Shown here: one piece after another, positions 1-64,000 of the stretch
How positions within the stretch are numbered: position 1 is the first letter of the stretch
How the letters are laid out: each line of letters begins with the position of its first letter
The notes under the pieces: model-generated
What the model saw: only the letters and a program-made list of their open reading frames with translations
Databases searched by the model: none
What the model was told of the DNA's origin: nothing
Program-made: the position numbers and the translations under genes
Source: Planctomycetota bacterium
GTDB taxonomy: Bacteria; Planctomycetota; Phycisphaerae; UBA1845; UTPLA1
Assembly: GCA_016235815.1 (NCBI GenBank)
Contig: JACRIM010000013.1
Coordinates: forward strand, 1-64,000
Reading direction: 5' to 3'
Length of the DNA: 64,000 bases

Positions 1-118
1 CGTGGCCATCGAGGACCTGATTGATGCCTTTCGTCGCGGCGTCGGCCGAATCAACGGCCATCGAAACCAAATGGGATTCATGTTTGACCATGACGATGTC
101 CAGAAAAAAGCCGCATGA
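1..118 (+). CDS. C-terminal end of an unknown gene (cut by window edge)
   Basis: An open frame enters at base 2 and stops at the TGA at 116-118, giving 38 residues beginning VAIEDLIDAFRRG and ending DDVQKKAA. It reads like a helical protein tail, but I recognise no family. The start lies outside the window. Its last 40 bases are antisense to the end of the clpB-like fragment. A hairpin terminator 450 bases downstream is in the right orientation to end its transcript. Only the open frame and codon pattern support it. Confidence 0.4.
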   Translation, partial: VAIEDLIDAFRRGVGRINGHRNQMGFMFDHDDVQKKAA

Positions 119-251
119 AAGATTCTGCGGCTCTACTTAGCGACGCAAGTAGGTGAACCGGTGCAAGTTCGGCATGGCCCATCTCCCGGGCCAACCGCTC
201 GGCTCCCTGCAACGCCTCAGTCGATTTGATGGTGAGTTTGTCGATTCGCAT
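78..251 (-). pseudogene. clpB: Truncated 5' end of a clpB disaggregase gene
   Basis: Reading leftward from the ATG at 251, the first 38 residues (starting MRIDKLTIKSTEALQGAE and continuing to LAPVHLLASL) match the start of the ClpB N-domain, which normally begins MRxDKLTxKxQEAL. An AGGGG ribosome site precedes the ATG. After residue 38 (about base 138) homology stops and 19 unrelated residues run to a TGA, antisense to the gene ending at 118. ClpB is normally about 860 residues with two AAA+ modules, so this is a remnant left by a rearrangement or deletion, or a joint made in assembly. No function is expected. Confidence 0.6.
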
Positions 252-566
252 TCCAATGACCCCTAACGGAGCGCATACGCACCCGTATTCCCGATATGCA
301 ACTCGTGGACCAGCAGCACGCAAGCCACTAAGCCATGACCGGGCATAGAGTTACGAACGGGCACCCAGAACCCACCTGTCAAACTGGCAGCATTTTTCGA
401 CAATCGAGGTCGGCCGGAAGCAGGCAAAGAATATTCCCGCCCGAAACGCGTTTGGCCTCCCATGGGGAGTCGTCCTCCCCCTCATAAATCGATCGGCCGG
501 TGCGTATTGCGGCGAGTCGGGAGAGGTGCCGCACGTGCAAACCGCGCCGACGATTCACTCTCGAAA

Positions 567-608
567 CGGCATCCAGCCTCTCGCAGGCTGGATGCCGCTG
601 TTGTTTTA
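567..608 (+). terminator. Rho-independent terminator hairpin
   Basis: A perfect 13-bp inverted repeat (567-579 CGGCATCCAGCCT against 585-597) encloses a 5-base loop and is followed by CTGTTGTTTT. It has the shape of an intrinsic terminator for transcription entering from the left, possibly for the gene ending at 118. Confidence 0.7.
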
Positions 609-676
609 GTCACGTGATGATCGGATCGCAAATAGGAAAATCGAGATACGGATGCTCTTAATCATCGTCACGTGAC
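609..676. promoter_or_regulatory. Paired GTCACGTGA operator-like sites
   Basis: GTCACGTGA occurs at 609-617 and 667-675; the second is part of the 10-base palindrome GTCACGTGAC. The flanks extend the symmetry: TCACGTGATGAT at 610-621 is mirrored by ATCATC at 661-666 next to the second site, with two extra bases. Two spaced palindromic boxes 106 bases before the start codon at 782 suggest a regulator binding site, but no regulator is identified. Confidence 0.35.
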
Positions 677-781
677 CACCCCCTATCAGAATTAATCTCG
701 ATTCGCGTGTACGCGACCATGCCCCCATCGCACTAACTACCGGAGGCCTCATAAAAGGGCTTAACAAGGAAAGGTGCGACC

Positions 782-2368
782 ATGGAATCGTTCTCACGCT
801 ACGTACGTTCTACTCAGCGCGCTCATATAGCCGGCTTCGCTGCATTCTTGCTTCTGACTGCAGCAATCCCTGTATTGGGACAGCCGACGGGCTTCACCTA
901 CCAAGGCCAGCTCAAAAACGGCGGATCCCCCGCTAACGGCGCGTTCGATATGTCGTTCTCAGTCTTCGACGCCGACGTCGGCGGAAATCTGGTCGCCGGC
1001 CCCTTGGTGTTCGACGGCCAGGGCGGCAACCCTCCACAGATTAGCGTCGCAAGCGGCTTATTCACCTCGACGCTCGACTTCGGCGCCGGTGTCTTCGACG
1101 GCAGTTCGCGATGGCTGGAAATCACCGTTTCCGGCACCACGCTTTCGCCCCGACAGCCGATCACCTCCGCGCCCTACGCGCAACGGTCCATCGACGCACA
1201 GTCGTGCAATATCGCCAACTACGCGAATGCTCCGTGGGTACCGTCCGGCTCTGATCTCTATTACAACGCCGGCAACATCGGCATCGGTACTTCCACTCCC
1301 ACCGCCAAGCTGGAGGTCGCGGGCACTCCCGGCGTCGACGGCATCAAGTTCCCGGACGGTACAATCCAGTTGTCGGCGACCGTCGGCGCGGCCGGCTTCT
1401 GGTCGGGGAGCGGGGCCAACATTTTCAACAATAACGCCGGCAATGCCGGCATCGGCACATCGACACCACTGGCAAAGCTCCATCTCGCGGGGTCGATGAA
1501 GATCAACGGTTCAAGCACGCTGGAGTTCGGAGCCGGTGTACCGAAGGAAACAAGCGCTGGAAAGATCGGATATCAGACTTACGGCAATTTTGATTCCCTG
1601 GACATCGTTGGCGCGGGAACGACCGGAGCAAACAGAAAGATCAATTTCTGGAACGAAGGCGGCGCGACATTCAAGGGCAATATCGGCATCGGCACGGTGA
1701 CGCCGCTCTCGAAGTTGGACATCACCGCGACCGGGACCGGTGCCGAACTGCTTCGATTCACCACCGAACGCCCCTGGATTTTTCGCCAGACCTACACCGG
1801 TCCCTCAACCGGGCTTGAACTCTACTCCACGTCCGGCATCAAGACGTTTGAAATCACCGCCGTGGGCGGCACGAAGATAGCCACGTTTTCGGCCAACGAC
1901 GCCGACCCCCAGTTGATTGTCAACGGCAAGACGACCACGAAAGTCCTGCAAATCACCGGCGCGGACTTGGCTGAGAAGTTTCCCACCAGCGATTGCGGAG
2001 CCCCGGGGACCGTCATGGAAATCGACCCTGAGAATCCCGGACTGCTTCGGACTTCCGCGTGCAGTTACAACCAGCGCGTAGCCGGCGTCATCAGCGGCGC
2101 GAACAATTTCCCGGCAGGAGCCATACTTGGTCACCTACCCGGCAATGAGGACGCCCCTCCCATCGCGCTCTCCGGTCGCGTGTGGACCTGGTGCGATGCC
2201 ACTACATCAAAGATAGAACCGGGCGATTTGCTGACGACATCGTCGACGCCGGGCCATGCCATGAAGGCCGTCGATCGGGACCGCTCAAACGGCGCGGTCA
2301 TCGGCAAAGCCATGACCCCCCTCAAATCCGGCCTCGGACTGGTTCTCGTATTAGTCAACCTTCAGTAA
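782..2368 (+). CDS. Secreted tail-fibre-like repeat protein
   Basis: A 528-residue exported protein of unknown role, probably extracellular. A signal peptide (about residues 1-34, hydrophobic GFAAFLLLTAAIPVLG) precedes FTYQGQL, a common start of such planctomycete and myxobacterial proteins. Three copies of an IGIGTSTPxAKL motif, typical of beta-helical phage tail-fibre and adhesin stalks, lie in the middle. The last 130 residues (from GADLAEKFP, through GVISG, GRVWTWC, EPGDLLTTSSTPGHAM and GKAM) resemble the C-terminal head seen on tail-fibre-like and peptidase-G2-like proteins. An AAGGAAAGG ribosome site supports the start. The astacin gene follows after 25 bases, so the two are probably co-transcribed. 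A role in surface attachment is inference. Confidence 0.75.
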   Translation: MESFSRYVRSTQRAHIAGFAAFLLLTAAIPVLGQPTGFTYQGQLKNGGSPANGAFDMSFSVFDADVGGNLVAGPLVFDGQGGNPPQISVASGLFTSTLDFGAGVFDGSSRWLEITVSGTTLSPRQPITSAPYAQRSIDAQSCNIANYANAPWVPSGSDLYYNAGNIGIGTSTPTAKLEVAGTPGVDGIKFPDGTIQLSATVGAAGFWSGSGANIFNNNAGNAGIGTSTPLAKLHLAGSMKINGSSTLEFGAGVPKETSAGKIGYQTYGNFDSLDIVGAGTTGANRKINFWNEGGATFKGNIGIGTVTPLSKLDITATGTGAELLRFTTERPWIFRQTYTGPSTGLELYSTSGIKTFEITAVGGTKIATFSANDADPQLIVNGKTTTKVLQITGADLAEKFPTSDCGAPGTVMEIDPENPGLLRTSACSYNQRVAGVISGANNFPAGAILGHLPGNEDAPPIALSGRVWTWCDATTSKIEPGDLLTTSSTPGHAMKAVDRDRSNGAVIGKAMTPLKSGLGLVLVLVNLQ

Positions 2369-2393
2369 GCAGTGACGGCAGGAGAATCGCCCC

Positions 2394-3530
2394 ATGAATA
2401 AGCTATGCACATTGATCTCACTCAGCATCACGCTCCTCACACAAACAACGTTCGCGCAGGACTCCCGAGAAGCCGCCACGACGGAATACATGGATGCCAT
2501 CGCGCAGCGTGCGGGAAATCGGACGCTGTCTCCGGTCGATTCCGCAATCGCCTCGGAGGGAATGTCAAACGGCCTCCAGCCCGATGACCTGACGCCGGGG
2601 TATGTGATTGTCGATGGGGACATTCAGATTCGCGCGGAGGAACTCGAGTCATTCCTGGCGAATCCCGCCCGCGCAGTCTTCGGCACGGTCAATTACTGGG
2701 GCGGCAGCACCGTGCCATACGACTTCGCCGCCAACGTCAACGCGACCAATCAGCAGAACGCCATCAACGCCATGAACGCGATCAGCGCACTGACCGGCGT
2801 CGTATTCCGTGTTCGCCTGGGTGGCGATGCCGATTGGATTCGTTTCAACGCCAGCACGTTCAACAATTCGCCGGTGGGTCGCCAGGGCGGCCAGCAGATC
2901 ATCAACATCGTAAGCTGGGGCACTCAGATCATCATTGTGCACGAGATTTACCACTCCCTCGGTTTCTGGCACGAACAAAGTGCCCCGGATCGCGGCACCT
3001 ATGTCACCATCAACTCCGGGAACATCTGCGGTTCCAGCACCGTACCCGGCAATCCATGCAATGCCGCGGTCTGCAACTTATGCGTCGACGGAGCGGGCAC
3101 TCCGATCTCCTGTGCGTTCAACTTCAACATCACAGCCGGCGCAGGACTGTGGGGGCCGTATGATTTTGATTCCTTCATGCACTACGGCCGCACGGCCTTT
3201 ACATGCAACGGCGGCGATACGATCACCGTCAACCCCACTTGGAATGCCCAGTGGCAGAGCGGCATCGGCCAGAGAACTCACTTTAGCTTGATCGACGAAT
3301 TGTCCTGCCGAGGGATCTACCCCAAGGTGGGAGATCGCTGGCTGCGTGTCGGCGGAAGCGGTTCCGGGGGCACGTTCTTCAACCCCTTCGGCGGCTTTTC
3401 CACGGCCGTCCTCTTTACACCGCTGAATGGAACGCTACTGATCGATCCGGGAACCTACTCCGGAGTGGGAACCTACACCGAGGCAAAAACGCTCCGCGCC
3501 ACGTTCGGCACTGTGACGATTGGAAGCTGA
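2394..3530 (+). CDS. Secreted astacin-family (M12A) zinc metalloprotease
   Basis: A 378-residue exported endopeptidase. A signal peptide covers residues 1-21 (ending TTFAQ). The zinc site HEIYHSLGFWHEQ starts at His183 and matches the astacin consensus HExxHxxGFxHE, followed by the APDR segment. The Met-turn is SFMHY around Met262, whose Tyr264 would be the fifth zinc ligand. Residues 22-95 look like a propeptide and about 55 C-terminal residues (GGSGSGGTFFNPFGG onward) are a beta-rich addition. GGCAGGAG precedes the ATG. It lies between two other secreted proteins and may process one of them or external protein. The family call is secure; the substrate is unknown. Confidence 0.9.
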   Translation: MNKLCTLISLSITLLTQTTFAQDSREAATTEYMDAIAQRAGNRTLSPVDSAIASEGMSNGLQPDDLTPGYVIVDGDIQIRAEELESFLANPARAVFGTVNYWGGSTVPYDFAANVNATNQQNAINAMNAISALTGVVFRVRLGGDADWIRFNASTFNNSPVGRQGGQQIINIVSWGTQIIIVHEIYHSLGFWHEQSAPDRGTYVTINSGNICGSSTVPGNPCNAAVCNLCVDGAGTPISCAFNFNITAGAGLWGPYDFDSFMHYGRTAFTCNGGDTITVNPTWNAQWQSGIGQRTHFSLIDELSCRGIYPKVGDRWLRVGGSGSGGTFFNPFGGFSTAVLFTPLNGTLLIDPGTYSGVGTYTEAKTLRATFGTVTIGS

Positions 3531-3556
3531 AACGCTCAACGAGAAGGATGCCCATC

Positions 3557-3982
3557 ATGAAACTACTTAAATACGCCCTCGCGATTTCCGCGCTGATGTC
3601 ACTCGGACAGACGAAGCTGCTCGGCGGCGGCTACAGCATCGACTGGCACACCACCGACGGCGGCGGCGTCTCCAACAGCGCCGGCGGCGCCTTCGAACTC
3701 TCCGGCACCATCGGCCAACCCGACGCCGCGACGAATCCCCCGCTCTCGGGCGGCACCTTTGAACTCGCCGGCGGATTCTGGCCGATTACCGACGTTTGCT
3801 TTTGCCTCGGCGATCTCAACGGCGATGGTACAAAGAATGGTGCCGACATTCAGAAATTCGTCTCGTGCTTTATATCCGGCGGTGCCTGCTCCTGCGCCGA
3901 CATGGACAATGCGGCCGGCGTGGACCTCAACGACATAAGCGTATTCGTCACGAATTTGCTCAGCAACTCGATCTGCCCGTAG
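3557..3982 (+). CDS. Small secreted dockerin-like protein
   Basis: A 141-residue exported protein of unknown function. I place the start at the second ATG (MKLLKYALAISALMSLG) because the GAGAAGG ribosome site at 3541-3547 is 9 bases from it and touches the ATG at 3548. After the signal peptide comes a YSIDWHTTDGGG...GTIGQPDA segment that I know from many planctomycete secreted proteins. The tail carries two calcium-loop-like units (GDLNGDGTKNGADIQKF and a degenerate ADMDNAAGVDLNDISVF), like dockerin type I repeats. It is third in a run of exported genes. The dockerin-like part may mediate calcium-dependent folding or attachment. Confidence 0.75.
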   Translation: MKLLKYALAISALMSLGQTKLLGGGYSIDWHTTDGGGVSNSAGGAFELSGTIGQPDAATNPPLSGGTFELAGGFWPITDVCFCLGDLNGDGTKNGADIQKFVSCFISGGACSCADMDNAAGVDLNDISVFVTNLLSNSICP

Positions 3983-4018
3983 TCCGAGCGATGCCGAAAT
4001 CGGCTGCGGCGCTTCACG

Positions 4019-4843
4019 TCAAATATGCACCTTGAGAATCGGCTTGGCAACCAACGCAAACACAATCGAGAGCACGAACAACGTGATGAGCCAGTGGACG
4101 TCAAATCCAACGATCGGTGTCGCCCGCGCCGGATAATGCACCGTGATCGATTCGAACACCGAACCCGATGGGATCGAAGGCTCAGCTGAATACAGCAGTC
4201 GATCAAGCCACGAGCCGCCGCGAAGTTTGCTGATGCGCGGCATGGTATCACCGACGATCAGCGGCATCTCAACGACGCTCTCTCCTGATCCGAATTGCAG
4301 CCGATATTCGCCGGGACGTCCCGGTGTCAATCGCCAGTCAACCGTGCGAATCGCCTCGGCGCGGCAGGGATCGTTGGCATCGGTGCGAATGCCTTCGGGC
4401 AACTGAAGTGAGCAACCGAAGGGTTCAATAGCCTTTCCCTTTTTGATGGTGGCCGTGACGCGAATGACCTCGCCCACCACCGCCGGGCGCATCTCGAATC
4501 GCAACCCAATCTGCGCCATGACCAGCACGAAGGGCACCATCATGATAAGCGTGGGCCGGATGGCCAGCCCCAATAACCGCACTGCCTGCCAGAGAATGCG
4601 ACGCTGAGAACGCAGTGACACGCGCACGCTGTCCTTGAACAGCCGGGCCGCGAGAAGATTCGCCGCAATCTGATTGCGCACGTGCGCAATGGCCTTCTGG
4701 TTCGACGTGTACCGCCAGATCAGCAGCATCAGCACGCCCGTCACGCCCGAAATCACCACGAGTTGAACCGAAGGCGGCAGCGGCGCAAGCACCGCAAACG
4801 CCAGGTCGCCGACCATCGTGCATAGTTTGATGAGAAGGTCCAC
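4019..4843 (-). CDS. Membrane protein with basic helical loop and exported domain
   Basis: A 274-residue protein that I cannot assign firmly. Hydrophobic segments at about 26-44 (LVVISGVTGVLMLLIW) and 92-115 flank a basic, helix-rich cytoplasmic stretch (QKAIAHVRNQIAANLL). This two-helix layout recalls Oxa1-superfamily DUF106/EMC3 proteins. A beta-rich domain of about 120 residues follows (VIRVTATI...GEYRLQFGSGE) and a third membrane segment at about 248-268. It is the last gene of a minus-strand run with a ribbon-helix-helix mini-protein, a phosphodiesterase lipoprotein and a TPR lipoprotein. It could be an insertase-like or scaffold partner of that envelope cluster; the Oxa1 resemblance is only by eye. 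Confidence 0.6.
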   Translation of the reverse strand: MDLLIKLCTMVGDLAFAVLAPLPPSVQLVVISGVTGVLMLLIWRYTSNQKAIAHVRNQIAANLLAARLFKDSVRVSLRSQRRILWQAVRLLGLAIRPTLIMMVPFVLVMAQIGLRFEMRPAVVGEVIRVTATIKKGKAIEPFGCSLQLPEGIRTDANDPCRAEAIRTVDWRLTPGRPGEYRLQFGSGESVVEMPLIVGDTMPRISKLRGGSWLDRLLYSAEPSIPSGSVFESITVHYPARATPIVGFDVHWLITLFVLSIVFALVAKPILKVHI

Positions 4844-4868
4844 GAGGGGATTGACGCGCCTCTCCGCG

Positions 4869-5075
4869 CTATTCGATGTAGCCTAATCCGCGCAGCCGCT
4901 CCAGCACGGCCGGGTCGCTTTCAGTTCCGCCGCCCTTGGCCTCGTCGAGTTTCGTCAGTTCCTTCTCGATGGCATGGGCGATGAACTCATCAACGCTGGA
5001 ATAGCCCGCGGCCTCGGCATACTTCTTCACGCGCTCAAGCAGTGCCTTGTCGAGTTTGACATTTCCTCCGAACAC
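4869..5075 (-). CDS. Ribbon-helix-helix-like mini-protein with LGYIE tail
   Basis: A 68-residue protein. I choose the GTG at 5075 because a GGAAGGAGT ribosome site lies 5 bases upstream; the product begins MFGGNVKLDKALLERVKK. The first 45 residues have a ribbon-helix-helix pattern (strand, then KKYAEAAGYSSVDEFIAHAI). The last residues, VLERLRGLGYIE, resemble the conserved C-terminal tail of many alkaline-phosphatase-superfamily enzymes. It starts 19 bases after the stop of just such an enzyme. It could be a regulator, or a detached subunit or tail of the phosphodiesterase. The small size and the separate ribosome site support a genuine gene. Confidence 0.65.
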   Translation of the reverse strand: MFGGNVKLDKALLERVKKYAEAAGYSSVDEFIAHAIEKELTKLDEAKGGGTESDPAVLERLRGLGYIE

Positions 5076-5094
5076 GGGCGACTCCTTCCGGCAA

Positions 5095-7128
5095 CTACCG
5101 GGCGGCGATGCCCGCTCCGGTATCAAACAACGATCGCCCCGTCATTGTGGCGGGCTTTGGCACATCAAACAATCCCAGAATCGTCGGCGCGATGTCGATC
5201 AATGCCGGGTCGGAAGTTCCGATCCGGCGGTTGGAAAGCAGCACGCCCGGCACAAGGTCGTGGGCGATGCAGTGGTCAGCGCTCCAGGCCTGGTTGTTGT
5301 CGATGACCACCTCATCGTCGAACTGACCGAGGCAGGTGTTCCAACTCGCTCGATAGCCGCGTTCATAACCCACGATAAGGTCAGGAGCGTTCTTGACTTC
5401 CGCACCATGATAGACCTCGTCCGCACGGTAGACGCGCCGCACAACCGGCGATCCATTCTGCGGATCACGCAGGGCCAACAACTTCCCGGATATTTCCTTC
5501 AGCAGAACATCGCGCTCACCCGGCTCGACGATTCCGAGCTTCTCGCGGCCCTTTAGATTCAGATAAAGTCCGTTAAGACCCAGGCCGAAGGCACGCGTGT
5601 TTGCCCAATCGGCATCACGCGTGACATCGCTGATAGCCGAGAGATAGCCTTCCCGTTTAAGCCACGTCGTCAATCCCACACAGCGACGAAAATTAGCAAA
5701 GCCGTGGTCCGACATCACCAGCACCGGCGTGTCGTTACCGAGTCGCTCCCGTGCTTTGCCCAGCACCGCATCCACTCGGCAGTACAGGTCCTCGATCACG
5801 GCATTGTATTTCCTGGCAGCCTCGGGCGTGCGAACGGGATGTTTCTCGCTGCCCTCCCACCAGTAAATGTGTGACTGCAAATCGGTGCTGGAGAAATAGA
5901 AGAAGAGCAACCCGCCACGAAACTCGTCGATGGCGTGATCCAACATTCGAACGGAATCATTGAAAACCTGGTCGGCCTGCGTCTTGTACTCCTCATCCGA
6001 GAGGATCTCATGCTTGCGGGCGTTGAACTGCTCTGCAAACCCAATGGTGTAGTACGGCCCCATCGCCTTGGCGATGTCGCCCGCAAACGACGGAGGCTCG
6101 CTGAATACGACATCACTCGATCCGGGCACAAAATTCAGCGGCGTCACAAACAACTCGATCTCCGGACGCACCGATTGCAGATAGAACCGAACCATCGTCC
6201 GAAAGACCGGGCCGACGGGAGTCTTAAGGAAATGCACTTCATGCCAGCCGCTCCACTCGCCGGCATTGAGAAGGAACTCGACGGTCTCATTGGCGGCGAC
6301 TCCCTGATTGACATACACCAGCTTGGCCACGTTGTTGGTCTTGTCGGGATGAACCTCAATGTCCACGGTGAGCGGCGGTTGCTTCCCCACGAATTCATTC
6401 GGCGGGCCTTGCAACCGTGCGATTGAAATGCCAGTGGCCTTGTCGCGGGTCAGGCGCATCCTCATCCCATCCGCCGCCTTCAACTCCGGGCGCGGGGCCG
6501 AGGTAAAATGTTGATAGATGCCCTGCGAGCCGAGCGCATCCGGTACACCCATCCCGGATAAACAGCAGGCATGCCCGTGATCCGACTTGCTCGGTGGATA
6601 GTTCGCCGGAAGGTGATACATACGCACCGGAATTCCGCGTTCGTCGAGATAATTCCAAAACGGCGTGCCGCGGCGAAGAAGCTCGTTCGTCGCCCCGCCC
6701 GCGGGAATCTCGTAGCGGCCGATCTTCCAGGGCTCCTTGTGCTCGCCTTCGACGATGCGATTTGTTGAGAAATACGGCAGCGCCTGATGGGCCGGATCGC
6801 GATGGATGAAATCGAAGATTCCATGCACCCCGGGATCAGCACCGGTGATAAAGTTCGACCACGCCACCGGGCTTTGCGGGGGGATGCTCGTCGTCAGCGG
6901 CCAAAATCCGCCCTCGCTCGCCAGCCTTGCAAAGTTCGGCATTCGCCCGGCATCCATGAGCTTCCGGACGAGCGTGGGGTCCATGCCGTCGCAACCCAGA
7001 ACGAAAACCCGTCGACTCGGTTGGGCATCGTCACGTTTGGTGCAGCCGGAAAGGCACCCACCCACGACGATGCCCAGAGATAGCAATAGACACGGTGCGA
7101 TGGGTGAATCGTGGTACGTTGATCGCAT
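5095..7128 (-). CDS. Type I phosphodiesterase/pyrophosphatase lipoprotein
   Basis: A 677-residue alkaline-phosphatase-superfamily hydrolase, likely cleaving phosphodiester or phosphoglycolipid bonds on the outer face of a membrane. The lipobox LSGC puts the lipidated Cys at 29. Metal-site pieces follow: VFVLGCDGMDP with Asp47, the presumed nucleophile Ser86 in SIPPQSPVAWSNF, the second metal site in VLVMSDHGF around residues 470-477, and a late histidine near DHCIAHDLVPG. The length suits the type I phosphodiesterase/nucleotide pyrophosphatase group. It sits 26 bases after the TPR lipoprotein gene and before the LGYIE mini-protein, so all three are probably one transcript. The substrate is not readable from the sequence. 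Confidence 0.85.
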   Translation of the reverse strand: MRSTYHDSPIAPCLLLSLGIVVGGCLSGCTKRDDAQPSRRVFVLGCDGMDPTLVRKLMDAGRMPNFARLASEGGFWPLTTSIPPQSPVAWSNFITGADPGVHGIFDFIHRDPAHQALPYFSTNRIVEGEHKEPWKIGRYEIPAGGATNELLRRGTPFWNYLDERGIPVRMYHLPANYPPSKSDHGHACCLSGMGVPDALGSQGIYQHFTSAPRPELKAADGMRMRLTRDKATGISIARLQGPPNEFVGKQPPLTVDIEVHPDKTNNVAKLVYVNQGVAANETVEFLLNAGEWSGWHEVHFLKTPVGPVFRTMVRFYLQSVRPEIELFVTPLNFVPGSSDVVFSEPPSFAGDIAKAMGPYYTIGFAEQFNARKHEILSDEEYKTQADQVFNDSVRMLDHAIDEFRGGLLFFYFSSTDLQSHIYWWEGSEKHPVRTPEAARKYNAVIEDLYCRVDAVLGKARERLGNDTPVLVMSDHGFANFRRCVGLTTWLKREGYLSAISDVTRDADWANTRAFGLGLNGLYLNLKGREKLGIVEPGERDVLLKEISGKLLALRDPQNGSPVVRRVYRADEVYHGAEVKNAPDLIVGYERGYRASWNTCLGQFDDEVVIDNNQAWSADHCIAHDLVPGVLLSNRRIGTSDPALIDIAPTILGLFDVPKPATMTGRSLFDTGAGIAAR

Positions 7129-7154
7129 TACAGAGTACTTAATCGGCCGCCCTC

Positions 7155-9338
7155 TTAGTTCGCCGCATGAAATGCCTGACGAGACTCATACTTCGCGAGA
7201 CGCGCCTTGATGGCCGATGCGCCCGGCTTGTTTCCAGCCATCTCAATCGCCTTGCGTGCCGACTTTACTGCATCGTCAAATCGTCCGACTTCCGCATACG
7301 CGGCCGCCAGGGCGTCCTGATATTCGCTACCCTCGCCCGCCGCGCTCTTGCAGGCGGATTCCGCAAGCCGAACGGCCGTTGCGCCATCGCGCTGCCCCGC
7401 CTCGGGGCTGGTTGCAAGAATCCACGACAGACAAATGGCCAGCGTCGGTTGATCATCGGCGTGGCGCAAACCATCCTTGAGCCACGCATTGGCCACACGA
7501 CCATCGCGCTTGGCCAGCCGGAGAAAGACCGAACGGAGGGCATCGCGCAGGCGCCCGCCATCATCCAGCTCGATTGTCCTTTGCAACATGCGTATTGCCT
7601 GATTGAAATTACCCGAGTCGGCCAGCGCGACCGCGACCTTGGCGATGCCCGTAACATAATCGCGAACTTTTGGCGCTTCATCCGCAAGCCCGACCGTTTC
7701 CAATGCGGCCGCCAATGAGGAAAGTTCCTTCGTTCCCAAACATGTCTTCGCCACTCCACGACTTCGAGCGACCGCCTGATCCGCCATGATGGTTGCAAGT
7801 CGGGCCATGATGACGTCGACGATGTCACGCACTCCCTGATGAAGGGTCTTGATCCTGCCGGCAGCGTCTTCATAGTTGCCTTCACAGATGATGGACACGA
7901 TAAAGTCGATCACGTGTTGAGGCGTCCCTCTTTGAAGGACGTTTAGCTTTTCGTAGACCGCGCGGGCTTCGGAAGCCCGGTTCACCCGCAACAGAAATTC
8001 GCCATATCGCGGCAGCGTTTCAACATCGTTCGCATTTCGAATGAGCACATCATTAAAGACTTGCTCAGCCTCCCTGTAATCGCCAAGCTCCAACAGACAC
8101 TCCGCAAGAATGCCGCGAACCGTGGAATGGCTGAAATTCTCATCGAGTACAATTCTCAGTTCCTTCGCGGCTTCCTCAAAGCGATTCTGTTTCCACCGGA
8201 CAATCCCCAACTGCTCGTGGAACTCCCAATTCTGCGGCTCCCACTTGAGTGTGCGTTCGAGGATGGAACCGGCGATCTCCAGCTGACCGGTTTCGACGAG
8301 CTGCTTCATCATCGAAACGAGGGCGTCACCGCGGGCGATGCGGCCAAGGTAGTCAAGATAAATTGGATCCCGGATTACCGGCGCCAACCCACCCTGGGCA
8401 GCCACGGCATCATGGATTTCGGCTTGTTTGCGATCCCCCTCTTCTCGTAGAAGTGTTGCCACCATGCGGTTTGCTTTGGCGAAGTTCGGCGCTAGCACCG
8501 CGGCCTTCTTGTAATGCTCGAGGGCTTCTCGCTTGTTGCCCGATTTCAGTGCGCATTCACCCAGTCCGTACCATGCCTGACTGTCTTGCGGCACCATGTC
8601 AGCGGCTTTTCGATAGGCCTCACATGCGGCCTTTGGATCTTGCCTGAATAGCAGGTCGCCAAGCCGCACATGCACGGCGTGATAATTAGGATCAATGGTG
8701 GCCGCCTCCTTCAGCGCCGCCACCGCGGCGGGAACGTCGAATGCCTCGGCGTGGGCGAGTGCAAGGAGATACTTCCAGCGAAAAGACGATGGATCAAGCC
8801 GCGCTGCGCGGGAAAAGCACTTGATCGCATCACCTGCCGAACTGAGCCGAAGGTAAATCATGCCCAGCTCGCCCACCATGTCGGCATTTTCAGGATTCTT
8901 CGCAGCATCCACGTACGCCGCGATGACTTCTCGCTTGATCGATTCGGCAAGGCCTGGAAAGTCCGGGCGGGGGATTTCGGGGTGCGTGGGAACGTCCACC
9001 GGGATGGTGAGACCTTTGTCATTCACCTGCTTGGGGAGCCGGGTCGCCTCGGGGAGTGGAACCGGCTTGGGCATGTTGACCGGAAGAGGCGGACCACTGC
9101 CTGGCGATCCGGCCTGCGGTTCAGCGCGAGGCCCGGTTGTGGCGGGCGCCGCTGACTCGGTATCGTTCGCATTATCCGTATTAGTTGCAGTGGATGAACC
9201 CGTACGCGTATTCGACGAGTCACTGGGGCGCGAGGCTGAGCGTTTTCGATCCGGCGGAGCTTTGTCACAACCCGCAAGAATCCCCATCAGGCCGATCGCA
9301 ATCGATGCGCAAATCCAGCTGGAATGGAGTCCTTTCAT
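7155..9338 (-). CDS. TPR-repeat lipoprotein
   Basis: A 727-residue protein starting at the ATG at 9338 (MKGLHSSW), because that puts a signal peptide and lipobox ILAGC (Cys24) at the N-terminus; a longer frame to 9461 would bury it. A Ser/Thr/Pro-rich linker (about 25-110) is followed by many tetratricopeptide repeats, such as NADMVGELGMIYLRLS and AWYGLGECALKSGNKREA, covering most of the chain. It is probably a protein-binding scaffold on a membrane surface. No ribosome site precedes the ATG; a TATCAT seven bases upstream could make the mRNA nearly leaderless. The phosphodiesterase follows at 26 bases, suggesting shared work. Confidence 0.8.
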   Translation of the reverse strand: MKGLHSSWICASIAIGLMGILAGCDKAPPDRKRSASRPSDSSNTRTGSSTATNTDNANDTESAAPATTGPRAEPQAGSPGSGPPLPVNMPKPVPLPEATRLPKQVNDKGLTIPVDVPTHPEIPRPDFPGLAESIKREVIAAYVDAAKNPENADMVGELGMIYLRLSSAGDAIKCFSRAARLDPSSFRWKYLLALAHAEAFDVPAAVAALKEAATIDPNYHAVHVRLGDLLFRQDPKAACEAYRKAADMVPQDSQAWYGLGECALKSGNKREALEHYKKAAVLAPNFAKANRMVATLLREEGDRKQAEIHDAVAAQGGLAPVIRDPIYLDYLGRIARGDALVSMMKQLVETGQLEIAGSILERTLKWEPQNWEFHEQLGIVRWKQNRFEEAAKELRIVLDENFSHSTVRGILAECLLELGDYREAEQVFNDVLIRNANDVETLPRYGEFLLRVNRASEARAVYEKLNVLQRGTPQHVIDFIVSIICEGNYEDAAGRIKTLHQGVRDIVDVIMARLATIMADQAVARSRGVAKTCLGTKELSSLAAALETVGLADEAPKVRDYVTGIAKVAVALADSGNFNQAIRMLQRTIELDDGGRLRDALRSVFLRLAKRDGRVANAWLKDGLRHADDQPTLAICLSWILATSPEAGQRDGATAVRLAESACKSAAGEGSEYQDALAAAYAEVGRFDDAVKSARKAIEMAGNKPGASAIKARLAKYESRQAFHAAN

Positions 9339-9569
9339 GGCGGAGATGATAATGCCCGATGGGACCTTCGCACAATCAAAAGACCCGACTCTCGGATCTC
9401 TCGTGTCTACGGGCGTCAGAAACCAATGGAACCGTTGCGGAGCCAGGCGATTCTGTGGCAAACGTGACGTCGGACGGGGCGAAACGAGGATAGTCCGCCC
9501 GGCTGACGCATCTGCCTGACGCCGTCATCGGTTAGGTCGGTCGTTCAAACAACCCAGATCCCTGCTGGA

Positions 9570-12500
9570 TCATCGCCGACGTCGACGCATGATGCCCCAG
9601 CCGGCAAGCATCACCGGCAACATCGACGCCGCGCCGCCGCCACACAACCCGCACACATCCGGAATGTCGATCGGCTGCGGATTCTCCGACTCCAGCGCCG
9701 GTCCACCCGGTTCGACGATGATGCCGTTGGCGGTGATGTCGTCGTCGCCGCGCTGCCCGTCGATCAGGTGCAGCGTGATCACGTCGGCATTCACTTCGCT
9801 GCCCGTATTGCCGTCGAACAAGAACCGGTAGAAGTGATCGACCGGAATAATCGGAGTCGCGCCGAACTTGTAATAGGTGTTCACCGTAGGTCCGCCGTGC
9901 AGGAAGATCTTCACGTCGATCCCGCCGCCCGGAGCGACGTTCTTTACCTGGAAGGCGAAGAACCCGTACGGGAAGATCACGCCCGGCGGCGCAAGTTCCG
10001 GCTGCGGCACTTGCAACGCCTGCACGCCCATCAGAATCGTGCCGGCCGGCGACTCAATCGTCACCGGATTGCCGTTGATATCCTTGAATGTCGTGACGTT
10101 CGGCTGCAGACTGTCCGGGATCCCGTCATTGTTGCCGTCGCCGTTGTTCGGCCCCATGTTTTCTTCATCGGGCGGGATGCCGTCGTCATCATCAAGGATC
10201 CAGACCTTTGTCGCGGTGCAGTTGAACGGCACGCCGTCAACATTACCCGTCGCCGTAATCGTGTCCGTGCCGGCCACGGCCGCACCAGTGTAGGTGAAGG
10301 TCGCTTCGCCGGAGGCATTCGTCACGCCAGCGCTGACCTTGCCCGCATTCGGGCCGGCCGTCACGTTGAACGCCACATTTACACCAGCTGCCGGAGCCCC
10401 GTTCTTGTTGACCGTCACAGTCACATCCTGCAACGTATTCACCGGAACCGTCTCTGTCGCCGGAGCCAGCGAACAACCGGCATTTATCCAATTCTTCGTC
10501 GCCGTGCATGAGAACGGCACGCCGCTCACCGTGCCCGAGGCACGAATCGTGTCAGTACCGATCGTACCATTACTGCTGTAGGTGAAGTCGGCGTCGTTGT
10601 TGCCGCCAGTGAGCCGGATGAACGGCCCACCTGCATTCGGGCTACCCGCGAGAATCTCGAAGAGAATCTGGCCGCCATCCGGATTGATCGGCGCGCCACC
10701 GTTGAACACGCTTGACGTCACGGTGTGATTCGTGCCGACCTGATTCGAATCCGTTGCCGGAGTCAGATTACAGGAGACATCAATCCACGTCTTGGTTGCG
10801 TTACAAAGGAAAGAAAAGCCGCCCACCGAGCCGGTCGCACGGATCGTATCCGTGCCCGCGCCGCCGGTGCCGGTGTACGTAAACGTCGTGCGGCCGAGGG
10901 CGTTTGTAACACCCAAATCAGTCACGCCGATGTTCGGGCCACTTATAACTTCAAAGAGAACTATCACGCCTGCTTGCGCTGAACCGTTCTTCGTGACTTC
11001 GACCGTCACGGTGTGATCCGTTCCGATCTGATTCGTATCAGCGCCGGGCGTCAACATACAGCCCGTATTGGTCCATTCCTGCTGTACGTTGCATGTAAAC
11101 GGAACACCGTTCACCGTGCCGCTGCCAGTGATCGTGTCGATACCGCTATTCGCTCCGGTGTACGTGAGTGTCAATTGACCGGATGCATTCGTCACAAAAG
11201 GAGGATCGCCGCCGCTAACGAGATTATTCGCACCGCTTACTGCAAAGCTCACCGGAACGCCCACCGCCGGCGTCCCCGCCTTGCGGAGAACCGTAATCGT
11301 CAACGTTCTCATGCTGCCCGTCAGCGCCGGAGTGGTCGCCGCGAAGCTGCACGAAGGATCAATCCATTCCTTGTTCACCGGCGCGCAGTCAAAGGTCGAA
11401 CCATTGATAGTGACGGAGGTGTGTATCACATCGGTGCCGGCCAGTCCGTTGCTGGCATACGTGAACGCCGCCTGACCGGCGCCATTCGTATTCACCAGGC
11501 CTGCGTTGCCCACGTTCGGGCCGCTGACCACGCTGAACTGCACCGGCACGCCCGGCGGGAACAGCGGCACCGCGCCGTTCACCAGGATGCTGGCCGTCGC
11601 CGTCGTCAATGTGCCCACCTTACTCGTCGGAGCATCAAGAACGACGTTGCAATTAAACGTGACCCATGTCTTGGTCGCGGTGCAGTTGAACGGCACCGGC
11701 GTTCCCATGACGAGAACTGTTCCGCTCGCCGTAATCGTATCGACGCCCGGCAACGCACCGTTGTACGTGAACTCGGAGTGGCCGTTGGCATCCGAGATAT
11801 CCATGCCTGCGGCAACATTCGCGCCGACCGAGGCAAAGTTCACCGTAACGCCGGCCTGCGGTACGCCGTTGAGGAGCACCGTGGCGGTGACCGTGTGGGG
11901 CGTGCCGACCGGGTTCGTGTCGGTAACTGGCGTGAGCATGCACCCAGTGTTCACCCAATCAATGGTCGCCGTGCACGCGACGGCCTGGGTAATGCCATCG
12001 ACCGTCGACGAGGCGCTGATCGTGTCCGTACCGATCAAGCCGTTACTGTTGTAGTTGAATGTGGCGTCGCCAACGCCGTTCGTAACTGCAATGCCTGCCA
12101 CGCCGGCATTGGGACCGGCCGTCACAGCAAAATTCACCGTCGCCCCAACGGCATTCGGTCCGCCGGCAAATCGCAAAATCTTCGCCGTCACGCCATGAGC
12201 CGTGCCAACCAATCGCACCGCGGTCGCCGGCGTCAGCCCGGTGCAAACCGGGTCAATCCAATTTTTCGTTGCGGCATTGCTTGTGAAGGGTTGTCCACCG
12301 ACCGTTCCGGTCGCGGTGATCGTATCCACACCTGGATTCGCGCCGGCATAGCTGAACGCTGCCTCGCCGCTGGCATTCGTATTGACGACGGCCATCTGCG
12401 GATTTGCGCCAACAACCGTAAACGTGACCGGCACTGCATTCTGCAACACGCCGTTCTTCACAACGGTCGCCGTGACCTGGTGCATCGTGCCGACGCGGTT

Positions 12501-14033
12501 CGTCGCCGTGACGGGAACAAGTGTCGCCCCGGTCGTAATCCATTCCTGATTGATCTGGCATGAGAACGGCACGCCGTTGCGGACGCCCGTCAGTTCAATG
12601 ACATCAATACCAGCGACCGCCGACGTTGTATAACCGCTGAAACTGAGCTGGCCGAGGGCGTTCGTATTGCCCGCGAACATCAGTCCCGCATTCGGACCGG
12701 AGAGCACGTTAAACGTCACCGCCTGCCCTACCACCGGCGCAACCGGATTACCGTCCACGACTTGCACGGTCACCACGCTCGGCTGGTTCACCAATTTCGG
12801 ATTTGTCGCCGGGCTTAGACTGAGCGAGCATTCAGGGTTAATCCAATTCTTCGTCACTGCAACCGACGTAATCGCAACACCATCGACCGTGCTGCTCGCC
12901 GTGATCATGTCCGCGCCGACCCCGGCCGTGCCTGCAAGTCCCGTGTAAGTGAATCCGGCCTCGCCGTTCACGTCGGTCAGGCCAACGCCCACGAGGTTGT
13001 TCACGCCAGTTACCGAGAAGCTGACGAACACGAACGGCACGTTCACGCCGTTGCGTTGCACCTTTGCCGTCACCGTGTGGTTCGATCCGACGCGATTCGT
13101 CGCGACGGGCGGCGTAACAACGATCGTCGGATCGATCCACGTCGCACCAACAGTGCCCGACGCAGTTCCGTCGTCAACGGTCACCGCAATCGGCCCCTCG
13201 GCCGTCGCGCTGGTGATCTTGAATGTTCCGCGACCATTCGCGTCAAAGGCATTGCCCGCCGCGAGAATGTCCGCGGCATTGGCGGCGATGTTGCTCAGGG
13301 TGAAATTGCCCGGGATATCGCCGTTGGCGAATGTCTTGGCCGCGCCGCCGGCGGTGATGGCGATGTTCGCGGGCGGGGCCATTCCCTGCCGCGTCGGATT
13401 GTTACAGGCATCTTCGGCCTGCACCGTAATCGTGATCGCCTCATTGATCTTCACGACCGCCGGAGTCGCCGTGACACGATAGTGATGCACGGGACCGTTC
13501 GCGGCGGTCACGGTGACGGCCGCAAGTGGATTGCCCATGATCGGCGCCGCGCTGGATGCGACTGTTACATCGGCCGTGTCGCCGGGATTCACCGCCGGGC
13601 CGCACGACGTCGCACGTATTCGAATGTTGTTGAACTGAAGCTGGGTTTGCACCGTGCTGCTGGCCGCGGTAACCGTAAATGTGATGGTCGATGCCGTTGG
13701 CGTCGCCGTGGGAGACGCAAGCATGAAGGTCGCATCAGCGGCGGAAATAATGCCCGCCGTGACAAGCTGCGATGTGTCGAAAGCGAAGTTCGCCGGTGCC
13801 GTTATGGTGATCGTGCTTCCGGCGGTCCACTCACCAATCGCCCCTTCCAGAATCTGAGGGCTTGGCACGACCGCGTTAAAGCTGCCGCTCACCGCGGTGC
13901 TCGCGTCAACGCTTACGCTGCCCTGAAGGACCACGGTCCCGGCGCTGGCCGCACTTCCGCACAACACGAGTGCGGCCGATGCCATACGGAGGATCATGGA
14001 AGTACGAAACGATGTCGTTCGACACGTGCACAT
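9570..14033 (-). CDS. Giant secreted Ig-like repeat protein with C-terminal anchor
   Basis: A 1487-residue exported surface protein. The ATG at 14033 has a GAGAGGG site 8 bases upstream; the signal peptide runs to about residue 32 (ending CGSAASA). About 300 N-terminal residues of mixed beta structure precede ten tandem units of about 98 residues, each starting like CxLTPATDTNxVGTxHTVT and ending near CTATKxWI, the style of Big_1/invasin-type Ig domains. Next come a DDDDGIPPDEENMG linker with a calcium-loop look, a choice-of-anchor-like domain (VTIESPAGT...PPGVIFPYGFFAF), and a tail of CGLCGGG, a hydrophobic stretch and RRRRR, resembling sorting signals of the PEP/MYXO-CTERM kind. Adhesion or surface-layer function is likely but inferred. 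Confidence 0.85.
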   Translation of the reverse strand: MCTCRTTSFRTSMILRMASAALVLCGSAASAGTVVLQGSVSVDASTAVSGSFNAVVPSPQILEGAIGEWTAGSTITITAPANFAFDTSQLVTAGIISAADATFMLASPTATPTASTITFTVTAASSTVQTQLQFNNIRIRATSCGPAVNPGDTADVTVASSAAPIMGNPLAAVTVTAANGPVHHYRVTATPAVVKINEAITITVQAEDACNNPTRQGMAPPANIAITAGGAAKTFANGDIPGNFTLSNIAANAADILAAGNAFDANGRGTFKITSATAEGPIAVTVDDGTASGTVGATWIDPTIVVTPPVATNRVGSNHTVTAKVQRNGVNVPFVFVSFSVTGVNNLVGVGLTDVNGEAGFTYTGLAGTAGVGADMITASSTVDGVAITSVAVTKNWINPECSLSLSPATNPKLVNQPSVVTVQVVDGNPVAPVVGQAVTFNVLSGPNAGLMFAGNTNALGQLSFSGYTTSAVAGIDVIELTGVRNGVPFSCQINQEWITTGATLVPVTATNRVGTMHQVTATVVKNGVLQNAVPVTFTVVGANPQMAVVNTNASGEAAFSYAGANPGVDTITATGTVGGQPFTSNAATKNWIDPVCTGLTPATAVRLVGTAHGVTAKILRFAGGPNAVGATVNFAVTAGPNAGVAGIAVTNGVGDATFNYNSNGLIGTDTISASSTVDGITQAVACTATIDWVNTGCMLTPVTDTNPVGTPHTVTATVLLNGVPQAGVTVNFASVGANVAAGMDISDANGHSEFTYNGALPGVDTITASGTVLVMGTPVPFNCTATKTWVTFNCNVVLDAPTSKVGTLTTATASILVNGAVPLFPPGVPVQFSVVSGPNVGNAGLVNTNGAGQAAFTYASNGLAGTDVIHTSVTINGSTFDCAPVNKEWIDPSCSFAATTPALTGSMRTLTITVLRKAGTPAVGVPVSFAVSGANNLVSGGDPPFVTNASGQLTLTYTGANSGIDTITGSGTVNGVPFTCNVQQEWTNTGCMLTPGADTNQIGTDHTVTVEVTKNGSAQAGVIVLFEVISGPNIGVTDLGVTNALGRTTFTYTGTGGAGTDTIRATGSVGGFSFLCNATKTWIDVSCNLTPATDSNQVGTNHTVTSSVFNGGAPINPDGGQILFEILAGSPNAGGPFIRLTGGNNDADFTYSSNGTIGTDTIRASGTVSGVPFSCTATKNWINAGCSLAPATETVPVNTLQDVTVTVNKNGAPAAGVNVAFNVTAGPNAGKVSAGVTNASGEATFTYTGAAVAGTDTITATGNVDGVPFNCTATKVWILDDDDGIPPDEENMGPNNGDGNNDGIPDSLQPNVTTFKDINGNPVTIESPAGTILMGVQALQVPQPELAPPGVIFPYGFFAFQVKNVAPGGGIDVKIFLHGGPTVNTYYKFGATPIIPVDHFYRFLFDGNTGSEVNADVITLHLIDGQRGDDDITANGIIVEPGGPALESENPQPIDIPDVCGLCGGGAASMLPVMLAGWGIMRRRRR
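10200..13136 (-). repeat. Ten tandem Ig-like coding repeats of about 294 bases
   Basis: Ten in-frame units with recurring words such as VGTxHTVTA, VTNASGEATFTY, GTDTITATG and CTATKTWI. Their amino-acid similarity is clear, but the units have diverged at the DNA level. The array is prone to copy-number change by recombination and to collapse in assembly. Confidence 0.8.
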
Positions 14034-14620
14034 GTCTTATCCCTCTCGTTAACGGCGCATGAAATGCGCCGAGACCCCCGCTCATGATCGAATAGCGATC
14101 ACTCCGCGAATCCCTCGAATGTCAAAACACTCAGTTGGCCGTACGGAAAGCGATGTGAATCCGCCCCCGACGGTCCGCCCCAGGAGACTGGACTGTTTCT
14201 TTCCCTCCCAGCCGCCCCACAGGTAGGTGCATTATAACCAATGGCCGCACCCGACTCTAGGGGAATGAGGCAAGTTCTTATTGGAAGATGTGCCGCTCAG
14301 AAGAAAATCCCCTCGTTTGGTATCGTCCGAAAACGAATCGCCCATGCAGCGATCGCCCCATAGAGTTGGCCTCGAAAACTGTGCAATCAAGGACATGGCC
14401 GAGGCACCGAGGCGCTACTTGCACGTGTGCGATTCGACGTTTCATTCATCACAAAACGGCCTCTGGCATTGACTTCCAAATGCGTTTCGGTTCTGATAGA
14501 GCCGGAGTTAGGGAAGGATTCTGTCCATTCAAGAAGGGGTCGAGGGGGTCAGGGGCATCTTGATACCCGACGCCGGTTGAGTGTATTCGTCGCCGTTTCA
14601 CGGCATGACCCGGGAGGGAA
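14034..14620. other. Intergenic region between divergent genes
   Basis: This 587-base region between the Ig-repeat gene (leftward) and a lipoprotein gene (rightward) shows no credible gene; short open frames here lack ribosome sites and family signals. It contains a 7-bp hairpin (CGGCGCA/TGCGCCG, 14053-14071) in the leader of the Ig gene, a leftward TATAAT box at 14231-14236, and the GGAGGG site of the next gene at 14613-14618. Confidence 0.6.
14231..14259 (-). promoter_or_regulatory. Possible sigma70-like promoter of the Ig-repeat gene
   Basis: On the minus strand a perfect TATAAT (14231-14236) lies 17 bases from a poor -35 hexamer TAGAGT (14254-14259), about 200 bases before the start codon. 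The good -10 is the only real support. Confidence 0.35.
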
Positions 14621-14623
14621 ATG

Positions 14624-15661
14624 ATGAACCGTAAACTGGATCGAGCGATCTTCGTCGCGAAGGCCGCGCTCTGCATTGTTCTGACCGTCTCAAGCCCACT
14701 CGTCATCTCAGGCTGCGGCCTGAACGGCGCGTCATTCCTTTCCGGCGCCGAGCAGTTTCGCGTCTCGCTCCCCGCCGATCATCCACTTCGCCAGGCGCTT
14801 GAGGGCAGTCCCTTCCGCGCAACCGCCATCGATATCTTCCCGACGACGCAACAATTCAGCCTCGTGCTGGTCGACAAGACGCAGCGCCTCGCCGGCAAAT
14901 ACGCCTTTGTCGATGGTCAATTCACCATCTCCGAATTCGCTGTCACCAACCGCGGCAAATCCGCCACGCTGATCCTCGATGGAAGCAAACGCGTAAGCCG
15001 CATCATCACGTCCGATGGAAAAGAGTGGAAATACTCGGTTGGCGATGAGCGCATCGAGTCGTCCGCAGTCACTGGCGTCGACGCCTATCTTGCTGCAAAC
15101 ACCATGTTGCTCGACGTCGCTCAGCGAATGGACAGCGAGATCGCCGCATCCACAACGACGCCGACCGATTCCACCCCGGTCGTGAGCGTCCCCGTAAGCC
15201 CAACCGAATCCCCCAAAAGCGGAGCCGCACTCGATGATCCGCTTCGAGCGGCCTTGCTCGTTCTGTCCAGCATTTGGTTCCCGCTGATCGGCATCGTTCC
15301 GTCGTTGCTCGCCTTGTTTACGGTGTCCGCCGTGCTGTCGTCGGCCCTGGTCCTGCGTTTTGACGGCACCTGGATGGCAAACAACGCCAACAGCGAGCTA
15401 CAGGTCACCATCGCCGGCGGCAAGATCACCCGACTGGTCGACCCGTCCTCCGGCCAGGAGATCGGCATTACCGATTCCAAGCTCGACAGCGTCAACGGCA
15501 ACAACGTTGTTTGGAGCGTCAACACCAACGTGCTCGGCCAGGGCACGCCGGTGAATTTCGAGTTCGACGTTAAAGAGCGTGCCGATGGCACACTCGAAGG
15601 CACACTAACGACCCTCAGCTCAAATCTGGCCCGAGTGCCGCTGACGATGTCGCGTCTGTAA
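14624..15661 (+). CDS. Putative lipoprotein of unknown function
   Basis: A 345-residue protein with no family I recognise. Two ATGs are adjacent (14621, 14624); the GGGAGGG site at 14612-14618 spaces better with the second. The lipobox VISGC indicates a lipidated Cys around residue 31. A beta-rich middle (SLVLVDKTQRLAGKYAFVDG) is followed by a Thr/Pro/Ser linker at about 175-200, a strongly hydrophobic stretch at about 212-245 (SIWFPLIGIVPSLLALFTVS) that may cross the membrane, and a beta-rich C-terminal domain (FDGTWMANNANSELQVTI). It converges on the glycosyltransferase gene, and a long shared hairpin ends both. Confidence 0.65.
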   Translation: MNRKLDRAIFVAKAALCIVLTVSSPLVISGCGLNGASFLSGAEQFRVSLPADHPLRQALEGSPFRATAIDIFPTTQQFSLVLVDKTQRLAGKYAFVDGQFTISEFAVTNRGKSATLILDGSKRVSRIITSDGKEWKYSVGDERIESSAVTGVDAYLAANTMLLDVAQRMDSEIAASTTTPTDSTPVVSVPVSPTESPKSGAALDDPLRAALLVLSSIWFPLIGIVPSLLALFTVSAVLSSALVLRFDGTWMANNANSELQVTIAGGKITRLVDPSSGQEIGITDSKLDSVNGNNVVWSVNTNVLGQGTPVNFEFDVKERADGTLEGTLTTLSSNLARVPLTMSRL

Positions 15662-15686
15662 TCGCGCGGTTCAATTCAGTCCGACC

Positions 15687-15728
15687 AAAACGCCGGTTGC
15701 ATCGTCACATCGATGCGGCCGGCGTTTT
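15687..15728. terminator. Bidirectional terminator between convergent genes
   Basis: An 18-bp stem (15687-15704 with 15711-15728, including two G-T wobble pairs) and a 6-base loop. It begins AAAACGCCGG and ends CCGGCGTTTT, so each strand has a T run after the stem. The right arm is also coding for the last residues of the leftward glycosyltransferase, whose stop lies in the loop. Confidence 0.85.
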
Positions 15729-17396
15729 CTTTCGTATGAAGATCCACAAGTCAGCCGTATCCACCGGCGCGGCGAAGTAATGGGCCCGCGGCTCCGGAAT
15801 GTTGCCGTATGGAGCATTGGGAACAGACACCCGGCGCTCCTCGTATTCGCCTGTCGCCAGAAGTTCATCAACATAGCCGCGAAACGCCAGTGGGAATTTC
15901 GATTGCAACAGGATGAGGTCCGGCTTCCGGCTGTTTTCGACCGGTCGATCGCCGCCGCCCGCGCCGCCGCGAATGACCAAGTCCGGTCGATGAAACATGA
16001 GCGGCAGATCCCCGTAGTTTGTCAGTACGAGGTCGCCGCTCACCGTCAGCGTGTTCACGGCATCAAGCCTCACCTGGTCGAAACTCGGAAACTCACTCGT
16101 CAATTCGTGCAACACGCCCAAAAAATCGAAACGCAGGAAAGGTCGGGTGGCCGTGCAATAATCCGGCGTTCGCTGGTCCGGCAATTCGGCGATGAACTGA
16201 ACGGGAGTTGCTCCGATGTTGGTCGCCACAAGCGCCACAAAGGCCATTCCTCCGGTGGCCCACGCCGCTACGTCACGCTGAGTGAGTTCCCGAACAAATC
16301 GAACCAGCCCCACGAGACAAATGCCGAGTGCAATCTTGGCAACCGGCATAAGGGCAACGAGATATCGAACATGCGGCAGCGGCGCGGCAATCGCCATGAT
16401 GATCGAGGCCGTCAGCATCAGAAATACGCAGCAAACAGCGAGGCGTGAACCATTCGACAACCCCGCCCGCGATCGAGTGGCCCGAATCATCAGCACCCCC
16501 CCCGCGATGATGAGTACGATGAGCGGCGCAAACCAACCGTCGAGGTACGACAAGTGCGCGATGACTCTCCCGGCAAGCGGAACGGGCGACAAAGCTCCAT
16601 CGCCGCCGACCAGCCGACGCCCGTGAATCATCACACCGGGAATCGCCAAAACACCCGCCGCCGCAGTGCCGATGCCAACGTGCCTGATATGCCGCCATGA
16701 CACATGATGAAGCCACGCAATAAATACCACACCCGGCGACATGGCCCAGAGCATCCCGAAATTGGTGTAAAACTGCGCCGCAAGCGCAACACCGAAGACC
16801 GCGGCGGTCACGACACTCGGTCGCCGCAATAATTCCAACGTCACCGCCAAGACAAACAGAACCGTGAACGCATCCAGCGCGTAATACCTGCACTGCCGGC
16901 TATGGGTGATAAACGTCGCAGAAAGTGCAAGAACCAGCGCACAGATGATCGCCGACGAAACGCATCCCGTCGCACGCCATACGACCACATAAACAAGGCT
17001 CACACACAAGACACCGCAAAGCGCGAACGGTGCCCGTGCGCCGAATGGGCTTTCGCCCACCACCTTCAAACCGGCCGCCGCCACATAGAACTGCCCCCAG
17101 GGGTGAAACGTCCACCGATAAGTTTCATCAAAGGCCCGAGCGTCCTGCTGCACGAGGTTTTCGCCTTCCTTCGCCAGCGGGATGCCATGCACCAACACGC
17201 TTCGCGCCAGAACCGCCGTCTCGCCTTCATCCTGCCACATCGCACGTGAATCAAGGCGATAGAAACAAAAAAATACGGCGATTAGCGTGACGCCCGCCAA
17301 TCCTGCCCAGGCGTTTCGTGTCAACGAAAAAACCCGACGCGGGTCGGCCGCGCCGGGTGTTGGAATGCTCCGTGATAATTGATCGGCTCGACTCAA
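15705..17396 (-). CDS. GT-C fold membrane glycosyltransferase (ArnT/PMT-like)
   Basis: A 563-residue polytopic protein with about ten hydrophobic segments and a soluble C-terminal domain of about 130 residues. The first exported loop carries MWQDEGET with acidic Asp56/Glu57, the hallmark of GT-C enzymes that transfer sugars from polyprenyl-phosphate carriers, and HSRQCRYYALDAF further on is typical of the dolichyl-phosphate-mannose/ArnT-like group. It probably glycosylates a lipid or protein outside the cytoplasmic membrane. The assigned start is a TTG at 17396; no good ribosome site is visible, so it is uncertain. The acceptor and sugar are unknown. Confidence 0.8.
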   Translation of the reverse strand: MSRADQLSRSIPTPGAADPRRVFSLTRNAWAGLAGVTLIAVFFCFYRLDSRAMWQDEGETAVLARSVLVHGIPLAKEGENLVQQDARAFDETYRWTFHPWGQFYVAAAGLKVVGESPFGARAPFALCGVLCVSLVYVVVWRATGCVSSAIICALVLALSATFITHSRQCRYYALDAFTVLFVLAVTLELLRRPSVVTAAVFGVALAAQFYTNFGMLWAMSPGVVFIAWLHHVSWRHIRHVGIGTAAAGVLAIPGVMIHGRRLVGGDGALSPVPLAGRVIAHLSYLDGWFAPLIVLIIAGGVLMIRATRSRAGLSNGSRLAVCCVFLMLTASIIMAIAAPLPHVRYLVALMPVAKIALGICLVGLVRFVRELTQRDVAAWATGGMAFVALVATNIGATPVQFIAELPDQRTPDYCTATRPFLRFDFLGVLHELTSEFPSFDQVRLDAVNTLTVSGDLVLTNYGDLPLMFHRPDLVIRGGAGGGDRPVENSRKPDLILLQSKFPLAFRGYVDELLATGEYEERRVSVPNAPYGNIPEPRAHYFAAPVDTADLWIFIRKKTPAASM

Positions 17397-17437
17397 CTCG
17401 CATCACCATCGGCGAGCGCCGAAGCCGACAACTCGCG

Positions 17438-18112
17438 TCAAAACTTAACCTTCGGCGCCTCCTTGGCCTCTTCACCGGCCTGGAAGTACTCGGCCGGCTT
17501 TACGCCCGTCCAGCTTGCGTAAAGGCTTCCGGGGAAGGCGCGAATGTACTCGTTCAGGCTCTTCGCGCTGTCATTGTACTTCTTTCGCATCTCGCCGATA
17601 CGGTTCTCAGTGCCTTCAAGCGTGACCTGCAAATCTCGGAAGTTCTGATTCGATTTCAGCTCCGGGTAACGTTCCTGAATCACGAGCAGCCGCGAGAGAA
17701 AACCATCCAGCGCGCCGGCCGCCTTGGCTTTCTCGCCGACGCTGGCCGCGCCGGTGTAATTCGCCCGGGCATCCGCAATGCCCTGCAGCAGGTCCTTCTC
17801 CTGCTTGGCATAGCCCTTGACCGTTTCGACGATATTCGGAATCAGATCGAAACGGCGCTTCAGCACGACTTCCACGTCGGCCCACGCGCTCTTGACCGCC
17901 TCGTCCTTCGTGATCGTGCCGCGATAGCCGCTGTAGGCACAGCCGCCCATCAGCACCGCGCCGCCAAGAATGGCGACAAAGACAAACAACAGGACTTTCG
18001 ACGCACTCATACCGCTACCTCCCGATGGAACCAGGCCTGCGCCACAGCCGGCGCAGAACCTGGCTCCGCTTGTGTTCATATCTCCGCATTTCGCACAACG
18101 AATCTGGCTCAT
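17438..18112 (-). CDS. lemA: LemA-family protein with N-terminal zinc ribbon
   Basis: A 224-residue protein. Residues 6-23 form a CxxC...CxxC zinc ribbon (CAKC and CAGC), followed by one membrane segment at about 38-58 and a long helical LemA domain (RRFDLIPNIVETVKGYAK, then the conserved RYPELKSNQNFRDLQ). LemA proteins of unknown biochemical role often accompany TPM proteins, as here: the TPM gene ends 75 bases upstream. A GAGAGGCAACC leader precedes the ATG. The zinc ribbon on LemA is an accessory feature found in some bacteria and suggests an added interaction domain. Confidence 0.9.
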   Translation of the reverse strand: MSQIRCAKCGDMNTSGARFCAGCGAGLVPSGGSGMSASKVLLFVFVAILGGAVLMGGCAYSGYRGTITKDEAVKSAWADVEVVLKRRFDLIPNIVETVKGYAKQEKDLLQGIADARANYTGAASVGEKAKAAGALDGFLSRLLVIQERYPELKSNQNFRDLQVTLEGTENRIGEMRKKYNDSAKSLNEYIRAFPGSLYASWTGVKPAEYFQAGEEAKEAPKVKF

Positions 18113-18187
18113 GGTTGCCTCTCGTCTCGTATTGGGAACGTAGCGCTGTTTCTTGCAAAACGCCCGTTCTAAAGTTTGCCAATTTTT

Positions 18188-19015
18188 CTACCAACTGCCG
18201 CCCGACCCGCCGCCGCCAAACGAACCGCCGCCACCGCCGCCAAAGCCACCGCCGCCGCCCCAGCTCGATCCGCCGGACCAACCGCCCCCGCGCGAGCCTC
18301 GGCTCATGTTGCTGATCATGCTGGCCACGATCAACGCATCGCCCAACCCGCCGCCCCAGCGGCTGTAATAGCGACGCCGATTACGCGTAATCGACCCGCC
18401 CACAACGCCCGCAATTATGATGAACACGACGAACATGGTGAAGCAGGCACTCAACCCCCCGCCTTGGCCCCTCTTCCCTCGCCCTTGTGTCGGAATACTA
18501 ACGTTCGGCGCGCCGCTCAATTGCACCTGGTATTTGCCTGCGATCGCCTGCGCCATCGCCACCGTGCCCAGCATAATGCCCTGTGAGTAATCGCCCTTTC
18601 GAAAATATGGCGCAAAGTACGATTGCGCTATTCGATCTGTAAGCAGATCGGGCAACACATCCTCAATGCCATCCCCCGTTACGATCCGCCACTTCCGATC
18701 CTTCACCGCAACAGTGACCAGGCAGCCGTTGTTCTTGTCCTTCGCGCCCAGTCGCCACTTCCGCGCAGTCTCAATGGACAGCGTGTATAAATCGCGCCCG
18801 CCCGCCGTCTCCATCGTCCACACTTTGAGCTGTGCGCCTGACTTTTGCTCCAACTCAAGCAGCCACGCGTTCAACTTGGACTCCGTGGCATCGTCGATAA
18901 CACCCGCGGCATCAATGACGCCCGTCCGGGGAGTGTCATCAGCGCAGACGGCTTGCGCACCCACTGACGCCACCGTCACAACGGCAATAATGATTAATTC
19001 CTGCGCACGCTTCAT
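18188..19015 (-). CDS. TPM-domain exported protein (YgcG family)
   Basis: A 275-residue protein with a signal peptide (residues 1-25, cleaved near AVCAD), a TPM domain (about 30-170: VIDAAGVIDDATESKLNA, then KNNGCLVTVAVKDRKWRI and GKGI-like GDGIEDVLPD), one membrane helix (CFTMFVVFIIIAGVVGG) and a glycine/serine tail ending GGSGGSW. This architecture is standard for YgcG/TPM proteins, some of which have acid-phosphatase activity or help membrane-protein maintenance. It starts 3 bases after the upstream gene's stop, so translation is probably coupled. It pairs with LemA downstream. Confidence 0.9.
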   Translation of the reverse strand: MKRAQELIIIAVVTVASVGAQAVCADDTPRTGVIDAAGVIDDATESKLNAWLLELEQKSGAQLKVWTMETAGGRDLYTLSIETARKWRLGAKDKNNGCLVTVAVKDRKWRIVTGDGIEDVLPDLLTDRIAQSYFAPYFRKGDYSQGIMLGTVAMAQAIAGKYQVQLSGAPNVSIPTQGRGKRGQGGGLSACFTMFVVFIIIAGVVGGSITRNRRRYYSRWGGGLGDALIVASMISNMSRGSRGGGWSGGSSWGGGGGFGGGGGGSFGGGGSGGSW

Positions 19016-19018
19016 TCG

Positions 19019-19747
19019 TTACTCACCATTCGCCGCCGCAGCCAGCGCCTCGGCATCCTCATTCAATGCGACAAGCTCGTTCCAGCCGTGATCCCCCCCC
19101 GTTCGAACCGCACCGGCCACACCCGAAAGGGAACGGCCGGTCAATTGCCCGCATTGCGAAATCACCGAGTCCGCAGTGTGAAACTCGCGCTTGCCGTTTA
19201 GCCACAGAAAGCCCCGCATGGCCCGCAGGAGGTGCCGCCCGATGTCAACTTCCAACGCCTCCAATACTTCAGTCCGGCCGCCCGACGACAACAATCCCTG
19301 CCGAATTCGCAGGAGCACCCGCTTGAATTCCCGTTCGCACTGCAATCGCACATGCGTATCGGCGAATGTCAGATCGTTGAAAAAGTCCTTCCCCTTCGCC
19401 GTGACATGCCGCTGGTGAATCTCCAACAGCTCAAGCGGAAACGTGTCCAGCGATGCCGCGATGTACTCCGGCGTCATCAGAAGCGGCGCGGAAAACCCTC
19501 GCCGGCCCAATTCCGCTCCGTGCTCCGCCAATCGTCGAACCAGAGGCAACTCGACGCGCGTCAAAACCGCCACCGTGTCGATTCCCTCATCATCCCCACC
19601 GGCCCGATCATCCAATGCCGCCCCAAAGACCGTCAGTCCCAGGAACCCGTCGCCATAGATTTCGGTCAACAGCCCGGCCAGATGATCCACCGGCCCGCGT
19701 AACCGGGGCGAAATACTCTGTCCTACCTGTATTACTGTGGCACTCAT
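19019..19747 (-). CDS. Nucleotidyltransferase-like protein of unknown role
   Basis: A 242-residue cytoplasmic protein. The ATG at 19747 is chosen because GAGGGAAACTCC precedes it. The N-terminal part (LTEIYGDGFLGLTVFGAALDD) looks like the core strand-helix of a nucleotidyltransferase fold (usually LFGSxxR), but I cannot see the paired catalytic aspartates clearly. The rest is helical (GLLSSGGRTEVLEALEVDIG). It is first in the operon with TPM and LemA. It might be an inactive nucleotidyltransferase-fold protein; that reading is tentative. Confidence 0.55.
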   Translation of the reverse strand: MSATVIQVGQSISPRLRGPVDHLAGLLTEIYGDGFLGLTVFGAALDDRAGGDDEGIDTVAVLTRVELPLVRRLAEHGAELGRRGFSAPLLMTPEYIAASLDTFPLELLEIHQRHVTAKGKDFFNDLTFADTHVRLQCEREFKRVLLRIRQGLLSSGGRTEVLEALEVDIGRHLLRAMRGFLWLNGKREFHTADSVISQCGQLTGRSLSGVAGAVRTGGDHGWNELVALNEDAEALAAAANGE

Positions 19748-19904
19748 GGAGTTTCCCTCGCTCAGCGCAATCAATTCGGCGCTCTGTAAGCATAAGGATG
19801 TTTCGCTCCCCCGGCCATTACACAACGCCGTAATCTTTCTAACCGGGTCAGGTCAAAATACGACGCTTTTGACAACTCCTCCAATTTGCGTTGCGCTCTC
19901 GCCG

Positions 19905-21266
19905 ATGGACCTCTTCGCCGAGAACCGCCGCAAAGCCATGGAGCGCGTGCAGCCGCTCGCCGTGCGCATGCGCCCGCGCACGCTCGACGAGTTCTGCGGA
20001 CAACACCACTTCCTCGGCCCCGGCAAATTGCTTCGCCGCCTCCTCGAAGCTGACCGCCTCACCAGCGCCATCTTCTACGGTCCGCCCGGCACCGGAAAAA
20101 CGACGCTCGCGCAAATCATCGCCGGCTATACCAAGGCCGCCTTTGAATCCGTCAATGCCGCGACCATCGGCGTCAAGGATGTTCGCGAAATCCTGGCCCG
20201 CGCCAAGGATCGTCTCGCCGACGACGGCCAGCGCACCGTTCTATTCCTGGATGAAATCCACCGCTTCAACCGTGCTCAGCAGGATGTGCTGCTTGGCGAT
20301 GTGGAGGACGGCATCGTCATCCTCATCGGCGCGACCACGGAGAATCCGTTCTTCAGCGTAAACGCCCCGCTTGTCTCACGCAGCCAGATCTTTCAATTCG
20401 AGCCACTCAGCGAAGACGATGTACAGGCCCTCATCCGTCGCGCCCTGGTCGACGAAGAACGCGGCCTCGGCAAGCACCGTGCCACCATCACCGACGAGGC
20501 GTGCGCCTTTCTCGCCACCACCAGCGACGGCGACGCCCGCCGCGCCCTGACCGCCGTCGAAGTCGCCGTACTCTCAAACTCCAATCCGAGCCGCACCCCC
20601 GACAATCCGAGCCGCGACCATGAGGGAGCGGGTTCACTCATTATCACCCTCGACGTAGCCCAGGACTCCATCCAGCGGAAAGCCATCGTCTACGACGGCA
20701 CCGGCGACCAGCACTACGACGCCGCCAGCGCATTCATCAAATCCATGCGCGGCAGCGACCCCGACGCCGTCGTCTACTGGCTCGCACGAATGCTCGAGGC
20801 CGGCGAAGACCCGCGCTTCATCGCCCGACGCGTCGCCATCTGCGCCGCCGAAGACGTCGGCAACGCCGACCCACAGGCCCTGATTCTCGCCAACGCCGCC
20901 GCACAGATCACCATGTTCATCGGCATGCCCGAGTGCCAGTTGCCCCTCGCCCAAGCCGCGATCTACATCGCCTGTGCCCCCAAGAGCAATGCGTCTGCTG
21001 TCGCCATCTGGGCCGCCGCCAGTGACGTAAAGAAAGGCCGCACGATCCCAGTGCCGCGCCACTTGAAAGACACGCACTACCAAGGCGCCAAGCGCCTCGG
21101 CAGCGGCGAAGGCTACCAATATGCCCACGACTTCGAAGACGGCATGGTCGGCCAGGACTACCTCGGCGTGGACAAAACCTACTACATGCCCACTGACCGC
21201 GGCCACGAAAAATCAATGGCCGACTACTTGGAAAAATTCAAAACGCTACGCACCGAAAAGAAATGA
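19905..21266 (+). CDS. rarA: Replication-associated recombination protein A (AAA+ ATPase)
   Basis: A 453-residue RarA/MgsA (WRNIP1 family) ATPase acting at stalled replication forks. MDLFAENR at 19905 is the natural start; the frame extends 56 codons upstream without family similarity. Walker A GPPGTGKT is at 59-66, Walker B FLDEIHRF around 114-121, sensor-1 GATTENPFF at 142-150 and the tetramerisation region at the C-terminus (ASDVKKGRTIPVPRHLKD). An insertion of about 20 residues (SNPSRTPDNPSRDHEGAG, about 226-243) interrupts the lid region and looks foreign. The gene is divergent from the TPM/LemA operon. Confidence 0.95.
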   Translation: MDLFAENRRKAMERVQPLAVRMRPRTLDEFCGQHHFLGPGKLLRRLLEADRLTSAIFYGPPGTGKTTLAQIIAGYTKAAFESVNAATIGVKDVREILARAKDRLADDGQRTVLFLDEIHRFNRAQQDVLLGDVEDGIVILIGATTENPFFSVNAPLVSRSQIFQFEPLSEDDVQALIRRALVDEERGLGKHRATITDEACAFLATTSDGDARRALTAVEVAVLSNSNPSRTPDNPSRDHEGAGSLIITLDVAQDSIQRKAIVYDGTGDQHYDAASAFIKSMRGSDPDAVVYWLARMLEAGEDPRFIARRVAICAAEDVGNADPQALILANAAAQITMFIGMPECQLPLAQAAIYIACAPKSNASAVAIWAAASDVKKGRTIPVPRHLKDTHYQGAKRLGSGEGYQYAHDFEDGMVGQDYLGVDKTYYMPTDRGHEKSMADYLEKFKTLRTEKK

Positions 21267-21272
21267 TGGGTG

Positions 21273-21299
21273 GCATGGGTCAACTCCGTTGACCCGTGC
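21273..21299. terminator. Hairpin between rarA and the convergent lipoprotein gene
   Basis: GCATGGGTCAAC (21273-21284) pairs with GTTGACCCGTGC (21288-21299) around a 3-base loop, with one wobble pair. It lies just after the rarA stop. There is no T run, so it may be a repeat-type palindrome or an mRNA-end stabiliser rather than a classic terminator. Confidence 0.45.
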
Positions 21300-21379
21300 A
21301 GTAGGGATGCAGGCACCATTAGTGACTTGGCTGCAGAACGTTTAGATCGTTCGTCGCCCTTAACCCGACGATTCTCACC

Positions 21380-22630
21380 TCAAGGCTCCGGCTCCGGCGT
21401 CTCCTCATCCACAATCTCACGAAACGCAGGCGACGGGACCGGCGGCGCGGGCTTCGCTGCCGCCTGCTGCACGGGCCTCGTGTCATTTGATGTCTGCGTG
21501 CGAATCCACCCCATGATCAGGTAATCCGCGCTCAGTTTGCCTTTGATAAGGCTCGCTTCGTAATCAATGCTCATCGTCGAGAGGCCCATCTCATCGACCA
21601 GTTTCTGCGTCTGCTCAGGCAGCAGGATGTCGAAATAACCCTTCTCTTTGAGAATCGCCGCGAGGTGGTCCGCCGTCTCACGGCCCAGCGTCGTTGCCCG
21701 ACGCCGATCCTTCGCATCACCAAACGGCAGAATCGCAATCCGCGGATTGCGCGACCGGTCAGCCCGCACCGATATCGCATCGGCCACCTGCTCCGCAAGG
21801 CGCTTCGCCGACGATGGGTCGGCCGTCATTTCCGGGATCGATTCGCCTTTGCCAGCACGAACATCGACCAGCTTCGCTCGAATCGCCGACGCTGACACCG
21901 ACAGCGCCGTCGAATATGTCCGGCCGCTCACGCCGTTCACATACTTTCGAACCTGCTGCTCCACATCCGATAGCGACGCGACGGAAAGCTCCTGCGCGAC
22001 GACATTTCCATTTCGATCGAGGATGAAACGCGCCGGCAAGTCGTAACTCCAGTTTGGCGCGAGCCACTCCCGAATGCCCGCCTTCGCGGACTCAGGAATT
22101 ACCACACACGGGAAATTCGCGTTCGATGCATGGAGCATCGGCACGATCACACTGCCCCATTTCTCCTCAGGGTCGAGGCAGCACCCGATCACCTGGAACC
22201 CCTCGTCGTCCAGGTCGTCCTGCAGCCGCGCGAGCATCGTCATCTCCTCGCGCGTGCGCCGCGACCACGACGCCCAGAAATCAATCAGGATCACCCGATG
22301 CCGAAATCGCGCCGCAAACTCTTTGAGATCGCGCGCATTGAGCACCGGCGGGATGTCAGGATACCGATAGGCAAACGTCGCAGGCTGCGGCGAAGAAGAT
22401 GGAGCCTTCCCCTGCGTGTGCCATGAATTCTCCAGCGGATACCCATCCGACGTACAGCCGCCGGAAAGTATCAACGCGCCCATCGCCCCCACCACGATGA
22501 GCATGAACGCAAACACCGGCACCTTTTTAACAAGGCGCCCCGGCGTTTCGCCAGTTCGGTTTTTCGACGTTTCGACGTTTCGAAGTTTCGAAGTTTCGAC
22601 GTGTTGTTTCGATCGCGCAGACGTGATCAT
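21380..22630 (-). CDS. Lipoprotein with cysteine-less thioredoxin domain and FlgO-like domain
   Basis: A 416-residue protein. GGAGGT lies 6 bases before the ATG at 22630, so the unusual 36-residue N-terminus (VETSKLRNVETSK) is translated before the lipoprotein signal (LSGGC, Cys about 59). Residues about 85-225 are TlpA-like: VILIDFWASW followed by SRRT where active thioredoxins have CxxC, so both redox cysteines are replaced. The C-terminal half (SRNPRIAILPFGDAKDRR, then a DYLIMGWI segment) resembles the CsgG/FlgO fold of envelope assembly proteins. It shares a strand and probably a promoter with the coiled membrane protein upstream. Likely a structural rather than redox role. Confidence 0.7.
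   Translation of the reverse strand: MITSARSKQHVETSKLRNVETSKNRTGETPGRLVKKVPVFAFMLIVVGAMGALILSGGCTSDGYPLENSWHTQGKAPSSSPQPATFAYRYPDIPPVLNARDLKEFAARFRHRVILIDFWASWSRRTREEMTMLARLQDDLDDEGFQVIGCCLDPEEKWGSVIVPMLHASNANFPCVVIPESAKAGIREWLAPNWSYDLPARFILDRNGNVVAQELSVASLSDVEQQVRKYVNGVSGRTYSTALSVSASAIRAKLVDVRAGKGESIPEMTADPSSAKRLAEQVADAISVRADRSRNPRIAILPFGDAKDRRRATTLGRETADHLAAILKEKGYFDILLPEQTQKLVDEMGLSTMSIDYEASLIKGKLSADYLIMGWIRTQTSNDTRPVQQAAAKPAPPVPSPAFREIVDEETPEPEP
22562..22601. repeat. Five tandem TTTCGAMG octamers inside a coding region
   Basis: Five consecutive 8-base units (TTTCGACG twice, TTTCGAAG twice, TTTCGACG). Because 24 bases is 8 codons, the array encodes the repeating VETSKLRN/VETSK in the N-terminal extension of the leftward lipoprotein. 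A related array lies at 59004-59035. Confidence 0.8.
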
Positions 22631-22691
22631 CCGTGACCTCCGTTCGTCCGTATCGTTCGTAGTGTACTCTATCTAACGGCACGGGTGGCGA

Positions 22692-23726
22692 TCAAGCTTG
22701 TGCCATGGCCGACTCCAGCGGCGATTCTTGCGCCCGCTTCACCAAGACATGCATCCGCTCGCGTACCTCCTGTGCCATGCGGGAGTTAGGAAATTCCGCC
22801 ACGATCTCTTTTCCAACCTCCAGCGCGCCGGGCCAGTTCCCTTCAGACACCGCCAGCGAGAACTGAACCCCCATGTTGTGCAGCTTCGCCCGGAAGACGC
22901 CGCGAGCGCTTTCTTCCAACGCCGCCGCCTCGTTGGGCGTCAAATATTGATCCAGCTCCTTGAGCAGCGCGATCCCCCGATCGACCTCGTTCCGCTGCAC
23001 CGACTCATCCCACTCTTTCAGGAGCCTGCGCTTCTGCACATCCCGCGCCTGGCCAAATGCCTTCGGCAGCCCGCGCACCTCGGTGTTGTTTGGATACTGG
23101 GCCAAAAGCCGATCCATGTCGCGCCGCGCCGCGTCCCAATGTTGGGCCTCAAGGTGCACATGAACCCGCTGAACAGCCTCGTGTACCTTTTCATCTTGTT
23201 CGCGCGTATGAGACTGGTCCACCTCTTCGCGCAGCCGGGCCGCCTCATTCTTATAGCCGTGCCGCGATGCCAGTTGCTCGACCAGCGCATTCGCCGCCTC
23301 GTAATCCCCCTTGATAATCTCTTCGTTAATCGCCAGGCGCAGGGCGTTCCGCTCTTTCACGCGATGCGTGATCGACCGGGCCATGTCTGACAGAACCGAA
23401 TTCTCAGAAATGACATTGAGCTGCCGCGTATGTTCCTGAACATTCGCCTGCAAATCGCGCAACACGTCATACATCCGAAACGTGCTCGCCTCAATCTTCA
23501 GGACAAGATCAATCAGGCTCCACAGGAAAATTACCGCCGACGCCGTAAGCAGCCCCCCGCCCAGTATCGTCAGCCCTGCCACCACCTGACCTGTCCCGCC
23601 GCCGGTCTTACCCACCAACGTAAGAACACCCACTCCCGCCAGCGCAATCAGGCCCAGCGAACCGAGCCATCGCCCAACGAGCGAGCGTCGTCGAATGTGA
23701 TCAAATCGTTGCGGTACGTCGGCCAT
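22692..23726 (-). CDS. Membrane protein with long coiled/TPR-like region
   Basis: A 344-residue protein of unknown function. Two membrane segments at about 22-42 and 48-75 (LTILGGGLLTASAVIFLW) are followed by a long charged helical region with coiled-coil character at about 85-200 and TPR-like helical pairs toward the end (NWPGALEVGKEIVAEFPNS). The architecture suggests a cytoplasmic protein-interaction arm anchored in the membrane. A good promoter (23788-23816) lies 62 bases upstream and the thioredoxin-fold lipoprotein follows, so they probably form a two-gene unit. Confidence 0.65.
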   Translation of the reverse strand: MADVPQRFDHIRRRSLVGRWLGSLGLIALAGVGVLTLVGKTGGGTGQVVAGLTILGGGLLTASAVIFLWSLIDLVLKIEASTFRMYDVLRDLQANVQEHTRQLNVISENSVLSDMARSITHRVKERNALRLAINEEIIKGDYEAANALVEQLASRHGYKNEAARLREEVDQSHTREQDEKVHEAVQRVHVHLEAQHWDAARRDMDRLLAQYPNNTEVRGLPKAFGQARDVQKRRLLKEWDESVQRNEVDRGIALLKELDQYLTPNEAAALEESARGVFRAKLHNMGVQFSLAVSEGNWPGALEVGKEIVAEFPNSRMAQEVRERMHVLVKRAQESPLESAMAQA

Positions 23727-23787
23727 GGGGCACTCTACTATTATTCAACGGCGGACGTGGCGTAGTTTGGCAGCCGAATCTACTAAG

Positions 23788-23816
23788 AGTCTACGCCTCC
23801 GCCAAGGGTCTGTCAA
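23788..23816 (-). promoter_or_regulatory. Sigma70-like promoter
   Basis: On the minus strand TTGACA (23811-23816) is separated by 17 bases from TAGACT (23788-23793). The -35 is a perfect consensus match. It would drive the coiled membrane protein and the lipoprotein after it. Confidence 0.65.
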
Positions 23817-23901
23817 TCATAAACAGCTGTAACGTTCGGTGAAATAACAACGTACGTGCGAAGAGGGACTTGCAAATCGGGCCTTCGGGTCGAAAAAAAA
23901 T

Positions 23902-24090
23902 CTAATCCTGATCGCCGGAAACCTCAGGAAGCTCCGCTCGCATCGGTGCGACCGATTGCATCTGAACCAAAGCGGCCTCCTTGAGGGCATGGTGGACCGC
24001 CGCCTGTCGGGCTCCGGAAAGGAGCCGCAGAAATGTAAAGCCCGCCAATGCCAGCGAGCCAGCCACAATTATCAGATCAACATCCACCAT
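23902..24090 (-). CDS. Small single-pass membrane protein
   Basis: A 62-residue protein from the ATG at 24090: an acidic N-terminus (MVDVD), one hydrophobic helix (LIIVAGSLALAGFTFLRLL), then a basic-to-acidic cytoplasmic tail. It lies 34 bases after the lipoprotein gene on the same strand, at the end of the rhomboid/ThiF run. No family recognised. A longer frame to 24186 adds an arginine-rich N-terminus that overlaps the upstream gene and is less likely. Confidence 0.5.
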   Translation of the reverse strand: MVDVDLIIVAGSLALAGFTFLRLLSGARQAAVHHALKEAALVQMQSVAPMRAELPEVSGDQD

Positions 24091-24124
24091 GGAAAACTCA
24101 TCATTGGCGTTCGCGCGTGCGCCA

Positions 24125-24514
24125 TCAATGTTGACCGGCCCCCTGCTCACCGAACTGCGTCGAACCGCCGGTCGGCGCCAGCACAATGTTGTACTGCTGC
24201 AAAAACTCGGACTCGCCCATCATAATCGTGTAATACCCGTTCTTCGACAAACGAATGCGGCCGCCGCCGTTGATCTTCTCCTTGATGATCCACCACCGCC
24301 CGTTACCGTCCGTGCTGCCGAGATTCTTCCACGACCCGTCTGTTTGCTGTTGCTCGATGCGCACATTGTTGATGGAGAACGCCCCTTCGCGATCGCTGAT
24401 CTGCCCCATGTGTACGTATTCCTGGCACGCCGGAACGCCCATCGCCCCGACCACCATCGCCCCTGCCATCCACACCCGCATTCCGATTCGCCGCGTTCTC
24501 ATAATTTCACTCAT
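24125..24514 (-). CDS. Small putative lipoprotein
   Basis: A 129-residue exported protein. A signal peptide with lipobox GVPAC places the lipid at Cys30. The mature part contains VRIEQQQTDGSWKNLGSTDG and KINGGGRIRLSKNGYYTI, a compact beta-rich domain that I do not recognise. The ATG follows directly after the stop of the ThiF-like gene, so translation is probably coupled, although the functions seem unrelated. Confidence 0.65.
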   Translation of the reverse strand: MSEIMRTRRIGMRVWMAGAMVVGAMGVPACQEYVHMGQISDREGAFSINNVRIEQQQTDGSWKNLGSTDGNGRWWIIKEKINGGGRIRLSKNGYYTIMMGESEFLQQYNIVLAPTGGSTQFGEQGAGQH

Positions 24515-25606
24515 TCACATCCCGATATATTTTGAATACACGCCGCGCGCCGCCTCGGGCTGCGCCGTCCCCTTGATAATCGCCCGACCATCCCGAAACA
24601 CCGTCACCAGCATCCCATCCGCCTCGAACCGCATAAGGTATCGGTTGAACGCGACACCCGACTTTGCCGACGGCCCAATCCGCGCCGCCAACTGCTCAAA
24701 ATCCAGCGCCGTATCGGCCCGACCGGCAATTTGCACCGCATCGCGACCACAAAGACTCACCGACCGCCCCGCCCGCGTCGCCGCCAGATACTCGTACCGC
24801 CCGTGCACGCAGCACGGACAATCCGCGGACTCGCGCGCCCCGGCCATCTCAAACGCGTCGAATCGCGTCTCCCACGCCTGCACCTGAATCAACTTCCGAG
24901 TCACCGCCGCGCGCTGCCCGCTGAGAATCTTCAGCGCCTCCGTCGCCTGAATCGCGGCGACGATATGCACGATCGGCGCGATCACCCCCGCCGTGTCGCA
25001 CGTCGGATTCTGCCCCGGCGGCGGCGGCTGATCCCACACACATCGCAGGCACGGCGTCTCGCGCGGCAGGATTGGCATCACCATTCCTTCCGCACCGACG
25101 CACGCCCCATACACCCACGGAATGCCGTGCTTCACCGCCACGTCATTGATGAGAAAACGCGTTTCAAAATTGTCGGTCCCGTCGAGAATCAAGCCCGCGC
25201 CGGCGACCAGCGATTCGATATTCGACCCATCAACATCCGCGATGATCGGCTCCACCGCGATCTCCGAGTTGATCGCCGCCAGACTTCGCGCCGCCGCCAC
25301 GACCTTCGGCGCGCCCTCGACCGCATCCTGCTCGGTAAAGAGAATCTGGCGTTGAAGATTATTCCGCTCGACATAGTCCCGATCGACCACGCGGAGAAAC
25401 CCAACACCCGCCCGTCCAAGTATGTCCGCCAACACCGTCCCCAACGCCCCACAGCCGATGAGCGTGACGCGCGATGCGCCGATGCGCTCCTGCCCCGCAT
25501 GGCCAATCCCCGGAAACAAAATCTGCCGCGAATACCGCTCCAGTCGAGGGTCACGATCCAACTTGCGCGCCGGTTCTGAACTCGCCACCGCAACCCCCTC
25601 ACTCAT
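24515..25606 (-). CDS. thiF: ThiF/MoeB-type adenylyltransferase
   Basis: A 363-residue E1-like enzyme that adenylates the C-terminal glycine of a sulfur-carrier protein (ThiS or MoaD). I start at the ATG at 25606, which overlaps the upstream stop (ATGAGTGA). The nucleotide site GCGALG is at 51-56, the ATP-binding Arg/Asn run RNNLQRQ at 81-87, and acidic DGTDN at 142-146. Zinc cysteines are CxxC at 186-189 and CPCC at 263-266, and the catalytic Cys203 is in CDTAGV. The C-terminal 95 residues (VSLCGRDAVQI, DGRAIIKGT, YSKYIG) match the extension I know from Bacillus-type ThiF. No ThiS or MoaD gene is in the window, so thiazole versus molybdopterin use is undecided. Confidence 0.85.
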   Translation of the reverse strand: MSEGVAVASSEPARKLDRDPRLERYSRQILFPGIGHAGQERIGASRVTLIGCGALGTVLADILGRAGVGFLRVVDRDYVERNNLQRQILFTEQDAVEGAPKVVAAARSLAAINSEIAVEPIIADVDGSNIESLVAGAGLILDGTDNFETRFLINDVAVKHGIPWVYGACVGAEGMVMPILPRETPCLRCVWDQPPPPGQNPTCDTAGVIAPIVHIVAAIQATEALKILSGQRAAVTRKLIQVQAWETRFDAFEMAGARESADCPCCVHGRYEYLAATRAGRSVSLCGRDAVQIAGRADTALDFEQLAARIGPSAKSGVAFNRYLMRFEADGMLVTVFRDGRAIIKGTAQPEAARGVYSKYIGM

Positions 25607-26156
25607 ACGACGCACTCGGCGGTTCCTGTTTGTCTTTCGCCAAGGCCGCCAAATATCCTTCGGCCGGCGGCTCATCCCCCTCCGGTATCGATTCAGGCCG
25701 AATGCTCGCCGGATGAATTGGTTCCGGATCCCGAACTGGCATCACTGGAGATTCGATTTGCAACGCGCTCGCCGCATAGATCTTCCAAGACCCCATCGCC
25801 TCGCGCACCAGGATGATCCCGAAGATCATCACCACGACATCCTGAGGGTCGAAGCCCCTGCCCTTCGCGAACCAAATCCCGGAGCAGCCGACCAACAGCG
25901 CGCCGCTCGCTCCCGAAATCAACGTATCGAGAATCAACCCCGCGCGATGACCCACCGCGCACACCGCCGCCGTAACCAGCAGCAACAACCCGCCAACTAG
26001 CAGTGTCCACTTGAACACGTTGATCGCCGCACCGTAGATCGCCGGCACGCCTGATACCGCCGAGAACCCCGTGCTGAACAAGTATGCACCATAAAGGAGC
26101 ATCAACAAGCCCGAAAAGGCCGTGTACGACGCGGCCTGTCGCGGATGGGTGTCCAT
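25599..26156 (-). CDS. Multi-pass membrane protein of unknown function
   Basis: A 185-residue protein starting at MDTHPRQA (26156), which avoids overlap with the rhomboid gene ending at 26188. Four hydrophobic segments fill residues 10-130 (including LLMLLYGAYLFSTGF and TLLVGGLLLLVTAAVCAV); the last 55 residues are a Pro/Glu-rich cytoplasmic tail. The gene lies between rhomboid and ThiF in one minus-strand run and overlaps thiF by 8 bases. No family recognised. Confidence 0.6.
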   Translation of the reverse strand: MDTHPRQAASYTAFSGLLMLLYGAYLFSTGFSAVSGVPAIYGAAINVFKWTLLVGGLLLLVTAAVCAVGHRAGLILDTLISGASGALLVGCSGIWFAKGRGFDPQDVVVMIFGIILVREAMGSWKIYAASALQIESPVMPVRDPEPIHPASIRPESIPEGDEPPAEGYLAALAKDKQEPPSASYE

Positions 26157-26187
26157 CGGAACGACCTCCAGCCCCCCAACGGTCTCA

Positions 26188-27435
26188 TCATACCGGCGCG
26201 GCGCCCGACGGTCCGCCGCCCAGCGCCGTCGTCGCTTCATCCAGCCAATGATTCGCCTGGGCCAGTTGATCGGGGTTCGTTAAACGGGAAATGCAATCGC
26301 GAAGATACTTCTGCGCCGCTTCATACTGCTGGAGGTACTTCGCATAGAGAATGCCAAGCAGCAATTTTACCTGCTGCACCTCCAGATCCGTCGGATACGC
26401 TCGCAAATACTTCTCATACGCCGACGCCGCCTGCGGATAGCGATTCATCGCCATCAGTTGGTTGGCGATATCGAGCATGTGCCGGCGTGAAAGCGTTTGC
26501 TGCGGATCGCGTGATACCAATTCCTCGTATCGCTCCGCGGCCGCCGCGTAATTCCGCAACGCCATCAGGTCGGCAATCTCCATCCGCAGTCGCGCCACGT
26601 CGTCATGCGGAACAACAGCAGGTGAAAACGCCTCGGGCGTTCCCCACTGCGACAACGGCCGGGCCACGCGGCCATATTGCGCCCGCGCCGCCTCCTCCGG
26701 GTCGGCCAGCGCCACTCGATACTGATGCCGCTGATAAGCGCGCCGAGCCATCGCCACGATGTCATACTGATCGCGCGGCAACGCACGTATCAGCAACATC
26801 AACGAACACCAGAGGAACCCAAACACGTACCCGGCAATGTGCGCCGAATACGCCACCTGTGTAAACTGATAGCCGCCCGACAGCCGCGGCGAAATCACGT
26901 TATCCCAGAGGATCACTTTCAGCCCGATGAGGATCAACGACTGGATCTGCATCGTCCCGATGTAGAACCACAGCCAATAGAACACCGTGACATTCGCGCG
27001 CGGAAACAAAACCAGATAGGCGGTCGTGATTCCCGCAATCGCCCCGCTCGCGCCGAGGCACGGCGACTCGCTGTTCAAGGCGAACCCCACTCCCGCAAAA
27101 ACTCCGCACGCCAGATAAAAGCACAAGTACGCAAACTGGCCCATCTTCGCATTTACGCTGTTTCCAAAGACCCAGAGAAACAGCATGTTCCCGAAGAGGT
27201 GCCCAAAATCGCCGTGGAGAAACTGATACGTGAAAAACTGCGGCAGACTCAGTGCCTGAGGGTCGATCATGAAGCGGGTCTTCACTTCGTGAGCAGCGCC
27301 GCGTCCGCCCTGCGCCGCCTCAAGGAGCACATCGGTCCCCAGGAAAACCAACACGTTCAGCACGATCAGCGCGTGGTTCATCCACGGAATCCGGCGAACG
27401 GGCGAATCAGTCCGAACTGGAACAAACAGAAGCAA
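26188..27435 (-). CDS. Rhomboid intramembrane serine protease with TPR tail
   Basis: A 415-residue protein. A TTG at 27435 is my choice: GAGGG lies about 10 bases upstream and MLLFVPVRTDSPVRR resembles the usual start of planctomycete rhomboids; longer starts are possible (an ATG at 27501). The rhomboid core has HGDFGHLFGN in the second helix region, catalytic Ser130 in GASGAIAG and His199 in SAHIAGYVFG. Residues about 215-415 form helical TPR-like repeats (NYAAAAERYEELVSRDP, RYPQAASAYEKYLRAYP). It would cleave membrane-spanning substrates; the TPR tail may recruit them. It is first in the run with a membrane protein, ThiF and a lipoprotein. Confidence 0.9.
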   Translation of the reverse strand: MLLFVPVRTDSPVRRIPWMNHALIVLNVLVFLGTDVLLEAAQGGRGAAHEVKTRFMIDPQALSLPQFFTYQFLHGDFGHLFGNMLFLWVFGNSVNAKMGQFAYLCFYLACGVFAGVGFALNSESPCLGASGAIAGITTAYLVLFPRANVTVFYWLWFYIGTMQIQSLILIGLKVILWDNVISPRLSGGYQFTQVAYSAHIAGYVFGFLWCSLMLLIRALPRDQYDIVAMARRAYQRHQYRVALADPEEAARAQYGRVARPLSQWGTPEAFSPAVVPHDDVARLRMEIADLMALRNYAAAAERYEELVSRDPQQTLSRRHMLDIANQLMAMNRYPQAASAYEKYLRAYPTDLEVQQVKLLLGILYAKYLQQYEAAQKYLRDCISRLTNPDQLAQANHWLDEATTALGGGPSGAAPV

Positions 27436-27553
27436 GGCGGTGTTTCCCTCTGATACATGAATGGACGACGCACCATCCTCGGCACCGTCACAGAAACTCA
27501 TTTTAGCCCATCGGCCGACCATAGGCCAAAGCGCGGCCCTCAACCATGGCCTA

Positions 27554-27582
27554 TTGGCAGGCCGCTCCCGCCTCCCTACAAT
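27554..27582 (+). promoter_or_regulatory. Sigma70-like promoter of the STAS gene
   Basis: TTGGCA (27554-27559), a 17-base spacer and TACAAT (27577-27582): five of six matches in each box. The expected start is about 45 bases before the STAS gene ATG at 27636. Confidence 0.65.
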
Positions 27583-27635
27583 GCAGTCGCAGTAGTGGTA
27601 CGCAGCATGAGTACGGGGGAGGTCGGAGCTAGACC

Positions 27636-27995
27636 ATGGCGGAACAGGCATCATCACGTATCAAAATCCGGGACCTCTCGGGCGTCTCTCTGGTCGAGTT
27701 CTCGGATCGCAAGATTCTCGACGAAATGTGCATCCACGAGATCCAGGAAGAGCTGAACCAGCTTGTCGAGGGTCAGGGCGGCAACTTGCTCCTCTGCTTC
27801 CGCAACGTGGAACACCTCTCCAGCGCCGCACTTGGCATGCTCATCACGCTCAAGAAGCGCGTCGAAGAAAAGAAGGGCCAGCTCAAGCTCTCGGACATCA
27901 ACCCCCAGATCTTCGAGGTCTTCAAGATCACCCGGCTGAACAAGCTCTTCGACATTCACGCCAACGTCGACAACGCCCGCGCCAGTTTCTCGTAG
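27636..27995 (+). CDS. STAS-domain anti-sigma factor antagonist
   Basis: A 119-residue single-domain STAS protein of the SpoIIAA/RsbV type. These bind anti-sigma kinases and are switched by phosphorylation of a serine in a DSSGxG-like motif; here the motif is HLSSAALGML, with Ser62 or Ser63 as the candidate. The strand-helix pattern (VSLVEFSDRKILDE, GNLLLCFRNVEHL) and the final helix fit the family. A GGAGG site and a good promoter precede it. No partner kinase or phosphatase is in the window, so the pathway is unknown. Confidence 0.85.
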   Translation: MAEQASSRIKIRDLSGVSLVEFSDRKILDEMCIHEIQEELNQLVEGQGGNLLLCFRNVEHLSSAALGMLITLKKRVEEKKGQLKLSDINPQIFEVFKITRLNKLFDIHANVDNARASFS

Positions 27996-28042
27996 CCACG
28001 AATGGCCGGCATGTGCTGCGGTGCAGGCTCACTGCGCCAAGA

Positions 28043-28756
28043 CTACGCCTTGAGTCGTTTCTTCACCATCGGCCGCTCCAAATCCTTGAGCACATCCTTA
28101 CCAACCCAGCGCACCGTGGAATCGGGCGAACCCGCCATTCGCTTTGCCATGGCCACCGACACCGAGTAAAGCATTCCGCTTCGCCTTCCCACGCCGCGCA
28201 GCGCCCAACTCACCCCCTTCTTCACGAAATTTCGATTATCTGTCGCCGCCCGTTCAATCAGCGGCAGACACTTCGCAAACGGCTCATCCCCGGCCTCCTT
28301 ATCATGCAGCGCGACGGAGGCAAGCAACGCGAACGCCGCCCGTTTCTGAAACTCCCCTTTCTCGCGCGACCACTGAGCGATCTTCTTGAACGCATGAGGC
28401 GTCCGGTCAAACAGATGAAAACAAATCGTGTCGCAAATGGCCCAACTATCAAAGTCCTTGCACCACCGGTCCATTTGCGCGGGCGTCACCTTCGCCGGAT
28501 CGTCGATAAACGCGCAGAGCATCCTCGCCTCGTACCATTCCTCTTTCCAAAGCTCGATCGCAAGCTCGTGATCGCGCCCCAGCCGCTTTCCGAGGTCCCG
28601 AATCTTGCCCACCGACACGCCAAATGCCTCATCCGACGGGATCGCATACCGCGCCATGCCGTCGCGAACCTTTGTGTTCCCCATTCGCTTGAGCATGGCG
28701 ACGACGTCGGCCGCGCTCGCCTGTCGGTTGCCGGCCTTTGCCTTCTTGGTGGGCAT
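28043..28756 (-). CDS. DNA alkylation repair (AlkD-like) HEAT-repeat protein
   Basis: A 237-residue protein of the AlkC/AlkD superfamily, HEAT-like helical repeats that hold alkylated DNA bases for excision. The start is the ATG at 28756 after GGGAGAGGAA; a longer frame begins at 28849. Recognisable pieces are GVSVGKIRDLGKRLGRDHEL, the WYEARMLCAFIDDP helix, DSWAICDTICFHLF and KRAAFALLASVALHD, with a basic C-terminus. It is near the PIN/antitoxin pair but has its own ribosome site. The DNA-glycosylase activity is inferred from the family. Confidence 0.85.
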   Translation of the reverse strand: MPTKKAKAGNRQASAADVVAMLKRMGNTKVRDGMARYAIPSDEAFGVSVGKIRDLGKRLGRDHELAIELWKEEWYEARMLCAFIDDPAKVTPAQMDRWCKDFDSWAICDTICFHLFDRTPHAFKKIAQWSREKGEFQKRAAFALLASVALHDKEAGDEPFAKCLPLIERAATDNRNFVKKGVSWALRGVGRRSGMLYSVSVAMAKRMAGSPDSTVRWVGKDVLKDLERPMVKKRLKA

Positions 28757-28859
28757 TTCCTCTCCCTTGTTCAGTTCCTTTTTCTTCTTATGCCCCGCCC
28801 CGGACCCTGCGACACGATAAGCCGGTGTCAATACTCGCGCCTTCGGCATCGCGTGGCCA

Positions 28860-29275
28860 TTAGACGAGGAGGCCCAGCTCTTCCAATAGCTGACGATAGG
28901 CGGCCATCGTCACGATGTGCAGTCCCTGACAGGGATCCAATACCAGCAAGTGTCGATCGTTATTTCAAGTTAGTCCGCACCAGCCTGCATCGCAGTACGC
29001 AGAATGGCACTGTCCGCTGGATCATTGGGTACCTCGTGACGGGAGGGCACGACGCCGACAAGATGACCGCGTCGCAGCGCCTGGATTCCCGCGAGAATCG
29101 CCGAACGACGCGGCATTTCAAGATCATCTGCAATGACGCAAATCAACTCGTCGAGAATGTGCTGACTGATGTAGACCCGCCACGACGCTCTAATCGTTGA
29201 CGTGATTATCCGCCCCGCCGTCTCGCCTCCGAGCGCTTCTGCGACATACAGATTGGTGTCGAAGACAATCTTCAT
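28860..29275 (-). pseudogene. vapC: PIN-domain toxin gene broken by a frameshift
   Basis: The ATG at 29275 opens a PIN ribonuclease (MKIVFDTNLYVAE, with first acidic Asp6) that reads well to DPADSAILRTAMQAGAD, then meets TAA at 28970-28972. In the next frame, 28964-28860 encodes a perfect continuation, NNDRHLLVLDPCQGLHIV and on to EELGLLV plus stop. VapC-like proteins have AGADYLVTNDRHLL here, so 11 bases stand where 12 are expected: one base is lost and Tyr has become a stop. The conserved acid of the NDRHL motif is removed from the product, so the toxin is probably dead. Sequencing or assembly error is the alternative. Confidence 0.8.
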
Positions 29276-29478
29276 TCACCATATCGCCGACGGTGGATTG
29301 CACGATCAATGGACTCCTCCGTGATCCCTTGCTGCTGGGCAATGCGCCGGTTCTCGGCTACGGCGCCAGCCCATTCCGCCTCAAAGCGCTGAGACAAACG
29401 CTGTTCGAGCACGAGCCGTTCATCGTCCGGAAGCTGCTCGATCAACTCCATGACTTGGTCAACTTTCGGATGGCTCAT
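29272..29478 (-). CDS. Antitoxin partner of the PIN gene
   Basis: A 68-residue protein beginning MSHPKVDQVMELIEQLPDDE, with the start chosen at 29478 because GGAGAAG lies 5 bases before it (a GTG two codons upstream is possible). The pattern of an initial helix, PxxExxxLxxRL and a basic end resembles the short addiction-module antitoxins that precede PIN toxins. Its stop overlaps the toxin ATG (ATGA), the usual arrangement. It is intact although its toxin is not, as expected when a module decays toxin first. Confidence 0.75.
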   Translation of the reverse strand: MSHPKVDQVMELIEQLPDDERLVLEQRLSQRFEAEWAGAVAENRRIAQQQGITEESIDRAIHRRRYGE

Positions 29479-29598
29479 GGACACTTCTCCACAATACGTC
29501 GACGGGCATCGGCCTCATCCACTCTATTATCATAGCAGATTGCAAGTGCATAACAGGCGATCATTATTGCCCCCTTCTCCCAAGAATCCTCGGACAGT

Positions 29599-31692
<2,094 letters not shown>

Positions 31693-31702
31693 TTAGCCCG
31701 CC

Positions 31703-33082
31703 ATGATTCGCCGGTATATTTCGCGAACCGTCATCCTACTCTTCGTGCTGGATCAACTCGTCCTGCCGGCCGCGCTACTTCTCGCCCTCTGGATCAAACA
31801 AAACCTCCTGCTCGTCGATCCCGGTCTGCCGACGCAGCTTCACCTCGACCTCTTCCTGCGGCTCTGGCCGTTCCTCGCCCTGGCCCTCGTACTCACCGGG
31901 GCTTACGACCTGCACGTTGCGGTCGGCCGACTCTGGCCGCTTCTTCGCCGCACCATCGTCGCCGCCGCCGCCATGGGCGCAGTCTGGGTCGCCGGCACCT
32001 TCTTCCTGAAGATGAGCGAACTCATCAGCTACTCGCGCGCCGTCTTCAGCCTATTCCTCGCCTTTTCATTGCTCGGCTTGGTTGGCGTCCGACTCGGAGT
32101 TGCTGAACTGCTTGCCTACTGGCAGTCCCGCACCGGCCACGCCCGCCGCGTCCTCATCATCGGCGGCGAAGCCCACGGGCGCAAGCTCATCAAAAATCTC
32201 TCCCGCCAGATGTTCACCGCCATAAAGGTCGTCGGCGCGACCGGCGACGGCGATCTCGGTGATGTGCCGAAACTCGATGAGGAATCGGCCCTCGCCATGA
32301 TGCGCCAGGGCCGCGTCGATCACGTCATCGTCGACCTGCCGCCCAAACGCATTCGCCTGCTTCTGCGCGTCGCCGAGTTGGCGGAGTTGGAAGGCATTCC
32401 GCTCCAACTGACGCCCGCCGTCTTCCCCGGCATCCACCTTACCCCGCGCGTCGATCAGATCGGCCGCATCCCCATGATCGAACTCTGTGGCGGAGAACTC
32501 CCGCTCTCTGGTGTCATTACCAAACGCGTATTAGACCTGACGCTCTCCTCGCTCGGCCTGATCGTACTTTCGCCTGTCTTGCTCGGAATCGCGGTGCTCA
32601 TCAAACTCACATCACACGGCCCCGTGTTCTATGTACAGGAACGCATCGGGCTAGACGGCCGCCGCTTTCGCATGTTCAAGTTCCGAAGCATGAAACTCGA
32701 TGCGGAAACACGCACCGGCCCTGTGTGGGCTGTGCAAAATGATTCGCGCTGCACTCCCCTCGGCTCCATCCTCCGCCGCACGAATCTCGACGAACTCCCC
32801 CAGCTCTTCAACGTCCTCATCGGCAACATGAGCCTTGTCGGCCCCCGCCCCGAGCGACCCGAATTCGTCGAGCAATTCAAACCCGTCATCGACCGCTACA
32901 GCCACAAGCACTGGGTCAAACCCGGCATCACCGGCTGGGCACAAGTCAACGGCTGGCGCGGCCAGACCGACCTGCAAACCCGCATCGAACACGATATTTA
33001 TTACATCGAGCGCTGGTCCCTCTGGTTCGACCTGAAAATCATCTTCCTCACCCTCGTCGGCGGCTACAAAAACGCGCATTAA
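31703..33082 (+). CDS. Polyprenyl glycosylphosphotransferase (WbaP/WcaJ-like)
   Basis: A 459-residue enzyme that transfers sugar-1-phosphate from a nucleotide sugar to undecaprenyl phosphate, the first step of exopolysaccharide or O-antigen synthesis. Four N-terminal membrane helices fill residues 1-130. A CoA-binding-like (Rossmann) domain follows (RRVLIIGGEAHGRKLIKNL), then the catalytic domain with a re-entrant helix (KRVLDLTLSSLGLIVLSP), MFKFRSMK, the LDELPQLFNVL and MSLVGPRPE motifs and GWAQVNGWRG. The start at 31703 lacks a clear ribosome site. No other polysaccharide genes are adjacent, except a GT-C transferase 15 kb away. Confidence 0.93.
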   Translation: MIRRYISRTVILLFVLDQLVLPAALLLALWIKQNLLLVDPGLPTQLHLDLFLRLWPFLALALVLTGAYDLHVAVGRLWPLLRRTIVAAAAMGAVWVAGTFFLKMSELISYSRAVFSLFLAFSLLGLVGVRLGVAELLAYWQSRTGHARRVLIIGGEAHGRKLIKNLSRQMFTAIKVVGATGDGDLGDVPKLDEESALAMMRQGRVDHVIVDLPPKRIRLLLRVAELAELEGIPLQLTPAVFPGIHLTPRVDQIGRIPMIELCGGELPLSGVITKRVLDLTLSSLGLIVLSPVLLGIAVLIKLTSHGPVFYVQERIGLDGRRFRMFKFRSMKLDAETRTGPVWAVQNDSRCTPLGSILRRTNLDELPQLFNVLIGNMSLVGPRPERPEFVEQFKPVIDRYSHKHWVKPGITGWAQVNGWRGQTDLQTRIEHDIYYIERWSLWFDLKIIFLTLVGGYKNAH

Positions 33083-33218
33083 CGCGCCGACCGATGTTTG
33101 TGCGGCGACACACAGCAAACCCACACAATTATTAAGACCATGTTTGCATAGCGCGTGAATTCACAGCCGAAGGCATCGTGCAAACTTAAACTGAGTTGTC
33201 GAATAAGTTCTTTTTTAC

Positions 33219-33248
33219 TTGAACTTCACGCACCCCCGTGGGTAGAGT
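33219..33248 (+). promoter_or_regulatory. Possible promoter of the endonuclease I gene
   Basis: TTGAAC (33219-33224), an 18-base spacer and TAGAGT (33243-33248), about 55 bases before the ATG at 33303. The match is moderate. The rest of the gap at 33083-33302 holds nothing else I recognise. Confidence 0.4.
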
Positions 33249-33302
33249 TCTCATCCGTAACGGTTCGGCAACGGACGCCGATCACATTTCACGGAGGAAA
33301 AA

Positions 33303-36104
33303 ATGCCCGACACACCTCGCATCAACCATCGCGCCAATTCAACCGCGTTCAGCCTAATGACTGCAATTCTGGCGCTCACCGCCGGTCGCCTCGATGCTCA
33401 ACCCCCGCCCGGCTATTACGACACAGTCAACACGACTAATGCCGCAACGCTTCGCGCGACACTGCACCCCGTGATCGACGACCACACGCGCTTCCCGTAC
33501 ACCTCAACCTCAACCGATACGTGGAACATCCTGGAGCAGGCCGACGAAGACCCCGGAAACCCCGCAAACGTTCTCGACGTTTACAAGAATGCCAGCTACG
33601 TAAAGGTCGGCGCGGGCAATACAAACTACAACCGCGAGCACACCTGGCCGAATTCGTACGGCTATCCCAACGACGGCGCTACAAACTATCCATATACCGA
33701 CTGCCACGCCCTGTTCATCGCGGATGATTCGTACAACACATCCCGCAGCAACAAGCCCTATCGCTTCTGCAGCGCCCTGTGCAACGAGCAGATCACGCTG
33801 CTCACCAACGGCGTCGGCGGCGGCAGCGGCGTCTATCCTGGAAACTCCAACTGGACGACCGGTTCCTTTACCACCGGCACATGGGAAACATGGATCGGCC
33901 GTCGCGGCGATGTCGCTCGTGCATTGTTCTATCTTGACGTGCGCTACGAAGGCGGCACGCACGGTATCACCGGTGCCGTCGAGCCGGACATGATCCTCAC
34001 CGACAACGAGGCACTGATTGACGCCTCCAACACCGGTGCGAATGAATCCATCGCGTACATGGGCATGCTCTCGGTGCTTTTGCAATGGCACCAACAGGAT
34101 CCGGTGGATTCGAAAGAAATCTCGCGTAACAACGTCGTCGCCAGCTACCAGGGCAACCGAAACCCTTTCATCGATCATCCGGAATGGGTCGAGTGCCTTT
34201 GGAATAGCAACTGCACCTTCGGCGACACCACGCCACCTGCAGCACCGACCGGCCTCATCGCCACCGGTGGGAACGGTGTCGTGAACCTCGACTGGAACGA
34301 TAACGGCGAAGCCGACCTGGCGGGGTACAACGTCCTCCGCTCCACGACCAGCGGCGGCCCGTACACCAAGATCAACGCATCACTTATAACGGTGAGCACC
34401 TACAGCGACACCACCGTAACGAATGGCACGACGTACTACTACGTGGTGACCGCCGTCGACACATCCAACAATGAAAGCGGCAACAGCAATCAGGCGAGTG
34501 CAACACCGTCCGGCGGCGGCGGCGGACCGGCATCGCCGTGGATCAATGAGTTCCACTATGACAACGACGGCACAGACACCGGCGAATTCGTCGAAGTAGC
34601 CGGCCCATCAGGGACCAACCTCTCCGGGTGGAAGGTAATCGGCTACAACGGAAGCGGTGGCGCGATGTACGCCACCGTCAATCTTTCCGGCACTATTCCC
34701 GATCAGCAAAGTTGCATCGGCACACTGAGCTTTGCTTTCGCCTCCATGCAGAATGGTTCACCCGATGGCCTTGCACTGGTCAACGCTACCAACACCGTTG
34801 TTCAGTTCATCAGCTATGAAGGCTCTTTCACCGCGACCGACGGACCGGCCCTTGGGATGGTCTCCGTCGACATCGGAGTAAGCGAAATCACCACAACCCC
34901 GGTCGGGCAAACGCTCCAACTCACCGGCACGGGCAAGCAGTATTCCGATTTCACATGGCAGCCCCCCGCCACCGGCACATCCGGTCAGAAGAACTCCGGC
35001 CAGACCTTTAACGATCCATCATGTGTCGACGTGACGCCACCGGCGGCCCCGACCGGACTGGCGGCCACGGCAGACAACGCCATTGTCAATCTCAATTGGA
35101 ACAACAACACGGAGTCCGACCTGGCCGGCTACAACGTGTACCGGGCGACGGCAAGCGGCGGTCCTTATTCAAAGATCAACGTACCGTTGGTCGCGGTAAG
35201 CGATTATGCCGACACCTCGGCCGTCAACGGGACGACCTACTATTACGTCGTTCGCGCTGTGGACACATCACTCAACGAGAGCGGCAACAGCAACGAGGTT
35301 TCGGCGACACCCTCCGCGGGCGTGACCGTGCTTATGACATTCCTGGCCAGCACATCCGTGCCCGGCGTCGGAACCGTCGAGAATGAGGATATCGTTTCGT
35401 ACAACACGGGAACGGGCGTGTGGTCGCTCTATTTTGACGGCAGTGATGTCGGACTTTCATCATTCGCAATCGACGCGTTGGCTGTGCTTCCAGGCGGGCA
35501 ACTGCTCATCAGCGTCGATCTCGACGGTTCACTCGCGGGCCTCACGGGCGGCCCAAGCGGCACCAGCATCGACGACTCTGACATTGTGCAGTTCACGCCG
35601 AGTTCGCTCGGCGCAACAACGGCGGGAACGTGGACGTTCTACTTCGATGGCAGCGACGTCGGGCTTACGACCACCGGTGAGGATATTGACGCGCTGTCCA
35701 TCTCCGCAACGGGCCAGCTGGTGATTTCGACAATCGATCCGCCCAGTGTCACGGGCCTGACGAGCCTCGCGGATGAAGACCTGATCGCCTTCACCCCCGC
35801 CACGCTTGGTGCGGCAACGACCGGCACGTGGAGTTACTACTTCGACGGAAGCGACGTCGACCTCGCCACCAACAACAACGAGGACGTGGATGCCGCCTGC
35901 ATCACCTCCACCGGTGAGATTCTGCTCTCGACGATCGGCACGTTCAGTGTCACTGGAGTCGCAGGCGAAGATGAAGATGTGTTCAAGTTCACGCCGACCG
36001 GGCTTGGCACCGTCACGACCGGTACCTACGCAACCTTCCTCGATCTGAGCGCCATAGGAATCCCCACCGGCGCGGATGTCAACGCCGTGGAGGTGCTCGA
36101 CTAG
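33303..36104 (+). CDS. Secreted endonuclease I with FN3, LTD-like and beta-repeat domains
   Basis: A 933-residue exported protein with a GGAGGAAAAA ribosome site. After the signal peptide (to about 32) comes an endonuclease I/EndA-Bsn domain (about 35-300) with the active-site motif NREHTWPNS (His113) and YTDCHALFIADD. Two near-identical fibronectin type III domains (about 309-405 and 572-668) flank a lamin-tail-like domain (SPWINEFHYDNDG, DTGEFVEVAG). The C-terminal 265 residues hold about four repeats of YYFDGSDVxL...DIDAL, propeller-like. It would degrade extracellular nucleic acid for nutrients or phosphate. It lies between unrelated genes and ends at a shared terminator. Confidence 0.9.
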   Translation: MPDTPRINHRANSTAFSLMTAILALTAGRLDAQPPPGYYDTVNTTNAATLRATLHPVIDDHTRFPYTSTSTDTWNILEQADEDPGNPANVLDVYKNASYVKVGAGNTNYNREHTWPNSYGYPNDGATNYPYTDCHALFIADDSYNTSRSNKPYRFCSALCNEQITLLTNGVGGGSGVYPGNSNWTTGSFTTGTWETWIGRRGDVARALFYLDVRYEGGTHGITGAVEPDMILTDNEALIDASNTGANESIAYMGMLSVLLQWHQQDPVDSKEISRNNVVASYQGNRNPFIDHPEWVECLWNSNCTFGDTTPPAAPTGLIATGGNGVVNLDWNDNGEADLAGYNVLRSTTSGGPYTKINASLITVSTYSDTTVTNGTTYYYVVTAVDTSNNESGNSNQASATPSGGGGGPASPWINEFHYDNDGTDTGEFVEVAGPSGTNLSGWKVIGYNGSGGAMYATVNLSGTIPDQQSCIGTLSFAFASMQNGSPDGLALVNATNTVVQFISYEGSFTATDGPALGMVSVDIGVSEITTTPVGQTLQLTGTGKQYSDFTWQPPATGTSGQKNSGQTFNDPSCVDVTPPAAPTGLAATADNAIVNLNWNNNTESDLAGYNVYRATASGGPYSKINVPLVAVSDYADTSAVNGTTYYYVVRAVDTSLNESGNSNEVSATPSAGVTVLMTFLASTSVPGVGTVENEDIVSYNTGTGVWSLYFDGSDVGLSSFAIDALAVLPGGQLLISVDLDGSLAGLTGGPSGTSIDDSDIVQFTPSSLGATTAGTWTFYFDGSDVGLTTTGEDIDALSISATGQLVISTIDPPSVTGLTSLADEDLIAFTPATLGAATTGTWSYYFDGSDVDLATNNNEDVDAACITSTGEILLSTIGTFSVTGVAGEDEDVFKFTPTGLGTVTTGTYATFLDLSAIGIPTGADVNAVEVLD

Positions 36105-36137
36105 TCGCAAACAGACAATGCGAACATGGAAAAACAC

Positions 36138-36174
36138 GCAGGCCCGGTGCATCGCTTGGGTGCGCCGGGCCTGC
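36138..36174. terminator. Terminator between endonuclease I and PFOR genes
   Basis: GCAGGCCCGG (36138-36147) pairs perfectly with CCGGGCCTGC (36165-36174), and further GCA/TGC pairing inside is possible. On the minus strand the stem is followed by GTGTTTTTCC, a good T run, so it mainly ends the PFOR transcript; it can also stop the endonuclease mRNA. Confidence 0.75.
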
Positions 36175-36193
36175 ATCTTAGGAGGAGAGATGT

Positions 36194-38521
36194 CTATAGG
36201 TTCGGATTCTCCGACATGAGTTTCAATCGTGCCCACCGACGATTCACTTCATCCTGAACTTCCTTGACTGCCTCGGAATACTCCGGCCGCGCCAGGTGCG
36301 CAAACGCCCCGCCCATCGCCGTAAACGCATCCGTCACCGGCACTTTCTTGCCCGCCTTCTCCGGATCAACCGTAATCGTCGTGATGCCATGCTCAATTTC
36401 ATACAGCGGGTGCATGCAAGCATTGACCGCCGCCTCTACCGCCGACGGTCCCACATGCTCTTCCATGCCCCAATTCAGCGGGCACACCGAAAGCGTCTTC
36501 ACAAAGGCAAATCCTCCGTCGCGGGTCGTTGCCTGCGCCTTGCGGGCCTTGCGAATCATGTCCTGCGGATGTGACTCGCAACAGGTGGCGATGTACGGCG
36601 CAAACGTCCCGCGAAGAATCTCCACGATTTCCTTGTGATGCGTGCGCTTGCCGGTCTGCTGCGGGCCGAAGTGGGCGTTGCTGGCCTTCTGATGTTTGTA
36701 CCCGCTGTAGCAAAGCTGCGCACCCGTGTTCATGTACCCCTTGTTGTCATACTCAAACAAGATGAACGGGTCGTTCCGAAGCGCCGCGCCGATGACCTGA
36801 TCCATGCCGATGTCGTCGCCCCCGTCGCCGCTCACGGCAATGACGGTAATGTCCTCGGGCAGATCGCCCCGTGCCTTGAATCGCTTGATCATTTCCACCA
36901 CACCGGTCGCTGTGCTGGTCGAGTTGTGAAACAAATTATGGAAGTACGGCACCTTGAAGCTCGTCAGCGGATAGCCCGTCGTCACGACCATGCCGCAACC
37001 CGTGTTGAACAAAAGGCACACATGCCCATCGATCCCGCGCAGGAACAAATTCAGACTCGTAAAGATCCCGCAACCCGGACAGGCCGAGTGCTTGTCGAAC
37101 CGCGTCGGCATCTTCGACAAGTCCTTCAAATTCACCTTCGCCCCCAACGCCGCATTCACCGAACACTCCTCCACCGTCAGCGGCACCAGCGTCTGTTCCG
37201 GCGCATACCCCTCGTCGCCCGGCCATGCACCGTGGTAATACTTGGACTCTGCAAACGAGAATCCACCCGGCGCTAACGGCTTCTCATCGTCATGCCGCGT
37301 CGGCTTCATGACTTCCGCTGCCTCGGCATACATCACCAACGCATCGTCCTTCGTAAAGTTCAACCCGCCGATGCCATAGGTCCGCTGAATGATCCGCGCC
37401 GGGTTGCCATGGCGCTGCAACGCCGCGCCGATCTCATTCGCCAGATAGTTGCTCGCCCCATACTGACTTCCGCGCTCCGCCACGACAATCGCTTCCGCTT
37501 CGCCGATGGCTGCAAGAATCTCCTTCTCCGGCCACGGTCGCAGCACCGTCGGCACCACCAGGTTCACCCACTCATCCTTCGCCGCCAAAAGATCCACAGC
37601 ATCCTTCGCCGCCTCGCCCGCCGTGTTCAGCGCAACCAGGCACCGCTGCCCCGACCGATCCCCATGCTGCTCAACAAAGCCGTATCGCCGGCCTGTCATT
37701 CGTGCGAATTCCTCAAACACGCGCGGCAGATACTGATAAGCCCGCTCGAATTTCGTCTCCATCTGCACCTTGGCGTTGATCAGGTCGTCATTCATATACG
37801 GCCCAAACGTTCGCGGATGCTGCACATCGATAAAGCTGAATCGACCGTTGCGCGCCTCCAGCGTCCCCTTGAACGGTGGCGGGCCGACGAACCGGCGAAC
37901 TTCATCCTGGCTCGCGAACACGCTGATCCGCCGATTGGCATGCGATGTGTGGAATCCGTCATACGCGACGATCGCCGGCAGATTCACTCGCTCGGCCACT
38001 TTGATCGCGATGATGTTCATGTCATACGCGGCCTGCACATTGGGCGCAAGAAACGTCAGCCAGCCCCAGCCCAGCGTCGCATATAAGTCCGAGTGCCCGT
38101 TCTTGATGTTCAGCGGCGCGGATACATCGCGCGTCGACAAGTTCAACACCATCGGCAACCCCAGCCCCGAGATCGCCGGCATCTGCTCAGCCTTCAGCAG
38201 CAGTCCATTCGCACTGGTTACATCGACCACGCGCCCGCCGGCAACCGCCGCGCCCGCGCAAATTCCCAGCGCCGCCAACTCGCTCGTGCCGATCACGAAC
38301 GAAATGTCCGTCTCGCCCTCGGCATAGGCCTTCGAGATCACCTCGCCCACATCCGACGACGGCGTGATCGGGTAATACCCTTCGCAGTCATAGCCGATAT
38401 CGAGGATCGCCCGGGCCACGGCTTCGTTTCCGTTGCCGATCCACGGCTTCTGCAAGCACGTCGGCTCCGGTTCGGACAATTCGCTGACCTTAAACGGCGT
38501 CATCGGACTCATCGTTGCCAT
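36194..38521 (-). CDS. porAB: Pyruvate:ferredoxin oxidoreductase, fused alpha-beta subunits
   Basis: A 775-residue 2-oxoacid:ferredoxin oxidoreductase chain that decarboxylates pyruvate (or a related acid) to acyl-CoA, reducing ferredoxin. The N-terminal 440 residues are the alpha part (GNGNEAVARAILDIG, CEGYYPITPSSDVGE, SANGLLLKAEQMP). The remainder is the beta, TPP-binding part: HSACPGCGIF near 478-486 and SGDGGDDIGMDQVIG near 564 for TPP-Mg. The final 70 residues form a helical end. Alpha-beta fusion with a separate gamma-delta gene is unusual compared with four-subunit archaeal or single-chain bacterial enzymes. A GAGG site precedes the ATG. Substrate preference cannot be read by eye. Confidence 0.88.
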   Translation of the reverse strand: MATMSPMTPFKVSELSEPEPTCLQKPWIGNGNEAVARAILDIGYDCEGYYPITPSSDVGEVISKAYAEGETDISFVIGTSELAALGICAGAAVAGGRVVDVTSANGLLLKAEQMPAISGLGLPMVLNLSTRDVSAPLNIKNGHSDLYATLGWGWLTFLAPNVQAAYDMNIIAIKVAERVNLPAIVAYDGFHTSHANRRISVFASQDEVRRFVGPPPFKGTLEARNGRFSFIDVQHPRTFGPYMNDDLINAKVQMETKFERAYQYLPRVFEEFARMTGRRYGFVEQHGDRSGQRCLVALNTAGEAAKDAVDLLAAKDEWVNLVVPTVLRPWPEKEILAAIGEAEAIVVAERGSQYGASNYLANEIGAALQRHGNPARIIQRTYGIGGLNFTKDDALVMYAEAAEVMKPTRHDDEKPLAPGGFSFAESKYYHGAWPGDEGYAPEQTLVPLTVEECSVNAALGAKVNLKDLSKMPTRFDKHSACPGCGIFTSLNLFLRGIDGHVCLLFNTGCGMVVTTGYPLTSFKVPYFHNLFHNSTSTATGVVEMIKRFKARGDLPEDITVIAVSGDGGDDIGMDQVIGAALRNDPFILFEYDNKGYMNTGAQLCYSGYKHQKASNAHFGPQQTGKRTHHKEIVEILRGTFAPYIATCCESHPQDMIRKARKAQATTRDGGFAFVKTLSVCPLNWGMEEHVGPSAVEAAVNACMHPLYEIEHGITTITVDPEKAGKKVPVTDAFTAMGGAFAHLARPEYSEAVKEVQDEVNRRWARLKLMSENPNL

Positions 38522-38539
38522 GGATCCTCACACTCCCTG

Positions 38540-38626
38540 CTAAAGCGTCCCCGAACTTCCTGACAGCGCGATCAAAAAGAACACCACAATCGCCACCCAG
38601 ATAATCAATTTCAAATGCGATTTCAT
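38540..38626 (-). CDS. 28-residue membrane peptide inside the PFOR operon
   Basis: The ATG at 38626 is preceded by a strong GGGAGGT site and opens a 28-codon frame ending TAG at 38540-38542. It starts MKSHLKLIIWVAIVVFFL and ends ALSGSSGTL: a short basic N-terminus, one hydrophobic helix and a small polar tail. It fits exactly between the gamma-delta gene (20 bases away) and the alpha-beta gene (18 bases away). Its ribosome site is better than most in the window. It is below usual gene-calling length. A role in tethering PFOR to the membrane is my inference. Confidence 0.6.
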   Translation of the reverse strand: MKSHLKLIIWVAIVVFFLIALSGSSGTL

Positions 38627-38646
38627 GGCTCTACCTCCCGGCCCGT

Positions 38647-39573
38647 TTACGCGTAATCAAACGTCAGCGCCTTGCCCTTCTTCGTATCCGGGCAAACCTC
38701 GACGCATCGCATGCAACCCTTGCAAAACGCATCATCGATGCCGTCCATCCGGCCGTCGCGCCAGAGCAGTCCGCCCGGATCGCTGCACACCGTCAGACAA
38801 ATCCCGCACGAGGTGCAAACGCCCTTGTCGAACTTGGGCACGCGACCGCGCCCGGCAATCCGGTTGTCGCGATTCAGCGTGCAATGCGTTAAAGCATCGA
38901 TCGTCCCGCCGTTCAGCATGTTGCGCCAGCCGATCGGACCGCGCGATACCTGCGGTGACTGCCGCGGATAGCCGTTCGAGCTAAACGTCTCTCGCGTGCT
39001 GCCCCCCAGGGCCGCGTTGAAAGCCGCCATATTTGATTCCGCCGCTTTGGGCCACTGCTTTTTGATAACAGCGGTGACGTCGGTGTCGGGGAAACCCAGC
39101 TCGTGGCACAACACCGCAATCAGCGGCATGTTCATCCGACTCTTTGATTGATACGCAATCTTGGTCGCATCGACACACACAATCGTCCCACTGTGCAATC
39201 CCAGCAGGTGTCGCACCTCCTCGGGGGACTTGATCGAGTTCACGATGCACACCGCATTGAGCTGCAACCCGCGCCCCAACTCCAGCGGCGCGATCAGATC
39301 ATCATGAAACGCAACGAGAAAATGCGGAGTGGCCGTCGGCCCCGCCTGTCGCACCGGCGTCCCCACCTCACAGAATCGCACCGACACATCGGTGGCCGTG
39401 CCCTTTTTCTCAGAGCCATAGCGGGCGTCGTAGCCGCCATCGAGGCCGAAGTGCGTACAGCCGATCTTGAATAGCAGCTTGCCGCCCATGTTGGCACCAT
39501 CGCCTCCAAGGGCCGAGAGAAAAATGTTGCAGAATCCCAGTTCATCCCGGGCGGGCAACTTGAACGCCGACAT
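38647..39573 (-). CDS. porGD: Pyruvate:ferredoxin oxidoreductase, fused gamma-delta subunits
   Basis: A 308-residue partner of the alpha-beta chain. Residues about 14-200 are the gamma domain (ALGGDGANMGGKLL, VSVRFCEVGTPVR, NMPLIAVLCHELG). The C-terminal ferredoxin domain binds two [4Fe-4S] clusters: Cys253, 256, 259, 263 (CTSCGICLTVC) and Cys284, 287, 290, 294 (CKGCMRCVEVCP). These pass electrons from the TPP site to ferredoxin. A GAGAGAGGAG site precedes the ATG. The operon order is this gene, the membrane peptide, then alpha-beta. The two chains together supply all four PFOR domains. Confidence 0.88.
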   Translation of the reverse strand: MSAFKLPARDELGFCNIFLSALGGDGANMGGKLLFKIGCTHFGLDGGYDARYGSEKKGTATDVSVRFCEVGTPVRQAGPTATPHFLVAFHDDLIAPLELGRGLQLNAVCIVNSIKSPEEVRHLLGLHSGTIVCVDATKIAYQSKSRMNMPLIAVLCHELGFPDTDVTAVIKKQWPKAAESNMAAFNAALGGSTRETFSSNGYPRQSPQVSRGPIGWRNMLNGGTIDALTHCTLNRDNRIAGRGRVPKFDKGVCTSCGICLTVCSDPGGLLWRDGRMDGIDDAFCKGCMRCVEVCPDTKKGKALTFDYA

Positions 39574-39802
39574 GCGAGACTCCTCTCTCCGCGATCAAAC
39601 CGGATCGCGTACACCGTGTCCGCTAAAATGAAATGCAACCCCCGTACCAGCCGACCGACCGCGTTTTCGGCCTCAGAAACGCGATTAATCCTCATCCCCC
39701 GGATTCAACTGCGGATTTTCCCGCACGACAGCCGGACTTTCCGCGCTGCCGGCCCCGTTTTGCTCGATTCAATGAGTGGCCCCCGCACGGCGCGAAACGC
39801 GC

Positions 39803-41947
39803 TTACATGCGATCAAGTGTCGAAATCCCCAACAGCCCAAGCCCGATCCGCAAAGCCCGCGCCGTCACATCGCACAGTGCCAGCCGGGACGCCTTCTCCG
39901 CCGCGCCGTCTGCCTGAAGAACCGGGCAGGACTCATAAAACGTCATAAACCTGCCCGCAAGGTCATACAGGTAGTCGCAAAGGAAGTTCGGCAGAAGATT
40001 GTCAGAGACGACTTCAACGATCTCCCCCAGTTGCAGCACCTTCATCGCAAGCGCCCGCTCCGCCGGGTGGTTAAGCGTGACCCGTGTGTCGACCGACGGC
40101 GAGATCGACTCCGCCCCCTTGCGATAGATCGAACGAATTCGGGCATAGGCATAAAGCAGGTATGGCGCCGTGTTTCCCTGCAGCGCCAACATCTTGTCCC
40201 AACTGAAAACATAGTCAGTGTTGCGGTTCTGACACAGATCGGCGTACTTCACCGAACCGATGCCGACCGTCTCGGCAATCGAGCGAATCTCGTCCTCGGT
40301 GAATCCTCGACGCTTCTCGGCGTCTGCCTCGCTGGCCCGCACCAGCGCCTCAGCCCGTTGCACCGCCTCTTCCAGCAAATCCTTCAGTTTCACCGTGTCA
40401 CCAGCCCGCGTGCGGAGCATCTTGCGATCCTCACCCAGCACCGAACCAAAGGAGACATGCTCCATGCGGATGGTTCTCGCTCCTTTACGCAACCAGCCCA
40501 GCGCACCGACTGTCGCAAACAACATCTCAAAGTGCAGCTTCTGGGGGAAGCCCACAAAGTAAATGACCCGATCCGCCCCCAGGCCATTATTGAACGGCGG
40601 CTTCGCCAGCGTCTCCGCCAGTGCCTTCGTCCGTAATGCATATGGATGCGTCGTCGCGTGATGCGTGCGATACAGCGTCGCGGCGAGGTCGGTCGTCGCA
40701 TAAAGCGATGCCCCATCCGACTTCTGAATCAGCATCGGCAGCGGATCGCCTTGCGCGCCCTTGAAAACCGGCGACCCATCCGGTTTCTCCAGAAAGACGC
40801 ACACCGCCCCCTTGTCGTCGCGACACACCGCCCGAATCTCGCCCGATTGTCCATCGCTCGCCGAAAGGGCTGACTTCAACTCCTCAACCACCCCCGGCAG
40901 CAGCGGCTCATAGAAACTCTCGCCGCAAATATCATCATCCGTCAGCAAGACTCCAAGCCGACGATAAATCGCGTTGCATTCTCGAAGCGTGGCATCCTTT
41001 GCCTTCTTCCACGCCGTCAGCTCCTGCGTGTTGTCCCGTCCCGCCTTGCCCTGAAGCATGGCGGCGACATACCGCGAGACACCCGACAGCGGATAAGTCT
41101 CACCCGACTGCGCATCAGTCACCGTCAGATCCGTCCCCTCGGCCGCTTCCTCCAGTGCATTCACATAGCGATAGGCCGGCAACAGAATCTCAAAACTCGG
41201 CTGCAGCGCCTCGAGATAGGAGTGAAACTCCGAACCAGTCGGATCGCTTGCCAGATTCTCCTGGTGAATATCCCGGCGCTTTTGCAACAGCGGCCGCTTC
41301 GCATCGATCGTCGCCTTCGCAATGCGCGACAGCTCGTCGGCCAACCGATTGAAGTCCGCGACCGTCTCGCCCTGCCGCTTCCCCATGCAGAGGTGCCAGA
41401 GTGCGAGAATGATCTTCCCGAACTGCGTTCCCCAGTCGCCGAGGTGATTCTGCCGAATGACGCGGTGCCCCTGAAAACTCATCACCCGCGCGATCGTGTC
41501 CCCGATGATCGTGCTGCGCAAATGGCCGACGTGCATCTCCTTCGCCACATTCGGCGAGGAATAATCCACCACGACCGTCTGCGCGTCACGGGCCGCCACA
41601 CGGTCGATGCCAAGATGCCCATCATCGGCGGCGGCAACGGCGCCGATCGACGCCTCTAAGAATACTTGCTTGATCTTGAAATTGATAAACCCCGGCCCCG
41701 CAATCTCCGGTGTCTCCAGCATTTCCAATGCAGCCGCCGGCAGCGCTTCAACGATCTTCTGGGCGACTTCTCGCGGCTTCGCTCCGAGCCGTTTCGCCAG
41801 ACCCATGGCCGCGTTGCACTGGTAATCCCCATGCTTGGCGTCTTTGGCCCGCGAAATCTCGGGATCGGCCCCCGCTGCCTGCTCCCCCAGCGCCGAGTGC
41901 AGCGCTGCCCCGACATGTTCCCGCAATTGCTGCAGAATCGCTTTCAT
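39803..41947 (-). CDS. argS: Arginyl-tRNA synthetase
   Basis: A 714-residue class I synthetase charging tRNA-Arg. The N-terminal Add1-type domain (about 1-115) is followed by the signature SPNVAKEMHVGHLRST, with the HIGH motif as HVGH at 139-142, the catalytic core (HLGDWGTQFG), the KMSKS-replacing region (KMLRTRAGDTVKLKDLL) and the helical anticodon-binding DALR domain ending GISTLDRM. It is longer than the usual 550-600 residues because of insertions in the core. It starts 3 bases after rsfS, indicating an rsfS-argS unit. Confidence 0.95.
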   Translation of the reverse strand: MKAILQQLREHVGAALHSALGEQAAGADPEISRAKDAKHGDYQCNAAMGLAKRLGAKPREVAQKIVEALPAAALEMLETPEIAGPGFINFKIKQVFLEASIGAVAAADDGHLGIDRVAARDAQTVVVDYSSPNVAKEMHVGHLRSTIIGDTIARVMSFQGHRVIRQNHLGDWGTQFGKIILALWHLCMGKRQGETVADFNRLADELSRIAKATIDAKRPLLQKRRDIHQENLASDPTGSEFHSYLEALQPSFEILLPAYRYVNALEEAAEGTDLTVTDAQSGETYPLSGVSRYVAAMLQGKAGRDNTQELTAWKKAKDATLRECNAIYRRLGVLLTDDDICGESFYEPLLPGVVEELKSALSASDGQSGEIRAVCRDDKGAVCVFLEKPDGSPVFKGAQGDPLPMLIQKSDGASLYATTDLAATLYRTHHATTHPYALRTKALAETLAKPPFNNGLGADRVIYFVGFPQKLHFEMLFATVGALGWLRKGARTIRMEHVSFGSVLGEDRKMLRTRAGDTVKLKDLLEEAVQRAEALVRASEADAEKRRGFTEDEIRSIAETVGIGSVKYADLCQNRNTDYVFSWDKMLALQGNTAPYLLYAYARIRSIYRKGAESISPSVDTRVTLNHPAERALAMKVLQLGEIVEVVSDNLLPNFLCDYLYDLAGRFMTFYESCPVLQADGAAEKASRLALCDVTARALRIGLGLLGISTLDRM

Positions 41948-41950
41948 CCG

Positions 41951-42385
41951 TCACGCCGTCCAGTCGATCCGCGGCCGCTCGCCCCACATCGAATCGAGGT
42001 CGTAATAAGCCCGACGCTCCCCGTCGAACAGGTGAATCACCGTATCGACATAATCCAAAATGATCCACGCGCTGTCGTGATACCCATCAACCACATAAGG
42101 CTTCTCGCCCATCGTCCGGCCCATCTGCTCGATATGGTCCGCCACCGCCCGCATCTGCCGGTCGCTGGTGCCCGTCCCAATCACGAAATAGTCGCAGATT
42201 GGGCTGATCCCCACGAGGTCCAGCATCACCACGTCCTCGCAGTGATCGGAAAGCATCAGCCGCGCGCACGCGATGCCGAACTTCCGCGCTGCCTCATTCG
42301 TCATCACCGGACGGATGCGCGGCGGAAGCGGCTCTTCGCGGGTCGGCGGTTTGGTTTTCAACGCTCGTTTCGCCATGGTTGCCAT
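41951..42385 (-). CDS. rsfS: Ribosomal silencing factor RsfS
   Basis: A 144-residue RsfS/Iojap protein, which binds ribosomal protein L14 and blocks subunit joining under starvation. I start at the ATG at 42385 (MATMAKRALK) because AAAGGA is just upstream; an ATG three codons later and a longer frame to 42472 are alternatives. The core has DVVMLDLVGISPICDYFVI, GTSDRQMRAVADHI and DSAWIILDYVDTVIHLF, all characteristic. A basic extension of about 30 residues precedes it. It is upstream of argS in the same transcript. Confidence 0.93.
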   Translation of the reverse strand: MATMAKRALKTKPPTREEPLPPRIRPVMTNEAARKFGIACARLMLSDHCEDVVMLDLVGISPICDYFVIGTGTSDRQMRAVADHIEQMGRTMGEKPYVVDGYHDSAWIILDYVDTVIHLFDGERRAYYDLDSMWGERPRIDWTA

Positions 42386-42454
42386 TCTATCCTTTAGCCC
42401 CCGGCGTTGCCGGTGGGTGGGTTGCGGCGCGTCGCATCGCTCATCATTCAGAAA

Positions 42455-42487
42455 AAAGGCCCCGGCCGACATTCGACCGGGGCCTTT
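42455..42487 (-). terminator. Rho-independent terminator of hppA
   Basis: AAAGGCCCCGG (42455-42465) pairs perfectly with CCGGGGCCTTT (42477-42487). Read leftward, the stem is followed by a T6 run, a classic terminator just downstream of the hppA stop. It separates hppA from rsfS. Confidence 0.9.
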
Positions 42488-42515
42488 GGAAAAACAACCG
42501 AGTCATCGGCTCGCG

Positions 42516-44975
42516 TCAGATCTTCTCTGGGATTCGCATGGCGTAGAACGATCGCCAGACGAACGTAAGCCCAATCAGGAGGAACACCGTGCCGATGATC
42601 GCGGTGTAGTCACCGCTGTGCGCCTTGGTGGCGGCGTTCTTCATCTCGACGGCTATTTCAACGGCGAGCAGACCAAACAACGTCGAGAACTTGATGATCG
42701 GGTTCAACGCCACGCTGGTCGTGTCCTTGAACGGATCGCCGACCGTGTCGCCAACCACCGTCGCCGCATGGAGGGCCGTACCCTTCTCCTTGAAGTCAAC
42801 TTCAACGAGCTTCTTCGCGTTGTCCCACGCGCCGCCCGCGTTGGCCATGTAAATAGCCTGGAAGAGGCCGAAGCAGGCGATGGAAACGAGATACGCGACA
42901 AAGAAGTTCGGATCGAAGAACGCAAACGCCAGTGTCAGCGACATCAGGGCGATGAAGATATTCCACATTCCGCTTTGTGCGTACTGAGTGCAAATCTTCA
43001 CCACGGTGATCGAATCGTTGATGTCCGCCTCTTTCTTGGAGAGGTCCATGTTCTTCTTGATGAACTCAACCGCACGATACGCACCAGTCGTCACGGCCTG
43101 CATCGATGCGCCGCCGAACCAGTGAATCACCGCGCCGCCGCAGAGGAAGCCCAGCAGCACCGGTGCATCCGTCAGGCTCAGCTTCAACAAACCATCCCGC
43201 TCAAGGAGCAGGATGATCGAAAAGATCATCGTCGTGGCGCCGACCACCGCCGTGCCGATCAGCACCGGCTTGGCCGTCGCCTTAAACGTATTGCCCGCCG
43301 AATCGTTCGCCTCCAGATAATGCTTGCCAAGCTTGAAGTCCGGCGTAAAGCCGAAGTCCCGCTTGATCTCCTCGCTGATGCCCGGAATGCTCTCGGTCTG
43401 AGCCAGCTCGAACACCGACTGGGCGTTATCCGTCACAGGGCCATAGCTGTCCACCGCGATGGTGACCGGTCCCATGCAAAGGAAGCCGAACGCCACCAGG
43501 CCGAACGCAAAGATCGGAGCATGTTGGCCCATCACGGCCCCAAGCCCTTGCCCGGCATCATGACCGAGCAGGCTGACAAAATAGGCACCGGCCATTAATG
43601 CGGTAATCAACATCCCTTTCCAGAACGCACTGAAATTACCCGCGACAATGCCGGACAGAATCGTCAGCGACGCTCCGCCTTCGCGCGACGCCGTCACGAT
43701 CTCATGTACGTGCTTCGAATGCGAACTGGTGAAGATCTTTGTGAACTCAGGGATTAACACGGCCGCCAGCGTGCCGCAACTGATGATCGACGCCAATTGC
43801 CACCAGAGGTCCGGCAACGCCTTGCCACCGACCGCCAGGTCTTTGAGAAGCAAATTACTCATGAAAAACGACGTCGAGATGCAAAGAATCGCCGCGATCC
43901 AGATCAATCGCGTCAGGGGGTGCTCGAAGTTGAACTCCTTCAGCCCCTTGTACTTCGCCTCGGAGATCGCCTGATTGATGAAGTATGAGATACCCGACAT
44001 GCAGTCCATCAGGAAACGCATCGCGAAAATCCAGACGATCAGCTTCGCCTGAATATCGACGTCCTTCACCGCAAGCGTGATGAAGGAAATCAGCGCGACG
44101 CCCGTCACGCCGTATGTTTCAAATCCGTCCGCCGTCGGGCCGACCGAGTCACCGGCATTGTCACCGGTGCAGTCGGCAATGACGCCGGGGTTTCGCGGAT
44201 CGTCTTCTTTGACGTTGAAGACAATCTTCATCAAGTCCGACCCGATGTCGGCGATCTTGGTAAAGATACCGCCCGCGATTCGCAGTGCCGACGCACCAAG
44301 CGACTCACCGATGGCAAAGCCAAGGAAGCAGATGCCGACAATTTCACGCGGCACGAACAGGAGGATGATGACCATCATCACCAGTTCGAGCGAAATCAGG
44401 AACAAACCGACCGACATGCCCGCGCGAAGGGGAATGTTCACCACGTCCCACGGCTCGCCGCGAAGCGAGGCAAACGCCGTGCGACAATTGGCATAGGTGT
44501 TCACGCGAATGCCATACCATGCAACCCAGTACGACCCGCCCATTCCCACGATGGAGAAGAACAGCACCTTCGCCGCGGTGTCCCACGACTTGTGCTGCAG
44601 GCCGACGAAGTAATACGTCATCGCCACCGACATGATCGCAAACAACATGAGCAGAAACTTGCCCTGCTGGATCAGGTAGGTCTTGCACGTCTGAAAAATG
44701 ATCTCGGCGACATCCAGCATCGACTTGTGCGCCGGCAGCTTGTGGATCTGACTGCGAAGATACAAGCTGAATCCCAGCGTGATGCAGATGACTCCCGCGC
44801 CGCATAACAACAGCTTCCACCCGTTGACGGACGTGCCGAACAGGTTGAAGTGAGCATTATGCAAATCTGGAATCGCCAGATCCGCCTCGCTCGCCATGGC
44901 GGTGTTCGCCGCCAACCCGAGCGCCGCAATGGCCCCGAGCGTACACAGTGTCAGTTTTTGAAGTCGGTTACTCAC
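42516..44975 (-). CDS. hppA: Membrane-bound ion-pumping pyrophosphatase (divergent)
   Basis: An 819-residue protein with about 16 membrane helices that couples pyrophosphate hydrolysis to H+ or Na+ transport. The start is a GTG at 44975 with GGAG 7 bases upstream; a leading hydrophobic segment (LCTLGAIAALGLAANTAMA) may be a signal peptide. Active-site motifs are recognisable but altered: GGIFTKIADIGSDL then EDDPRNPGVIADCTGDNAGDS, and DTVGDPFKDTT near the end. At the cation-selectivity site the sequence is GNTFKATAKP, with Lys where K+-dependent enzymes have Ala, so K+ independence is predicted. The family is sure; the subtype and ion are inferred. It has its own promoter and terminator. Confidence 0.9.
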   Translation of the reverse strand: MSNRLQKLTLCTLGAIAALGLAANTAMASEADLAIPDLHNAHFNLFGTSVNGWKLLLCGAGVICITLGFSLYLRSQIHKLPAHKSMLDVAEIIFQTCKTYLIQQGKFLLMLFAIMSVAMTYYFVGLQHKSWDTAAKVLFFSIVGMGGSYWVAWYGIRVNTYANCRTAFASLRGEPWDVVNIPLRAGMSVGLFLISLELVMMVIILLFVPREIVGICFLGFAIGESLGASALRIAGGIFTKIADIGSDLMKIVFNVKEDDPRNPGVIADCTGDNAGDSVGPTADGFETYGVTGVALISFITLAVKDVDIQAKLIVWIFAMRFLMDCMSGISYFINQAISEAKYKGLKEFNFEHPLTRLIWIAAILCISTSFFMSNLLLKDLAVGGKALPDLWWQLASIISCGTLAAVLIPEFTKIFTSSHSKHVHEIVTASREGGASLTILSGIVAGNFSAFWKGMLITALMAGAYFVSLLGHDAGQGLGAVMGQHAPIFAFGLVAFGFLCMGPVTIAVDSYGPVTDNAQSVFELAQTESIPGISEEIKRDFGFTPDFKLGKHYLEANDSAGNTFKATAKPVLIGTAVVGATTMIFSIILLLERDGLLKLSLTDAPVLLGFLCGGAVIHWFGGASMQAVTTGAYRAVEFIKKNMDLSKKEADINDSITVVKICTQYAQSGMWNIFIALMSLTLAFAFFDPNFFVAYLVSIACFGLFQAIYMANAGGAWDNAKKLVEVDFKEKGTALHAATVVGDTVGDPFKDTTSVALNPIIKFSTLFGLLAVEIAVEMKNAATKAHSGDYTAIIGTVFLLIGLTFVWRSFYAMRIPEKI

Positions 44976-45623
44976 ATCTTGCTCCGTTGCTGTTTTCCTT
45001 GGTGTCGAATGTCGTTGTTCGGTAGATTCCGATTTCGCTCACCGACGCCGCGCCGGCCGTCGGACTTTGTGCAAAACTTCACAAGCGTTTCAAAGACTCC
45101 ACGTTGCCCGCTCCCCGCTGTGGGGATCGATTCGTCGCAGCCGGTTCTCGAACCGCGACAACGCTCGCCCTGAACTTTCCTTTTTGGTTGCGGTGCTCGG
45201 CGATTCATCCGCGCCACGTTGCCGACACCGGAATTGTTGACATGGAGAGAGGCTTAATTCGCCCGTCTACCCAACCATGTCCGCGCCGTCCATCGTAGCA
45301 TTTTGTGCAAACGCGGAAAGCACACCTGAGCGGCACACTATAGAGGATGCTGCTTCCCCCAATCAAGCCCTTTTCGACGGAACCCTCGGTGGGATTCGGA
45401 GTTACGGGAACTTGGCCCACTTAGACGGCTTCTCGGCAACCTCACGCCCCACATTCAAGCACACTCTGTTCTTAACTACCTTTCTGACAATAGGTTATGC
45501 TCCGATCGGCTCTAAAGCAACCTCAAGACGCCGTCAAATCCGCCAGTTTGCCCACGGCGGCGATCAACATATGATGCCCTTCGGTCGCATTGAGGTCGAA
45601 AATCTTCCGACCGGAGCCAACCA
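44976..45623. other. Divergent intergenic region with long hppA leader
   Basis: This 648-base gap holds no gene that I can support. A leftward promoter at 45337-45366 implies an hppA leader of about 355 bases. TTTGTGCAAA occurs twice, at 45302-45311 and 45067-45076. An arginine-rich frame (45217-44972) overlaps the hppA start but looks non-coding. I looked for a riboswitch fold and could not identify one. Confidence 0.5.
45337..45366 (-). promoter_or_regulatory. Sigma70-like promoter of hppA
   Basis: On the minus strand TTGATT (45361-45366), an 18-base spacer and TATAGT (45337-45342). The -10 matches at five of six positions and the -35 at four. Its distance from hppA is large. Confidence 0.55.
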
Positions 45624-46766
45624 ATGTACAACCCCCTCCATCTCCTCCTGATCCTTGCTGCAATCGCAACGCCCTCCATTGCCGAACCACCCTCCGACAA
45701 ATGGATCACCATGGAGGGCAAGGCTGCCGGCACAAACATGAACGCCATGGAACAGGCCAAGCAGGACGCACTTCGTCGCGCCGTCGAACAAGCCTGCGGC
45801 GTTTTCATCACCGGCCAGACCCAGACCAGGGACTACGCCGCCGTCTATGACAAGGCGATGGCACAGGCCCAGGGCTATGTCACCGAATTCAAGATCACCG
45901 CCTCGCGCGTCGAGAACGGCATGAGCTACTGCACCGTCAGCGCGCTGGTCTCGCTCAAATCGTTTGAGGAAGAATGGGCGAGACTCCTTCACACCCTTGA
46001 ATCCGAGGAAAACCCGCGCTGCATCGTCGTCATCGTCGAAGACAACAACGTCGACGATGCCAATCCACCCGCGGCCGGCGGCGTCGCCCAGTCCATCATT
46101 GAAAACTCATTTATGAAAAAGGGAATCCAACTGATGGACAACACCGGCTCACGCGACACCCGCAACCGCGACATCGAAGTCGCCGCGCAGAGCAACGACA
46201 TCAAGAAACTCGCGGCGATGTATGGATCGTTCAAGTCCGACGTCATCATCACCGGCAAAGCCGAAGCCCGCGCCGCCGGCGCCAGTGAACTCGCCGGCCG
46301 CACCATCTTCAAATGGTCCGCCACCATCAGCATTCGCGCCTATCATACCGACAGTGCCCAACTGCTCATGTCAAACTCCTACACCGCAACCGCCACGTCG
46401 GTGAACCCCAACGCCGGCGGAAACGACGCACTGAAAAAGTGCGCGGATGAATACAGCGGCGCCATCCTCCGCGAAATGGCCGAGGCCTGGCGCAAGCGCC
46501 AACAAGTCCGCCGCACCGTGCAGGTCACGCTGGAGAACTGCACCCGAGCCGACTACAAAGCTTTTGAAGAAGCCGTTCGAGCCCTGGACGGCGTACAGGG
46601 CATCCGCATGCGCGAGCTGGTGAAGGAAGTCTGCCAGACCGAAATCGAATGGTCCTACGACAACGAGCGGCTCATATCGAGGATTGAAGAACTCAAGGTC
46701 GGTTCAACGCGATACACGGTCACCGAACAAACCCACGACCGCGTGACCTTCAAACTTGAAAAATAG
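45624..46766 (+). CDS. Exported FlgT/LPP20-like protein
   Basis: A 380-residue secreted protein with a signal peptide at 1-20 (ending PSIAE) and CGGAGCC before the ATG. Residues 25-115 (WITMEGKAAGTNMNAMEQAKQ, DALRRAVEQACGVFI) resemble the FlgT N-terminal/LPP20 fold; residues 130-290 (RCIVVIVEDNN, DVIITGKAEARAAG) resemble the middle CsgG/TolB-like domain; the C-terminal part (RADYKAFEEAVRALDGVQGI) adds a ferredoxin-like fold. Such proteins assemble at the cell envelope, in FlgT's case around the flagellar motor. No flagellar genes are near, so the partner is unknown. Confidence 0.65.
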   Translation: MYNPLHLLLILAAIATPSIAEPPSDKWITMEGKAAGTNMNAMEQAKQDALRRAVEQACGVFITGQTQTRDYAAVYDKAMAQAQGYVTEFKITASRVENGMSYCTVSALVSLKSFEEEWARLLHTLESEENPRCIVVIVEDNNVDDANPPAAGGVAQSIIENSFMKKGIQLMDNTGSRDTRNRDIEVAAQSNDIKKLAAMYGSFKSDVIITGKAEARAAGASELAGRTIFKWSATISIRAYHTDSAQLLMSNSYTATATSVNPNAGGNDALKKCADEYSGAILREMAEAWRKRQQVRRTVQVTLENCTRADYKAFEEAVRALDGVQGIRMRELVKEVCQTEIEWSYDNERLISRIEELKVGSTRYTVTEQTHDRVTFKLEK

Positions 46767-46791
46767 CAACGTCGCGTGTCGACCTGCCGAC

Positions 46792-47046
46792 CTACGGCGA
46801 CGGCGGATTCTCATCCCGCGATCGGCCGCTCCGCACATGTTCCGCCACGTGTTCATACACCGTGGCAAGAAACCCCATCAGCGGAAACTTGCCCTTCGGC
46901 ACCGGCACCGGGCCAAGCCGCTTCAACGCCGGCGCGGCATCGTCCATTGCCGGCGGCGAATTCAATTCCCCCGCCAAGGACCAGAACCGCTGCGGGTCCG
47001 TCAACAAATCCGTCGGTGGCTTCACGCCGTTCTCACTCGTTCCCAT
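46792..47046 (-). CDS. Small hypothetical protein downstream of SNF2 helicase
   Basis: An 84-residue protein of no recognised family. AGGGGA lies 6 bases before the ATG. It is proline-rich, with a hydrophobic stretch (GKFPLMGFLATVYEHVAEHV) near the end and a charged tail. It follows the SNF2 gene by 92 bases on the same strand and converges on the FlgT-like gene. The ribosome site and position suggest a real gene, but the evidence is modest. Confidence 0.45.
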   Translation of the reverse strand: MGTSENGVKPPTDLLTDPQRFWSLAGELNSPPAMDDAAPALKRLGPVPVPKGKFPLMGFLATVYEHVAEHVRSGRSRDENPPSP

Positions 47047-47138
47047 GGGTTCCCCTAGTTTTCCACAACCTCATCAATCCGAGCACAAGGCGCAAGCCTT
47101 GTGGCATGTCGACACCGGCTTCATCGTGGCGCGACGAT

Positions 47139-50100
47139 CTAATTCTCAACAACCGCCTCGTCGGTCAGCGTCAGATAGTCCCGAAGCTCCTTCGACGACA
47201 AGCCCGTCAGCCATTCATCCCCGCTACCCACGATCCGGTCGGCCAGTGCCGACTTCTCCGCGAGCAGCCGATCGATCCGATCCTCCACGGTTCCTATGCA
47301 CACAAACTTATGCACCTGCACGCGCCGTGTCTGCCCGATGCGATGAACGCGATCCGTCGCCTGATCCTCCACGGCCGGGTTCCACCATCGGTCAAAGTGG
47401 AACACGTGATTCGCCTTCGTAAGATTCAATCCGAATCCGCCCGCCTTCAAGCTTAGCAGAAAGATCCGCTGCGGATTCGCCGGATCCTGAAACGCCTCGA
47501 TCATCTCGTTTCGCTTCTTCATCGGCGTCCCGCCATGCAGGAACGGAACTTGCACGCCGAGCCGCGTCGCCATCAACCGTTCCAGCAGATCGCCCATCTC
47601 CCGATACTGCGTGAACACCAGTGCCGCGTCGCCTTCCTCCAGCACTTCTTCAAGCATTTCCACGAGCCGCTCGCATTTGCCGCTTCGCCCGTCCAGCGGG
47701 CCTTCCGATTTGAGAAAATGCGCCGGGTGGTTGCAAATCTGTTTCAGCTTCGTCAGCGTCGCCAGAATCATCCCGCGCCGCCGAATGCCCGTCGCCCGGT
47801 CCACCTCGTTCATTAACGCGTTAACCGTCCGCTCATAGATCGCCGCCTGCTCCGCCGTGAGATTGCAGAACACCCGCATCTCCATCTTCTCCGGCAGGTC
47901 GCACGCCACGGTCGGATCGCTCTTGAGCCGCCGCAACAAAAACGGCCGGATCATGCGCCGTAGCTGGTCGGCCCGCTCCTTGTCGCCGAGCTTCTCCACC
48001 GGCACCGCGAACTTGGCGCGAAACGACGACGCCGTGCCCAGCAACCCGGGATTCAGCACCTCCATGATCGACCATAATTCAGACAGGTGATTCTCGACCG
48101 GCGTGCCCGTCAGCGCAACGCGATGGTCGGAGTTCAGCTCACGCAGCGCGACCGTCTGCGCCGCCGTCGGGTTCTTGATTTTCTGCGCCTCGTCCATGGC
48201 AATGCGATGCCAGTGGATTCGCTTGAAGTCCTTCTCGCACCGATGGGCCAGACCGTACGTCGTGATGATCAGATCATACTGACGCACGGCGTTGACGAAT
48301 GCCTCGCCTGTCAACCGCATGGGACCGTGGTGAACCAACACACGAAGTGACGGCGCAAAACGCTCCACCTCGCGCTGCCAGTTGCCCACCACCGACATCG
48401 GCGCAAAAAGCAGGGTCGGCCCGATCGCGGATTCGGTCGCCGGCTCATCCGGCGCGCTCTCACGTTCACGCTCACGCTCCGATTGCAACAGGCTGATGAA
48501 TTGAATCGTCTTTCCCAGGCCCATGTCATCCGCAAGGCACGCGCCGATTCCCAGCCGGTCCAGGAACGAAAGCCACGAAAGCCCCCGAAGCTGATACGGA
48601 CGCATCGTGCCCTTGAACTCCGTGGGTTGCGGCAACTCCTCGACCTCGGCGTTTGGCGTTTCCCGAAGAAACTGCTCAATCCACGACGCCCCGGAAATGC
48701 CCACCACCGGCAGTCCCGCCGCGTTGTCCTCCGCTCCGCCGACCATGCGAAGCGCCGAAAGCAGCGTGATCTTCCCCGTCGCCTCCTTGCGCATGAACTC
48801 CAGTGCCTTCGCAGCCGCTTCCTGGTCAAAGCTGATCCACTGCCCGCGCAGCTTCACCAACGACGCCTTTTGTTTTGCCAGCGCCTCGAACTCCTCGAGC
48901 GTCAGACGGTCATCGCCAAGGGCCATTCGCCAGTCGAACTCAAGCAGAGCACCAAGCCCGAACCGGCCGAGTGAAAACTCCTTGCCCCCGGTGATCGGTT
49001 TGAGATGCAGTTGCAGCCCAAGTTGCCGCGTCGCATTTCGCGCCCAGGAGGGGAGATCCAGCTCGAACCCTTCCGCGATCAGAAGCGGCGCGTTCTCTCG
49101 CAGAAACGCGTACACCTCGTCGTTCGTCAGCGCCAGGCCTTCTGCCGCGGGCCGCCGCGCGAACCGCGACAACGGCGGGAACAGCGCCCCGGCCCGATTC
49201 AACTCCGCCACTAACTGCGAACGACGACTCCCATACCGCCGCCCAAGCAGCGTCGGCCGGTCGCCGCGCTCGCTCAGAATTGCAAACACGTCGTACGGCC
49301 GATCGTCCGGCCCGACCCATTCAATCACCAAACGCCAATCGTCCTGCCCGCCATCCTCGGCCGGTTCAACCAACACAAGACGCAGGCGATCTTCCGATTC
49401 CTCCGCCTCCTGGGAAGTCTTCGAGATCCACGCATTGACCACCGGCGCAAGCGGTGCAATCTCGTCGGAATGGCAATGCACCACTCGATCCTTGCCAAGC
49501 AGACTGGAGAGCCACGCCAATTCCCATTGCCCCTCAACCCGCGCCCGCTCGTGTATGTCATCAAAAAAATCGTCGCGTGAAAGCGACCGGCGAATCACCG
49601 CGTCTGCGGACTCAGAAAGGAAACTGTCCAGGAGCCACACCGCATCCGACGATGACCGATCATTGCCAACCACGCTCCGACACACCGGAGGCATCGCCGA
49701 AAGCATCGCCTCCAGCCACCCCAGCACATCGGGCGACGGCGATACAATGTGCCATCGCCCCTCGAACGTGCTTTCCTGCGTCTCCGTGATGTTGGGCGCG
49801 AATTGCTGACGTGAAAGCGATTCGACCAGAAACCGCGCAATGCACGCCCAGTATCGCAGCGAATCCGATATGGACTCCATGCCGTGGAGCGACGTTAGCA
49901 GGTCGATCGCATCCGCCGGCCCGAACGAAAGCGTCGTAATACGCGCTCGCCCTGCATTCCCGTTTTGCTCATCAGCCGGAAGCCAAAGCTCCAGGGACGA
50001 CGCCTCCCCGGCGGACGCAATCAGGCCGTCCGACGACAAATCACCCACCGCCGCCTGAAGTCGGGAAATGGCCGACTCCGAATCGCCTTCCAATGTAACG

Positions 50101-50177
50101 ATGTGAAATGTGTGCCCGGTCCAGATGCCGTGCAGAGTGGAGGTAGGCTGTTCGTCGGGAAACTCTGTCACTGGCAT
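47139..50177 (-). CDS. SNF2-family DNA-dependent ATPase/helicase
   Basis: A 1012-residue bacterial SNF2 protein. An N-terminal region of about 500 residues is of the SNF2-associated type; the motor runs from FKGTMRPYQLRGLSWLSFL to the end. Walker A is DDMGLGKT (550-557), motif II DEAQ (662-665), motif III ALTGTPVENHLSELW, and in the second lobe VFTQYREMGDLLE, LSLKAGGFGLNLT and the arginine-finger motif QATDRVHRIGQ. Such enzymes translocate on double-stranded DNA and remodel protein-DNA or transcription complexes; some act in anti-phage defence, but no defence partner is adjacent. A run of Arg/Glu codons (SERERERES) sits after motif I. Confidence 0.92.
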   Translation of the reverse strand: MPVTEFPDEQPTSTLHGIWTGHTFHIVTLEGDSESAISRLQAAVGDLSSDGLIASAGEASSLELWLPADEQNGNAGRARITTLSFGPADAIDLLTSLHGMESISDSLRYWACIARFLVESLSRQQFAPNITETQESTFEGRWHIVSPSPDVLGWLEAMLSAMPPVCRSVVGNDRSSSDAVWLLDSFLSESADAVIRRSLSRDDFFDDIHERARVEGQWELAWLSSLLGKDRVVHCHSDEIAPLAPVVNAWISKTSQEAEESEDRLRLVLVEPAEDGGQDDWRLVIEWVGPDDRPYDVFAILSERGDRPTLLGRRYGSRRSQLVAELNRAGALFPPLSRFARRPAAEGLALTNDEVYAFLRENAPLLIAEGFELDLPSWARNATRQLGLQLHLKPITGGKEFSLGRFGLGALLEFDWRMALGDDRLTLEEFEALAKQKASLVKLRGQWISFDQEAAAKALEFMRKEATGKITLLSALRMVGGAEDNAAGLPVVGISGASWIEQFLRETPNAEVEELPQPTEFKGTMRPYQLRGLSWLSFLDRLGIGACLADDMGLGKTIQFISLLQSERERERESAPDEPATESAIGPTLLFAPMSVVGNWQREVERFAPSLRVLVHHGPMRLTGEAFVNAVRQYDLIITTYGLAHRCEKDFKRIHWHRIAMDEAQKIKNPTAAQTVALRELNSDHRVALTGTPVENHLSELWSIMEVLNPGLLGTASSFRAKFAVPVEKLGDKERADQLRRMIRPFLLRRLKSDPTVACDLPEKMEMRVFCNLTAEQAAIYERTVNALMNEVDRATGIRRRGMILATLTKLKQICNHPAHFLKSEGPLDGRSGKCERLVEMLEEVLEEGDAALVFTQYREMGDLLERLMATRLGVQVPFLHGGTPMKKRNEMIEAFQDPANPQRIFLLSLKAGGFGLNLTKANHVFHFDRWWNPAVEDQATDRVHRIGQTRRVQVHKFVCIGTVEDRIDRLLAEKSALADRIVGSGDEWLTGLSSKELRDYLTLTDEAVVEN

Positions 50178-50320
50178 TACGCGACATCATAGCATGAAAA
50201 CACAGGTTTCGACGAGGCGACGGCGAGGCGACACCCGCAAAAGCAGGGCAGGCGCCCCTCCCCGCTCGCGAGAGGGAGTCGATGGCCGTTAGTTTCATGC
50301 CGACTGCTTTGGACCGCGAA

Positions 50321-50349
50321 TTGACACCCCCCGGCGCGCTTCGTATCAT
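50321..50349 (+). promoter_or_regulatory. Near-consensus sigma70-like promoter of the LptD-like gene
   Basis: TTGACA (50321-50326), a 17-base spacer and TATCAT (50344-50349): perfect -35, five of six in -10. The predicted start point (about 50356) allows the ATGs at 50383 or 50437. Confidence 0.75.
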
Positions 50350-50436
50350 CGGCCCCCGTTGAACGCTTGACGCTCGCCCCGGATGGCGGGGCGCGTTCGA
50401 ACGGACGGCCACTCGCCGCAGGACCATGGTCCACGC

Positions 50437-53400
50437 ATGGCGCGATCAGCCACGATGAGGCGACAGCAACGGATTGCAGGCGCGCTTCTTATCGCCATCG
50501 TGGCGGCGGCATCGCGCACACCAACCACATTCGCGCAGAATGTCACCGGCTCGCCCGACCTTGCCGAAATCCAACCCCTCATCCCACCGGGCATCAGCGA
50601 TTTCAACTTTGAATTGTTCGGCAAGCTTGCGTATACATGGAAAGACGGCGGCACCAGCATCATCGAACTGCTTGGCAACTTCAACGGTCGACTCGGGCCT
50701 TACCAGGTGCGCAGCCACGACGCCGTAATTTGGGTCACGCAGAAGAAATGGCAGGATCGTACTTATTCCGACATCGATATCTTCCTCTGGCAGGATGCCG
50801 AGATCATCCAACCCGCCGGAACCGTCGAGCGCGGCCCGGCCTTGATCGTCACCGTCCGCACCTTTGGCAAGTTGGTCATGAACGCCGATGGCCACGCACC
50901 CAACTCTGACGCCGAGGGCCAACTTTTCAGAGAAGCCACCAAGGCCCGGCGATTGCTCTCCGTTTCACCGGCAGAAGACCCAACCACCGCCGGGATGCCC
51001 ATGCGTGTGGCCCCCACCATCGAAGCCCTCGCGTTGGCCAAGCCCAAGGTGGCAAAACAGGTCGGCTTCTCCGTCGACCCGACCATGGGCGACATCTCCA
51101 GTGCAAACGTCGGCGATCAAATGCTGATCATCGCGACGAGCGACGTATTCGTGTATCAAGGCTCGCCCTCGGATAGCGCCCAATACGTCGAAATCCGCGC
51201 CGACGCCGCAGTAATGTATTTGCGCAAGGATCAAGCCACCGGCGAAAGCCTCCCCAGCCTGCTCACCGGCGAAAAAAAGAAACGTTCCGTCCGTGGCGGC
51301 GAACTGAACGCAACGCCCGCCGAACCCTCGGCGCGCGACGAACCAAAAATAAAAGGTCGTGAGCAGCCCGATCGCGAAGCCGTGAAGCAATGGGTCAAAG
51401 CTGTTTACCTTGAAGGCGACGTCATTCTCACCCGCGGCGAGCGAAGCATCCGCGCCAGCCGTTTGTATTACGACTTCGAAGAAGAGGAGGCCCTCATCCT
51501 CGACCCCGTCATGCGTGCGTTGGATTCATCCGGCAAAACACCCATCTATGTCCGTGCCGAGCGCGTTCGCCAGCTCTCCGCGACTCAGTATGAAGCCGAG
51601 CGCGCCCAGTTCACCACCAGTGAGTTCCACACGCCGCACGCCTCCATCGGCGCCGAGCGCCTCGAACTCACCGACAAGACCCCGCGCAACGAAGCCGGCG
51701 ATGTCATCGGCGTTCAGGCCGGAACCTACACCGCGCGAAACACAACCATGCGACTCGAAGGTTTGCCAATCGCCTACTGGCCCTTCGCCAAGGGCGATTT
51801 CTCCGGAGATCGACAGGCCTTCCGCAGCGCCAAGTTCGGCTACAACGGCGACTTCGGCTACACCACCGAAACACGCTGGTATCTCTTCAACCTCATGGGC
51901 ATTCAGCCGCCGGCCGGCTGGGATGCGACACTCAAGCTTGACTACTTCACCGATCGCGGCCCCGCAGGCGGCATCGACATGGATTACGCCGGCGACGATT
52001 ACTACGGCCTCTTCAACAGCTTCTACATCAATGACACCGGCAAGGACGAACTCGGCCCCGAACGAAGCGGCGATCCCCCGCGCGACAATCGCGGCCGCGC
52101 CCTCTGGCGACACCGCCAGTTCCTGCCGTACGACGTCGAACTGACCCTGGAAGCCTCGTACCTCAGCGACACCAATTTCCTCGAGCAATACGAGCGCCGC
52201 GAATTCGAAAACGGCAAGGATCAGGAAACACTCGCCTACTTGCTGAAACGTCAGGACAACTGGCAGGTCTCATCACTGCTGAATTACCGCATCAACCCCT
52301 TCCAGACACAGACCGAGCACCTGCCCGACACGACCTTCAGCCTGATCGGTCAGCCCCTCGGTGATTACGCAACGTGGTACAGCGAAAACCGCGCCGGCGT
52401 CGTCCGCTACAAGTACGACAGCGACAGCCAGTTCGGCCTCCCTCCCGACAATCCATACGCCTACGAAGACACCGGCTCGGTCCTCCGAGGCGACACTCGT
52501 CAGGAGTTGCGGTTCCCCATTCCCGAAATCGGCCCGCTCAAACTTTCACCCTATGTCGCCGCCCGTGGCAGCGAATACGACGACAGCCCCGAACGTTTCA
52601 ACCACGGCGACAGCGGGAACCTCGGCCGCGTGATGGGCACCTACGGAATCTCCGGCAACACCATCTTCAGCAAAGTCGATGAAACCGTCGAGTCCGACAT
52701 CTTCGACCTGCATCACCTGCGCCACATCATCAAGCCCGACTTTGTCGTCTGGAATGCCCACGCCAATCAAGACCCCCAGGAACTGACCCCCTTCGACAGC
52801 GGCGTTGAAGACATCTCCGACGCCGGCGGCGGACAAATCGGCCTGCGCCAGCGTCTGCAAACCAAACGCGGCGGCCCCGGCAACTGGAAGACCGTCGATT
52901 GGATCGTCTTCGACGTCGAAGCCGGCTTCTTCGACCACAAACAAAAAGGCGAGAACACCCACGGCGACTTCATTTATTCCCGCCCCGAAGACAGCATCTC
53001 CAGCAACTTCATCGCCACGAATTTCCAATATCGCCTGAGCGACTCCACGGTCCTCGTCCATGACGGCGTCTTCGACACCAACAGCGGCAACCTCGGCACC
53101 AGCAACCTCTCCATCGCCGTCGAGCGCGAGCCGCGCCTCGCCTGGTTCGCCGGCTGGCGCTACATCAACGCGACCAACAGCAACATCCTCGCCGGCGGCG
53201 CGAACTACAAACTCAGCGAGAAGCACACCGTCGGCATCCGCGAAATGTACGACATCGACGTCGGCCGCAACTACCAGACCCAACTCGTCTATGTTCGCAA
53301 ATGGCCCCGCTGGTACACCGCCGTCTCGCTCGATGTGGACAAGGCCCTCGACGACGTCGGCATCAACTTCAGCATCTGGCCCGAAGGCGCCCCCCGCATC

Positions 53401-53460
53401 GGCCTCGGCTCGAAGCGGTACACGGGCCTCGCCGACGGCGTCGGCATGAATCTGCAGTAG
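50437..53460 (+). CDS. LptD/OstA-like outer-membrane assembly protein
   Basis: A protein of 1007 residues from the ATG at 50437, where a normal signal peptide follows (MRRQQRIAGALLIAIVAAA); an upstream ATG at 50383 adds 18 polar residues. The N-terminal 300 residues are beta-rich, with repeated OstA-like segments (RSHDAVIWVTQKKW, QYVEIRADAAVMYLRK). At 323-420 VYLEGDVILTRGERSIRASR begins a clear OstA/LptA-type repeat block. The rest has the alternating pattern and aromatic girdles of a large beta-barrel, ending GLADGVGMNLQ. LptD inserts lipopolysaccharide into the outer membrane. The low similarity expected in planctomycetes keeps this below certainty. Confidence 0.8.
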   Translation: MARSATMRRQQRIAGALLIAIVAAASRTPTTFAQNVTGSPDLAEIQPLIPPGISDFNFELFGKLAYTWKDGGTSIIELLGNFNGRLGPYQVRSHDAVIWVTQKKWQDRTYSDIDIFLWQDAEIIQPAGTVERGPALIVTVRTFGKLVMNADGHAPNSDAEGQLFREATKARRLLSVSPAEDPTTAGMPMRVAPTIEALALAKPKVAKQVGFSVDPTMGDISSANVGDQMLIIATSDVFVYQGSPSDSAQYVEIRADAAVMYLRKDQATGESLPSLLTGEKKKRSVRGGELNATPAEPSARDEPKIKGREQPDREAVKQWVKAVYLEGDVILTRGERSIRASRLYYDFEEEEALILDPVMRALDSSGKTPIYVRAERVRQLSATQYEAERAQFTTSEFHTPHASIGAERLELTDKTPRNEAGDVIGVQAGTYTARNTTMRLEGLPIAYWPFAKGDFSGDRQAFRSAKFGYNGDFGYTTETRWYLFNLMGIQPPAGWDATLKLDYFTDRGPAGGIDMDYAGDDYYGLFNSFYINDTGKDELGPERSGDPPRDNRGRALWRHRQFLPYDVELTLEASYLSDTNFLEQYERREFENGKDQETLAYLLKRQDNWQVSSLLNYRINPFQTQTEHLPDTTFSLIGQPLGDYATWYSENRAGVVRYKYDSDSQFGLPPDNPYAYEDTGSVLRGDTRQELRFPIPEIGPLKLSPYVAARGSEYDDSPERFNHGDSGNLGRVMGTYGISGNTIFSKVDETVESDIFDLHHLRHIIKPDFVVWNAHANQDPQELTPFDSGVEDISDAGGGQIGLRQRLQTKRGGPGNWKTVDWIVFDVEAGFFDHKQKGENTHGDFIYSRPEDSISSNFIATNFQYRLSDSTVLVHDGVFDTNSGNLGTSNLSIAVEREPRLAWFAGWRYINATNSNILAGGANYKLSEKHTVGIREMYDIDVGRNYQTQLVYVRKWPRWYTAVSLDVDKALDDVGINFSIWPEGAPRIGLGSKRYTGLADGVGMNLQ

Positions 53461-53495
53461 CCAACAAAATCACAAACCATATTGCTTTGTGCGAT

Positions 53496-53864
53496 TCAAG
53501 TGATCGGAAGGCTTCTACGCCGGATCCGTTGCTTATCAATGGATACGATGCTGGCGCCTAATGAACGCTCCTCGATTGACTCAAACGTCCGACTGAGTCG
53601 GTCTATCAATTCGTTATTCGTCCATTCACCGCCACGAAACAAAATCAGCCCCGGCCCATCGGCACGTGACAATGCCAGAAGGCGAGGGTAGTCAAGGTCT
53701 GCGGTAATAACGATTCGCGACTCCGCCCGTGCCCGACTCAAGATAGCATCATCGCTTGAAATAAACAGGCCCGCGGTTGATGCATGGACGGCGTCGTGGC
53801 AACTTCGATTCAGCCATTCCACGATGAACGGCGGCAAAGGCATATCGACGAGGAATCTCATCAC
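53496..53864 (-). CDS. DUF5615-type PIN-like toxin
   Basis: A 122-residue protein of the DUF5615/Mut7-C-like PIN group. It begins MMRFLVDMPLPPFIVEWLN, with Asp7 of the first acidic motif, continues SSDDAILSRARAESRIVITAD (second and third acidic sites) and LDYPRLLAL, then a helical end. These are putative RNases of addiction modules. Its start overlaps the stop of the DUF433 gene by 4 bases. Unlike the PIN gene at 28860-29275, it appears intact. Confidence 0.8.
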   Translation of the reverse strand: MMRFLVDMPLPPFIVEWLNRSCHDAVHASTAGLFISSDDAILSRARAESRIVITADLDYPRLLALSRADGPGLILFRGGEWTNNELIDRLSRTFESIEERSLGASIVSIDKQRIRRRSLPIT

Positions 53865-54082
53865 GTCAGAAGAACGGTTTCATCGTCGGCGAGACATGCC
53901 GCATAGCGAAGCACTTCGTCGATGTCCTCTGCCTCGATGTATGGATACGCCTTCAGGATCGTATCTTTTGTTTCGCCCCCGGCAAGCAAACCAAGCAGTC
54001 GAGAAACAGGAAAACGAAGATTGCGAATGCACGGCTTCCCTGTGCAAACGGCCGGATCAACAGTAATTCGACTAAAGGACAC
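53861..54082 (-). CDS. DUF433 antitoxin
   Basis: A 73-residue DUF433 protein, a small winged-helix-like family usually paired with DUF5615. MSFSRITVDPAVCTGKPCIRN and VSRLLGLLAGGETKDTILKAYP are the family's hallmarks. The start is a GTG at 54082 with AGGTGG just upstream. It probably binds DNA and represses the pair. It follows gpmI by 67 bases. Confidence 0.85.
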   Translation of the reverse strand: MSFSRITVDPAVCTGKPCIRNLRFPVSRLLGLLAGGETKDTILKAYPYIEAEDIDEVLRYAACLADDETVLLT

Positions 54083-54149
54083 TGGCCACCTATTTCCTAT
54101 TATATCGTCCTAAGTGATTCGGCATCATCTCTCCGGCCGGTTACAGGAC

Positions 54150-55760
54150 TCATGTAATCAACGACTCCCCCGTCATCTCCCTCGGCTTCTCAATCCCCCC
54201 CATCGCCAGCAGCGTCGGCGCAATGTCCGCCAGCCGCCCGCCTTCACGCAGCGTCCGCCCCTTCATCCGATCATCCACGACGATCAAATCCACGTCATAC
54301 GTCGTATGCGCCGTATGCGGGCCGCCCGTTGCCGGGTCAATCATCTGCTCGCAATTGCCGTGATCGGCCGTCACAATCGCCGCTCCGCCTTTGGCCAGCA
54401 CCGCATCGACCACGCGCCCCACGCACGCATCCACCGTCTCCACCGCCTTGATCGCCGCCCGCAAATTCCCCGTATGTCCGACCATGTCGCCGTTGGCGTA
54501 ATTCAGAATGAACAAGTCGTACCGGTCACTCGCGATTCGCCGCAACATCTCCTCCGTCACGCCCGCCGCCGACATCTCCGGCTTCTGGTCATACGTCGTC
54601 ACATCCCGCGGGCTGGCCACGATCTGCCGATCCTCGCTGTCAAATGGCTCATCGCGATAGTCGTTGAAGAAAAACGTCACATGCGGATACTTCTCCGTCT
54701 CCGCGCAGCGAAACTGCTTAAGCCCCAAACTCGACGCATACGCCCCCAGAATATTCACCATCTTCGCCGGCCGCGTGAACGCCACCTTCACCGGCAGCCC
54801 CTTCTCATAGTCGCACATCGTGCAGTAATACAGATTCTCAATCTTCGGCCCCCGCTCGAACCCCTGCATCCCCTTCGCCCCGCCCTTGTCCGGCGCCTCA
54901 TACGGAAACGTATCAAACACAAACGCCCGCGTAATCTCCCGAGGCCGATCCCCGCGGAAATTGAAAAAGATCACGCTATCCCCCGCGCGAATTGGCCGCG
55001 CATCCCCCACCACCGTCGCCTCAACAAACTCATCCCCCGATCGACTCGGCTCCGTCGCATGCGCGTAGTACCGTTCAAACGCCTCCGTCGCCGACGCCGC
55101 GCGCGTGCCCTCGCCGCGCGTCAGCAACCGATACGCCTTCTCCACGCGATCCCACCGATTGTCCCGATCCATCGCGTAATACCGGCCGATCACCGTCGCC
55201 ACGCGCCCGACGCCGATCTCCCGCATCTTCGCCTCGACGGCCTGCACAAATCCCTTGCCCGACTGCGGCGGCGTATCGCGTCCATCGCCAAACGCATGAA
55301 GCTGCACCTGCTCGCGCGCGAGCCCGCGCCGCTTCGCCAACTCCAACAGCGCATACAAATGTTCCAGCGCGCTATGCACACCCGCATCGCTGCACAGCCC
55401 CAGCAAGTGAACCGCCGCGTCCTTTCCCTTCACACGGTCCATCGCCTCGCACAATTCCGGTATCGCAAAAAACGACCCGTCCCGAACCTTTCGCGTAATC
55501 CGCATCTGCTCCTGATCGACAATCCGCCCGGCCCCGATGTTCTGATGCCCGACCTCACTGTTCCCCATCACACCGGCCGGCAACCCCACATCCTCTCCGC
55601 ACGTGTGAATCTGCACCCACGGATACGCCGCCCGCAGCCGTTCATCCATCGGCGTCCGCGCCAGATGCACCGCATTCGCATGGTTCCACTCCGGAAACGG
55701 ATTGTGCCCCCACCCATCGCGCACGATGAGCAAAAGCGGGCGACGTGCAAGCTGAGTCAT
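54150..55760 (-). CDS. gpmI: 2,3-bisphosphoglycerate-independent phosphoglycerate mutase
   Basis: A 536-residue glycolytic/gluconeogenic enzyme interconverting 3- and 2-phosphoglycerate with two Mn ions. Asp15 (IVRDGWGHN) and the phosphorylated Ser68 in GVMGNSEVGH are visible, as are LHAFGDGRDTPPQSG and RYYAMDRDNRWDRV; metal-binding residues near the C-terminus lie in NYANGDMVGHTGN and VTADHGNCE. The length is slightly above the usual 510-515. GGAGAACTC precedes the ATG and a TACAAT box (minus, 55789-55794) may be the -10 of its promoter. Confidence 0.95.
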   Translation of the reverse strand: MTQLARRPLLLIVRDGWGHNPFPEWNHANAVHLARTPMDERLRAAYPWVQIHTCGEDVGLPAGVMGNSEVGHQNIGAGRIVDQEQMRITRKVRDGSFFAIPELCEAMDRVKGKDAAVHLLGLCSDAGVHSALEHLYALLELAKRRGLAREQVQLHAFGDGRDTPPQSGKGFVQAVEAKMREIGVGRVATVIGRYYAMDRDNRWDRVEKAYRLLTRGEGTRAASATEAFERYYAHATEPSRSGDEFVEATVVGDARPIRAGDSVIFFNFRGDRPREITRAFVFDTFPYEAPDKGGAKGMQGFERGPKIENLYYCTMCDYEKGLPVKVAFTRPAKMVNILGAYASSLGLKQFRCAETEKYPHVTFFFNDYRDEPFDSEDRQIVASPRDVTTYDQKPEMSAAGVTEEMLRRIASDRYDLFILNYANGDMVGHTGNLRAAIKAVETVDACVGRVVDAVLAKGGAAIVTADHGNCEQMIDPATGGPHTAHTTYDVDLIVVDDRMKGRTLREGGRLADIAPTLLAMGGIEKPREMTGESLIT

Positions 55761-55840
55761 GACGAGTTCTCCAGGTGATCGCGCCGGGATTGTAATGGCC
55801 GCACAGACGTGCGGCAGCAGTCATTTACGGGCCTATCACG

Positions 55841-55870
55841 TTGAAATGAAACCGCCGGATCGAGTACGAT
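55841..55870 (+). promoter_or_regulatory. Sigma70-like promoter of the M28 peptidase gene
   Basis: TTGAAA (55841-55846), an 18-base spacer and TACGAT (55865-55870), 38 bases before the ATG at 55909. A 7-bp hairpin (55798-55804 with 55809-55815) lies between this promoter and gpmI. Confidence 0.5.
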
Positions 55871-55908
55871 AGACCATCTGTCAGTTGATCATCACCCGGG
55901 AGAGAGGC

Positions 55909-57117
55909 ATGTTGAAATATTCGTCCATCATTGTCGGCATTCTCGCTTTCTTCGCCGCCTCAGCACACGCCTCGCCTCCCGGCGTCGTCATCTCACAACA
56001 AGTCGACGTCAACAACTACAAGCACTATCACCAGGACCTGCTCTACACCTACACCGGCCAAAGCCGCGGCCTCGCCGGCGCCCAGCATGATCTCGCCCGC
56101 GACAACATCAAGAATGAGTTTATGTCCTTCGGTCTCTCCGTCGCGCTTGAACCATTCGTCTACGTCGCCACCACCTACCACAACGTCGTCGCCACCCAGC
56201 CCGGCACCGACAACCCCACGCAGACCGTCGTCATCGGCGCCCACTTCGACAGCGTCAACTGCCCGGGCTCCGACGACAACGCCACCGGCACCGCCATGGT
56301 CATGGAACTCGCCCGCATCCTCTCGCAACACCGCTCCAGCAAGCGACTCCGCTTCGTCGCCTTCGATCGCGAAGAGCAGGGCCGCCGCGGCAGCATCGCC
56401 TACGTCGCCGCCCACGGCGCGGATAACACTGTCATGGCCGTCACCGCCGACATGGTCGGCCACGACAGCGGCGCCTACGGCATGGACCTCTACAGCAAGG
56501 CCACCTCCTCCGCCGTCACCAACGGTGTTGCCTCCGCCATCACCACCTACGGCAACGGCCTGGCGAGCTTCACCAACTTTGGCAACTTTAGTTTCAGCGA
56601 TCACTGGTCCTTCGAAAACGTCGGCATCCCCGCCGTCGTCATCATCGAGCGCTGCTACACCTGCAACACGAACTACCACACCGTCAACGACAAAACCGAT
56701 TTCTCACCGACCTACATCAACTACAACATGATCGCCGACCTCACCCGCAGCGTCGCGGGCTACCTCGTCGACACCGTTCCCCTCTCCCTCTGGGGCGACA
56801 AAGACAACGATGGCGACGTCGACGACACCGACTTCACGGAATTCCGGAACTGCTTCGGCAACCCCGCCGCCCCAAGCTGCTACGCCTTCGACAAAAACAT
56901 GAGCGGCACCATCGACTGCACCGATTGGCCCGCCTTCAAAGCCGCCCACCTCACCAGCCAGGGCCGCATCCCCCTGCTCACCCCCGACGACTTCGCCAAC
57001 GTCATCCTCCAGATCGACACTACGCCATCCAAAGTATGCGTCTGCGACCTAAACACGGACACCATCCTCGACGGCCTCGACGTCCAAGCCTACGTCGCCG
57101 CCGCGACTGCGCCGTAG
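55909..57117 (+). CDS. Secreted M28-family zinc peptidase with dockerin-like tail
   Basis: A 402-residue exported aminopeptidase-like enzyme. The ATG at 55909 follows GGGAGAGAGG; a signal peptide runs to about 22. Zinc ligands and catalytic residues are His112 (GAHFDSV), Asp123 (PGSDDNATG), Glu156/157 (FDREEQG), Asp181 (TADMVGHD) and His256 (TNYHTVND). The C-terminal 110 residues carry dockerin-like calcium loops (DKDNDGDVDDTDF, DKNMSGTIDCTDW, CDLNTDTILDGLDVQ). The final unit stops abruptly at AAATAP, and a sequence that would continue it is found 1.1 kb downstream, beyond the abiV gene, so the tail may be truncated by insertion. Confidence 0.88.
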   Translation: MLKYSSIIVGILAFFAASAHASPPGVVISQQVDVNNYKHYHQDLLYTYTGQSRGLAGAQHDLARDNIKNEFMSFGLSVALEPFVYVATTYHNVVATQPGTDNPTQTVVIGAHFDSVNCPGSDDNATGTAMVMELARILSQHRSSKRLRFVAFDREEQGRRGSIAYVAAHGADNTVMAVTADMVGHDSGAYGMDLYSKATSSAVTNGVASAITTYGNGLASFTNFGNFSFSDHWSFENVGIPAVVIIERCYTCNTNYHTVNDKTDFSPTYINYNMIADLTRSVAGYLVDTVPLSLWGDKDNDGDVDDTDFTEFRNCFGNPAAPSCYAFDKNMSGTIDCTDWPAFKAAHLTSQGRIPLLTPDDFANVILQIDTTPSKVCVCDLNTDTILDGLDVQAYVAAATAP

Positions 57118-57430
57118 CTTCCCTACCGTCTTTCCCGCGCTCGCGCGCATCCAGTCCGATCCGTGATGTCATTGAACTGTATGCAAATTGTCAACGTTTG
57201 ACCCATTCTGCATGCATCATGTATTGCTTCATTCCGATTAACTACAATTGCCCCGCCGGAGGCGGGAAACGAGCCCCGTGGTTGCCTGAAACCGATAATG
57301 GCGTCATGCAGGTGAGGCCCTCGCCGGACGTCGGCACGTGTCTCAGTAAAGTAATCGGCGGCTGCTTCAAGAACCTTAAACGGACGTATCGGGGGCCCTT
57401 ATCCTCCTCAAATCTCCTACAAAGGTTACA
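57118..57430. other. AT-shifted leader region of abiV
   Basis: A 313-base gap in which base composition turns visibly AT-richer than the flanks from about 57160. It has a CCCGCC/GGCGGG hairpin near 57252-57266 and, just before abiV, AAAGG spaced 5 bases from the ATG. A TTGACC near 57200 could be part of a promoter, but no convincing -10 follows. No gene seen. Confidence 0.5.
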
Positions 57431-58138
57431 ATGCCTATGAATGTACATGAGTTTATTCAAAAGCAAAGAAAGGGTACACTTTCTGTTGATGAAATTGGCA
57501 GCGGCATGCACATGAGTTTCGTCAATGCAGTCGCCCTGATAGAGGACGCCGAGATTCTGTTGAAAAGAAGACCGGGACGATCGATTAGTCTTGCGGTACT
57601 GGCAATTGAAGAAATCGCGAAAGTGGTAATGCTAGCAGACGCTGCACTGCGTGCAGCCATATCTCCCGTTGACTGGACGGTAATCCAGAAAGACCTCGGA
57701 CTACGTTCACACCAAAACAAGCAATTCGTGTTCGCCGCTTACGGTCGATCAATACTTAAAAAAATTGCCTCAAACGCCGGAAAGTCAAACTATTATGAAA
57801 ACCCGGTACCCGAGGGAATTGTGCCACTCTTGGACTATTTTAAGCAATTAGGTTTTTATGTTGACTTGGTGAACGGACGGTTCACATCTCCTCAAGAGTT
57901 TGGAATGGACAATCGCAAATGGGCTAAGTGGCTCATCAAAGTCGCGAAAGAGCGCCTCGCGAGCATTGAGCATCTCCACTGTACCAAAGCAAAATCGATC
58001 AAGTTAGCTCGTGAGGCGGCTGAGTTAGCACGGATAGCTGCGGGCTCATCTGGAAATGCCGACTTGATAAAGAAAATCAAATTGTTTTTGCAACGGAAAC
58101 GCACGGCCAAGAGATCGAGGGTTGAGTCGCGAACTTGA
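57431..58138 (+). CDS. abiV: AbiV-family abortive infection (HEPN) protein
   Basis: A 235-residue protein resembling the AbiV/HEPN family that aborts phage infection in lactococci. The conserved core is visible: FVNAVALIEDAEILL (30-44), an arginine stretch, then SLAVLAIEEIAKVVMLAD (53-70), followed by the LRSHQNKQF segment (91-99) where HEPN proteins carry basic/His residues of the RNase site. The codons are AT-rich (AAA, TTT, GAA) unlike every neighbour, which suggests horizontal transfer. AAAGG precedes the ATG. It lies alone between two pieces of dockerin coding sequence. The family call is by motif; anti-phage activity is inferred. Confidence 0.75.
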   Translation: MPMNVHEFIQKQRKGTLSVDEIGSGMHMSFVNAVALIEDAEILLKRRPGRSISLAVLAIEEIAKVVMLADAALRAAISPVDWTVIQKDLGLRSHQNKQFVFAAYGRSILKKIASNAGKSNYYENPVPEGIVPLLDYFKQLGFYVDLVNGRFTSPQEFGMDNRKWAKWLIKVAKERLASIEHLHCTKAKSIKLAREAAELARIAAGSSGNADLIKKIKLFLQRKRTAKRSRVESRT

Positions 58139-58211
58139 GATATTTTGGAACGACATCTAGGGCATCTATGGACATGCACTACTTTTTGATACACAGCAAT
58201 AATGCCCTTAA

Positions 58212-58340
58212 TGCAACCTCGACGGCCTCGTGATCTTCGCCCCCGTCTCCGCCCCCCTCTGCGCCTTCGACCTTACCGGCGAAGGCATCGTCTCCGACGC
58301 CGACATCCCCCCCTTCGTCACCCGTCTCCTCAGCGAATAG
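58212..58340 (+). pseudogene. Stranded dockerin-type protein tail
   Basis: A 42-codon open frame ending TAG at 58338-58340, without a start codon and preceded in frame by TAA. It encodes CNLDGLVIFAPVSAP then LCAFDLTGEGIVSDADIPPF and VTRLLSE, exactly the ending of planctomycete dockerin-like tails. The LDGL position aligns with LDGL in the last unit of the M28 peptidase, and LCAFDL would follow that gene's truncated AATAP end. It is probably the displaced 3' end of the peptidase gene or of a sister copy. Confidence 0.65.
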
Positions 58341-58448
58341 CCCCACTCCGCGTTGCAAAGCAGCCCCTCCTTCCCTGCGTCGCTTCGTGGCTCCGTCGCT
58401 TAAACTGCACTCGGCTCCTTTACCGCTTAACCCCTCGGCCCGCGCCTC

Positions 58449-58476
58449 AAGTCTCAGGACTTAAGACTCAGGACTT
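58449..58476. repeat. Tandem duplication of a 14-mer
   Basis: AAGTCTCAGGACTT (58449-58462) is followed directly by AAGACTCAGGACTT (58463-58476); the copies differ by one base. Each has AAGTC/GACTT ends, so the unit can also fold on itself. Confidence 0.8.
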
Positions 58477-59003
58477 CCCAAAAAAGTTACAAACCCCCAA
58501 CCCGCATTCCCACGCAAAAAACAAAGGTTCAGGCGAAACGCCGAGCAAGATTGATAGGCGTGTGCAGGAAAGAGATCACCACACAATGAATCGAGGAACG
58601 CCAATGCCGTGCGAACTTTACATGACCGATGCGTCTCACGTCGAAAATCCGCCCTGTAGGAACCCAGTTGTTTTCTCGCCTCAACCCAATCAGTGTCATT
58701 CTGCGCAATCTGCGGTTTCATCCAAAAACCACGCAAACCCTTTGTGCGTTTTTGTGGGCGGTAAAACGGTTTTTTGCGCTTTTTTGGGGGGGGATTATTT
58801 TTTCGTACGTCCCGAACTGAACTCCAACCGAGTCAGTTACTCTCCGTTTGTGTCAGTTCATTTTGACCAACAACATTCGATGCTATTCATTCAGCATTCG
58901 AATTCCGTCCCAGGTCGTCCCAGTTTTTCCCAGCTCGTGCCAGCTCTTTTTCATCCCACCGTCGCGCCGCGACCCCTTCCTCCCCTCGGACCCTCGGCCC
59001 CTA

Positions 59004-59035
59004 TTTCGACTTTTCGACATTTCGACATTTCGACG
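59004..59035. repeat. Four tandem TTTCGACN octamers
   Basis: TTTCGACT, TTTCGACA, TTTCGACA and TTTCGACG in a row, the same octamer family as the coding array at 22562-22601. Here it is intergenic, about 95 bases before the sod start codon. Confidence 0.8.
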
Positions 59036-59127
59036 TTTCCCCTCTCCTCCTTGACCCCCCTTTTCCAGCGTACTAGAGTCCCCGCGTTAGATTTAACGAC
59101 AAACCACAGCCACCAGGGAGAAACGCC

Positions 59128-59739
<612 letters not shown>

Positions 59740-59752
59740 CGGCAGCAAGTAG

Positions 59753-59769
59753 GGTCCGCTGTGCGGACC
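59753..59769. terminator. Hairpin after sod
   Basis: GGTCCGC and GCGGACC pair around a TGT loop, 14 bases after the sod stop and 18 before the convergent gene's stop. The stem is perfect but no T run follows, so termination is uncertain. Confidence 0.45.
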
Positions 59770-59787
59770 AATTAGAATGCGATGCTT

Positions 59788-61041
59788 TTAATGATGCCGC
59801 GCCAGCGTCGCAGCGGGCAGCCGCATCAATCGCAGGCTCTGCCGCGCGACCTGCACGTCATTCAGTTGCCCGCGCAGCCAGCCCTTGAGCGTCTGGTCAT
59901 ACACCCGCGCCTGATTCGCCAGGTGAAACTCAACAAACCCCAAACCGCGGCGAATGTGCCCCGCGTCGAGGGCAGGCGAGTTCTCCTCGGCCGCTTCAGC
60001 CCGCGCGAAGAAGAGCACGGCGTTCACATCGTGAATATGCTGGTGCAACCCGGCCAGGATCGACAGTCGCGTGCCCATCAGCGCCCGCTGCCAGACGCGC
60101 GAATGTAAGTAACGGCACAACAGCGCAGTCGACTCGTCATCCAGATCCGGCGCAACCGGATGGGCCAGACCGTCCTGAATCGTCACATTGCGACCCAGCA
60201 CGCGTGACGGATAAGTACCCGAAAAATTCGCGAGCGTCATGAGTTTGGGAATCAGCGTCAGCCGCCCGAGAAATCCAAGCCGGCCGGTCAGATCAGCGGG
60301 CATCGTGTCGGGCTGCAGCGTCGCCGCGAAGAGCATCCGCGTTCCAAGCGGAGCCGTCGCCGGGTTCGCGAGCGACTCGATCGGCGCAGTCGAATCGACG
60401 ACGAGATCAACCGCGGCGCCGCCTTGTTTCACGATCGCCTGTTCGACAAAGTCGAGCGATTGAGAAAGCCGCGACCAGATATCTCCATCGGTGCCCGGTT
60501 CAAACAGCCGCTCGATCGATCCGAGCAGCGCGTCATTCTCGGCAAGGCTGATCGTCACCCGCGCATTCAGCGGAACCCGTTCATCCGCCTGCACGGGCCG
60601 CCCCGACAGCGGAACAACGGCGGCAACGTCCTGTGCTTGATTCGTCAGCAGCTCGCCCGTGCCGCGCTGTACGCTCGGACATGCGAAATTCAGCGACACC
60701 CGCTCATCCACCCACGTCCGACTCGAGATCAACGGAAACTGACGACACATCCCCGGCTTGGCCTCGGCACCGAGTTCCTTGTGGATGATGCAGAGTCCAT
60801 CTGTGTCAAGAAACAGACACTTCGTCCCCTCGCCCTTGGCCAGATCGAAAAACCCCGCGCGCCCATCGGCCGCCGCGTGATAGAACCGCTTGCCCGCGAG
60901 CTGCGTATACTTGGAAAAATCATGCCGATCCAGCGCCGACGCCTTGTCCGCCTCGATCGACGTCCGCCAAGGCTGATTGCAACACGCCCCGCAAGACCCA
61001 CAGGAAAAGCGGGCATCCTTCTCAATAACATGCAGACGCAC
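59788..61041 (-). CDS. YkgJ-type cysteine-cluster protein
   Basis: A 417-residue protein with an N-terminal zinc/iron-chelating CxxCxxCC domain: FSCGSCGACC at about 13-22, then KCLFLDTDGLCIIH and KPGMCRQFP. These spaced cysteines are the YkgJ/FliB-like signature, often called putative Fe-S oxidoreductases, with no firm activity known. The rest is helical and unrecognised. I use the GTG at 61041 because GGGGGGA precedes it by 5 bases; a GTG at 61062 is the alternative. It follows the coiled protein gene by 44 bases, probably in one transcript. Confidence 0.8.
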   Translation of the reverse strand: MRLHVIEKDARFSCGSCGACCNQPWRTSIEADKASALDRHDFSKYTQLAGKRFYHAAADGRAGFFDLAKGEGTKCLFLDTDGLCIIHKELGAEAKPGMCRQFPLISSRTWVDERVSLNFACPSVQRGTGELLTNQAQDVAAVVPLSGRPVQADERVPLNARVTISLAENDALLGSIERLFEPGTDGDIWSRLSQSLDFVEQAIVKQGGAAVDLVVDSTAPIESLANPATAPLGTRMLFAATLQPDTMPADLTGRLGFLGRLTLIPKLMTLANFSGTYPSRVLGRNVTIQDGLAHPVAPDLDDESTALLCRYLHSRVWQRALMGTRLSILAGLHQHIHDVNAVLFFARAEAAEENSPALDAGHIRRGLGFVEFHLANQARVYDQTLKGWLRGQLNDVQVARQSLRLMRLPAATLARHH

Positions 61042-61085
61042 GGCAATCCCCCCGGAAAGCACGGCAATAATGAAGAGTCAAATAC

Positions 61086-61631
61086 TCATCGCGCGGAGCT
61101 GCTGATTTTCTCTCGCAGAATATCAACCAACAAGCGACGATTGTCATCGTCGAGCTGGGCAAACGCGGCGTTGAAGCGATCGAGGCGATCCTTCTCCTCC
61201 ATGTAACTGCGGATATTCGGAAGCAAGCGCACGGCATCTTTCACGATGCCGCGCATCTCGTCGATGGCGTCTTCCGAGTTCGAACCCGCGGCGTGCCCCA
61301 TGAGATCCGTCAGTCGCTGAAGTTCCTTCAGCCACTCGTTGAGGTTGTTTTCCTGTTTGAGGTACTGTTCGGCATCACCGACGACCAACGAGCGAATCGT
61401 CTGACGATCCGCATCGGTCAGGGCCTGGTTGCTCTCAAGCCGACGGATCGCGGCTCGGGCATCGTCGGCGCACCGCGCCTGTTGGAGCTCGCGAACAAAG
61501 GTCTCGAACTGGTTCACCTGTCGTTCAAGAGCCTCGAACGATTCGACGGTCTTCTGAAGAACCGCCGACGAGACAAGGGTGGCCAGTTCCCGTACTCGAA
61601 CGGCAAGGTCATTTTCGCGATTGGGCTTCAT
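61086..61631 (-). CDS. Coiled-coil protein of unknown function
   Basis: A 181-residue all-helical protein with heptad character (ELATLVSSAVLQKTVESFEA, then QVNQFETFVRELQQ), rich in Glu, Arg, Leu and Ala and without cysteine clusters, a signal peptide or membrane segments. The ATG at 61631 has a CGGAG about 11 bases upstream. Divergent from rpmF and co-directional with the YkgJ-like gene. No family recognised. Confidence 0.55.
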   Translation of the reverse strand: MKPNRENDLAVRVRELATLVSSAVLQKTVESFEALERQVNQFETFVRELQQARCADDARAAIRRLESNQALTDADRQTIRSLVVGDAEQYLKQENNLNEWLKELQRLTDLMGHAAGSNSEDAIDEMRGIVKDAVRLLPNIRSYMEEKDRLDRFNAAFAQLDDDNRRLLVDILREKISSSAR

Positions 61632-61960
61632 GGCATGGATACTCCGGAGGCCTGCAGTCGGCCCCCCTCCTTATCGACCCGGAGGCACTCCAACTTCTTC
61701 ATTCATTGCGTGTTATCAGGTCCGAAAGCCGTTCGCCCGGCTTGGAATGGCAAGGAAATCGAGGAATATGACGTAAGTGATTGCAATAGCAAAGGTTAGG
61801 CTCGTTCCTGCGTTCTTGACAGAAATCGACAACTTCCTTAAATTGCCTGATTCGGCGGTGGTAGCGAGGCCCGTCTTCTGCTGGGCTGCGAATTCCGAGC
61901 CACAAGCCAGACCACGAAGAAGGCGGACGCCCCGCAGCCGGCGTCAATGAAGGTGAATTA
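61632..61960. other. Divergent region upstream of rpmF
   Basis: A 329-base gap with no gene seen. Many bacteria carry yceD (DUF177) before rpmF; I find no trace here. It contains the rpmF promoter at 61816-61844 and an AAGGTG ribosome site at 61949-61954. Confidence 0.6.
61816..61844 (+). promoter_or_regulatory. Near-consensus promoter of rpmF-plsX-fabH
   Basis: TTGACA (61816-61821), a 17-base spacer and TAAATT (61839-61844). The perfect -35 and ideal spacing make it one of the best promoters in the window; a leader of about 110 bases follows. Confidence 0.7.
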
Positions 61961-62146
61961 ATGGTTCCAGCAAGGCGTAGCAGCAAGTCCATGACCCGGA
62001 AGCGGCGTGCCCACCACGCCCTGAAGCCGCGAAACATCGAGGCGTGTCCCAAGTGCAGCACCGCAAAGCTGCCCCACCGGGCCTGCGAGAACTGCGGCTA
62101 CTACAACTCGAAAGTCTCGATCAAGATCAAGACCGAGGAGTCGTAA
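61961..62146 (+). CDS. rpmF: 50S ribosomal protein L32
   Basis: A 61-residue L32. The basic start (MVPARRSSKSMTRKRRAHHA) and the zinc-type pair CPKC (44-48 region) and CENCGYYNSK near the end are diagnostic; KLPHRACENCGYY matches LPHRVCPxCGYY in other bacteria. AAGGTG precedes the ATG. It heads the conserved rpmF-plsX-fabH operon, with only 6 bases to plsX. Retention of all four cysteines marks the zinc-binding form. Confidence 0.95.
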   Translation: MVPARRSSKSMTRKRRAHHALKPRNIEACPKCSTAKLPHRACENCGYYNSKVSIKIKTEES

Positions 62147-62152
62147 ACCACA

Positions 62153-63157
62153 ATGCGGATCGCGATCGACGCCATGGGTGGAGACTTTGCCCCCGCGGAG
62201 ATCGTCCGCGGTGCATTAGACGGTCTGCAATTCCTTGGCGACGGCGATGAGCTGGTGCTCTTCGGACGCGAGGATGCGATTCGTCAACATCTTCCGGCCG
62301 AACACGCGTCAAACAAGAAAATCGTCATTCATCATTGCCCGGAGGTCATCGAAATGGATGACTCGCCGGTCGAAGCGCTTCGCCAAAAAAAGAACTCGTC
62401 CATCGTCGTCATGAACAAAATGGCGAAGGAACGACAGGTGGATTCGATTATCAGCGCGGGCAACACCGGTGCTTGTGCGGCGGCCGGCCAGCTCATCCTC
62501 GGCCCGCTTGGGAGCGTTCAACGCCCGGGCATTGCCGTCGTGTTGCCATCCTTCCACGGCCCACTCACCGTCTGCGATGTCGGGGCCAACATCGCACCAA
62601 AGCCCTTTCATCTTGTGCAATATGCCCAGATGGCGACGATCTACTCCGACGTCATTCTCGGTATCAAGAACCCTCGCGTAGCCCTCCTGTCCATCGGCGG
62701 TGAGGAAGTGAAGGGCAACCCGCTCACCAAGCAGGCTCACGAAATGCTCAAGGTCGAGCCGGGGATCAATTTTGTGGGCAACGTCGAAGGGCGAGATTTG
62801 TTCGCCGGCGGCTGCGAAGTCGCCGTGTGCGATGGTTTCGTCGGAAACGTCGTACTGAAGCTGACGGAAGGCCTTGCCGACGGCCTGTTTAAGACGATTC
62901 AACATGAAATCGAAGTCGAATCGCCGGACCTGGCATCCCGCTTTGACCCCATTGTCAAGAAAATCTGGGCGCGGCACGACTACAGCGAGTACGGCGGCGC
63001 CCCGTTGCTCGGCCTGAATGGCGTCTCCATGATCTGCCATGGGAGCAGCGATCGGCGCGCCATCATGAATGCCGTTCGTGTCTGCGCCGACTACATTCAC
63101 CGCAAGTTGAACTCAATCATCGAATCGCGCCTGGCCCAGGGAGACGCTCATGCCTAA
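62153..63157 (+). CDS. plsX: Phosphate acyltransferase PlsX
   Basis: A 334-residue enzyme that makes acyl-phosphate from acyl-ACP for the first step of phospholipid synthesis. MRIAIDAMGGDFAPAEIV is the family start; SAGNTGACAAAGQLILG, NIAPKPFHLVQYAQMA and CDGFVGNVVLKLTEG are further conserved blocks, and the length is normal. It is a soluble, membrane-associated protein. Its stop overlaps the fabH ATG by 8 bases (ATGCCTAA), so the two are translationally coupled. Confidence 0.96.
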   Translation: MRIAIDAMGGDFAPAEIVRGALDGLQFLGDGDELVLFGREDAIRQHLPAEHASNKKIVIHHCPEVIEMDDSPVEALRQKKNSSIVVMNKMAKERQVDSIISAGNTGACAAAGQLILGPLGSVQRPGIAVVLPSFHGPLTVCDVGANIAPKPFHLVQYAQMATIYSDVILGIKNPRVALLSIGGEEVKGNPLTKQAHEMLKVEPGINFVGNVEGRDLFAGGCEVAVCDGFVGNVVLKLTEGLADGLFKTIQHEIEVESPDLASRFDPIVKKIWARHDYSEYGGAPLLGLNGVSMICHGSSDRRAIMNAVRVCADYIHRKLNSIIESRLAQGDAHA

Positions 63158-64000
63158 GCCGCCGCCATTGGGCGTGAAGATCAGCGGCACCGGCCGCGCC
63201 GTCCCGGACAAAATCCTGAACAACCAGTATTTCGTCGACCGGCTGGACACGACGGATGCGTGGATTCGCGAACGCACCGGAATACTGGAACGCCGTGTCG
63301 TAAGCCCCGGCGAAAGTACCGCCACACTTGCCACGGCGGCCGCCCGAGTAGCGCTGGCCGACGCAAAGATGACGCCGGCTGACATCGACGCGATTATCGT
63401 CGCAACGATCACACCGGAATGTTCGTTTCCTTCGACGGCGTGTTTCGTGCAACAGGCGCTCGAAGCCCCCCAGGTGCCTGCGTTTGATATTGCGGCCGCA
63501 TGCAGCGGCTTCATCTACGGCCTCTCCATCGCCTCCTACATGATCCACAGCGGCGTCTATCGCAATGTGCTCCTCATTGGGGCCGAGACGATGTCCCGCA
63601 TCACCGATTACGAAGATCGCAACACCTGCATCCTTTTCGGGGACGGCGCCGGTGCGGCCATTCTCTCGGCAACCGATGGGCTTGACGGCCCCTGCATCCT
63701 GCATCACCAACTGCACGCCCAGGGAAATGGCACGTCCATGCTCTGCGTACCGGCCGGCGGATCCAGGCTCCCCCCTTCGCGCATGACGATCGACGAGCGA
63801 CTGCATTATGTGAAAATGCAGGGCCGCGAAGTCTATAAGCTCGCGGTGAAATGCAATTTTGATTTGGTTGATTCGACGATTGCCGAGGCAGGGCTTGATC
63901 CCGATGACCTTGCGATTGTCATTCCCCATCAATCGAATCTTCGCATCATCGAATCAGCAAGGGAGCGGCTGAAGTTGCCCCCGGAACGCATGTTCACGAA
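63150..64000 (+). CDS. fabH: 3-oxoacyl-ACP synthase III, 3' end outside window
   Basis: The first 283 codons of FabH (usually about 330), which condenses acetyl-CoA with malonyl-ACP to start fatty-acid synthesis. AGGGAG lies 6 bases before the ATG. Family blocks include DAWIRERTGILERR, the catalytic Cys118 in AACSGF, LFGDGAGAAILS and the active-site His260 in IPHQSN; the catalytic Asn lies beyond the edge. The reading frame is open to the last base. It follows plsX in the operon. Confidence 0.95.
   Translation, partial: MPKPPPLGVKISGTGRAVPDKILNNQYFVDRLDTTDAWIRERTGILERRVVSPGESTATLATAAARVALADAKMTPADIDAIIVATITPECSFPSTACFVQQALEAPQVPAFDIAAACSGFIYGLSIASYMIHSGVYRNVLLIGAETMSRITDYEDRNTCILFGDGAGAAILSATDGLDGPCILHHQLHAQGNGTSMLCVPAGGSRLPPSRMTIDERLHYVKMQGREVYKLAVKCNFDLVDSTIAEAGLDPDDLAIVIPHQSNLRIIESARERLKLPPERMFT

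Follow-up and report, generated by a model that had tools for sequence, protein, structure and literature searches.

A solitary, probably acquired abiV gene beside an intact M28 peptidase gene and a dockerin gene remnant in a planctomycete

Within a 64,000-nt stretch of DNA from a GC-rich planctomycete (the window), an abiV gene lies between the gene of an M28 peptidase and a short, startless frame with a dockerin-like end, which raises the question of whether abiV was inserted into the peptidase gene or whether the three elements have separate origins. The first-pass annotation had favored insertion, proposing that the peptidase gene ends abruptly within a dockerin unit, that the downstream frame is its missing end, and that a 14-bp direct repeat marks the site.

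In order to decide between these possibilities, we compared the peptidase with its relatives. The gene occupies 55885..57117 on the forward strand (PF04389, E 1.7e-34), with an alternative ATG start possible at 55909. Its closest orthologue in 60 related genomes, from another genus of the same family (G008, C15:512111-513274), shares 62% identity over residues 17–406 of 410, has the same dockerin architecture, and terminates behind the same units at the corresponding codon (...ADMNLDGTVDGRDVAAQVAADLGN vs. ...CDLNTDTILDGLDVQAYVAAATAP, each followed by the stop codon), with no tail behind it. Another match, from G046 (58%), was not used, as its alignment reaches residue 351 only. Several long proteins of same-family genomes with this dockerin region also end a few residues from the same point, e.g., in ...ADTNDDDVNDAADVQPYVDALLAN. 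Because the orthologue and these proteins all end at or near the same position, the peptidase, judged by this comparison, is not truncated and its dockerin region is complete, contrary to the abrupt end described before. The orthologue differs in its setting, being located away from the interval discussed below and adjoining an IS4/5-type transposase gene; the peptidase gene may therefore itself change places. This transposase gene (L010 2896-3699) has an apparent frameshift.

We then looked for the origin of the downstream frame. The remnant (58213..58340, forward strand) indeed lacks a start codon and has a dockerin-like C-terminus, ending with LCAFDLTGEGIVSDADIPPFVTRLLSE and the stop codon at 58340. 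A search of the whole genome, a draft of 60 contigs, found its DNA again in three places, C11 (83%), C44 (87%), and C24 (77%), where the matches are the terminal parts of intact frames that are 874, 1134, and 633 codons long, respectively. The encoded proteins are of the secreted type, with an Ig domain ahead of the dockerin units. The C11 match extends about 60 bp beyond the stop codon, so that the 3' flank of the remnant (58341..58401, forward strand) is homologous to untranslated DNA of that paralogue. By these DNA matches, the tail is the 3' end of an Ig/dockerin gene, a family other than that of the peptidase, and cannot be counted as the peptidase's lost end. Compared with the paralogues, the remnant retains GCAACCTCGACGGCCTC (16–17 of 17 bases); the 39 bp that should follow are missing, and from there to the stop codon 91, 92, and 80 of 106 bases match. 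A gap-free placement of its left end gave only 14/22 matches, and the reading with an apparent 39-bp internal deletion near the left end was preferred. Composition and paralogues alike identify the remnant as native. No front part of the Ig/dockerin gene was found upstream of the tail or between the peptidase gene and abiV. As to flanking DNA, a GCGTCGCTTCGTGGCTCCGTCGCTT-like stretch after the remnant (58351-58401) is found again at some eight other genomic places, and intergenic DNA around CCTCAAGTCTCAGGACTTAAGACTCAGGACTT (58438-58500) is a dispersed repeat with more than 20 copies.

The 14-bp repeat, CCTCGACGGCCTCG, is real: it is exact at 57066..57079 and 58217..58230 (both forward strand), with no other exact copy in the window. 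The first copy consists of the LDGL codons in the last dockerin loop of the peptidase, and the second lies in the remnant's dockerin loop codons. Bases 1–13 of the repeat are present six times in the genome, and these sites include the corresponding loop of the intact paralogues on C11 and C24. Identity between the 40-nt blocks at 57063 and 58214 is 75%. Had the peptidase once continued into the tail, the DNA directly after the first copy (GACGTCCAAGCCTACGTCGCC...) should be part of the insert; it is rich in GC, however, and codes for the conserved last part of a dockerin unit, which contradicts such an origin. We therefore rejected a target-site duplication, since the copies sit in two different dockerin genes, each having its own loop in the orthologue or the paralogues. 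On sequence grounds, the 14-mer is shared dockerin coding sequence and not an insertion mark.

The abiV gene itself (57431..58138, forward strand) encodes 235 amino acids. Its product matches PF18728 (HEPN_AbiV; E 1.2e-20, 74.6 bits, curated cut-off 27.1) and TIGR04498 (E 1.2e-18, 67.8 bits, cut-off 27), in support of the original assignment. E60, E61, K64, H94, K97, Y143, and D145 are invariant in seven aligned AbiV members and are kept here; H94 is the alternative conserved His proposed as an active-site residue of AbiV (Anantharaman et al., 2013, PMC3710099). A search with the single sequence missed the solved AbiV structures, and the family profile alone found them: the profile of the aligned members matched chains 9bj7/9bj5 at E 1e-11. 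The AlphaFold model is modest (pLDDT 62), and its best PDB matches were again AbiV (E 0.018, TM-score 0.34 by query length). Taken together, these profile and residue matches identify the gene as a real member of the AbiV family.

Compared with Lactococcus lactis AbiV (PF18728, TIGR04498; PDB 9bj5, 9bj6, 9bj7), the profile match spans almost the whole domain, the EExxK, H94, and YxD positions are conserved, and there is one chromosomal gene, as reported for the lactococcal system (PMC3231927); in contrast, the sequence is distant and the host unrelated. Common to this protein and the HEPN superfamily are the mostly helical character of the model and the alternative His described for AbiV, whereas the family-conserved Rx4-6H motif is absent, as was reported for AbiV generally (PMC3710099). 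Lactococcal AbiV reportedly binds the phage protein SaV and probably inhibits translation generally (PMC3231927), and one solved AbiV entry bears the title 'an RNase in a two-component antiphage system'. No second component was visible near abiV among the small frames of the segment and its vicinity. A promoter scan showed no excess over shuffled sequences and found no sigma-70-like promoter on the abiV strand. By analogy with its family, the gene is likely to function in abortive infection.

The composition of abiV sets it apart. Its GC content is 0.468 and its GC3 0.485, while most other long ORFs of the window have a GC3 of 0.70–0.78, and its codon index (0.476) is the lowest among them, with codon statistics drawn from the window in place of genome-wide ones. 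As a compositional outlier, abiV was therefore probably acquired horizontally. Counting its own genome, AbiV was present in 4/114 genomes of the order and 8/392 of the phylum; the 16 other members of its taxonomic family all lacked it. No close relatives were detected in genome_contigs or viral_contigs, nor by tblastn in plasmids and phages. In one genome with an AbiV relative (G056), this gene and another one that weakly matches SMODS (second-messenger synthetase) are separated by about 2 kb (L068 5630-6334, 8510-10168), and the two perhaps form a small defence cluster.

The lower-GC segment was delimited as 57118..58212, from the peptidase stop to the edge of the remnant; the acquired DNA itself may have other ends. 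In 200-bp windows, GC was 0.42–0.52 over about 57300-58200, which agrees with the AT-rich DNA reported around abiV and, together with the codon index, answers the suggested composition check, but 57118-57300 was not clearly AT-rich. The segment had no match elsewhere in the genome. Apart from abiV, its sole recognisable gene, it held no integrase, transposase, or further defence gene, and we rejected an integrase-borne defence island. What stands of the proposed minimal defence island is a lone foreign-looking abiV, unaccompanied by mobility genes and beside the startless dockerin gene end; its insertion into the 3' end of the peptidase gene does not stand. An Rfam scan of 56900-59130 gave no match up to E 1, and the remaining small frames inside or near the segment had no meaningful match in Pfam or PADLOC.

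We further compared the setting with that of other genera. In the window, gpmI and a superoxide dismutase (SOD) gene are separated by 3367 bp, an interval holding the M28 peptidase gene, abiV, and the remnant. In genomes of three other genera (G016, G011, and G009), gpmI and an SOD gene are divergent neighbours about 195–230 bp apart. The firmest comparison is G016, where the SOD is a good orthologue (67% identical); the SOD adjoining gpmI in G011 and G009 is 41–49% identical and may be another paralogue. Given 3.4 kb here against this short spacing there, the whole interval has the look of an accessory patch flanked by two conserved genes. The related genomes included no close strain in which the site is empty. 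Adjoining gpmI on the reverse strand is a toxin-antitoxin-like pair (53496-54082), made up of DUF433 (53861-54082) and a DUF5615 PIN-like gene (53496-53864); by eye, a similar-looking pair seems to come after the C11 dockerin paralogue (L002, about 1860-2400).

Collectively, we consider it highly probable that a solitary, horizontally acquired abiV stands in a gpmI–SOD accessory patch. Following the intact M28 peptidase gene, the patch would have some 1.1 kb of DNA with lower GC that contains abiV, and then a decayed Ig/dockerin gene of which the 3' end is left. The arrival of abiV would most likely have proceeded by illegitimate or homology-assisted recombination, and most likely removed or replaced the front of a dispensable Ig/dockerin gene. 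Its product, presumably a helical HEPN protein, would most likely act like its lactococcal counterpart and, once a phage infects, abort the infection by blocking translation, probably through RNase activity.

Among the alternatives, we give a serious though smaller chance to the possibility that abiV and the remnant are chance neighbours, the remnant being the end of an old pseudogene that a duplication or deletion left behind, and abiV having entered intergenic space independently, disrupting nothing. The remnant's own internal deletion and the traceless loss of its front are consistent with this; on the other hand, the distance from the end of abiV to the remnant's left edge is only 74 bp, suggesting that one event set the border. 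It is unlikely that incoming DNA carrying abiV together with a dockerin gene end recombined with local dockerin DNA, the repeats serving as short homology. Dockerin-coding DNA on either side of the segment and the similarity of the two 40-nt blocks would suit such a capture, but the native character of the remnant indicates that it was not imported with abiV, and with a single short orphan frame (42 codons, the window copy) among 49 genome matches to this C-terminus there is no repeated pattern. Other islands at dockerin codons, for which a search had been suggested, were likewise not found in this C-terminus family. We regard as very doubtful the broader idea that repeated dockerin-coding DNA provides homology by which small one-gene cargo, abiV for instance, is swapped in and out where secreted-protein genes end, with no dedicated mobility enzyme. 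Insertion into the peptidase's last dockerin unit, with a 14-bp target-site duplication and the natural end cut off, is hardly credible: the exact repeat on both sides, the same-strand dockerin-like tail, and a frame that stays open if fused at the 14-mer speak for it, but the orthologue's end, the tail's likeness to the Ig/dockerin paralogues even past the stop, the presence of the repeat in intact paralogues, and the conserved coding after its first copy speak against it.

In summary, the find is mostly ordinary in kind, and the reading of a split dockerin tail fails. Both outcomes that the first-pass annotation had named as refuting it were observed, namely an orthologous peptidase with the same end and no tail, and a tail that derives from another family. 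Exact short repeats at the codons of repeat proteins can mimic target-site duplications. The abiV gene described here, which is probably acquired, solitary, and intact, adds a rare and distant AbiV to a phylum in which about 2% of sampled species have the family, and it stands alone in an accessory patch.
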